A program made the position numbers and the translations under genes. A DNA stretch of 30,009 nt from positions 1-30,009 of IMG/VR virus record IMGVR_UViG_3300036760_000028, one strand, 5' to 3'. This DNA is from a virus. The notes under the pieces are model-generated. The model had not been told where the DNA came from. It worked only from the letters and a program-made list of their open reading frames with translations, and made no database searches. Shown here in pieces: positions 1 to 30,009 of this stretch (positions are counted from its first letter, which is position 1; every line of letters starts with the position of its first letter).

Positions 1-189
1 GATCAGCATCCGGATTGCGGCTGGCCCAGCCAACGCAATAAACGACTGCGCCATGAAGCCGAGTTCATTTTTCAGGCGCTGCACGTCGCGCTCATAGGCT
101 TTCTGCGCGGCGCGGGTCTTTTGAAATCCAGCAACGACCTGCTCGAACTTCAACCGCATGTCAATGATGAGGGATGCTGCGATGGACAC
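1..189 (-). CDS. Tape measure protein, N-terminal part (runs off window)
   Basis: Only the first 63 codons are in the window. I choose GTG at 189-187 because GAGGT lies 7 nt upstream. The translation opens with a short hydrophobic stretch (SIAASLIID), followed by a charged helical segment with repeated K, R, Q and E and no stop to the window edge. Position directly after the tail chaperone G/GT pair is the standard place for the tape measure gene in siphoviruses, whose product sets tail length and occupies the tail lumen. The gene overlaps the end of the T reading frame by 29 bp. Identity rests on gene order plus helical character, because too little is present for domain recognition. The first ATG (159) is an alternative start. 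Confidence 0.7.
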   Translation of the reverse strand, partial: MSIAASLIIDMRLKFEQVVAGFQKTRAAQKAYERDVQRLKNELGFMAQSFIALAGPAAIRMLI

Positions 190-394
190 GTTTTCGACCT
201 CGTTTTATTTGATTAACGGAAGCCTCTGCTTTATTTTTCAGATAGGCTTCGCGCTGCTTGTCATTTTCCACATTAAAAAAGGCGATCCACTCGGACAACT
301 CATGTGATCCGATGGACCGCCTCAATTCACAGACCGTTTTGCCGAGCGACCGCGCCAATGTAAACAGGAAACGGCGGGCGGGCCGCTCAATCAG
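161..394 (-). CDS. Tail assembly chaperone T extension, reached by -1 frameshift
   Basis: This frame encodes 77 residues if entered by a -1 slip at the end of the upstream chaperone gene. It contains SHELSEWIAFFNVEN, which resembles the gpT-type domain (a helix followed by an E-W-x-A aromatic motif). It has no good independent start: only a TTG at 358 with no convincing ribosome site. It stays open back to 394, exactly where a slip on A AAA AAC would place the ribosome. The fusion (G plus T) would be about 184 residues. In lambda, gpG and gpGT chaperone the tape measure protein and recruit tail-tube subunits but are absent from the finished tail. The tape measure start overlaps its end. Confidence 0.75.
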   Translation of the reverse strand: MIERPARRFLFTLARSLGKTVCELRRSIGSHELSEWIAFFNVENDKQREAYLKNKAEASVNQIKRGRKRVHRSIPHH

Positions 395-714
395 TTTTTT
401 TCGAGCGCCTCAATATCTTCGCTGGTGGTGCCGGACAGTTTGTGCGCGAGCTCGTATAATTTCAGGCCGAGCGCGGCAGGTAAAACTCCGATCTTGCCGA
501 CATCCTCATCCGTAAAAACACGCTCGCCCTTGTCATTGCAGAGCACCTTGATTAACAGGCGCGCCCGGAAGGGAGAGTTCTTTTCCGATTTCCCAAAATT
601 AAACATCTCCATTTCGTAGGTATCGCGTTCATCCAGTGTCATCTCCCGGATATAAAGATTGTCTCCGAGCGCGCACGGCTTAATCTTGACTCGTTTGAGC
701 GTTGAGTAATCCAT
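391..714 (-). CDS. Tail assembly chaperone (G-like)
   Basis: The product is 107 residues, with a positively charged N-terminus and acidic, helix-rich remainder. It lies between a tail-tube gene and the tape measure, which is the lambda G position. The ATG at 714 overlaps the TGA of the preceding tail-tube gene (TGATG), implying coupled translation. The last codons are GAA AAA AAC TGA, forming the frameshift site. The expected role is to bind the tape measure protein and help tail-tube subunits polymerise around it. The family is poorly conserved, so the call depends on position and on the frameshift rather than on motifs. Confidence 0.75.
   Translation of the reverse strand: MDYSTLKRVKIKPCALGDNLYIREMTLDERDTYEMEMFNFGKSEKNSPFRARLLIKVLCNDKGERVFTDEDVGKIGVLPAALGLKLYELAHKLSGTTSEDIEALEKN
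394..402 (-). promoter_or_regulatory. Programmed -1 ribosomal frameshift site (A AAA AAC)
   Basis: The minus strand reads GAAAAAAAC immediately before the TGA stop (393-391) of the G-like gene. In the zero frame this is GAA AAA AAC, so the heptamer A AAA AAC at 400-394 has the canonical X XXY YYZ form. Slipping back one base leads to CTG (394-392) and continues through the T-like frame to 161. Stop-adjacent slippery heptamers at this point are typical of siphovirus G/GT gene pairs. I did not identify a clear downstream stem-loop by eye. Confidence 0.8.
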
Positions 715-1124
715 CAGACAGCCGTCCGCGTGAGCGTCCCGTCGCCTTGCAGCGTCACAGAAGTCGTGTTCACCTCACCGATGGAACCACTCAGCGGCGG
801 GTAGGTTTCGAGTAGTGCGTTACCGGTATATTTCGGATTGGTTGGACTGGATGCCCCGGCGTCCGGGCGGATCTCAATGGCAAACGCGGCGGCACCCACC
901 AGTGGGAATAGAGTCGCGTCCACTTTGGCGCTCGCGTAATCCTGGTTAAATTCAATATTAACGCTCCAGTCCTTGAGCCCGGCAAGTTTCGCCCGAGTGG
1001 CAATACTCATGGCGGATTTGTCCTTGATTTCCGCGCCGTAATTAATGGTCACTGACCTGACATGATCTGACAAATCAACCGCGTTGATGAGCGTATAGGC
1101 GTTAACTAAAACAATCGCAGCCAT
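714..1124 (-). CDS. Second tail-tube (major tail) protein paralogue
   Basis: The product has 136 residues. ATG at 1124 is chosen because AGGTAA precedes it and because the N-terminus then matches the neighbouring major tail protein: MAAI, a DLS motif near residue 18, YGAEIKDK near 30 and KLAGLK near 45 occur in both. It lacks the C-terminal domain of that neighbour. Siphovirus tail-tube subunits form stacked hexameric rings, so this is either a second tube subunit or a minor ring protein. An intrinsic terminator lies between the two copies, which could reduce expression of this one. The C-terminus ends in a run of T, V and L typical of a beta-strand. Function is inferred from the paralogy and gene order. 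Confidence 0.75.
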   Translation of the reverse strand: MAAIVLVNAYTLINAVDLSDHVRSVTINYGAEIKDKSAMSIATRAKLAGLKDWSVNIEFNQDYASAKVDATLFPLVGAAAFAIEIRPDAGASSPTNPKYTGNALLETYPPLSGSIGEVNTTSVTLQGDGTLTRTAV

Positions 1125-1148
1125 GATGATTACCTCGCTGAAAGAAAT

Positions 1149-1171
1149 AAAAAAACCCGCCGGAGCGGGTT
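1149..1171 (-). terminator. Intrinsic terminator between the two tail-tube genes
   Basis: On the minus strand, AACCCGC, a 4-nt loop and GCGGGTT form a 7-bp stem followed by seven T. It lies after the 240-residue tail protein gene and just before the second paralogue. The same core, down to the loop, occurs at 8480-8501 ahead of the capsid gene. Confidence 0.85.
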
Positions 1172-1194
1172 CAGATTGAAAAAACTTGGGAGGG

Positions 1195-1917
1195 TTAAAG
1201 GATCCCGAGCGTGACCATAAAATCAAAGGTCGGCGTGGTACCGGCAATGGTGTAACTAATACGCCACCAGCCATCCGTCTGCGGCCCATTAATCACCAAC
1301 CATTCCGCGCCAATGTTGGTTTTCTGCGCAAAGGTTCCGCGTGTGACCGGCGTAGTGAAACCGCTGTTATCATCCGATTTCACCGTGACATCGAGCGTCG
1401 GCGTGCCTGATTTTGCGGTGACATGCAAAGCGGCATACATGCGCTGTGCTGCGGTCAGTGCGCCGAGTTGACGGCCCGTGGAGTTGCCGCTGCCGGTGCC
1501 CACTGCTGCGCCATTAAATTCAACTGTGCCTCTGATAAAATTATCCCCAGCCTCACCCGTGACAGAGAACTGGAATACCTCGCCGATGGCAGCACCGGGG
1601 TTGTAATCGCCCAGGATGACGTTGTTGATAAACGCTCTATCTCCAGCGGCAATAGTCTCCGGCGCAACCGTCATGACCACCTGTGATCCGACACGGGAAA
1701 ATAAAACATCATCAACAGCATTGGCCCCGCCGTTCCAAAAGCCCTGATGACTGAAGGCCAGTGTTTTCAGTCCCGCGAGTTTTCGCCGTGTGGTATTTCC
1801 GAATGTGGTTTTGTCCTTGATCTCCGCACCGTAATCCAGAGCGATGGCGTTCATGTCCCCGGAGAGGTCAAAGCCATCCATCAATACGTGCGCATTTGCC
1901 AAAATAATTGCGGCCAT
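1195..1917 (-). CDS. Major tail (tube) protein with extra C-terminal domain
   Basis: The product has 240 residues. The ATG at 1917 has GGAG about 8 nt upstream. Residues 1 to about 140 are homologous along their length to the next gene (shared MAAI, DLS, YGAEIKDK and KLAGLK blocks). Residues about 145-240 form an additional serine/threonine/glycine-rich, beta-type domain of the Ig-like or carbohydrate-binding kind found appended to siphovirus tail-tube proteins, often exposed on the tail surface. Position after a DUF3168-type tail terminator gene agrees. A 22-bp terminator hairpin follows. Assignment as tube protein is from gene order and the duplicated core; the nature of the C-terminal domain is inferred. 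Confidence 0.75.
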   Translation of the reverse strand: MAAIILANAHVLMDGFDLSGDMNAIALDYGAEIKDKTTFGNTTRRKLAGLKTLAFSHQGFWNGGANAVDDVLFSRVGSQVVMTVAPETIAAGDRAFINNVILGDYNPGAAIGEVFQFSVTGEAGDNFIRGTVEFNGAAVGTGSGNSTGRQLGALTAAQRMYAALHVTAKSGTPTLDVTVKSDDNSGFTTPVTRGTFAQKTNIGAEWLVINGPQTDGWWRISYTIAGTTPTFDFMVTLGIL

Positions 1918-1919
1918 GG

Positions 1920-2318
1920 TTAAGGCTCCGTGTAAATCACATCAATATCCGTGATGACCTGGTAAATCAGGGCATCAGAATCATATAAGTCGATCTCGTT
2001 TAAAATGAAACAATCGTGAATAACGATTCCGGCAAAGGTGCCTTTGAATCGCTGAAACCCTGACAGGATTTGTTTCGCCAGCGTCTTGGCGCTGGTGAAT
2101 GTCGCCCCCCAGGCGGAAAGTTGTATGCGCGCCCGCGCCACAGTGGCATCTGCGCCCATGGCTGATACCCGCTCATTGCTGATGCGCGTATAAGTGAGCG
2201 CCGGTAATGTCGGCTGCTGCGGTAACTGCAATGGATAGGCGCGTGTCCCGATCAATGCGCTGATCCCGGCAAACGTGGTAGCGCGGTTATAAATGGCTTC
2301 TTCAACGGCGGTCGGCAT
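1920..2318 (-). CDS. Tail terminator / tail completion protein (DUF3168-like)
   Basis: The product has 132 residues. Opening with VEEAIYNRATTFAGISALIG and a YP-x-LPQQPTLPALTY segment, it fits the DUF3168 / gpU-like family, which caps the tail tube and joins it to the head. Two bases separate its stop from the major tail gene. Its own start (ATG 2318) has no visible Shine-Dalgarno sequence. Upstream lies the noncoding block and plus-strand cassette, not the gp10-like gene that usually adjoins it, so its native upstream sequence may have been displaced. AT-rich TATATA boxes within 30 bp upstream could act as a minus-strand promoter, but no good -35 is seen. Confidence 0.75.
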   Translation of the reverse strand: MPTAVEEAIYNRATTFAGISALIGTRAYPLQLPQQPTLPALTYTRISNERVSAMGADATVARARIQLSAWGATFTSAKTLAKQILSGFQRFKGTFAGIVIHDCFILNEIDLYDSDALIYQVITDIDVIYTEP

Positions 2319-2637
2319 AAGCTATTGATTTATATAGGCTATATATAGGCAAATGCTGAAAATCATGATTTTTTCTCGTTGAAATTAAAAAAATGCTTCA
2401 AAATTTGACTCCAGTTAAACGCTACGGCCCCAACCTATATAGAGATATAGCCTCATAATGCGGCCTATGGCGGCCAAATATAAAGGCCGTTTAGGAATTT
2501 TTCCCGTTATCCTAACCTATTGATATATATATTATTATAGTTGTAGACAATACCGCATATTGCGGCTATAGTTAAATTATGAGATAGGACATCTATCTCA
2601 CCCGCGCCTCGGGGGTCCAGGGGCTGGAGAAACAATA
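2319..2637. promoter_or_regulatory. Palindrome-rich noncoding control block
   Basis: This stretch holds no credible gene. It is AT-rich and separates the minus-strand tail genes from the plus-strand cassette. It contains perfect short palindromes: TATATAGGCTATATA (2331-2345), CTATATAGAGATATAG (2435-2450), CCGCATATTGCGG (2553-2565) and the hairpin at 2580-2600. Several TATATA or TATAGT boxes could serve as -10 elements in either direction (for example TATAGT at 2568-2573 on plus), but I find no consensus -35 at proper spacing. It probably contains the promoter and operator of the cassette, and possibly a promoter for the tail genes. Confidence 0.55.
2580..2600 (+). repeat. Hairpin element copy 1 (8-bp stem, 5-nt loop)
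   Basis: TGAGATAG, loop GACAT, then CTATCTCA form a perfect inverted repeat ending 37 nt before the ATG of the first cassette gene. The second copy at 2945-2965 differs by one loop base. Flanking bases (ATNATG before, CACC and GCGCC/GCCGCC after) are also partly conserved. It could be an operator or an RNA hairpin controlling translation. Confidence 0.75.
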
Positions 2638-2928
2638 ATGACTACCCAAATAATTTACAACGGCAACGAATACGTCGAAATTGGCAGCGTGGACGCCGTA
2701 GACGACCGCATAACAACTAAACCGGAATGGCCGGTATGCGACGAAAGCGGGCGCTGGCATCAAAAAAAGTTCGATGGCCAAGCCGCATGCTACAGGCAGG
2801 GCCAGGTGCATTTCGGCCTCTTGGTCGAGGAGGTCGACGAGAAAAATGTTCCTCGCGACGAAGATGGCGAATTGAATCTCAACGATCTTTTCTCAACGTC
2901 TCACGGGCGCGTATACCGGGTAATATGA
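2638..2928 (+). CDS. Cassette gene 1, hypothetical acidic protein
   Basis: The product has 96 residues and no domain I recognise. It is acidic, with aromatic residues spread through a compact sequence and a cluster EVDEKNVPRDEDGELNLND near the C-terminus. There is no signal peptide or membrane segment. ATG 2638 has GGAG 9 nt upstream, and the repeated hairpin lies 37 nt upstream. It is the first gene of a plus-strand group embedded in the minus-strand tail module, so it is unlikely to be a virion morphogenesis gene. It may be a moron expressed independently of the lytic programme. Confidence 0.7.
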   Translation: MTTQIIYNGNEYVEIGSVDAVDDRITTKPEWPVCDESGRWHQKKFDGQAACYRQGQVHFGLLVEEVDEKNVPRDEDGELNLNDLFSTSHGRVYRVI

Positions 2929-2944
2929 CCAACCACCCTAATCA

Positions 2945-2965
2945 TGAGATAGAACATCTATCTCA
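2945..2965 (+). repeat. Hairpin element copy 2 (8-bp stem, 5-nt loop)
   Basis: TGAGATAG, loop AACAT, then CTATCTCA form a perfect inverted repeat 36 nt before the ATG at 3002. It lies in the 73-nt gap between cassette genes 1 and 2. Stem sequence is identical to copy 1, and its distance to the next start codon is nearly identical too. A simple transcription start for the operon would not need this internal copy, which favours a role in each gene's mRNA or a second promoter. Confidence 0.75.
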
Positions 2966-3001
2966 CCGCCGCCAGCCGGTAGCCTGGTGAGGAATACGAA
3001 A

Positions 3002-3415
3002 ATGAACACTGAAATTAAACTGCAATACCAACTCAGTAACGGAAACTGGGTAAATTGTCGCAAATCTGGATCTGACGACCGCACAGAGGAATTTTTGGTT
3101 CTCTGCGAGAAAAATAACGGTATTAACGCAACTGGTAAAATCGTTCCAATCCGCCTCGCGCTACACCCCCTAACTAGGGACAACGTAATCATGGCCCTAC
3201 TCGCTGGGCAGAAATTGAGGAACGCGCCAGATGATTGGTATTCAAATTGCCGCTCTGAAATCCCTGTAATAGAACAACGCAATCTGAGAGAGGCCGCGCA
3301 GGCGCGTATCGAATACGTCCGTTGTGACTGCGGGCACTCAGCGCCACGCGGTAGCGTGATGTCAGCCAGTCTGGGTTCGTCCTGCCCAGACTGTTACGAT
3401 CGCCTGAGCAGCTAG
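3002..3415 (+). CDS. Cassette gene 2, hypothetical protein with C-terminal zinc ribbon
   Basis: The product has 137 residues from ATG 3002, which has GAGGA 9 nt upstream; an in-frame ATG-like start at 2987 lies inside the leader and is less likely. The N-terminal ~100 residues have no recognised domain. The C-terminus has a CxCGH segment followed 17 residues later by CPDC, which looks like a small zinc-binding knuckle and suggests nucleic-acid or protein binding. It is followed by gene 3 after two bases. No homology-based function can be given. Confidence 0.7.
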   Translation: MNTEIKLQYQLSNGNWVNCRKSGSDDRTEEFLVLCEKNNGINATGKIVPIRLALHPLTRDNVIMALLAGQKLRNAPDDWYSNCRSEIPVIEQRNLREAAQARIEYVRCDCGHSAPRGSVMSASLGSSCPDCYDRLSS

Positions 3416-3417
3416 CC

Positions 3418-3855
3418 ATGAATAATATCATTAAATTGCGTATCACCGATGGATACAGCCACGCAGAGGAGTTCGCGGCGACAGATATACGCTCATTTCG
3501 ACGAGGGTTAGCTGAGGCGCTGTGTAGATTTACGGCGTGGCGCATCTCAAAATTTCCAGAATATCAAACAAAAAATCGTGAGCGTGCACGAAACGATGAC
3601 CCTGCGCTGCATTTCCACGTCCACCAGCGTAGTGGCTGGTTCAACGTCGGCGCCTATCCTCAGGCGTGGGGGCTCGGGTTTAAGGGCGCTGGACGTTTCC
3701 CAGCAGCCAGTGCCAAAAATCTATTCAGCTCCTCTGAATACCTGTGGGATTGCGTTCAGCAAACAGAATGTCACGGGCAGGCAATTGGCGAATTTATAAA
3801 CTGCGTTGTCGCTGAGATAGCGACATCAGAGCCGCCTAAATTGAAATTAGTATGA
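3418..3855 (+). CDS. Cassette gene 3, hypothetical protein
   Basis: The product has 145 residues and no recognised family. It is rich in aromatic and basic residues in the first half, with HFHVHQRSGWFNVG near residues 63-76 and a W-G-L-G-F-K-G stretch after it, compatible with a small alpha/beta domain. No membrane segment is visible. It begins two bases after gene 2's stop with a weak ribosome site, and its TGA overlaps the next ATG (ATGA at 3852-3855), so genes 3 and 4 are translationally coupled. Confidence 0.65.
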   Translation: MNNIIKLRITDGYSHAEEFAATDIRSFRRGLAEALCRFTAWRISKFPEYQTKNRERARNDDPALHFHVHQRSGWFNVGAYPQAWGLGFKGAGRFPAASAKNLFSSSEYLWDCVQQTECHGQAIGEFINCVVAEIATSEPPKLKLV

Positions 3856-4100
3856 GCATATTCACAACACTCATGCGCCGCGCCGATACACTGCGCAAAC
3901 TGGAATCCGAACCTCTGCGCTCGGAATGGTGGGCTGGGTATATGCGCGGACTGCGGCGTGCCCATCACGGAGAGAATTTCGGCACCCAGACGGAGCACGA
4001 GTTGCGCCTCTCTGCCGTTGACTCCACCGACCCAATGCGCGCTGCTCTCGGGCGCGGATACCGTGCTGGACTAACTCTGACAATGCGCGATCCAAACTGA
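3852..4100 (+). CDS. Cassette gene 4, small hypothetical protein
   Basis: The product has 82 residues. It includes SEWWAGYMRGLRRAHHGENFG followed by a G-x-G-Y-R-A-G segment. This pattern of an aromatic, arginine-rich helix plus a short glycine turn is seen in small phage and mobile-element proteins of unknown role. Start and stop overlap neighbours (ATGA before, TGATG after), which supports a real coupled gene. It is probably soluble and basic at the N-terminus. No function is assigned. Confidence 0.6.
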   Translation: MSIFTTLMRRADTLRKLESEPLRSEWWAGYMRGLRRAHHGENFGTQTEHELRLSAVDSTDPMRAALGRGYRAGLTLTMRDPN

Positions 4101-4288
4101 TGACCGGCACTGAGTTCTCTGCCTTTCTCGCCGCCCACGATCTCACCGAGGTCAGGGCGGCTTCTCTTTTTGACGTTGACCGGGCCACGGTGCAGCGCTG
4201 GAAGATACGCAAGCACGTGCCGGGGCCGGTGGCTCTGTGCTGCCGGATTCTCACAGCCAAATTAATTAAGAGAGTTTTGTTTTCTTGA
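4100..4288 (+). CDS. Cassette gene 5, small helix-turn-helix protein
   Basis: The product has 62 residues. Residues about 15-40 (LTEVRAASLFDVDRATVQRW followed by K and the GPVALCCRIL helix) match the HTH form of Cro/XRE-like DNA-binding proteins: a hydrophobic helix, a short turn and a recognition helix ending in V-Q-R-W. It may regulate the cassette by binding palindromes in the upstream block. Its last 23 bp overlap the 3' end of the convergent gp10-like gene on minus, so the two genes share sequence tail to tail. The HTH assignment is fairly firm, but the target is inferred. Confidence 0.7.
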   Translation: MTGTEFSAFLAAHDLTEVRAASLFDVDRATVQRWKIRKHVPGPVALCCRILTAKLIKRVLFS

Positions 4289-4670
4289 AAAAACGCTCGA
4301 TGCGTTTATTCAAATCTTCACGCATGATGGATAATACCTTGGCCCTGTTTTTTTCGAGCGCATGGCGCATGAATGGTCTGGCACTGATTAATGCCGTTCC
4401 ATATTCGATAAATCGCGCATAAAATAGTTTAGTAATCACTTGCACGATTACGCTTTTTTTCAAACGGTTGATATTCACAGCGCCGACTTTGAGACTATCC
4501 CGCAATGCTCCGGTTGACACAGGAGCGTTCTGTTTTGCATCCTCGAGAACAATCTTCATTCCCTTGCGCATGCTTCCCTGCATGGCCTTGATGGCCTTTT
4601 CATCCCCCATCTGTTTCAAGGCGTCCTCAAGCTCCTTGAAGCCGCGCATTGATATATTTTCTTCAGGCAT
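4266..4670 (-). CDS. Head-tail joining / tail completion protein (HK97 gp10-like)
   Basis: The product has 134 residues. The signature is A-P-V-S-T-G-A-L-R-D-S near residues 49-59, then YARFIEYGTALISARPFMRHAL near 85-107, which is the pattern of the HK97 gp10 / minor capsid family. It follows the head-tail adaptor gene with an 8-bp overlap, and a gp10-like gene usually precedes the DUF3168 tail terminator. Here that partner is 1.95 kb away behind the plus-strand cassette. The C-terminus is very basic (KKTKLS). An internal ATG at 4649 is an alternative start. Confidence 0.8.
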   Translation of the reverse strand: MPEENISMRGFKELEDALKQMGDEKAIKAMQGSMRKGMKIVLEDAKQNAPVSTGALRDSLKVGAVNINRLKKSVIVQVITKLFYARFIEYGTALISARPFMRHALEKNRAKVLSIMREDLNKRIERFFKKTKLS

Positions 4671-4983
4671 TGTGTTCGGTCGCCATCAGAGTTAATTCTT
4701 TATGCCGTTCCTCAATATCGAGGATGGCATTGATGTCAAACAGGCGCGAATCGTAATTGATGCGCATTTTCATGGTGATTCCATCCTGATAGCGGATGGT
4801 GAATTTCAGCGTGCGCTCGGCGTTGATCTGTTTGGCGGCAAAGAACTCACGGCCATTGACCGGCTGCACCCTGGCCCAAGGCCGGATAAAGGTCGCCCAG
4901 GATTCGACCAGCTCACCGAATCCGTTCTGGGTAGGCGTGCTGGCCTCGATGGTGATCCGATGGCGTAATAACCCGGAATGCAT
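4663..4983 (-). CDS. Head-tail adaptor (SPP1 gp16 / HK97 gp9-type)
   Basis: The product has 106 residues from ATG 4983, which overlaps the stop of the upstream connector gene (TAATG); a longer frame to 5013 exists but coupling supports 4983. The opening MHSGLLRHRITIE, then W-A-T-F-I-R-P-W-A-R-V and a late FTIRYQDGI strand, are typical of the head-tail adaptor (head closure) family, a beta-barrel ring that seals the portal after packaging. Its place between the gp6-like connector and the gp10-like gene agrees. Confidence 0.85.
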   Translation of the reverse strand: MHSGLLRHRITIEASTPTQNGFGELVESWATFIRPWARVQPVNGREFFAAKQINAERTLKFTIRYQDGITMKMRINYDSRLFDINAILDIEERHKELTLMATEHNA

Positions 4984-5552
4984 TACCAGTATGTCCTGAT
5001 ACGATAATTCCACATGAGATGTTGCGCAGCCTGCGGAACCTCATTGATGGTGAGCATGGATGTATTTTCCCGGTTCTCGTAATAGTGTCCGGCGATCATC
5101 ATCACAGCGTTGCGCAACGATTTAGGCACGTCCACCGGTAGGCCGTAGCCACATACCAGACGCACGGTGACGGCGTTCATCATCTCCCGCGTGACCGGCC
5201 AGGCTTGCCCGTAGGCTTCCATAATCCGGGCCGGGGCGCTGTAGATGTCCACGTCATAAACGGAGGCGGACAGGGTTTGCTCCGCGCCGTCACTGTCACG
5301 ATATTTGATTGAGGTAACGGATTGCAGCGGCGGCGTCGGGACCAGGAAATAACAAGGGAAAGCATCCAGCCGCCAGTCCCAGGTCTGCGTGATCAGCCGC
5401 CTGTTGGTAAACGCCTCCACGGCTTCACGCGCCAGCTTGATTCTCGTAAAGAGATCCACATCATCATCCGTATGCGATATGCGGAGATGTGTTTTCAGTT
5501 CATCTACTGAGACTGGCTCATACGCGGGCGGGGTGATCAGCGTAATCGACAT
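4983..5552 (-). CDS. Head-tail connector protein (gp6-like)
   Basis: The product has 189 residues. It opens MSITLITPPAYEPVSVDELK, then H-L-R-I, a D-D-D segment and a helix with AREAVEAFTNRRLITQTWDW, the classic signature of phage connector proteins of the gp6 / phiE125 gp8 kind. About 120 residues later the R-N-A-V-M-M-I-A-G-H-Y-Y-E-N-R-E helix completes the family pattern. These proteins form a ring below the portal. The gene ends in TAATG, coupling it to the adaptor gene. Confidence 0.9.
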   Translation of the reverse strand: MSITLITPPAYEPVSVDELKTHLRISHTDDDVDLFTRIKLAREAVEAFTNRRLITQTWDWRLDAFPCYFLVPTPPLQSVTSIKYRDSDGAEQTLSASVYDVDIYSAPARIMEAYGQAWPVTREMMNAVTVRLVCGYGLPVDVPKSLRNAVMMIAGHYYENRENTSMLTINEVPQAAQHLMWNYRIRTYW

Positions 5553-5555
5553 GGA

Positions 5556-5777
5556 TCATTCGGCCACTTTCTTGCTGCGTCCACGGCGCGGCGCCGGCGC
5601 TTTTACTTCCGGCGTTTCAGGAACGTCCAGGGTGGCCGTTTCGTGCTGTTCTTTTACCGCTTCCGCATATCCGCCCTGGAGATAGGCTTCTGCAACCAAA
5701 GAAGAAACCTCATAAACCTGCCCGGCCTGATGACAGCCTGCTGGCCCTGATGCAGTCGTGCGCATTTTGATTTTCAT
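5556..5777 (-). CDS. Small conserved phage protein with basic C-terminal tail
   Basis: The product has 73 residues. The N-terminal half contains a GPAGCHQAGQVYEVS strand-turn segment and a short EAYLQGGYAE helix. The C-terminal third is an acidic then basic tail (PAPRRGRSKK). Small proteins of this shape often lie between capsid and connector genes in HK97-like phages and are of unknown role. ATG 5777 has GGGG 5-6 nt upstream. It sits four bases ahead of the connector gene. Confidence 0.7.
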   Translation of the reverse strand: MKIKMRTTASGPAGCHQAGQVYEVSSLVAEAYLQGGYAEAVKEQHETATLDVPETPEVKAPAPRRGRSKKVAE

Positions 5778-5779
5778 GA

Positions 5780-6163
5780 TTACCCCACGAAGATGTAGAA
5801 CGTGCCAGACTTGGTGTCACCACCTGCGGCAATGACCAGTTTCAGACGTTCATTGGCGATATAGATATCATCCACCTGCGCCGTGCCGCCGGCCGCATAC
5901 AACAATGCCGCACCAGCCACATCGTGTTTGGCTTGCCGGTAGGCCCGTGTGAATGCAGACGTGCCGATGTTGTCATGATTGGCGACAACGGCGCCGGAGA
6001 TCTCGCCGGTGATATCGAGATCCGCCCCGGTATCGAGCGGGCTGGTGCCGTCAGGGACATAACTCACCTGCAGTACGCGCCCCATCACCGGCTCATCGGT
6101 GTACCCAGTAAAGGCGCCGCCCGCCGAGGTTGTAACGGGGATACTGTAGCGTTTAACAAACAT
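5780..6163 (-). CDS. Putative virion protein (head fibre/decoration-like)
   Basis: The product has 127 residues from ATG 6163 (GGGGAC upstream); an upstream in-frame start at 6181 overlaps the previous gene and is less likely. The sequence is a beta-rich, glycine/alanine/threonine-rich protein: YSIPVTTSAGGAFTGYTDEP at the start and an LKLVIAAGGDTKSGTFYIFV strand pattern at the end. This form recurs in structural genes that follow capsid genes in environmental siphoviruses. I infer a virion surface or structural role from position and composition; no domain was recognised. Confidence 0.6.
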   Translation of the reverse strand: MFVKRYSIPVTTSAGGAFTGYTDEPVMGRVLQVSYVPDGTSPLDTGADLDITGEISGAVVANHDNIGTSAFTRAYRQAKHDVAGAALLYAAGGTAQVDDIYIANERLKLVIAAGGDTKSGTFYIFVG

Positions 6164-6165
6164 GG

Positions 6166-6687
6166 CTATGTCCCCACACAAATCCAGTCGACAGTATCAT
6201 CGGAATCGCCGGACGCAACTAATGTGGTATCAGTAGTTGTGGTTGGTTTCCAGGCGTAGATATCAAGCCGTCCTGCAACGGCTGCCGTGGCAATCGTAAA
6301 AGCGGTCGGATCAACGCCCGGGGCAGTAGATCGTTTATCGGTGACGGAACACGCAACGATGGCCGTCAGTCCGGTGGTCGCCGAGCTTGGATTCGTGCCG
6401 TCCAATGTTACTGTGCCGCGTGCAACCATGTACCCGGAGGCAACACCAACGGCATAATTAGTGGTTGCCGGCAGTCCGGCAATGGATGAGGTTTTATCCG
6501 TGCCCGCAATCTTCAAGGCACCGCCGGACTTGACATCAAGGATTCCGCCAGAGACTACATCCAATTCACCGCCTACAATCCAACTGGCGCCGCCCTGCTC
6601 CATGTAATTGCTGACATTCGCCACGCCGATGGCGGCCAGCGGTGTCAAAAGTGCAAACAACAGAAAATAAAATATCTGTCTTTTCAT
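6166..6687 (-). CDS. Putative virion protein with N-terminal hydrophobic signal-like segment
   Basis: The product has 173 residues. Residues 1-25 (MKRQIFYFLLFALLTPLAAI then G-V-A) form a basic then hydrophobic segment like a Sec signal peptide, unusual in the capsid gene cluster. Residues about 38-60 are short repeats of the form GGELDV/SGGILDV/SGGALKI, beta-solenoid-like. The remainder resembles small phage surface proteins that carry T-V-T-L-D-G-T and a W-K-P-T-T-T-T-D segment near the C-terminus. ATG 6687 has GGAGA 7 nt upstream. It may be a head fibre or decoration protein; the signal peptide might instead mean it acts in the cell envelope. Confidence 0.55.
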   Translation of the reverse strand: MKRQIFYFLLFALLTPLAAIGVANVSNYMEQGGASWIVGGELDVVSGGILDVKSGGALKIAGTDKTSSIAGLPATTNYAVGVASGYMVARGTVTLDGTNPSSATTGLTAIVACSVTDKRSTAPGVDPTAFTIATAAVAGRLDIYAWKPTTTTDTTLVASGDSDDTVDWICVGT

Positions 6688-6703
6688 TTTGAAATCTCCA
6701 AAG

Positions 6704-6728
6704 AAAAAGGGCCGTGTTACCGGCCCTT
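6704..6728 (-). terminator. Intrinsic terminator after the 7193-6759 gene
   Basis: On minus, AAGGGCCG, a 6-nt loop and CGGCCCTT form an 8-bp stem, followed by a T run (6708-6704). It lies in the gap between two putative virion genes. It should stop unmodified polymerase inside the late operon. Confidence 0.8.
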
Positions 6729-6758
6729 GTTATTGATTACCCGAACTGTGGATTACGA

Positions 6759-7193
6759 TCAGGCAGTTCCCTCGGCGGGAGATGCAAAGGCCTCACCAAT
6801 GATGGTGCCGCTTATGGTGTTATCCACCGGCATGGTGCGGGGTCCATACAGGATCGCCCACATGGACTCCACCGTAGATGTACCCGCAGGCAACGCCAGG
6901 AGTTTCACATACCGCTTTGCAGGCCGGTATATGTCAATCCAGCAATCCTCATCCGAGGTGCCGGAAGCGACAGATGATCCGAGAAGATCCGAATAATCAT
7001 CCGCATTACCGTCATCCGATGATTGCTGCGCCTTGATGGTGGTATTGGCCGCTGGTGTGCCAAACGAGGTAAAGAGCAAAACGCCCTCATAACCCTGAGT
7101 GTCTACGGCATCCGATGTAATCGTGCTGGTGCCGGAAGCACTGTGATCTTTAATCTTGATCAGTTTTACTTCTGAAGAAAGGTTCATTTTCAT
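6759..7193 (-). CDS. Putative head decoration / virion protein
   Basis: The product has 144 residues, starting at an ATG with GGAGG 5 nt upstream. It opens MKMNLSSEVKLIKIKDHSAS, continues with alternating beta strands (Q-G-Y-E-G-V-L-L-F-T-S-F-G) and a D-D-G-N-A-D-D-Y-S-D-L-L-G acidic stretch, and ends in a YGPRTMPVDN segment. I recall similar proteins immediately after the major capsid gene in marine and soil siphoviruses, annotated as hypothetical or structural. The strong ribosome site and position fit an abundant virion protein. No function can be proved from sequence. Confidence 0.6.
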   Translation of the reverse strand: MKMNLSSEVKLIKIKDHSASGTSTITSDAVDTQGYEGVLLFTSFGTPAANTTIKAQQSSDDGNADDYSDLLGSSVASGTSDEDCWIDIYRPAKRYVKLLALPAGTSTVESMWAILYGPRTMPVDNTISGTIIGEAFASPAEGTA

Positions 7194-7217
7194 TAATCCT
7201 CCGATAATTTGATTGCA

Positions 7218-8453
7218 CTAACCAAGTTTGACTCTCGCGAACGCTTCACTAAGGCATGGCATCCCATCCGTTTCAAGCCTGCCTATAAAGCCCGTCTGGT
7301 TAGTTTCCGCGTACAACTCCGAAAGGCGTTGCATCGTCATCATCATGCTGTCCGCGATCCAGTACCAGCTCCAGTCAGCGTACATGCCTACATAGAGACC
7401 GCTGGTAAAGGTATTCGGCGCATACTCAGACACCATAAGCGGCGAACCCAGGATCATGTCAGGCTCACCCTCACGCACGGACGGACGCCAGAGGTACTGC
7501 CCCATGCCGTCCACGAGTTTACTGATCTGCGCCATCGCATCCCGGTGGAAAAGCCACTTGGCACGCGGCCAGTAACCGGCCTTGAGTTTATACTTTGCGC
7601 TGATCAGGCCATCAAACTTAATGGAGGTGCTGGAATTGCCGCTGGATACATCTTGTGAGGTCGGCACACCGTCATTACTCGCCGTAAAGACACCGAGCGG
7701 TTGCCCGGCGCCGGTGCCAGTCAAAAATGCCTTTTCCTCGGTCACGGCAAACTTGTAACCAAGGCGCTGCACAACGAGGGAGTCAACCGGCAATACGGAT
7801 TTACGCATCAGGGTATTGGATACCTTGATCCGTTTGGCGAGCGGTCGCGGATGTAACTGCCGCTTACCAAAGGCCATCGTGGAATCTTCTGATCCGGTAG
7901 CCAGTTCAGAGGTCCAGTCCGCATCAGCAGGATCGGCATCGAGTGACGGAGCACCGAGCGCATCCGCATTGGCGACAGGATACACCGTTGCGTTCTGGCG
8001 CACCCATGTCTGATTGTCGATGTTCTTGATGAGCGCCTGAATAAATTGCTCCGGCGTTACCAAATAACCGCCTGACGTATCCACGTCCGCCTGTAATGCG
8101 CGGAACTCAGGATTACCTGCCCCACCCAAGAGGAAGGATCGGAAGCCATGCATTTCTTTCTGCTTCCTGACCTCAATGGCTTTGGCTGGATCAGTGTCGC
8201 CAGCACCGCCTGCGGCCTTCCGGCGTGCTTCTTCGCCATCGGCTGTCTGTACGGCCATCTCGCGGTCGAGCTTTTCCTGCCGTTCTTCCATTTCGATTTT
8301 GGCGCGCAAATCTTCTGATTTGTTGTACATCTCCGTGTGTTTGGCGCTTTCCTCAGTCGTCAGATCACGCTTTTCCTCTTTCGCCTTGTCGAGCAGCGCC
8401 CGCATTTCGGCGATTGTACTACCGCGCTTCTCGCGCAATGCTTTGAGAGACAT
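7218..8453 (-). CDS. Major capsid protein, HK97 fold
   Basis: The product has 411 residues from ATG 8453, which has TTGGAGG 6 nt upstream; a longer frame to 8510 runs through a terminator and is not the start. Residues 1 to about 105 form a charged coiled-coil (LREKRGSTIAEMRALLDKAK and following) that acts as an internal scaffold (delta domain) removed by the protease. The rest is the HK97 fold: DTSGGYLVTPEQF near 115, a hydrophobic spine helix and E-loop region, and LNTL/RKS-type strands near 205. The order portal, protease, capsid is as in HK97. The terminator just upstream is read through or bypassed. Confidence 0.95.
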   Translation of the reverse strand: MSLKALREKRGSTIAEMRALLDKAKEEKRDLTTEESAKHTEMYNKSEDLRAKIEMEERQEKLDREMAVQTADGEEARRKAAGGAGDTDPAKAIEVRKQKEMHGFRSFLLGGAGNPEFRALQADVDTSGGYLVTPEQFIQALIKNIDNQTWVRQNATVYPVANADALGAPSLDADPADADWTSELATGSEDSTMAFGKRQLHPRPLAKRIKVSNTLMRKSVLPVDSLVVQRLGYKFAVTEEKAFLTGTGAGQPLGVFTASNDGVPTSQDVSSGNSSTSIKFDGLISAKYKLKAGYWPRAKWLFHRDAMAQISKLVDGMGQYLWRPSVREGEPDMILGSPLMVSEYAPNTFTSGLYVGMYADWSWYWIADSMMMTMQRLSELYAETNQTGFIGRLETDGMPCLSEAFARVKLG

Positions 8454-8479
8454 ATAAACCTCCAATGTGAATGGACAAT

Positions 8480-8501
8480 AAAAAACCCGCCGGAGCGGGT
8501 T
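8480..8501 (-). terminator. Intrinsic terminator upstream of the capsid gene
   Basis: On minus, AACCCGC, a CCGG-type 4-nt loop and GCGGGTT form a 7-bp stem followed by six T. It lies between the protease and capsid genes, 27 nt before the capsid ATG. Its core is identical to the terminator at 1149-1171. A gene-start-proximal terminator implies controlled readthrough or an unseen capsid promoter. Confidence 0.85.
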
Positions 8502-8530
8502 CGGGTACAACGATTAAAAGTGAAAACTAT

Positions 8531-9121
8531 TTATTCAATAAATTGCATCTCACGGAGCGCAAGATTCAGGCGCCAGGGTTCAGACTTCTTCAATGACTCC
8601 ATAAAATCCCGAAACTCGCGCACAGCGACATCTGTAGTCGGGTACGCGGGGAATGTTACTGGTGAGATATCAAAAAGCTCTACATCAATCAGGGTGCGCA
8701 CGGCTTCATCTTTCGTGTTGTCAAACTTCCACTCGTCTTTTAACGTGCGGAACCCGAATGACATCTGTGTGACATCCCCGCGTCGTATGGCCTCGATGAC
8801 ATGGCGCGCCGTGGATGTGTTCGGTGGATCAATCTCTGTATACAGGCCGCGATTATCTTCTTTAAGTCTCAATGTTTTTGACAATGTGCGGCCCAGGATG
8901 ATATTCGGATCGTGATTAAAGAGAGCGCGCACATCACCACCGACGGATTTTGAAAATGCGCCGGGCGCGATCTTCTCCCGCCAGCCTCCGAAATCTTCAG
9001 ACAAAACATCGAATACGGCGGCATGACCTGTGATTTTCGGTTGTTCTTTATCGGCGCGAGACTCTTCCGGCTCGATGAGCTGAATATCAAGCGCGATGTA
9101 TCGGCGTTCCAGTGGATTCAT
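8531..9121 (-). CDS. Prohead protease (HK97 family, peptidase U35)
   Basis: The product has 196 residues from ATG 9121 (GAGG about 9 nt upstream); earlier ATGs at 9130 and 9151 are possible. The sequence shows I-T-G-H-A-A-V-F-D near residue 30, F-N-H-D at 68-71 (H70), and Q-M-S-F-G-F at 119-124 (S121), which fit the His/Ser catalytic pair of the U35 family. It degrades the capsid delta domain inside proheads so that DNA can enter. It overlaps the portal gene's end by 35 bp and is followed by the capsid gene. Confidence 0.92.
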   Translation of the reverse strand: MNPLERRYIALDIQLIEPEESRADKEQPKITGHAAVFDVLSEDFGGWREKIAPGAFSKSVGGDVRALFNHDPNIILGRTLSKTLRLKEDNRGLYTEIDPPNTSTARHVIEAIRRGDVTQMSFGFRTLKDEWKFDNTKDEAVRTLIDVELFDISPVTFPAYPTTDVAVREFRDFMESLKKSEPWRLNLALREMQFIE

Positions 9122-10400
9122 GTTCTGCATCCTCGTAATGATCTTTACCATTGCCGCGTTGTTGCACGGGATTATTTTTCAACAAGACTTTATCTACTAA
9201 ATCAACCGGCACCATGTTCAGCGGTACATACTTGCGGTCTCCATCAGTGGATGGATTCATGTCCTCAAGTCTCAAGATGTCGTTTGCACTCAAGGCGCCC
9301 ATGTTGAACATGGCCTGATAGAGTGTAGTTCTAGCCGCCGCATCACCGCGCAGCAAACCCTTCAGTTCAAAGCCGATAAAGTATTGCTGCCGGTCTGTTT
9401 CCGATAATAAAGAAAGGTTCATGCGCTGTTCCCAGCGCACCACCCAGGGCATGATCGTGTGGATGATAAAGGCCAGCATAAATTGTTCGATGCCGGTCCC
9501 CCAGCTCGTCGCCTTTTCTGTGCGTTGCAAAAGTATCAGTGGCACACGGAAGATGCCTGCCACCTGCTCCACGTTCATTCGCATGTCTTCGATATACTGC
9601 GCATCCTCGTTACTGATGCCTATGGAGACCCACTCCATACCGGCGTCGAAGATGGCAAGCTGATGCTGGTTCTCCAATCCCTTATGCCGTGCATCCCAGG
9701 AGGCACGCAATGCCTTGATGGCCGCATCATCCAACGCCGCCGGGACCCGGATCCCGCCTTTAGGCGCAGCGTTGTTGCTGAAAAACCGGCTGCCGTATTC
9801 CCGTGCGGCGAGACCGTGGCCTATGGTTTCCCGATGTGCCGTAATAGGGGACAGCCCCTCGATGCCGTTACAACTCAGGCCCGGCAGACGCATGATCTCA
9901 TTGGCGAGCAAAATCACATTCCCGCCTTTCTCCGGCGTGTACCTGATGGCCACACTGCCGTCCGGCGCTTCAAACGGCATCACCCGATCCGGATGCAGCG
10001 GGATAATCTGATCGACCCGGCCATTGTTGAGAGTGGTGATCTGCGCATACGCATTACCGCGCAGGGCGCAGTGCCCGGTCTGCAGCTCGCGCCATTCATA
10101 ACTCGTGTGTTTCAGGTTTGGTGCATTATGCAGTTTGTCATAGAGCGGATGGTCGGTGGCACGCTCTTTCCCACCGTCCGCAAGTCTACGGTATACATGC
10201 AGTGGTAACTGCGCCATGGTTTCAGCGAGGACGCGCACACAGGCAAATACGGCATCATGTGTGATCGCCGTGTCTGCGGTGACGGACACCCCGGCGGCTG
10301 AAACATTGCCGCCGCCAAACCAGGCCGCGAGCACCGGATCACGCGGATGTTTCAACCCGGTTTTGGTCGCCCGCGCTTCAATTTTTTCTAGTATACCCAT
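9087..10400 (-). CDS. Portal protein (HK97/lambda gpB-like family)
   Basis: The product has 437 residues from ATG 10400, where the stop of the preceding small gene overlaps (TAATG). Family features: V-F-A-C-V-R-V-L-A-E-T-M-A-Q-L-P-L-H-V-Y-R-R near residues 55-75, E-W-R-E-L-Q-T-G-H near 110, and the helix NEDAQYIEDMRMNVEQVAGIF around 265-285. A dodecameric portal forms the DNA entry channel at one capsid vertex and binds terminase. It lies between terminase and protease, the normal place. The upstream in-frame region to 10493 is not part of the gene. Confidence 0.95.
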   Translation of the reverse strand: MGILEKIEARATKTGLKHPRDPVLAAWFGGGNVSAAGVSVTADTAITHDAVFACVRVLAETMAQLPLHVYRRLADGGKERATDHPLYDKLHNAPNLKHTSYEWRELQTGHCALRGNAYAQITTLNNGRVDQIIPLHPDRVMPFEAPDGSVAIRYTPEKGGNVILLANEIMRLPGLSCNGIEGLSPITAHRETIGHGLAAREYGSRFFSNNAAPKGGIRVPAALDDAAIKALRASWDARHKGLENQHQLAIFDAGMEWVSIGISNEDAQYIEDMRMNVEQVAGIFRVPLILLQRTEKATSWGTGIEQFMLAFIIHTIMPWVVRWEQRMNLSLLSETDRQQYFIGFELKGLLRGDAAARTTLYQAMFNMGALSANDILRLEDMNPSTDGDRKYVPLNMVPVDLVDKVLLKNNPVQQRGNGKDHYEDAEHESTGTPIHRA

Positions 10401-10636
10401 TAGGATAAGATCGCCTTCCAAATAAGAATTAGACCCGGCGCCACTAGAGCTGCAGGCGGGTAGATGTAATAACACCCGGCGCTCAGGAAACATAATCCGA
10501 TCAGTCCGGACCAGTCCCGTGCGCTCGGTTCAGATAATATCTTGCCGGTCGCAACAAAAATCTTTTTCATAAACGGAATAAGAACCGGAGGACGCCGCAC
10601 CTTCTTTTTCATGCGCCTGCGTCTCTTGCCAAACAT
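10400..10636 (-). CDS. Small basic membrane protein between terminase and portal
   Basis: The product has 78 residues from ATG 10636, overlapping the terminase stop (TGATG); GTG 10639 is also possible. It starts with a highly basic stretch (KRRRRMKKKVRRP) and contains a hydrophobic segment near residues 48-70 (WSGLIGLCFLSAGCYYIYPP then AALVAPGLILIW) that reads as one hairpin or one to two membrane helices. Its role is unknown. A holin-like or DNA-packaging accessory role is possible but nothing in the sequence confirms it. Its stop overlaps the portal start. Confidence 0.6.
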   Translation of the reverse strand: MFGKRRRRMKKKVRRPPVLIPFMKKIFVATGKILSEPSARDWSGLIGLCFLSAGCYYIYPPAALVAPGLILIWKAILS

Positions 10637-12450
10637 CACGCCAGCCCGCCGCGTTTTATGATGAGTGCATTCAAATCAATCTGCTTAACCATATCAATAT
10701 ATTTTGCCGCCCGGTTCGCCATGACGAGGGAGATCATGCCGTCGATCCTGCCTGTGGATTTCTGCTTGGCAAACTTACGACCGCCGGCAGGATCGGTCTG
10801 TAATACAGCGTTGGCCGCGCACATGGTCGTCACCGGGTTGTGTTGGATGGTGATGGTTTCATTGAGGATGGATTCTTCCAGATCATCCACTGCCGGACCC
10901 ATGTCCTTGAACCCCTGGCCATGCGGCAACATGGCGATCCCGCGTGCTGTCCCTTCGCAGGGCGAGATGATTTCCTTCCCGGCCTTGTCAATTTCCATTT
11001 TAGCGAGATAACACTCAACGCCACATTCGTCCAGTTCGCGGATGAGATCGTTAATACGCCAGCGGTCAAAGGCTAGAATTTTTATCTGATAGTCCTCGCT
11101 CAGCCACTTAATCTGTTGCGCGACCCATGCGTAGTCGATGGATTTACCGTCAACGGCGGTAAGATAACCCTCCCGGGCCCACTGACTGTAAGGTGAGCGG
11201 TCCCGGTTCTCGCGTTCCGGCAAGGTGTCCTTCGGAGTCCAGTACCAGGAGAATGCTTTTTTCGATCCATCCGGCAACGGGAAGGCCAGCGTCAAGGCGG
11301 TAAGGTCCGTCTTGCCGGACAAATCGATGCCGGCTGAACATGGCAACGGATCTGCCGGCAGGTCCATTTCCTTAACGCACGCCATCCAGCGGTCCCGCGA
11401 GATCCAGGGGTTCGCAGCGTCCACCCATTCGCAGAAATTCAACCGTCTGACCAGGGATTCTTTGGATGGCATTCCCTTAGCCTCACGCACTTGTTCGCGC
11501 AGATATTTATATCCTGGCGTGGCGGGCAGAGATGGATTAACCTTAATCCAGCATTTTTCATCCTTGAATGGATCGTCCTTTTCATCCAAGGAACACACAA
11601 AAGAAAAAAAACTATCGTCTTGTTTTTGGCGCGCTGCTATCGCACAGGCATAGTCATGATACTGCCCGCACGGTGATCGCTTGTCATGTCCTGAATTAGT
11701 AATCATCAGGATCAACGCTTGGCGACGTTGTTTGGTCCCGGCCCGCATAAACTCCACCATAGCGTTTGTCGGATGCTCATGAATTTCATCCAACAGTCCG
11801 CAGTGCGGGCGCGGGCCAGATTGACCGATGCCCCGATCTTCGGAACTGATGGGGCGGAAAAATGAGCTGGTCTTGTGATAGGCAAGATTCCACTCCTTGC
11901 CCTTGCTGCCGCTCATCTTGAGATGTTTTCTCAATGACGGGGACTGTTCCACCATGGAGATCGCGTCTCGAAACATGACCATAGCCTGGTCACGTTTTAC
12001 AGCCGCCGCGTATACTTCTGCGCGTGGTTCTTTATCAGCGGTGAGCATATAAAGACCAATTCCCGCCAATAGCGGACTTTTGCCAGAACCTTTCCCGGCT
12101 TCGATATAGGCAACACGGAAACGTCTATAATCATCTATGGCGGTCTTCCAACCAAAAAGAGAGCCGACTATAAAACGTTCCCACGGAAGCAGAATGAAAG
12201 GCCTGCCTTCAAATTCACCGCCACCAAGACATAATATTTTTTCGTAGTATCGGATTGCGCGCTTGGCCCCAATCAAATCCCACTTAAAACCGTACTTTTC
12301 CTGATGCTCAAAATCATCGATATGCCGCCCGCAGGCATTTTTGACATGCGGCCCCGCGATAATTTTCCCCGCTCTGACCTTGAGCGCGTAGCTGAGTACC
12401 GGATCATTTCTAACTTTAGTTAAAAAATGATTCTTCTTCTTGCGTGCCAC
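10636..12450 (-). CDS. terL: Terminase large subunit (packaging ATPase/nuclease)
   Basis: The product has 604 residues. Walker A EAGKGSGKS lies at 117-125 and Walker B CGLLDE at 217-222, with E222 the catalytic glutamate. A C-terminal RNase H-fold nuclease domain is suggested by S-A-G-I-D-L-S-G-K-T-D-L-T near 365-380 and I-L-A-F-D-R-W-R near 445. The protein packages DNA through the portal and cuts it at the ends; the length is usual for this Terminase_1 type. It overlaps the small subunit gene by 35 bp. Confidence 0.95.
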   Translation of the reverse strand: MARKKKNHFLTKVRNDPVLSYALKVRAGKIIAGPHVKNACGRHIDDFEHQEKYGFKWDLIGAKRAIRYYEKILCLGGGEFEGRPFILLPWERFIVGSLFGWKTAIDDYRRFRVAYIEAGKGSGKSPLLAGIGLYMLTADKEPRAEVYAAAVKRDQAMVMFRDAISMVEQSPSLRKHLKMSGSKGKEWNLAYHKTSSFFRPISSEDRGIGQSGPRPHCGLLDEIHEHPTNAMVEFMRAGTKQRRQALILMITNSGHDKRSPCGQYHDYACAIAARQKQDDSFFSFVCSLDEKDDPFKDEKCWIKVNPSLPATPGYKYLREQVREAKGMPSKESLVRRLNFCEWVDAANPWISRDRWMACVKEMDLPADPLPCSAGIDLSGKTDLTALTLAFPLPDGSKKAFSWYWTPKDTLPERENRDRSPYSQWAREGYLTAVDGKSIDYAWVAQQIKWLSEDYQIKILAFDRWRINDLIRELDECGVECYLAKMEIDKAGKEIISPCEGTARGIAMLPHGQGFKDMGPAVDDLEESILNETITIQHNPVTTMCAANAVLQTDPAGGRKFAKQKSTGRIDGMISLVMANRAAKYIDMVKQIDLNALIIKRGGLA

Positions 12451-12868
12451 CGTCTGACTCCAGTTTTATTCTAGGTCTGGATGCTGGTGTAAAGCCCATT
12501 TCCGAGGCTGCTTTAATCATGATCAACGCCTGCTGATTCATGATTTTAATAAACGGATTTATGGTGATGCGTTTTGTTTCCTTGTTGGCATGAACTAATC
12601 CATGCTGACTCACCTTCATGGCCGCTTCACGATGGGTGTCTTCCGCGCATATCCAGATTGCCAGCACTGAATTATCGATCTTTTTCAATAACCCCCTGGG
12701 CGCGTACTTGATGACGTAATTCCATCCCTCTTTCTGAGCTGGCGACATCCACATCGGCGCAGCTTTCAGATTCCCTGTCGGTATCGGCTCATTGTCAGGA
12801 AGTGGTCTATGACCGGGGTTTCCCTCGATAACTTTTAGGATGGTTGGTTTTATCTTTCTACCCCTCAT
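12416..12868 (-). CDS. terS: Terminase small subunit (P27 family)
   Basis: The product has 150 residues. The opening R-G-R-K-I-K-P-T with ILKVIEGNPGHRPLPDNEP, followed by a W-x-x-V-I-K segment, is the P27-type phage terminase small subunit signature. It binds phage DNA and directs the large subunit to the packaging site. ATG 12868 overlaps the stop of the methyltransferase gene (ATGA), so these genes are coupled. Confidence 0.9.
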   Translation of the reverse strand: MRGRKIKPTILKVIEGNPGHRPLPDNEPIPTGNLKAAPMWMSPAQKEGWNYVIKYAPRGLLKKIDNSVLAIWICAEDTHREAAMKVSQHGLVHANKETKRITINPFIKIMNQQALIMIKAASEMGFTPASRPRIKLESDGGTQEEESFFN

Positions 12869-14112
12869 AACTCCATTGCCTTCTTTCCGGTGTAGTTTTC
12901 ATATCGCTGAATTGTTATATCACAACAGTCTGGATCGATGTCCATGGCGTAACAGATGCGGCCCTCATCCTCACAGGCGATAATGGTGGTGCCACTGCCG
13001 ATGAATGGATCGTACACCGCGTCGCCGCGCTTGGAGTTATTCAGGATGGGACGGCGCATACATTCAACGGGTTTTTGGCTGCTGAGTTCAGTTTTGCCAT
13101 CATCAACACTGCCTTGTGTGCGATGCATGTTTTCAATTTCCCATACCGTAGATTGCTTTCTCCCACCATACCATTTCCCATGATTCTTTCTCACCGCATA
13201 CCAACATGGTTCGTGCCGCCAATGGTAATGGCCACGGCCAATTACCAGCGAGTTCTTCACCCAGATAATTTGGCAACGGATGATAAACCCGGCAACTTCA
13301 AGTGATCGCTGAACTTCACTGGCATGCCGACCGGCATGCCAAATGTAAGCAACGCCGCCCGGAAATAAATTGTATGCCTCGGACCAATCAATCCGATCAT
13401 CATTGGTGATTTTCTTTTCTGCGCGCTTTTGGTGCTGTTTATTTATGCCTGAATCAAGTCGGTGTTTTGCATCATATCCCACACCATACGGCGGGTCCGT
13501 TACCATCAGATGGGGATTTGCACCATTCAGCAGTCGGGTGACATCCTCCGCTTTAGTACTGTCGCCGCATAACAGCCGGTGCTTGCCCAAAGTCCAAAGT
13601 TGTCCGGGCTGGCAGCGTTTCACAACTTTATCGGGCAAGTTATCCTCGCCCTCATGCCCCACGTTCCCCAACATATCCCGCAGTTCAAAGTCTCGAAAGC
13701 CGGTGATCTCGAATAGATCACTATCAAACTTGACGAGTTCACTGAGTTCTGTTTTCAGGATATCCATATCCCATGTGCTCCGTTCCGCGAGCTTGTTATC
13801 GGCAATGATATAGGCGCTTTTCTGTTTGGCTGTAAGCCCCGCCTTGATCAGCACCGGAACCTTGTCATCCCCCCTGGCCTTCGCCGCCTCCCACGCCCCA
13901 TGCCCAGCCAAAATCACGCCATTTTCATCCGTGAGTATGGGGCGGGTCCATCCGAACTCGTTCAGACTGCCAACGAGGAGCGCGATCTGTTCGTCGCTGT
14001 GTTTTCTAGGGTTATTCGGATAGGGTTTTAGATTGTTGATGTCTAAAAATATCACTTTGGTTTCACCGTCCATGGCCTTATAGATTTGTTGCAATTTATG
14101 ATTATTTTTCAT
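12865..14112 (-). CDS. ParB-like / DNA methyltransferase fusion
   Basis: The product has 415 residues. Residues about 25-110 are a ParB-type nuclease/CTPase-like domain (NPRKHSDEQIALLVGSLNEF, then ILAGHGAWEAAK). Residues about 165-410 are an N4/N6-type DNA methyltransferase: DPPYG at 206-210 (motif IV) and DPFIGSGTTIIACE near 370 (motif I), with motif IV first, as in beta-class enzymes. Phage fusions of this type are thought to methylate phage DNA to evade restriction. It sits between an HNH gene and terminase. ATG 14112 has no obvious Shine-Dalgarno; ATG 14073 is an alternative start. Confidence 0.9.
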   Translation of the reverse strand: MKNNHKLQQIYKAMDGETKVIFLDINNLKPYPNNPRKHSDEQIALLVGSLNEFGWTRPILTDENGVILAGHGAWEAAKARGDDKVPVLIKAGLTAKQKSAYIIADNKLAERSTWDMDILKTELSELVKFDSDLFEITGFRDFELRDMLGNVGHEGEDNLPDKVVKRCQPGQLWTLGKHRLLCGDSTKAEDVTRLLNGANPHLMVTDPPYGVGYDAKHRLDSGINKQHQKRAEKKITNDDRIDWSEAYNLFPGGVAYIWHAGRHASEVQRSLEVAGFIIRCQIIWVKNSLVIGRGHYHWRHEPCWYAVRKNHGKWYGGRKQSTVWEIENMHRTQGSVDDGKTELSSQKPVECMRRPILNNSKRGDAVYDPFIGSGTTIIACEDEGRICYAMDIDPDCCDITIQRYENYTGKKAMEL

Positions 14113-14193
14113 AATTTTGCAAAGATAGCCAATTTTGCGATTTTGTATATGCGACTTGGCAGACGGTCGTCAGCGCAAGCGTTCCTAGAGATT

Positions 14194-14574
14194 TCATGCC
14201 CCCTTCCCCTGGCTATTCCAATGATGTTTACTGTCAGTTGGGCTGCCTGTGCCATCATGTCCTGTTTTATTAACCTTGATGGTAGGGTTATTCTCTCTCG
14301 CCGTCTTTCTCGAATGACACTCATGCGTGAGTCCTTGCAGGTTGTCTATGTGGTTGTCCAGGTTGTTGCCGTTCTTATGATCCACATCAGTGGATGGCTG
14401 GCCGCATCCACATGCACACAGTGGTTGCTTGGCAAGGATGTAGTTGCGCAATCTCAACCATGACTGCCTGTCATATGGTCTGCCGTCGGGATAACGTCGC
14501 TTACGCTGCGCTTCTTCAACATGCCGCTTGTTAAGGTGCAGAGTCGGGCGGTGCATCTTTGGTGTTTGCGGCAT
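14194..14574 (-). CDS. HNH endonuclease (packaging-associated type)
   Basis: The product has 126 residues. C-x-C-x-C at 53-57 begins the metal-binding part, DVDHKNGN at 63-70 carries the central DH, and N-L-Q-G-L-T-H-E-C-H follows, the usual zinc-ribbon HNH arrangement. Phage HNH proteins beside terminase assist packaging cleavage; here the methyltransferase gene lies between. The N-terminus is basic. The start may be ATG 14556 instead of 14574, and both overlap the preceding gene. Confidence 0.88.
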   Translation of the reverse strand: MPQTPKMHRPTLHLNKRHVEEAQRKRRYPDGRPYDRQSWLRLRNYILAKQPLCACGCGQPSTDVDHKNGNNLDNHIDNLQGLTHECHSRKTARENNPTIKVNKTGHDGTGSPTDSKHHWNSQGKGA

Positions 14575-14806
14575 TTTTATTATTCTTTAACGCAATGAGT
14601 TCTTCGTGCGTTTGTGGCGTTGGTATTACTGTAAATATATTGTTATCACGTTTGTATGTTTGCACTTCAATATCACCACAAACGTGCTGATTACCGCACC
14701 ATGTGCAATGAAATGAAGCCCCGATAAATACCATGTCATCATCATTTAAGTCAGCATCACATTGCTGACCCGGACAATCAAACTCTTGCCAGACTTCAAT
14801 ACTCAT
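14531..14806 (-). CDS. Small cysteine-rich hypothetical protein
   Basis: The product has 91 residues, opening MSIEVWQEFDCPGQQCDADL, followed by H-C-T-W-C-G and a third cysteine (VCGD). The pairs C-x4-C, C-x2-C and C resemble a small zinc-binding module. No function is known. ATG 14806 follows AGGAA and starts just after the previous gene's stop. It overlaps the HNH gene by 44 bp. Confidence 0.6.
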   Translation of the reverse strand: MSIEVWQEFDCPGQQCDADLNDDDMVFIGASFHCTWCGNQHVCGDIEVQTYKRDNNIFTVIPTPQTHEELIALKNNKNAANTKDAPPDSAP

Positions 14807-14809
14807 TGC

Positions 14810-15115
14810 TCATTCCTGTATCACCGGCACAATGATGGTTCTCTCGTATGTCCTCGCAGGCGTCGTATTAGTGACGATGGTATTCGCCAGCATGTATTCT
14901 TTACCTGGTGTGCCACCGGAAGTCTTTGATAACCAGACCGTCGTTGTCTTGTCCGTCTTGGTATCACTGTCCTTGGCAAGCGTTGCAGGTGAATCGTTAT
15001 TGACGATAGCCCAGGTGCTGGTGACGATGGTCTCATTTGTTTCGAGGTATGCCGTCCAGTCCATGGTGTACTCAATCGCTTCCTGCGGATCCTTCGGCTG
15101 CATGTACTGTGTCAT
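14810..15115 (-). CDS. Putative fibre-tail adaptor-like protein
   Basis: The product has 101 residues. It opens MTQYMQPKDPQEAIEYTMDW and continues TAYLETNETI...TSTWAI, then beta strands (KEYMLANTIVTNTTPARTYERTI). This K-D-P-x-E-x-I-x-Y-x-x-D-W pattern recurs in small phage proteins annotated as fibre-tail adaptor or similar virion proteins of podoviruses and siphoviruses. It overlaps the end of the 529-residue repeat protein by one base, so the two may act together at the tail tip. Function is inferred. Confidence 0.6.
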   Translation of the reverse strand: MTQYMQPKDPQEAIEYTMDWTAYLETNETIVTSTWAIVNNDSPATLAKDSDTKTDKTTTVWLSKTSGGTPGKEYMLANTIVTNTTPARTYERTIIVPVIQE

Positions 15116-16704
15116 CAGTTCACCGTATAGGTTCTGTTAGTGCCGGGTGCGATGAATATTCGATCTGCACCTGAGATCACGTCTTGCCTCTCCCCTTCTG
15201 CTATCACCAAGATGCGTTTAAACGGCGACGGATCAATCGATCTGAATAAATCCCCTGCGTACAGAATCGAGGCAACACCCGGCAACGCAATATCTCGTCC
15301 TGTAACCAGAGAACCGGGGGCAGATATTACGGACACGCCAGAAAGGGCGATGCCTTTTTCTATCAATAACGATCCGATACCAAATATCACTGTTTCGCCG
15401 GTAAGCGCCAGCACCAAATCACCACCGGCATTATAAACAACATCACCAGCAGAGAGAGTGATACCAACCCCGGATAAGGCATGAGCTATAGCGGCAAGTA
15501 AATCTCCGGCGGACAGAACGGAGCCGATGCCGGAGAGATTAATACTTCTGTCAGGAGCAATGATGCCGGACAGAAGTGACACTGCATTTCCGGGGACGGC
15601 AATATCATGATCGCCAATAACCGATCCTGCCGAGAGCGTAGCCACTGCTCCATTGATTGATATGCCATGATCAACTGTCAATGTCCCGACGGACAGAGTT
15701 GATGACAACCCGGTTAAAGAAATATTCCGCGCCGCAGATAGGTCACCAACAGAGCCAGCCATGGCAATGCCGGTTAGATTGATGTTTAAACCGGACTCAA
15801 TACTCGCGGTAATATCACCGGCTGAGAGCGTGACGATTCCGCCAGTGACAGCAACGCTGTAATCGACCGCCGGCGTGCCGGCGGATAACGTTATTGAATT
15901 ACCGCTTGCCGGAATACTGTGATCGGCTATCACCGTACCCACAGAAACAGTTGATGACAGCCCCGTGATGGCCTCTGCGCGATCGGCTATTACAGAGCCA
16001 ACGGAAATGGTGCTTGCAATCCCGGTGGGCGCATTGTCATGGCCAATTCCGACCGTACCCACAGATACGGTAGATGCGGCGCCGGTAATGGCAATTCTCG
16101 GGGAAAACTCTGCGGTCACAATCCGCGTGCCCAGCGAGGATGACTGACCTGTCCGCCAGTTGACATCAGCCGTGGTCATGGAAGCGGCGCCGGTCCGTTC
16201 CCATGCAATCTGAACAAACAAATACTGGTTGTCGATCGAGAATGCGCCGGGGTTAAACGTCAGTCCAGATTCATTCCCTGGGCTTGCTGCCAGATCGGTA
16301 ATCAGCGCACCCTGCTGCTGTGCTGAGGTTATTTCTGTAGCGCTTGATCCGTCTGAATTGGCCTTGAACAGCCTGAATCGTATGCGTCCATCTTGCCCGG
16401 TCGTGCTGGTAACAGAGCAAACGTTGAAGGTAAACGTCCAGTTGGCGCTGGCAAAATCTCCGGTGTATGGGTTCGTCGACCGGAATGCATCGAAGTTCGT
16501 TGTATCCAGCGAGCCGTCCGGTACCGTCGTGCCCGTAAATGTGCTTGCGGCGCGTTCTACCCCGACAAAATATTCAGAATGGTTCGTCGAGCCTGTGCCG
16601 ACTACCCAGCCATCCGTGTTCGTCGCCGCCGCCTGCGTCGCTTCCGACAGACTGCGCCAACTGTTGGCGGTCGTCGCCGTCAGATACAGACTAATCGCGC
16701 TCAT
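15115..16704 (-). CDS. Repeat-rich virion (fibre-like) protein
   Basis: The product has 529 residues in three parts. Residues 1 to about 200 form a threonine/serine-rich beta domain (NWRTGQSSSLG, YLFVQIAWERTG) of a type seen in phage structural proteins. Residues about 203-488 are roughly 14 copies of a 20-residue unit with consensus I-x-x-x-G-x-x-S-x-x-S-x-G-x-x-x-x-D/R; most units end in D or H plus a small residue. The C-terminal ~40 residues (KRILVIAEGERQDVISGADR) resemble attachment segments in small phage adaptor proteins. The repeat could form a beta-solenoid or beta-prism shaft. Candidate receptor-binding or surface fibre protein. Confidence 0.6.
   Translation of the reverse strand: MSAISLYLTATTANSWRSLSEATQAAATNTDGWVVGTGSTNHSEYFVGVERAASTFTGTTVPDGSLDTTNFDAFRSTNPYTGDFASANWTFTFNVCSVTSTTGQDGRIRFRLFKANSDGSSATEITSAQQQGALITDLAASPGNESGLTFNPGAFSIDNQYLFVQIAWERTGAASMTTADVNWRTGQSSSLGTRIVTAEFSPRIAITGAASTVSVGTVGIGHDNAPTGIASTISVGSVIADRAEAITGLSSTVSVGTVIADHSIPASGNSITLSAGTPAVDYSVAVTGGIVTLSAGDITASIESGLNINLTGIAMAGSVGDLSAARNISLTGLSSTLSVGTLTVDHGISINGAVATLSAGSVIGDHDIAVPGNAVSLLSGIIAPDRSINLSGIGSVLSAGDLLAAIAHALSGVGITLSAGDVVYNAGGDLVLALTGETVIFGIGSLLIEKGIALSGVSVISAPGSLVTGRDIALPGVASILYAGDLFRSIDPSPFKRILVIAEGERQDVISGADRIFIAPGTNRTYTVN
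15240..16098 (-). repeat. About 14 tandem 60-bp units coding a 20-residue repeat
   Basis: The units are recognisable in protein (each with S-x-G near the middle and a G near position 5) but have diverged in DNA, so they are older than the 27-bp repeats on the right. A few units are expanded by one to three residues. They span most of the second half of the fibre-like gene. Confidence 0.7.
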
Positions 16705-16903
16705 AAAAATCCTTTATGGGTGCAGTAAATCCTTGCGCTTCGTACTCCTTGCGTTTTTCGTCAGGTAGGCTCAACCACCAAACGTGATCCCACAACATGG
16801 CGAGATGCAATTCCAGATGGCGGATTCGATCGGCATCGCTCCATGGCGGTGAATCCTGAATCGGATGTTTCTCATGCAAGGCGTATGAGGCCAGTTGTGG
16901 CAT
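16691..16903 (-). CDS. Small hypothetical phage protein
   Basis: The product has 70 residues from ATG 16903; an earlier in-frame start at 16969 would overlap the upstream gene by 98 bp. It contains RHLELHLAMLWDHVWWLSLP followed by DEKRKEYEAQGF. Similar short proteins with an H-V-W-W-x-x-L-P-x-x-x-R-x-x-Y pattern occur among phage virion-gene clusters. It overlaps the start of the fibre-like gene by 14 bp. No function is assigned. Confidence 0.6.
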   Translation of the reverse strand: MPQLASYALHEKHPIQDSPPWSDADRIRHLELHLAMLWDHVWWLSLPDEKRKEYEAQGFTAPIKDFYERD

Positions 16904-17387
16904 CGTTAGTCGGCATGGTAAGGGTGAGTGTCCCCGCCGTGATCGTCTGCGATCCGAATGTATGCGCACTCACCGCTTTATTGCCCTGTGTCGAGTTGTA
17001 AATTAGCACGCAATCAAACGCGGTGGTGAGCGTGACAGTGGTAAACACAATATTGGCCGTCGGTGTGGAAAAGCCAGTGGTGCCTGAACTTGATGGTGCA
17101 ATCCAATCCGGCGAGCCGGTCAGATTCACGCCGCCGGCGGAATAACCTGTCCCTGAGACTTCACCAGATGCGGTATAGGCCGTAGTACCGGCGCCAATGG
17201 TCGCGGTAGTAACATACAGCGAGGCCATGAAGGAATCAGCGGTCGTTGCGCCACGCACTACACTCGTGCCCAGCGCATGATGACCGTTTAAGAGTTCCAC
17301 CTTGAAGCTGGTGCAGATGGCCTGTGTATTTGCCCAAAAAATAAAGGCATCAAAAATAAGCCATTTCAAAATTCTAATGATATTCAT
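16872..17387 (-). CDS. Putative virion protein with hydrophobic N-terminal extension
   Basis: The product has 171 residues. Residues about 19-170 (ANTQAICTSFKVELLNGHH, then T-A-D-S-F-M-A-S-L-Y and E-V-S-G-T-G-Y-S-A-G-G) match a small phage structural protein family I recall in which the chain normally begins MANTQAIC. Here the start is ATG 17387, coupled by ATGA to the preceding gene, and adds an N-terminal 18 residues that are hydrophobic and aromatic (ILKWLIFDAFIFW). Either this is a membrane-directed variant or the real start has mutated from ATG to TGG. Confidence 0.65.
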   Translation of the reverse strand: MNIIRILKWLIFDAFIFWANTQAICTSFKVELLNGHHALGTSVVRGATTADSFMASLYVTTATIGAGTTAYTASGEVSGTGYSAGGVNLTGSPDWIAPSSSGTTGFSTPTANIVFTTVTLTTAFDCVLIYNSTQGNKAVSAHTFGSQTITAGTLTLTMPTNDATTGLIRLA

Positions 17388-17578
17388 GAGGTAAATCCTC
17401 CGGCTTCTCCGATAATTGACGCGACGCGTTTCAAAGTGACATGCGCTGAACGATGCACGATCTCGCCATTCAACCAGTATTCAACCCAAGTGGTGTGCTC
17501 ATTATCGTCGTCCACGATGCCCTCCCTTTTCTCAAGCAGGGATTCCTCCATCTCACCGTAAATGGTCGTGATCAGCAT
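17384..17578 (-). CDS. Small hypothetical phage protein
   Basis: The product has 64 residues from ATG 17578. A longer frame to 17671 is rejected because it runs through the terminator hairpin at 17607-17628. The sequence MLITTIYGEMEESLLEKREG then W-V-E-Y-W-L and H-V-T-L-K-R matches a class of small proteins found early in phage virion-gene clusters. It is the first gene of the late operon after the promoter and terminator. Its TGA overlaps the next ATG. Confidence 0.6.
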   Translation of the reverse strand: MLITTIYGEMEESLLEKREGIVDDDNEHTTWVEYWLNGEIVHRSAHVTLKRVASIIGEAGGFTS

Positions 17579-17606
17579 ATTGATTCCATGGTGAATTTCA
17601 GGCAAT

Positions 17607-17628
17607 AAAAAACCGGCCAGGGGCCGGT
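17607..17628 (-). terminator. Intrinsic terminator just downstream of the late promoter
   Basis: On minus, ACCGGCC, loop CCT and GGCCGGT give a 7-bp GC-rich stem followed by six T. It is about 25-46 nt after the predicted start of the late promoter, in the arrangement of lambda PR' and tR'. Confidence 0.85.
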
Positions 17629-17659
17629 CTGATTGGATAGCTTTGAGCAAGTATACATA

Positions 17660-17688
17660 AAAATACATCATGATCGGTTGACTGTCAA
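17660..17688 (-). promoter_or_regulatory. Predicted late promoter (PR'-like)
   Basis: Minus-strand TTGACA (17688-17683) lies 17 bp from TATTTT (17665-17660). The -35 hexamer contains the TGA stop of the Q-like gene (17687-17685). A second candidate -10, TATACT, is at 17655-17650. The promoter is immediately followed by the terminator at 17607-17628. Start of transcription is predicted near 17653. Sequence only; not tested. Confidence 0.7.
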
Positions 17689-18227
17689 ATGCCGTTTGTT
17701 CCGTATCTCATTGCGCCCATTAAGAAATGCAGTGCTAAATTATTTCTGATTTTGAAAGTGAACTCGCTGATCCTGAGTTTCCAGGCGCCATCCTTCACGG
17801 TCATGTTCCTGGAATAGATCATCTCAATGATGCGCCGCAATGAATACGGCAAGGCGCGCACCAGCCGGTCCGTTTCTATTTCCTCTGACCAGTCCCGGCC
17901 CGGGCTCGTGGAGCGTATCAATGCCGCGTAAACCTCTTTCCCAGCCTGATATTTGAGCTTGTGGAATGTCTTGTGGTTGCAATGCCCACAGGTGGTCGGG
18001 CGCTTTCCGAAGTAATAACAGAGGCAGGTCTTGCAGGACCATGCTTGCGGGACTTTCTTGGTGCGGCGCTTGCTCTCGGCTTCCTCGGCCTGCAGCCGGT
18101 ACATCATGCTGCTGGTGGTCTGCCCGGCTGGCGTCTCCCGTGCCCGCGTATAATCCCCCCAGCTCCAGAGTCTGTCAGTAGCCAGTTTCTTCTTGCGCTC
18201 ATAGTCTGCATCAGGTGGGATGTTCAA
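17685..18227 (-). CDS. Q-like late antiterminator with zinc-binding motif
   Basis: The product has 180 residues from a TTG at 18227, which has AAGGA 8 nt upstream; the longer frame to 18359 lacks a good start. An N-terminal D-R-L-W-S-W-G-D-Y helix resembles Q proteins. A zinc-finger pair follows: C65-x2-C68 and C80-x2-C83. Residues about 117-175 form a helix bundle (LVRALPYSLRRIIEMIYSRN) like sigma-region-4 folds. Q proteins bind the late promoter and let polymerase ignore terminators. The downstream promoter-terminator supports this function strongly. Confidence 0.8.
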   Translation of the reverse strand: MNIPPDADYERKKKLATDRLWSWGDYTRARETPAGQTTSSMMYRLQAEEAESKRRTKKVPQAWSCKTCLCYYFGKRPTTCGHCNHKTFHKLKYQAGKEVYAALIRSTSPGRDWSEEIETDRLVRALPYSLRRIIEMIYSRNMTVKDGAWKLRISEFTFKIRNNLALHFLMGAMRYGTNGI

Positions 18228-18399
18228 CGAGGCTGTCCTTCCTGACTCGCTGCACGTGAGCGCACTTGGATCGGTTGCGCCGGTTGCGCATCTCCGACGG
18301 TGAATACCAGATAAGCACAGTGACATGACCATCAGTGGCGTCGACGGTGGATACATCAACGGGCTTGCCGGATTTGCGGAGATAATATTTTTTATCCAT
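18211..18399 (-). CDS. Small hypothetical protein
   Basis: The product has 62 residues: MDKKYYLRKSGKPVDVSTVD, then a V-T-V-L-I-W-Y-S strand and a basic C-terminus. ATG 18399 overlaps the NinG stop, and its own stop overlaps the Q-like gene's start region. It is a short accessory gene in the nin region of unknown role. Confidence 0.5.
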   Translation of the reverse strand: MDKKYYLRKSGKPVDVSTVDATDGHVTVLIWYSPSEMRNRRNRSKCAHVQRVRKDSLVEHPT

Positions 18400-18796
18400 T
18401 TCGTAAGTTGTTTATCTTCGTTATCATTTCACTGATTTTCTCGGCGTAGTCAACGCGGGTCAGTTTAAGCGGCTGCCGCGCCAGATATTTTAAATCAGCA
18501 ATTACTTCCTCGCCGTAACGCATCAACATGTAATCGTAATAGGCGTGGATATTCCCGCGCTGCCAAACGTTACAGGAGACACACTGAGGATGAATATTAC
18601 GGAGATCAAAATACACGGCGCTGCCTTTTTTCTTCGGTAGGAAATGACCGGCGTGTATCTCCCGGTAAGGCTTGCTTTGCGGACACGTCACACACTGGAC
18701 ATGCCCAGCGCTATCCATCCTGGACTTACGCACAAATTCAGAGGTCAGCCGCCATAGCCTCGCCTTCAACGTCGAGAGTTTTTCAGGGCGCTTCAT
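18392..18796 (-). CDS. ninG: NinG-like recombination protein (Rap family)
   Basis: The product has 134 residues. C35-x2-C38, HAGH at 48-51, and C72-x2-C75 followed by NVWQRGN are the NinG/Rap signature: a zinc-binding HNH-like nuclease. Lambda Rap binds and resolves branched recombination intermediates. It is shorter than lambda NinG, lacking the N-terminal extra zinc part. It starts with ATGA overlap after the HNH gene. Identification is strong; activity inferred. Confidence 0.9.
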   Translation of the reverse strand: MKRPEKLSTLKARLWRLTSEFVRKSRMDSAGHVQCVTCPQSKPYREIHAGHFLPKKKGSAVYFDLRNIHPQCVSCNVWQRGNIHAYYDYMLMRYGEEVIADLKYLARQPLKLTRVDYAEKISEMITKINNLRNG

Positions 18797-19362
18797 CCCG
18801 CCTTCCGGTGCTTCCAGTAATATTCCGGGTCCAGCAGCGGCAGCACTTCCCCGGCCTCGCTAGCAATTATTCTATTTCTCGATGGTAGTCTTCTATTGTT
18901 TGCTTGCTCTTTGTATGTCGCCCAGCGACAGTTATCGTGTGAGTATCCCCTGTCATTATCAATTCTATCCAAAGTATGCTTTTTTGTTGGTTTTCTGCCC
19001 ATATCAGCAAGAAAGTTTTCATATGAATGTAACCACCTATCGCAAACTTTTATGCCTCTCCCTCCATAATTTTTAAAATGTCTCGTTTTATTGTTGTAAC
19101 AACGAGTTTTCATGTTGCCCCAAGTGCGAAATTCTTGAGTTTGGTGGTATCCCTCGCCGTGTGTTTTTTGTGATGCTCCACGCGATTCTGCTTCCAGACA
19201 ACCACATGAGCGAGTTTTGCCGCGAACTAAAGATGTAGACTGAACTACTTTACCGCCGCCGCAATCACAAACACAGTCCCACCTCATTTGATTCCATTTA
19301 TTTTTTCCGTTAAGACCAACAACCGTTAACCTACCGATTCTCTTACCTGTTAGATTTTTCAT
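18793..19362 (-). CDS. HNH homing endonuclease
   Basis: The product has 189 residues. An N-terminal zinc part (C30-x-C32-x-C34 and C53-x-C55) precedes the W-G-N-M-K-T-R-C helix and NYGGRGIKVCDRW. The HNH-type core follows: LDRIDNDRGY (131-140) and D-N-C-R-W-A-T. These free-standing HNH enzymes spread between phage genes. It lies between NinB and NinG with ATGA overlaps on both sides. Its last ~28 residues (SEAGEVLPLLDPEYYWKHR) are not part of the HNH family pattern and may be the remnant of an older small gene. Confidence 0.88.
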   Translation of the reverse strand: MKNLTGKRIGRLTVVGLNGKNKWNQMRWDCVCDCGGGKVVQSTSLVRGKTRSCGCLEAESRGASQKTHGEGYHQTQEFRTWGNMKTRCYNNKTRHFKNYGGRGIKVCDRWLHSYENFLADMGRKPTKKHTLDRIDNDRGYSHDNCRWATYKEQANNRRLPSRNRIIASEAGEVLPLLDPEYYWKHRKAG

Positions 19363-19796
19363 GCCGCCGCCGAATAATGATTTAATACTTGCTCTGTATA
19401 TTCAGATTTTTGATGTTTTGTCATTACGCTTGTTACTGGAATTGAGCGCATCAACCTCAGTTGATATTCGTAACTTAATGGTTCCAGGGTTTCCAGCAGC
19501 ATAGAATATCTACTAGCAACGTCCGTGTTATTACTGGCCGCTAAAATGGGCAGCCCAAAAGTTAATTTGCAATAACATTTAATTCCCTCTGGCGTATCGT
19601 CATTATTTTTTCTGGCAATATCGGTATAAATTGCATGACTGAAACTGTTTTGCGGCAGAGTTCTTGGCTCTTCGTACAACCTGATGATAATTTCAATGCT
19701 GTCAGTAAGCGGCAACTGGCGCAGGAACATCATCGCGTTGCCACGTATCAATTCCCTGCGCTTATCATCTTTGTGGCAAATGAAATGCTTATTCAT
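19359..19796 (-). CDS. ninB: NinB-like recombination protein
   Basis: The product has 145 residues. It contains the R-T-L-P-Q-N-S-F-S-H-A-I-Y helix (residues 45-57), E-G-I-K-C-Y-C-K-L-T-F-G, and a Y-S-M-L-L-E-T-L-E segment, in the order of the lambda Orf/NinB family, which loads recombinases and binds SSB and single strands. Lambda also puts ninB before ninG. Start and stop overlap neighbours (ATGA). Confidence 0.75.
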   Translation of the reverse strand: MNKHFICHKDDKRRELIRGNAMMFLRQLPLTDSIEIIIRLYEEPRTLPQNSFSHAIYTDIARKNNDDTPEGIKCYCKLTFGLPILAASNNTDVASRYSMLLETLEPLSYEYQLRLMRSIPVTSVMTKHQKSEYTEQVLNHYSAAA

Positions 19797-20212
19797 GCAG
19801 CTTCAATCTGTTCGGGTGTGAGGGGTGGTAAAATCTCAGCCTTGACCGCTTGTTTCAGACCACGTTCCAGTTCCCGGCGCCGGGTCTCGTTGCTCTGCCA
19901 GTGAGTAAATTCTTTCTGGTGGCGCGCCTCCATTTGCGGAGTGGGCTTGCCGCCCATGGACTTGATGCACATCTTCAGCAGTTCACCGATGTCTACCTTG
20001 TCGGCAGGTACAACAGCGAACTCTGGCCGCTCGCGTTGTAAATCGGCAATAGCTTTATCGCGCCAGTCAAGATCCGCATACAGTAGGCAGGCCGCGCATT
20101 TATAGCGTTCGGTCCGTTCTTTACGGTTGCGCCAGGTGCGATAGTAACCATGTATTTCCCCATGGCAGGCAAAGCAGATGCGCGGGACAAAAACTTTTTC
20201 CTCTTTGCTCAT
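19793..20212 (-). CDS. Hypothetical protein with two zinc-type cysteine pairs
   Basis: The product has 139 residues. C-F-A-C-H near residue 13 and C-A-A-C near residue 38 form a C-x2-C pair set, then basic helical sequence (RRRELERGLKQAVKAE). It may bind DNA or the replication protein encoded just upstream. ATG overlaps that gene's stop. No family name is known to me. Confidence 0.6.
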   Translation of the reverse strand: MSKEEKVFVPRICFACHGEIHGYYRTWRNRKERTERYKCAACLLYADLDWRDKAIADLQRERPEFAVVPADKVDIGELLKMCIKSMGGKPTPQMEARHQKEFTHWQSNETRRRELERGLKQAVKAEILPPLTPEQIEAA

Positions 20213-20976
20213 GTGTTTGCCGCCACGCAGCGTTGTCGTAAATCAAAATAACTTTCCCCAGGTTTCGATGTGATCCCATGGTCGCTGGCATAGACTTCCA
20301 GCGCCCTGTGGTCGTTGGGGGATGGGATGGTGCCGTTGCCTTTTTTCTGCGGGCTATCTTTCTCCCGCGCCTCCCACGTCCTGACACACGCACGCCAGTC
20401 CTTGACGGGCTTACCCTTGCCCTGCACCCACCCGTTGGCCTGGTAGAAGTCCAGAAAGGTTTGGGGGTTGATGCTGTTCTTGCGTTCAAGGCAATATTCT
20501 TCGACCTCCTTGAGAGCGGGGGGCGTGAAACGCCCTCTCTTTTCTTTGGTTATTGGTTCTTGGTTAGTGGTTAGTGGTTTATGGTTAGCATTGCCTTCGC
20601 TATGCGTTCGCATGTCACCTTGCATAGCGTTCGCATTGCCTTCGTTTTGCAAACGCTCACGCTCCCATCGGGAGTCCGCGCTGGCCGCTGCTTTTTTTCT
20701 TTTACCTTGGAAGTGGTCTATCTCCTCGTCGCATCTTTTCTGGTGCCAGCCGTCATCCTGCAGGATGAAAAATTCATCAAGAACGGTTTTAACGGCCTCC
20801 TTTTGAGCTTTACTTGTTGCTCTCGCCATCCTGCAAGCTGCGGCCATGTTTACCGGGATGGGCTTCTCAGACAGATAGTACGCCCGTATCAGGCGCGTGT
20901 ACGCCATGTCCTCATCCCATGACAAATGAGAAGTTGCGGCGGCGTAGTCCCCGATATGGTCCTTGAAATAATTCAT
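20209..20976 (-). CDS. DUF1376-type replication protein with DnaT-like C-terminus
   Basis: The product has 255 residues. Residues 1 to about 90 (MNYFKDHIGDYAAATSHLSW, then YTRLIRAYYLSEKPIP) are DUF1376. Residues about 170-225 (LKEVEEYCLERK, then FLDFYQANGWVQGKGKPVKD then W) fit the C-terminal domain of phage helicase-loader or DnaT-like proteins. It probably binds origin DNA and recruits the host helicase DnaB, as no phage helicase is in the window. ATG overlaps the preceding stop. Confidence 0.85.
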   Translation of the reverse strand: MNYFKDHIGDYAAATSHLSWDEDMAYTRLIRAYYLSEKPIPVNMAAACRMARATSKAQKEAVKTVLDEFFILQDDGWHQKRCDEEIDHFQGKRKKAAASADSRWERERLQNEGNANAMQGDMRTHSEGNANHKPLTTNQEPITKEKRGRFTPPALKEVEEYCLERKNSINPQTFLDFYQANGWVQGKGKPVKDWRACVRTWEAREKDSPQKKGNGTIPSPNDHRALEVYASDHGITSKPGESYFDLRQRCVAANT

Positions 20977-21548
20977 TGCAGGTGATTGCTTTTTGCGCGG
21001 TTAATGTCAGCCGGGAGAATTTGCAAATTCCACGGAACGTGAAGCCCGCATACAAACTTACTCACCAGTGGGACTATATGGTCAACTTCATGGCGTTCAC
21101 CTGATTCAACCGTAATGCGTCTAGCATCCTTATAAATAGCCTTGATGTCTGACTTGTGTTTATCACTCAGCCAAGCCGGTGTTGCATTTAATTTTCTGGC
21201 GTGGCGTGCAGCCTGGATAGCTGTACGGACATATCGCGGAATGCGTTTCCAGAACGAGGTCGTCTTTGCGCTTGCTGCCCTGTATTTCTCTATCTCTTTC
21301 AGTGCCCTCCCGTTCATATATCCATCACAAGCCAGCGTGAAAAATTGGGCGAGAACGGTATCAACCGCAACTTGCTCTGTCCTGTTGAAAGCTCTGGCTA
21401 TCCTGTAACATGCCGCAAGATCAGGCGGGAGCGGCCTCTCGGTTGAATAAATATGGTCAAGCAGCACCGTATAAGCCCCCTGCTCAACCAGAGACAGGTG
21501 CGCCGTCTTGCCCATATAGTCCCCTGGGTATCGTTTGTAAAAATTCAC
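20973..21548 (-). CDS. DUF1376-HNH endonuclease fusion
   Basis: The product has 191 residues from GTG 21548, which has GAGGGG 7 nt upstream; a longer frame to 21590 would overlap the upstream gene. Residues 1-90 form a DUF1376 domain (YKRYPGDYMGKTAHLSLVEQ, then YRIARAFNRTEQ). Residues about 112-191 are a distinct HNH-type domain: ARKLNATPAW, then HEVDHIVP at 153-160 (H157), NLQ at 174-176 and N-R-A-K-S-N at 183-188. DUF1376 is a replication-initiator domain, so the nuclease may cut near the origin. It precedes a second, paralogous DUF1376 gene. Confidence 0.85.
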   Translation of the reverse strand: MNFYKRYPGDYMGKTAHLSLVEQGAYTVLLDHIYSTERPLPPDLAACYRIARAFNRTEQVAVDTVLAQFFTLACDGYMNGRALKEIEKYRAASAKTTSFWKRIPRYVRTAIQAARHARKLNATPAWLSDKHKSDIKAIYKDARRITVESGERHEVDHIVPLVSKFVCGLHVPWNLQILPADINRAKSNHLQ

Positions 21549-21570
21549 AGCGTCCCCCTCACCCTTGGTC

Positions 21571-21930
21571 TTACGCAAAAGCGCTGCCATTCAATCTGGC
21601 GCGTAACTGCGATTGCTGGGTGACGTCAATGTTACTTAACTCAGACACATCAACCATCATTCTGGATACCGGATGTTCAGGTTTGCCCGTTTCAAACAGC
21701 TTTTCAAACTTGACGGATAAATCAGTAATGCCATTTTTCTGCGCCATTTTTACAAATTCTTGGGCGGGGCCCAGGATGTCGAACTCATCCAGTGGGCGCG
21801 CGCGCAGATTATCAATCGCGAGTTTTGCGCGCTTTCCATATTCTTCTTCGTTCTCATTTTTTGCCCGCCCGTTTTTGTTATACCATTTTTTGAGCTCCGC
21901 ATTCTTGTCTAGCCCATAAACCTTAAACAT
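21571..21930 (-). CDS. Hypothetical, highly charged helical protein
   Basis: The product has 119 residues and is mainly charged helix (LKKWYNKNGRAKNENEEEYG and so on). It contains a D-V-S-E-L-S-N-I-D segment near the C-terminus. ATG 21930 has AGGAGA 8 nt upstream. Its stop is 22 bp upstream of the GTG start of the DUF1376-HNH gene. No domain recognised. Confidence 0.6.
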   Translation of the reverse strand: MFKVYGLDKNAELKKWYNKNGRAKNENEEEYGKRAKLAIDNLRARPLDEFDILGPAQEFVKMAQKNGITDLSVKFEKLFETGKPEHPVSRMMVDVSELSNIDVTQQSQLRARLNGSAFA

Positions 21931-21951
21931 AATTGTCTCCTATTTCATAGG

Positions 21952-22095
21952 TCATCCATAAATCCACCACGTCACGACGCCGCCCACCACCAGGCCGAAC
22001 ATACCGCCTATCCATAGTCCGCACCTGAACGCCTCCCATTGCGCGTCGGTTTCATGCTCAAACCGTTTCAGTTCATCGTCGATTTTGTGGAGCAT
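21952..22095 (-). CDS. Small single-span membrane protein
   Basis: The product has 47 residues: a charged N-terminal helix (MLHKIDDELKRFEHETDAQW) then a hydrophobic segment L-W-I-G-G-M-F-G-L-V-V-G-G-V-V ending W-W-I-Y-G. ATG 22095 overlaps the TAA of the preceding nuclease gene (TAATG), which supports it. It is short enough to be missed by standard ORF cut-offs. Function unknown. Confidence 0.7.
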   Translation of the reverse strand: MLHKIDDELKRFEHETDAQWEAFRCGLWIGGMFGLVVGGVVTWWIYG

Positions 22096-22493
22096 TATGC
22101 CGCCTGTCGTTTTGATTCAATAAATTTATCAATCGCAGTTCGCACTGAAATTGCCGCAATGGGTTTACTCCATTTTTGTTTATAACGATATTGTTTGACT
22201 AATAAATCTGACACATTGATATCATCACTGGTGTTATGGCTTGCAATAAGTAGAAGACTTTCAATGTGCGCGGATTGACACGCATCACATAATCGTTCGA
22301 GCGCAAGACGCTGGCCGTATGGGAGCGGTGCTGTCCCATGTTTTGATTCAATGAAAACAAATATCCTGTTACCAAAATCCAGAAACGCATCAATATCCGT
22401 AGGCGTAATTTTTCCATAACGCAGCCCGCTAAAATCTCTGATTTGCTGGGCATATGTTCTGTTCCTGATTTTTCCACGATCTGCGTCATTCAT
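22095..22493 (-). CDS. Small PD-(D/E)XK-type nuclease
   Basis: The product has 132 residues. The pattern T-D-I-D-A-F-L-D-F (residues 32-40) followed by I-F-V-F-I-E-S-K-H-G (44-53) gives D35, E49 and K51, the core of PD-(D/E)XK folds. Such small phage nucleases act in DNA repair, recombination or host DNA degradation. ATG overlaps the methyltransferase gene stop by 4 bp. Confidence 0.8.
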   Translation of the reverse strand: MNDADRGKIRNRTYAQQIRDFSGLRYGKITPTDIDAFLDFGNRIFVFIESKHGTAPLPYGQRLALERLCDACQSAHIESLLLIASHNTSDDINVSDLLVKQYRYKQKWSKPIAAISVRTAIDKFIESKRQAA

Positions 22494-23404
22494 TTGTAAA
22501 GAACAATTCCCTTTGAAGAAAATTCTTTATTAAATTCTTTTGGTTTCTCACCAATGTAAATAATTGCCTGTCCCTGTAATGGTGCCCCGCTGGGATTGCC
22601 ATTTAGATCAAGAAACCTGATTCTTGATTTGACAAAACAAATTGAACGGCACACATGAGCGAGAATTTGAAACCAAGCCGTGTCGGTGGCGTTGTTAACT
22701 AACACACATGCTTCTTTTATTTCCCCGGACAGGTATTTATCTCTCGCCGCCGTGCAAAATTCATGGATAAGCGGTTGAGCATATGGCGGATTCATCCACA
22801 CACGTCCGGTCCATTTTTGTTTTAATCCGTCTTGTTTTGATGTAAAAAATATCTTTGCATTAACCGTCTGATTTGCAATTTCAGAACTGGCTGGATCACA
22901 ATCAATCCCACCCATTACTTTCCTGGCAGCTTCCACATATTCAGAAGGCGTATACCATTCATTGTTCCCTGAGTTATTGGTTACGTGTGCCCTTCCAGCC
23001 AACTTTTCCATTGTGCGGCCAGTCACAGCTTGCTGTTCTTCTCGGTGTTCGGCCAGCGTCGCTTCAAATTCATCTTCTGGAATACTGGCGAGCGATTGGG
23101 CGTGTGAGGATAAATCGTAACTGATGCCCATGTCGTTCAAGCTCGGCAGTGGCGAGGTTGATTTTCTATTGCCGCCATGTGTTTCAATTGCGCCGGAGTT
23201 TTGCCCATTCTTAATCATTTCACCCAACTTGCGTTCTGCCCTGATGCGTATCTCTGCTCCATAAATTTCAATCTGTTTATTTTTGGCTTGCCGCCCATAA
23301 CATTGCATGGCGATTGATTTGTCGCGGATATCTTTTACTTCATCCACCGCATGAGCTTCCGCCAGAGCATGACAGGCTGCTTCATATTTAATTAACTGCG
23401 TCAT
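22490..23404 (-). CDS. Phage N6-adenine DNA methyltransferase
   Basis: The product has 304 residues from ATG 23404, which overlaps the preceding TGA (ATGA); an upstream in-frame ATG at 23422 is less likely. An N-terminal helical part (residues 1-140) precedes NEWYTP (148-153), G-I-D-C-D-P-A-S (166-173), and MNPPY (204-208), the catalytic signature of phage Dam-type enzymes. It modifies phage or host DNA. It leads a set of DNA-metabolism genes after the Cro-like gene. Confidence 0.92.
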   Translation of the reverse strand: MTQLIKYEAACHALAEAHAVDEVKDIRDKSIAMQCYGRQAKNKQIEIYGAEIRIRAERKLGEMIKNGQNSGAIETHGGNRKSTSPLPSLNDMGISYDLSSHAQSLASIPEDEFEATLAEHREEQQAVTGRTMEKLAGRAHVTNNSGNNEWYTPSEYVEAARKVMGGIDCDPASSEIANQTVNAKIFFTSKQDGLKQKWTGRVWMNPPYAQPLIHEFCTAARDKYLSGEIKEACVLVNNATDTAWFQILAHVCRSICFVKSRIRFLDLNGNPSGAPLQGQAIIYIGEKPKEFNKEFSSKGIVLYK

Positions 23405-23601
23405 CTCTGCGCCACCGCCCACTTATACGTCAGCCCGTAATCATCCCATCCGTCTGCGCTGCATAAATTGTAAGTATCGCGTTCAAACGTCACGGCATGA
23501 ATCTCATAGGTGACGGGATCGATGGAAATTCTCGCGTCATGCCAATCTTTCATGATGATCATCGTAAGAAGTTCGGAACAAACCTGAGCGAGGATGTCCA
23601 T
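23401..23601 (-). CDS. Small hypothetical protein
   Basis: The product has 66 residues from ATG 23601, which has GGAG 8 nt upstream; an in-frame ATG at 23610 is less likely. It contains MKDWHDARISID and a D-T-Y-N-L-C-S-A-D-G-W-D-D-Y-G segment. It overlaps the methyltransferase start (ATGA) and, upstream, the stop of a 13-codon frame (TGATG). No function is assigned. Confidence 0.6.
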   Translation of the reverse strand: MDILAQVCSELLTMIIMKDWHDARISIDPVTYEIHAVTFERDTYNLCSADGWDDYGLTYKWAVAQR

Positions 23602-23642
23602 CAGTCCCACTCCAGCGGCGGCTTGGTATTACGGTTATTCAT
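23601..23642 (-). CDS. Possible 13-codon leader peptide
   Basis: ATG 23642 encodes MNNRNTKPPLEWD, with TGA overlapping the next ATG (TGATG). It lies between the post-Cro terminator and the first middle gene. The frame stays open upstream without a start. It may be a leader peptide or a chance reading frame; the coupling is the only support. Confidence 0.3.
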   Translation of the reverse strand: MNNRNTKPPLEWD

Positions 23643-23693
23643 TTTCTCTAAAATAGGTTTTAGCCAATGAAACCAAAAGGTGTGGAAAGAGTT

Positions 23694-23721
23694 AAAAAGA
23701 GGGCCGCTGGGGTGGCGGCCC
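23694..23721 (-). terminator. Intrinsic terminator after the Cro-like gene (tR1-like)
   Basis: On minus, GGGCCGC and GCGGCCC form a 7-bp stem with a 7-nt loop, followed by TC and then five T. It lies 55 bp after the Cro-like gene and before the methyltransferase operon, so middle genes would need antitermination or a second promoter, as at lambda tR1. Confidence 0.8.
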
Positions 23722-23775
23722 GAGTGTCGACATCCTTATCATTGGTCTCCCCATAACGGGAGGTCATGGGAATCG

Positions 23776-23979
23776 TCATGCGGCGATCTCATTGAAAATA
23801 TCAGGCCGCAGTTCTTGGCGCGTGACGGCACCTTTGGTAATACGTTCAATCTTTACCGCGTTTTCAGCGGTTATGGAGGTGGTGCCACTTAACCATTGAC
23901 TGATAAGCCCCTGGCTGACACCAGCGGCTTTCGCAAACTCGTCTTGAGTGGTCTTTTTCAGATATTCATCCAAGCGCAT
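23776..23979 (-). CDS. Cro-like repressor (YdaS/XRE HTH)
   Basis: The product has 67 residues. TQDEFAKAAG, V-S-Q-G-L-I-S-Q-W-L-S-G-T-T (recognition helix) and I-T-A-E-N-A-V-K-I-E-R-I are a YdaS-like HTH. It is divergent from the CI-like gene, as cro is. ATG 23979 follows the -10 box by only 6 nt, so its mRNA is probably leaderless. It likely binds the four operators described here and favours lytic growth. Confidence 0.85.
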   Translation of the reverse strand: MRLDEYLKKTTQDEFAKAAGVSQGLISQWLSGTTSITAENAVKIERITKGAVTRQELRPDIFNEIAA

Positions 23980-23985
23980 AGATTT

Positions 23986-24013
23986 ATATTAGCACAGCTA
24001 TTTATTAAAGCAA
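23986..24013 (-). promoter_or_regulatory. PR-like early promoter driving cro
   Basis: On minus, TTGCTT (24013-24008) is 16 bp from TAATAT (23991-23986). Both boxes fall inside or against the operator pair at 23988-24002 and 24012-24026. The ATG is 6 nt after the -10, so +1 should be at or next to the A of the start codon. Confidence 0.75.
23988..24002. promoter_or_regulatory. Operator O1 (OR-like pair)
   Basis: ATTAGC ACA GCTATT is one of four near-palindromic 15-bp sites with consensus ATTAG(C/G)NNNGCTATT. It overlaps the cro -10 box. Its centre is 24 bp from that of the second copy. Confidence 0.8.
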
Positions 24014-24026
24014 TAGCCGCCCTAAT
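24012..24026. promoter_or_regulatory. Operator O2 (OR-like pair)
   Basis: On the plus strand AATAGC CGC CCTAAT, which is the reverse complement of ATTAGG GCG GCTATT, so it matches the same consensus with one stem change. It overlaps the cro -35 box. A weak PRM-type promoter for the repressor could also be covered by it. Confidence 0.75.
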
Positions 24027-24061
24027 GGATTCTTTTCAACATCGCGGGTAGGGTGAAAATC

Positions 24062-24514
24062 ATGAAAAAGACCAGAAAGATTACCAAAGCCGATAAGGAA
24101 GCTGCAGATCGGCTCAAAAACCTTTGGAGACTGAGAAAAAAGCCACTTGGCTTGACGCAGGAGAAAGTTGCAGCCCTATGGGGCGGCCACGGCGAGCCGA
24201 AGACCCAGGGGCTTATCAGTCAGTATCTGAATGGCACCATCGTCCTCGGGCCGGTAGCCGTGATGAAATGGGCCCGAATATTGAAAGTCAGGCCGACAGA
24301 CATACGGCAAGATTTCGAATATAAGGATATGGTATCCGGGGATCTGCGCCCGGATGCAATCGAGATTGCCATCAAATGGCAATCCCTCCCACCGAGATCG
24401 GCCATAGACTTCAAATCAATGCTGGATACCATGATAGGCCACATCCAGGGTTATGAAGACTTTCTGGGTGGCGTCACCGCTGATAAAAATCCTCAAAAAC
24501 TCATCACGCAGTAA
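24062..24514 (+). CDS. CI-like repressor without peptidase domain
   Basis: The product has 150 residues from ATG 24062 (AGGG upstream); GTG 24053 is in frame. The HTH (LTQEKVAALW, an insertion GGHGEPKT, then Q-G-L-I-S-Q-Y-L-N-G-T) shares the recognition string with the Cro-like protein. The remaining ~60 residues (LRPDAIEIAIKWQSLPP) lack the S24/LexA serine-lysine dyad, so RecA-driven self-cleavage is not expected. Between the two operator pairs it takes the place of lambda cI. Confidence 0.85.
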   Translation: MKKTRKITKADKEAADRLKNLWRLRKKPLGLTQEKVAALWGGHGEPKTQGLISQYLNGTIVLGPVAVMKWARILKVRPTDIRQDFEYKDMVSGDLRPDAIEIAIKWQSLPPRSAIDFKSMLDTMIGHIQGYEDFLGGVTADKNPQKLITQ

Positions 24515-24530
24515 AATTTTGCAATAATAT

Positions 24531-24545
24531 ATTAGCTAGGCTATT
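24531..24545. promoter_or_regulatory. Operator O3 (OL-like pair)
   Basis: ATTAGC TAG GCTATT, perfect match to the operator consensus. It overlaps the -35 box of the plus-strand early promoter by its last two bases. Confidence 0.85.
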
Positions 24546-24571
24546 GACTTTCTTATTAGCCTTGCTATTAT
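24544..24571 (+). promoter_or_regulatory. PL-like early promoter
   Basis: TTGACT (24544-24549), 16-bp spacer, TATTAT (24566-24571). The spacer and geometry match the cro promoter. The next ATG is at 24579, seven nt after the -10 box, again predicting leaderless mRNA. Operators O3 and O4 overlap the -35 and -10 boxes. Confidence 0.8.
24555..24569. promoter_or_regulatory. Operator O4 (OL-like pair)
   Basis: ATTAGC CTT GCTATT, perfect match to the operator consensus. Its centre is 24 bp from O3, as in the OR-like pair, and it overlaps the -10 box. Confidence 0.85.
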
Positions 24572-24578
24572 TCATTCC

Positions 24579-24935
24579 ATGACCACCGAACAATCCATGA
24601 TGACTCACCTGCAACGCACGATGGACGGTATCTTTGCCCCAGCTGTAGCCGCTGCCCACAACATCACGCCCCGGCGCCGTCCTGAATTGCTGGCCGAGAT
24701 TGAACTGGACGCCATTGAACTGGACGCCAAAGAATCAGGCAAGCACTTCTGCTTCTTCACCCTGCACGTCTACGGCTACTGGCACCGTAGCCTTGATGAC
24801 ATCACCATCACGGATGTCAACATCGGCGATCAGAACATCATCGGTGATTTGGACGGGCAGACGATGGAGAAGATTGAGAAATGGATACGGGAGAATACAT
24901 GCCCGCCTTCCTCCACATGCTCTTCCTCGTCATAA
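24579..24935 (+). CDS. First gene of plus-strand early operon, hypothetical
   Basis: The product has 118 residues. It has no recognised domain: a basic stretch (N-I-T-P-R-R-R-P), a helix E-L-L-A-E-I-E-L-D-A-I-E-L-D-A, then a beta segment FCFFTLHVYGYWHRSL. In lambda this position belongs to N. There is no N-type arginine-rich motif clear enough to call it an antiterminator. ATG 24579 has no Shine-Dalgarno, as expected for leaderless mRNA. The 3' end overlaps the next gene. Confidence 0.6.
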   Translation: MTTEQSMMTHLQRTMDGIFAPAVAAAHNITPRRRPELLAEIELDAIELDAKESGKHFCFFTLHVYGYWHRSLDDITITDVNIGDQNIIGDLDGQTMEKIEKWIRENTCPPSSTCSSSS

Positions 24936-25069
24936 CCGCTTTCGCCATTCTGTGTCTAGCCGCCGGATGGCTGGAACGGAAGGACCGGATGGAACAGAGG
25001 GCACGCAGGACGCTGAACAACCTACACGATTTCATGCTGGCCAACCCACATGTGCCGAGGAAGGAATGA
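24899..25069 (+). CDS. Small membrane protein
   Basis: The product has 56 residues from ATG 24899 with GGGAGA upstream. Residues 2-23 are hydrophobic (PAFLHMLFLVITAFAILCLA), a membrane helix or signal anchor, followed by a basic helix. Its TGA overlaps the next ATG. Role unknown; some early-operon membrane proteins alter host envelope or exclusion. Confidence 0.6.
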   Translation: MPAFLHMLFLVITAFAILCLAAGWLERKDRMEQRARRTLNNLHDFMLANPHVPRKE

Positions 25070-25359
25070 AATACACATACAAAGATATTACCACTGGGAG
25101 AACCAGATTTACTCGCGGCGTTTTTGTTGGTTGGCAAACAGGCGGATTGCTCAATGTTAAACATGCAGAATTTCACACACAACGCGGCTGTTTATTTGTG
25201 CCTGAATATTGCCTCACCCCAGAAACAAAAAAACAATTACAGGCCATAGATCGGCAATCAGCATGCCTTACAGTAACCTACCGCCCACCCCTTGAGATCG
25301 TCTGCATGGACTGTCAGCAGAAAGTCGTGCCACCGCATATATGTACAGCGAGAGATTGA
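25066..25359 (+). CDS. Hypothetical protein, cysteine pair near C-terminus
   Basis: The product has 97 residues. It starts with MKYTYKDITTGRTRFTRGVF, reaches a CLFVPEYC motif near residue 45, and ends near a C-M-D-C pair with a later P-H-I-C. It starts by ATGA overlap with the membrane-protein gene. No family recognised. Confidence 0.6.
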   Translation: MKYTYKDITTGRTRFTRGVFVGWQTGGLLNVKHAEFHTQRGCLFVPEYCLTPETKKQLQAIDRQSACLTVTYRPPLEIVCMDCQQKVVPPHICTARD

Positions 25360-25360
25360 T

Positions 25361-26209
25361 ATGAGCGAAAAAACAAAATCGTATAAAGGCTTTCACATGG
25401 ACATGACCTGCAACGGATTCCAGTTTGAAATCGGCAGGTCATATAAGCACGGCGGTAATGTCAAATGTTGCTCAACAGGTTTTCATTCCTGTGAATACCC
25501 GCTGGATGTTTTCGAATATTACGATCCGTCCGATTCGCGCTACGCCATTGTTTCTACAGAAGGTAAAACTGATCGGGATGGTAGTGATACAAAGTTCGCC
25601 GCAGCGAAGATTACTATCGAAGCAGAATTAAAGATTCCTGAAATGGTACAACATGCCGTTGGCTGGATCATGGCGCAACTTATCCCAAATCGAGAACAAA
25701 CTGTAATCCCGGGAGACCGGAGCGCAGCCACCAACACGGGATACCGGAGCGCAGCCACCAACACGGGAGACCGGAGCGCAGCCACCAACACGGGACACCA
25801 GAGCGCAGCCACCAACACGGGATACCAGAGCGCAGCCACCAACACGGGATACCAGAGCGCAGCCACCAACACGGGAGACCGGAGCGCAGCCACCAACACG
25901 GGATACCGGAGCGCAGCCACCAACACGGGATACCAGAGCGCAGCCACCAACACGGGAGACCGGAGCGCAGCCACCAACACGGGACACCAGAGCGCAGCCA
26001 CCGTAGAAGGAAGGGACTCAGTTGCAATTTCATCAGGTCCCGCCGGTAAAGCTAAAGCCTGCAAAGACAGCGCAATCGTTTTGTGTTACCGGGACGATGT
26101 TGGACATTTAATCCACATTCGCGCAAGCAAGGTTGGCGACAATGGCATCAAACCAGACACTTGGTATTCACTCAATGATGACGCCGAATTTATTGAGATT
26201 ACGGAATGA
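25361..26209 (+). CDS. DUF7666-type phage protein with 9-residue repeat tract
   Basis: The product has 282 residues from ATG 25361 (GAGA upstream). Residues 1 to about 115 (YKGFHMDMTCNGFQFEIGRS, then C-C-S-T-G-F-H-S-C) are a conserved phage domain. Residues about 118-216 are 11 copies of a 9-residue unit G-(D/Y/H)-(R/Q)-S-A-A-T-N-T. A C-terminal ~60 residues (SAIVLCYRDDVG, then G-I-K-P-D-T-W-Y-S-L) match the usual end of the family. The repeat resembles beta-roll repeats such as those of YadA heads. Function is not known. Confidence 0.75.
   Translation: MSEKTKSYKGFHMDMTCNGFQFEIGRSYKHGGNVKCCSTGFHSCEYPLDVFEYYDPSDSRYAIVSTEGKTDRDGSDTKFAAAKITIEAELKIPEMVQHAVGWIMAQLIPNREQTVIPGDRSAATNTGYRSAATNTGDRSAATNTGHQSAATNTGYQSAATNTGYQSAATNTGDRSAATNTGYRSAATNTGYQSAATNTGDRSAATNTGHQSAATVEGRDSVAISSGPAGKAKACKDSAIVLCYRDDVGHLIHIRASKVGDNGIKPDTWYSLNDDAEFIEITE
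25712..26008 (+). repeat. Eleven tandem 27-bp repeats
   Basis: Units begin GGA (D/Y/H codon)(CGG or CAG) then code SAATNT. Ten are complete; the last ends in VE instead of NT. Differences occur almost only at the first base of codon 2 (GAC, TAC, CAC) and the middle base of codon 3 (CGG, CAG). The near-identity indicates recent slippage or recombination. Confidence 0.95.
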
Positions 26210-26772
26210 GCGGCATCAAGAATGATTATTTTAAGTTGCTGGATTCCGATCCAGCCTATCAACAGCATTGTGATGAAAGATTTATCATGGTGGCAGAACA
26301 CGAACGAGTCAGAGCACAGACAGTCAGTGAATGGCTTGCAGAATTTACCTATTTCTATTGGGAATACCATACAGGAGAAAACAACATGACAGATCGAAGC
26401 GAAATGTTTAAGAGCAAAAGCAATTACCTGAAGGCTGAAGATTTGCCGGAAGGTAAGGAGTTTGAATTAATTATCAGCGGCACAGAAACAGCGGATATGA
26501 ATGGAGAACAAAAGCTGATTGTGATGTTCCAGGGCAGGCAGAAGGGATTGATGTTGAATAATACAAACTATAAAAAAATATCCGCCGCCTATGGGCATGA
26601 TGATGCTAAATGGGCTGGTAACAAGGTGCTTTTGTACCGGGACATGACAGATTATCAAGGCAAAGATGTTCCTTGTCTGCGAGTACGGGTAGAGAATGAG
26701 CGGGTAGTGATTAAAGCGCCACCTGCCCCGCAAATGCCGCCTGCGTCGTTTGACGACGAGATACCTTTTTAG
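26206..26772 (+). CDS. Extended frame: 60-residue leader plus SSB-like protein
   Basis: The frame opens at ATG 26206, coupled (ATGA) to the repeat gene. Residues 1-60 (DYFKLLDSDPAYQQH and so on, with W-L-A-E-F-T-Y-F-Y-W-E-Y) are not part of the SSB-like family and could be a small independent protein without a stop. From residue 61 the sequence is the SSB-like protein listed separately. Either both starts are used or one is inactive. Confidence 0.6.
   Translation: MSGIKNDYFKLLDSDPAYQQHCDERFIMVAEHERVRAQTVSEWLAEFTYFYWEYHTGENNMTDRSEMFKSKSNYLKAEDLPEGKEFELIISGTETADMNGEQKLIVMFQGRQKGLMLNNTNYKKISAAYGHDDAKWAGNKVLLYRDMTDYQGKDVPCLRVRVENERVVIKAPPAPQMPPASFDDEIPF
26386..26772 (+). CDS. SSB-like single-strand DNA-binding protein
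   Basis: The product has 128 residues from internal ATG 26386, which has AGGAGA 7 nt upstream and is the best ribosome site of the region. It contains MFKSKSNYLKAEDLPEGKEF, beta strands to V-L-L-Y-R-D-M-T-D-Y, and ends S-F-D-D-E-I-P-F, an acidic tail like that of bacterial SSB, which recruits repair proteins. This OB-fold-like phage family often sits with a RecB-type nuclease, as here. Confidence 0.75.
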   Translation: MTDRSEMFKSKSNYLKAEDLPEGKEFELIISGTETADMNGEQKLIVMFQGRQKGLMLNNTNYKKISAAYGHDDAKWAGNKVLLYRDMTDYQGKDVPCLRVRVENERVVIKAPPAPQMPPASFDDEIPF

Positions 26773-26775
26773 GCT

Positions 26776-27549
26776 GTGCATTTCTACACTGAAAAAAATG
26801 GCATAGTCGAGCCGCGTCATTTTGTGCCAATGACGAGCCAACCGGACAAGCTGCGCCCCTCACGTCTGTCCGACATGAAAAAAGCCGCCAAGGAAGGCGA
26901 GGCATGGTTGCCATCAGTCACCACCATACAGAATATCCTTGCAAAACACGCGCTGATAAATTGGCTAATCGAGCAACATCTTATTACTACATGGAAACAT
27001 TTAGATGTTTTGTGCGGCACATTCAGTTGTGACGAAGACCGGATAACGGAAACAAAACGTCTCACCGAACTACAGATGGATAAAGCCCCTGATGCTGGCA
27101 GTGATTTCCATGATTCGATGGATAAATATATTCAAGACCTGCTATCTCCTGAACATAAACATTATAAATTATGCAGTACGGCTTCTTTGCGTATTTACAA
27201 AGAAACGATAGTTAATCCGCCGGCATGGAGACCAGAAGAAAAGTTTGTCTCTGGCGCGGGTTATGGCGGCCAAGTTGATTTGAGTAATGGCGATGATTGG
27301 ATAATTGATTACAAAACCAAGCAAACCGCGGCCAAGTTCAAGCCCGGCAAGATGGTTTATTCAGATCATACTATGCAACTGGCTGCTTACAGGATGGGAT
27401 TAGGGTTACCCACTGCTCGCTGTGCGAACCTGTTTGTGTGCTTGGAAGACGGACAAATGGATTTCCACGAACATGCAGAGAATGATTTGCAAAAGGGCTG
27501 GCGTAAATTTCAACACGCGCTGGCGATATGGCAGGAGGACAACTTATGA
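26776..27549 (+). CDS. RecB/Cas4-type PD-(D/E)XK exonuclease
   Basis: The product has 257 residues from GTG 26776. An early H112 (D-F-H-D), GQVD at 165-168 (D168), I-I-D-Y-K-T-K at 176-182 (D178, K180) and a later M-Q-L-A-A-Y motif are the RecB-nuclease signature, without iron-sulphur cysteines at the C-terminus. It likely processes phage DNA ends, with the SSB-like protein binding the product. In lambda this position in the PL operon holds exo. Confidence 0.85.
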   Translation: MHFYTEKNGIVEPRHFVPMTSQPDKLRPSRLSDMKKAAKEGEAWLPSVTTIQNILAKHALINWLIEQHLITTWKHLDVLCGTFSCDEDRITETKRLTELQMDKAPDAGSDFHDSMDKYIQDLLSPEHKHYKLCSTASLRIYKETIVNPPAWRPEEKFVSGAGYGGQVDLSNGDDWIIDYKTKQTAAKFKPGKMVYSDHTMQLAAYRMGLGLPTARCANLFVCLEDGQMDFHEHAENDLQKGWRKFQHALAIWQEDNL

Positions 27550-27767
27550 AATCATCTCAACTCGCAACACTGAAAGAAATGGCGCAGGAGGTTGTGGACC
27601 TGATGCCATCAATGCTGTCAGTTAACGGCCACAATCAATTCTTCTGCGGTGGCGATCCAGTTGAGGCTCTTGAACTGCTATCTGATATTGAGATAGCGAC
27701 AGAGAGGGCAATACAACTCAACGCTGTTATCCAGAGGATTGAGGGCCGGAAGGCAGCAAAGAAATGA
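27546..27767 (+). CDS. Small hypothetical protein
   Basis: The product has 73 residues from ATG 27546, which overlaps the nuclease stop (ATGA) and has AGGAGG upstream. Mostly helical: MKSSQLATLKEMAQEVVDLM, a short NQFFCGGDP turn, then a long amphipathic helix ending basic. Coupled to the nuclease and hence possibly a partner. No family recognised. Confidence 0.65.
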   Translation: MKSSQLATLKEMAQEVVDLMPSMLSVNGHNQFFCGGDPVEALELLSDIEIATERAIQLNAVIQRIEGRKAAKK

Positions 27768-27889
27768 CCCGCGCCACGCTCATCAACCTGCTTATCCTAT
27801 TTGCCGCCTTTCTGTGCATGGTGTTGACGTTCGCGGGCGCCGCTATAGAAAAGCCTGAGTGCCTGTGTAATTGCGGATGGCAAAGATGA
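27764..27889 (+). CDS. 41-residue membrane/lipoprotein-like peptide
   Basis: MTRATLINLLILFAAFLCMV then a L-T-F-A-G-A-A-I-E-K segment and C-L-C-N-C-G-W. It has one hydrophobic helix with an A-F-L-C region and three later cysteines. ATGA overlaps join it to both neighbours. Too short for standard gene finders. Role unknown. Confidence 0.6.
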   Translation: MTRATLINLLILFAAFLCMVLTFAGAAIEKPECLCNCGWQR

Positions 27890-28110
27890 TCGATGCTGAA
27901 CGTATTGCGCTTCTTGAGGACGCGCTCGATCATATTGCCAGGGTGGCACGTAATTCAATGACGCAATCAAAACGCGACAGGTGGATACAGATTAGAGCCG
28001 AACGTGCTATTCAAGGATTGCCGTTTATCATGGCTGCACTTCCACCCTATCCGCATATGCGTATACAGAAATTAGAAAAAGAAATTGAACGATTAAAAGC
28101 AGACAAATGA
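27886..28110 (+). CDS. Small helical hypothetical protein
   Basis: The product has 74 residues from ATG 27886, overlapping the preceding stop. It is charged and helical: MIDAERIALLEDALDHIARV, then a C-terminal coiled-coil-like tail (IQKLEKEIERLKADK). No family recognised; a small DNA or RNA-binding role is possible but not shown. Confidence 0.6.
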   Translation: MIDAERIALLEDALDHIARVARNSMTQSKRDRWIQIRAERAIQGLPFIMAALPPYPHMRIQKLEKEIERLKADK

Positions 28111-28123
28111 ATCAACGGCGCGA

Positions 28124-28216
28124 GTGCTGCTAGAATTGTTAAGCCAGCATCAGGCAGAGGCGAAAGCGTATGATCGTGATTTACCAAAAAGAAGAAGACG
28201 CACACCAGAGATATGA
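28124..28216 (+). CDS. Possible 30-residue basic peptide
   Basis: GTG 28124 to TGA 28216 encodes VLLELLSQHQAEAKAYDRDL followed by PKRRRRTPEI. Its stop overlaps the next ATG (ATGA), like the real genes around it. There is no Shine-Dalgarno sequence. It may instead be the tail of a degraded gene. Confidence 0.3.
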   Translation: MLLELLSQHQAEAKAYDRDLPKRRRRTPEI

Positions 28217-28455
28217 AATACAGAAAGAAACCAGTAGTAATTGATGCAGTTCAGTGGTTTAAGTTTGGCGACCATCCTGCTGTAAAGCAGCCTACTAAGT
28301 TTACTGGTGATGTTGTTAAAGATGGCGGGATTATACCAACTCTTGAAGGATGGCACGCCGTTTCTCCCGGTGATTGGATTATAACTGGCATAAAAGGTGA
28401 ACATTATCCATGCAAGCCAGATATATTTTATATCTCATACGAACTTATTGACTGA
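28213..28455 (+). CDS. Conserved small phage protein (PGDWIITG-type)
   Basis: The product has 80 residues, with Y-R-K-K-P-V-V-I-D-A-V-Q-W, then SPGDWIITGIKGEHYPCKPD ending IFYISYE. This motif set marks a widespread small phage protein of unknown function, often in early operons. Start and stop fit the coupled gene chain. Confidence 0.75.
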   Translation: MKYRKKPVVIDAVQWFKFGDHPAVKQPTKFTGDVVKDGGIIPTLEGWHAVSPGDWIITGIKGEHYPCKPDIFYISYELID

Positions 28456-28461
28456 GTAACC

Positions 28462-28863
28462 ATGCCCGCCCATAAACACCACAAACTGATAATGGAGTAT
28501 GCCAAGCTCGCACAGGAGTACGAGAGGCCATGGGAGTTTATGCAATATAAGCATCGTGATACTTGGTTTGATTTTATGTTCCATCCAAGATGGGATGCTG
28601 ATTCTGATTATCGTCTCAAGCCACCGCAACCTAAATTCATCCTCATCAACAACATCGAAGTGCCGGAGCCGTTACGGGAAGCTCCGGAAGTGGGGACGAT
28701 GGTTTGGATATCATTCAGCTATGATGGGGGACATATGTCAGGTTTCCACTGGGATCGACTAGATGAGGATTCATATCTCTTCTCCTGCGGCAAACTCCAC
28801 CTGACAGAAGAGGCGGCACGGCAACACTGGAACGCAATTATTGCTGGGAGCAAGAAGGGATGA
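28462..28863 (+). CDS. Hypothetical phage protein
   Basis: The product has 133 residues. Its N-terminal part (EYAKLAQEYERPWEFMQYKH, then FHPRWDADSDYRLKPPQP) is common in early phage proteins. The C-terminal part (VGTMVWISFSYDGGHMSGFH and E-E-A-A-R-Q-H-W-N-A-I) looks beta-rich then helical. No function known. Confidence 0.65.
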   Translation: MPAHKHHKLIMEYAKLAQEYERPWEFMQYKHRDTWFDFMFHPRWDADSDYRLKPPQPKFILINNIEVPEPLREAPEVGTMVWISFSYDGGHMSGFHWDRLDEDSYLFSCGKLHLTEEAARQHWNAIIAGSKKG

Positions 28864-29033
28864 AATCAATCGAAATAAAAATATCAGAAAGAACATATAG
28901 AGAGTGGTTATATTTTTTAAGGAGGGACTACGGCACTGCAAATGCACAGTTACCAAAGCTAATAAAATGGGCGGTACTTGATGAGGTTGCAAAACAAGCA
29001 AAACGAGAACTTGAAGCTAATTCTTCATCATGA
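28860..29033 (+). CDS. 57-residue hypothetical protein
   Basis: MKSIEIKISERTYREWLYFL, then R-R-D-Y-G-T-A-N and a long helix. A strand followed by a helix with R-E-W resembles ribbon-helix-helix proteins, but is not certain. ATG overlaps the previous stop and its stop overlaps the next ATG. Probably an accessory regulator. Confidence 0.55.
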   Translation: MKSIEIKISERTYREWLYFLRRDYGTANAQLPKLIKWAVLDEVAKQAKRELEANSSS

Positions 29034-29110
29034 TTAAACGCGCCAAAGATTTAACCTTGCCGGAATGTGCGCTGGTTGATTTATGGTATCCAGGGGGCAC
29101 GGAAATATGA
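29030..29110 (+). CDS. 26-residue peptide
   Basis: MIKRAKDLTLPECALVDLWY then P-G-G-T-E-I. ATGA overlaps at both ends, as in the rest of the operon, support translation. Function unknown. Confidence 0.4.
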   Translation: MIKRAKDLTLPECALVDLWYPGGTEI

Positions 29111-29487
29111 CAACACAGTTTGGCAGTAATACATTTGAGAATGATTACATTTTAGCTGTTCTAGACCACATGGTAATAGAGTTGAAAACTGATAGACCAG
29201 CCGAGCAGACATTGGATAAATATGCCGTAGAATTAACGGCATTTATGAATGGGGTAATCAGGTCAGAAGTCAATCGCACTCTGACACGGAAAATACCGCC
29301 CCCAACATTACCTGGTTATTATTGGTGCTGTGAAGGCTATACGCCATACTGCATGTATGTTGTGCATGTATCGCTCCAAGGTGGGCACGAAGATCATCAG
29401 ATGACGTATGCTGAGGCGGAAGAAATTGATGCTGACTGGTACGGCCCGATAAATACCCCATATCAAGATGCAATGGTAGAGACATGA
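29107..29487 (+). CDS. Hypothetical protein
   Basis: The product has 126 residues from ATG 29107. MTTQFGSNTFENDYILAVLD starts a helical domain, while the middle (LPGYYWCCEGYTPYCMYVVH) is cysteine- and aromatic-rich. Coupled to both neighbours by overlaps. No family recognised. Confidence 0.6.
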   Translation: MTTQFGSNTFENDYILAVLDHMVIELKTDRPAEQTLDKYAVELTAFMNGVIRSEVNRTLTRKIPPPTLPGYYWCCEGYTPYCMYVVHVSLQGGHEDHQMTYAEAEEIDADWYGPINTPYQDAMVET

Positions 29488-29666
29488 GCAGCGATACGCA
29501 TCTTTGTAGGTGTTCCTTAACAGATATGGAAGTTGCTATTCATGCAGACGGTTTATGTCCTGTTTGCTTACAGCGGCAACTCGCCGCCGCGCAGAAAGAG
29601 ATTGAGGAATTGAAAGCAGCGCTTGATAAATGCCTACCTTTTGTGGGCATGGAGAAAAAGCGGTGA
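29484..29666 (+). CDS. Small cysteine-rich coiled-coil protein
   Basis: The product has 60 residues. H-L-C-R-C and, 15 residues later, C-P-V-C make a possible zinc knuckle; the C-terminal half is a coiled coil (QLAAAQKEIEELKAALDKCL). ATG overlaps the previous stop; its stop overlaps a GTG start. Confidence 0.6.
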   Translation: MSSDTHLCRCSLTDMEVAIHADGLCPVCLQRQLAAAQKEIEELKAALDKCLPFVGMEKKR

Positions 29667-29833
29667 TTAATAACATGCCCACCATGATCTGCCCGCAGTG
29701 TCATATTGAAACCATTGATTATGACGGATTCGGTGTATTACATTGCGATAATTGCGGATATTGCACACATGCGGCGCAATCTGGTGATCCGTTGAAATGT
29801 GATGTATGCGGGGAGGTGATGGGTGATGATTAA
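29663..29833 (+). CDS. Small zinc-ribbon protein
   Basis: The product has 56 residues from GTG 29663 (GTGA overlap) or ATG 29675. C-P-Q-C, then C-D-N-C-G-Y-C, then C-D-V-C-G give at least three C-x2-C pairs. A rubredoxin-like or zinc-ribbon protein that might contact polymerase or nucleic acid. Exact role unknown. Confidence 0.6.
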   Translation: MINNMPTMICPQCHIETIDYDGFGVLHCDNCGYCTHAAQSGDPLKCDVCGEVMGDD

Positions 29834-29954
29834 CCGCTGCATCCGCATTCTTCTATTTGTTTTGTGCATAATCGCGGCCTACAAAATCATCCGCTATGAG
29901 ATATACAGTTATCAATGCTTGCAGGCGGGGAATAGCGAGGAAGTATGCGGTTGA
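29826..29954 (+). CDS. 42-residue membrane peptide
   Basis: MINRCIRILLFVLCIIAAYK then I-I-R-Y-E-I-Y-S-Y. One hydrophobic helix with basic start and a soluble C-terminal tail containing two cysteines. It overlaps the end of the zinc-ribbon gene by 8 bp. Nothing identifiable follows in the last 55 bp. Confidence 0.55.
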   Translation: MINRCIRILLFVLCIIAAYKIIRYEIYSYQCLQAGNSEEVCG

Positions 29955-30009
29955 ATTACTTTTTACTTTCCCGCTTCCCTCTCACTTCATCCTGCGATAA
30001 TACACAAGC

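Follow-up and report, generated by a model that had tools for sequence, protein, structure and literature searches.

Four copies of one short motif flank a single repressor gene in a phage genome. Do they form the operators of a lambda-type lysis/lysogeny switch, what sets their identical spacing, and which proteins read them? We addressed these questions in a window that comprises a whole virus record of 30,009 bp.

Sites and genes of the candidate immunity region

The contig is that of a tailed phage, with genes for terminase, portal, head protease, and major head protein at 7 to 12.5 kb. Four 15-bp sequences match ATTAG(C/G)NNNGCTATT exactly (Table 1), and they form two pairs with a spacing of 24 bp within each pair, 519 to 567 bp between sites across the pairs, and ~543 bp between the pair centers. 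Positions, strands, and pair spacing agree exactly with the first-pass annotation, as does the placement of the sites around exactly one repressor gene. When the complete record was scanned with the consensus, a check that the annotation had proposed, only these four places were found at ≤1 mismatch, so the motif is not scattered; the reversed control pattern gave 0 matches in the same record. A symmetric position weight matrix (PWM) built from the four sites scored them at 17.4 to 20.8 bits; the next best place reached 10.2 bits, and with this matrix no third site, even a weaker one, was found at either operator. The annotated count of two sites per operator, against three in lambda, therefore stands and is mildly unusual. 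Since the motif had been picked post hoc, the control admitted any gapped word of the form 5-Nk-5 in dinucleotide shuffles of the window. None of 60 shuffles had four non-overlapping copies of one gapped word inside 600 bp (best, three), and the sole larger word family reported from the real sequence was a coding 27-bp tandem repeat at 25.7 to 26.0 kb.

Table 1. Coordinates of sites, promoter elements, and genes around the repressor gene
Feature	Position	Strand	Remarks
Cro/YdaS/DicC-like lytic repressor, 67 aa	23776..23979	-	Pfam, tblastn, recognition helix SQGLISQWLSGT
Putative PR -10, TAATAT	23986..23991	-	Outer half of OR1; sequence, and CTATTG...CTAATAT conserved in relatives
OR1-like operator site ATTAGCACAGCTATT	23988..24002	+	Center at -67 from repressor ATG
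Putative PR -35, TTGCTT	24008..24013	-	Overlaps OR2 end; sequence, and CTATTG fusion conserved in relatives
OR2-like operator site ATTAGGGCGGCTATT	24012..24026	-	Center at -43 from repressor ATG (lambda OR2, -42)
Short CI-like prophage repressor, 150 aa	24062..24514	+	Lambda CI-type N-terminal HTH and ~55-aa C-terminal tail
OL2-like operator site, distal ATTAGCTAGGCTATT	24531..24545	+	
Putative PL -35, TTGACT	24544..24549	+	Overlaps end of distal OL site
OL1-like operator site, proximal ATTAGCCTTGCTATT	24555..24569	+	
Putative PL -10, TATTAT	24566..24571	+	Overlaps end of proximal OL site; predicted +1 at ~24578-24579
First gene of PL-like operon, 118 aa	24579..24935	+	ATG 7 nt after -10; probably leaderless

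The genes and sites follow the order cro-like gene (minus strand), first pair, repressor gene (plus strand), second pair, and early genes from 24579, which is the lambda topology (N ← OL, cI ← OR → cro) read off the other strand. The annotation had described a CI/Cro operator set in an OL/OR topology, and we recovered it as cro ← OR → cI → OL → early genes. Curated Pfam models place the product of the cro-like gene among the YdaS/P22-Cro-type lytic repressors (YdaS_toxin, 7e-17, 61.4 versus a cutoff of 30; HTH_3, 1e-10; P22_Cro, 2e-7, 31.0 versus 30.2), and tblastn matched it to phage Cro/DicC proteins. The repressor matched HTH_3 alone in Pfam; an S24/LexA-type self-cleaving peptidase C-terminal domain was not found in the 150-aa protein, which gave only HTH matches. 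It aligned with the lambda CI N-terminal domain at 32% over 95 aa (E value of 2e-8 in a two-sequence alignment), a family profile run against solved structures matched lambda CI structures, and a structure model of the repressor matched 1lmb, 3kz3, and 1rio. The N-terminal domain of the model is confident and lambda CI-like, and the C-terminal tail (residues 91 to 150) is of low confidence, with block means of 45 to 63 that are too uncertain to judge oligomerization. We consider it highly probable that the four sites are an OR pair and an OL pair in the lambda-type immunity region of a temperate tailed phage and act by a CI/Cro mechanism.

Searched alone against viral contigs, the repressor had no relative. 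The last 10 kb had no match in a nucleotide search of the phage collection, the first gene on the PL side had none in Pfam, PHROG, or NCBIfam, and a search of Rfam gave no match. Farther along the PL-side early operon, the ORF at 25361-26209 (PHROG 4433, unknown function) contains the 27-bp tandem repeat at 25710-26002 (10.9 copies, 95% matches), which encodes 9-aa AATNTG[YDH][RQ]S units. Two adjoining DUF1376 (primosomal-like) ORFs occupy 20209-21590, the upstream one (20973-21590) with an HNH/endonuclease VII-like domain in place of the C-terminal part. A ParB-like domain fused with a DNA methyltransferase (PHROG 498) is encoded at 12865-14112, and a second, Dam-like methyltransferase is encoded at 22490-23422.

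Fusion of the sites to two predicted outward promoters

Conservation was assessed in 52 relatives, made nonredundant at <85% identity over the first 100 aa but not all independent, using a PWM from the window's four sites only, a threshold of 9 bits, and search ranges of ≤110 bp upstream and ≤200 bp downstream of the repressor gene. A site was found upstream in 34 of the 52 (shuffles: mean of 2.0, maximum of 6) and downstream in 13 (shuffles: mean of 1.9, maximum of 6), while control stretches of equal length inside the repressor gene yielded 0/52. Many of the 18 relatives in which an upstream site of the window type was absent at 9 bits have different recognition helices.

In the window, each pair merges with a predicted outward sigma-70 promoter, reading CTATTG...TAATAT at the putative PR and CTATTG...TATTAT at the putative PL, with the -35 at the end of the distal site and the proximal site extending into the -10. 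The PL-like promoter (TTGACT-16-TATTAT) was detected by the promoter scanner; the PR-like promoter (TTGCTT-16-TAATAT, 8/12) was under the scanner threshold and was read by eye. With 1.4 scanner hits per shuffle, support for both promoters comes chiefly from their conservation in the relatives, where the fusion reads CTATTGAC...CTAATAT with a site spacing of 25 bp and a promoter spacer of 17 bp. On this combined basis, the annotated overlap of the sites with two outward promoters was borne out. Aligned outward, the pairs read ATTAGGGCGGCTATTGCTTTAATAAATAGCTGTGCTAATAT-6-ATG (PR) and ATTAGCTAGGCTATTGACTTTCTTATTAGCCTTGCTATTAT-7-ATG (PL). The predicted PR +1 falls on or beside the cro-like ATG, and both the PR and the PL transcripts are predicted to start at the ATG or a few bases from it. 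The cro-like gene (ATG at 23979) and the first PL gene (ATG at 24579) look leaderless, with the ATG 6 to 7 nt past the -10; in lambda and CP-933P, the leaderless gene is the repressor gene instead.

With site, -35, and -10 fused in this way, the site spacing equals the promoter spacer plus 8, and the 16-bp spacer common to both promoters accounts for the identical 24-bp spacing. Spacing and spacer shift together in Rahnella, where OR has 24 bp with a spacer of 16 and OL has 25 bp with a spacer of 17. The sites differ in orientation because the halves of the near-palindrome (ATTAG and AATAG) also serve as promoter letters. The annotation had taken the equal spacing as distinctive, a claim that we do not uphold: OL1 and OL2, like OR1 and OR2, are also 24 bp apart in lambda, the promoter spacer fixes the distance between the sites, and operator-promoter fusion therefore makes equal spacing by itself no evidence for looping or cooperativity. 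As the comparative set shows, the spacing of phage operators can follow from their fusion to the promoter elements (-10 and -35) under their control.

On the same operators, CI dimers at the OR and OL pairs may in addition join as an octamer and bridge the ~543 bp in a short loop, a possibility to which we give somewhat less than an even chance. Each pair has lambda O1-O2 geometry, and looping has been demonstrated in HK022 (~700 bp), in phiKO2 (~630 bp), and in lambda with 2-operator OL/OR sites (PMC8053113); PaaR2, also a short repressor, forms octamers in solution (PMC8630535). The distances in HK022, phiKO2, and Qin dicA (~546 bp) also mean that the lambda separation of >2 kb, which the annotation had used as its yardstick, is not a general rule. 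Against a loop, the C-terminal domain with which lambda CI makes tetramers and octamers is missing from the window repressor, whose own tail is modeled at low confidence. The 24-bp identity needs no loop, as promoter spacing suffices. Nor is a strong second pair universal: in 39 of the 52 relatives, no PWM site reached 9 bits in the 200 bp downstream. A short OL-OR loop in the window is plausible on this analysis.

Proteins predicted to bind the sites

The recognition helices of the CI-like protein (TQGLISQYLNGT) and the Cro-like protein are identical at 9 of 12 positions, so that both proteins probably read the same half-site. Across 45 loci, this helix pair ranked first for same-locus match, and same-locus pairs beat shuffled partners in 2,000 of 2,000 permutations, a comparison uncorrected for the shared ancestry of cI/cro pairs. 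Both proteins thus probably bind the same sites. There are experimental precedents: in CP-933P, the footprints of PaaR2 and YdaS at OR overlap, and each of the two proteins represses PL (PMC8630535); DicA bound at Oc acts as a repressor of dicC and an activator of dicA (PMC3441716). Use of the sites by one protein only, such as the CI-like repressor, would require Cro to read a single other site, as in phiKO2 and PY54, where Cro binds only OR3 (PMC4997575). The window has no extra OR3-like site, and the close match of the Cro helix to the repressor helix also speaks against this division of labor, which we regard as improbable.

In the relatives, the 5′ ends of the sites cluster at -75, -50, and -26 from the start codon, equivalent to centers at -68, -43, and -19; the centers of OR1, OR2, and OR3 in the lambda record are at -66, -42, and -19 from the cI start. 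The window retains the -67 and -43 positions and is without the -19 position. One relative (L093, 142-aa repressor, from an order-level sample around an Achromobacter genome) has 2 + 2 strong sites with 25-bp spacing. Weak palindromes do arise in A/T-rich intergenic regions, but no shuffle reached four copies and dozens of prophages carry equivalent sites at matching positions, a conservation that contradicts chance. That the four sites are palindromes arisen by chance, or an unrelated repeat such as an element for replication or packaging, is in our view extremely improbable. In L101, L102, L104, L106, and L109, from a Pseudomonas-family sample, the recognition helix is TQGAVSHFMN or similar and AATACC..GGTAAT-type sites lie upstream of the repressor gene at the same -50 and -26 positions. 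Such co-variation of helix and site is a possible specificity code for this CI-like repressor family.

Known counterparts and the proposed switch

The closest relative among phage records is the dicA/dicC region of Rac-SA53 (Escherichia phage, KU052037), with a short repressor (153 aa), a divergent Cro-like gene, sites ATTAGCCTCACTAAT and AATAGTCAGACTATC fused to the PR -10 and -35, and, as in the window, a second promoter/operator past the repressor. The window shares repressor homology (48% over 92 aa with Rac-SA53 "DicA"), the divergent Cro-like gene, and ATTAG-type sites fused to PR; Rac-SA53 differs in that its sites are 25 bp apart, its OL sites are weaker, its Cro-like gene has a leader, and its early genes are different. 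Lambda resembles the window in gene order, with divergent cro and cI, OR overlapping PR, and OL beyond cI overlapping an outward PL, and also in its O1-O2 spacing, OR1/OR2 positions, and homologous CI N-terminal domain. It differs in having three sites per operator, operators 2.3 kb apart, a CI with a self-cleaving C-terminal domain, and a different half-site; neither three sites per operator (PWM) nor an S24/LexA-type CI C-terminal domain (150 aa, HTH only) was found here.

The DicA/DicC/dicBp region of E. coli Qin also has a short repressor without a peptidase domain and operators on both sides, with operator-like sites at the ~546-bp distance noted above (read from sequence) and Oc overlapping the dicC -10. 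Its sites are of the 18-bp TGTTAGN6CTAACA type, unlike those in the window, and DicA is only ~20% identical to the window repressor. The Qin DicA family proper was rejected: the NCBIfam DicA model failed on the window repressor, and TGTTAGN6CTAACA sites were not found. N15/phiKO2 immB has two OL sites right after the repressor gene, a similar OL-OR distance, and, in phiKO2, looping, but three OR sites; N15 CB showed no detectable homology to the window repressor, and the immB combination of a CB-homologous repressor with three OR and two OL sites was not found. O157 CP-933P pairs a short CI-like repressor with a YdaS-type Cro, overlapping OR sites, and repression of an OL-like PL by both; unlike the window, it has four inverted repeats, three operators per region, and a toxin-antitoxin operon. 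K-12 RacR was rejected as a relative (E value of 0.096). Closely similar arrangements are already known, and what is mildly new here is that neither operator has a third site. The locus is almost certainly a lambda-type lysis/lysogeny switch of the ordinary sort in a slightly reduced form, with a short repressor and two sites at each operator.

In such a switch, dimers of the 150-aa repressor would occupy both sites of each pair. At OR they would cover the PR -10 and -35 and turn the cro-like gene off; at OL they would cover those of PL and turn off the early genes from 24579, so that the lytic operons would be kept off. Repressor on the site at 24012, at the lambda position of -43, probably activates a weak repressor promoter, PRM, which is not recognizable by sequence. 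The Cro-like protein would occupy the same sites, presumably competing with CI, and without PRM activation the repressor would run out. In a region without OR3, Cro would halt synthesis of the repressor by dislodging CI from the position at which it activates, and through occlusion. Cooperativity and induction must be unlike those of lambda, as an S24/LexA-type domain is missing from the repressor.

The lambda switch works by opposite site preferences of CI and Cro, OR1 versus OR3. If the 2 + 2 reading is true, sites shared by CI and Cro mean that bistability cannot rest on such a preference. A minimal 2 + 2 switch without O3, with near-identical CI and Cro helices on the same sites and bistability set by which protein activates PRM from the shared OR2, is a tentative proposal that we hold to be rather unlikely. 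The locus is a compact natural test case for what the lambda switch can do without, with the O3 sites and the cleavable CI domain absent and the CI and Cro helices matched, and its remaining interest lies in the missing O3 sites together with those matched helices.
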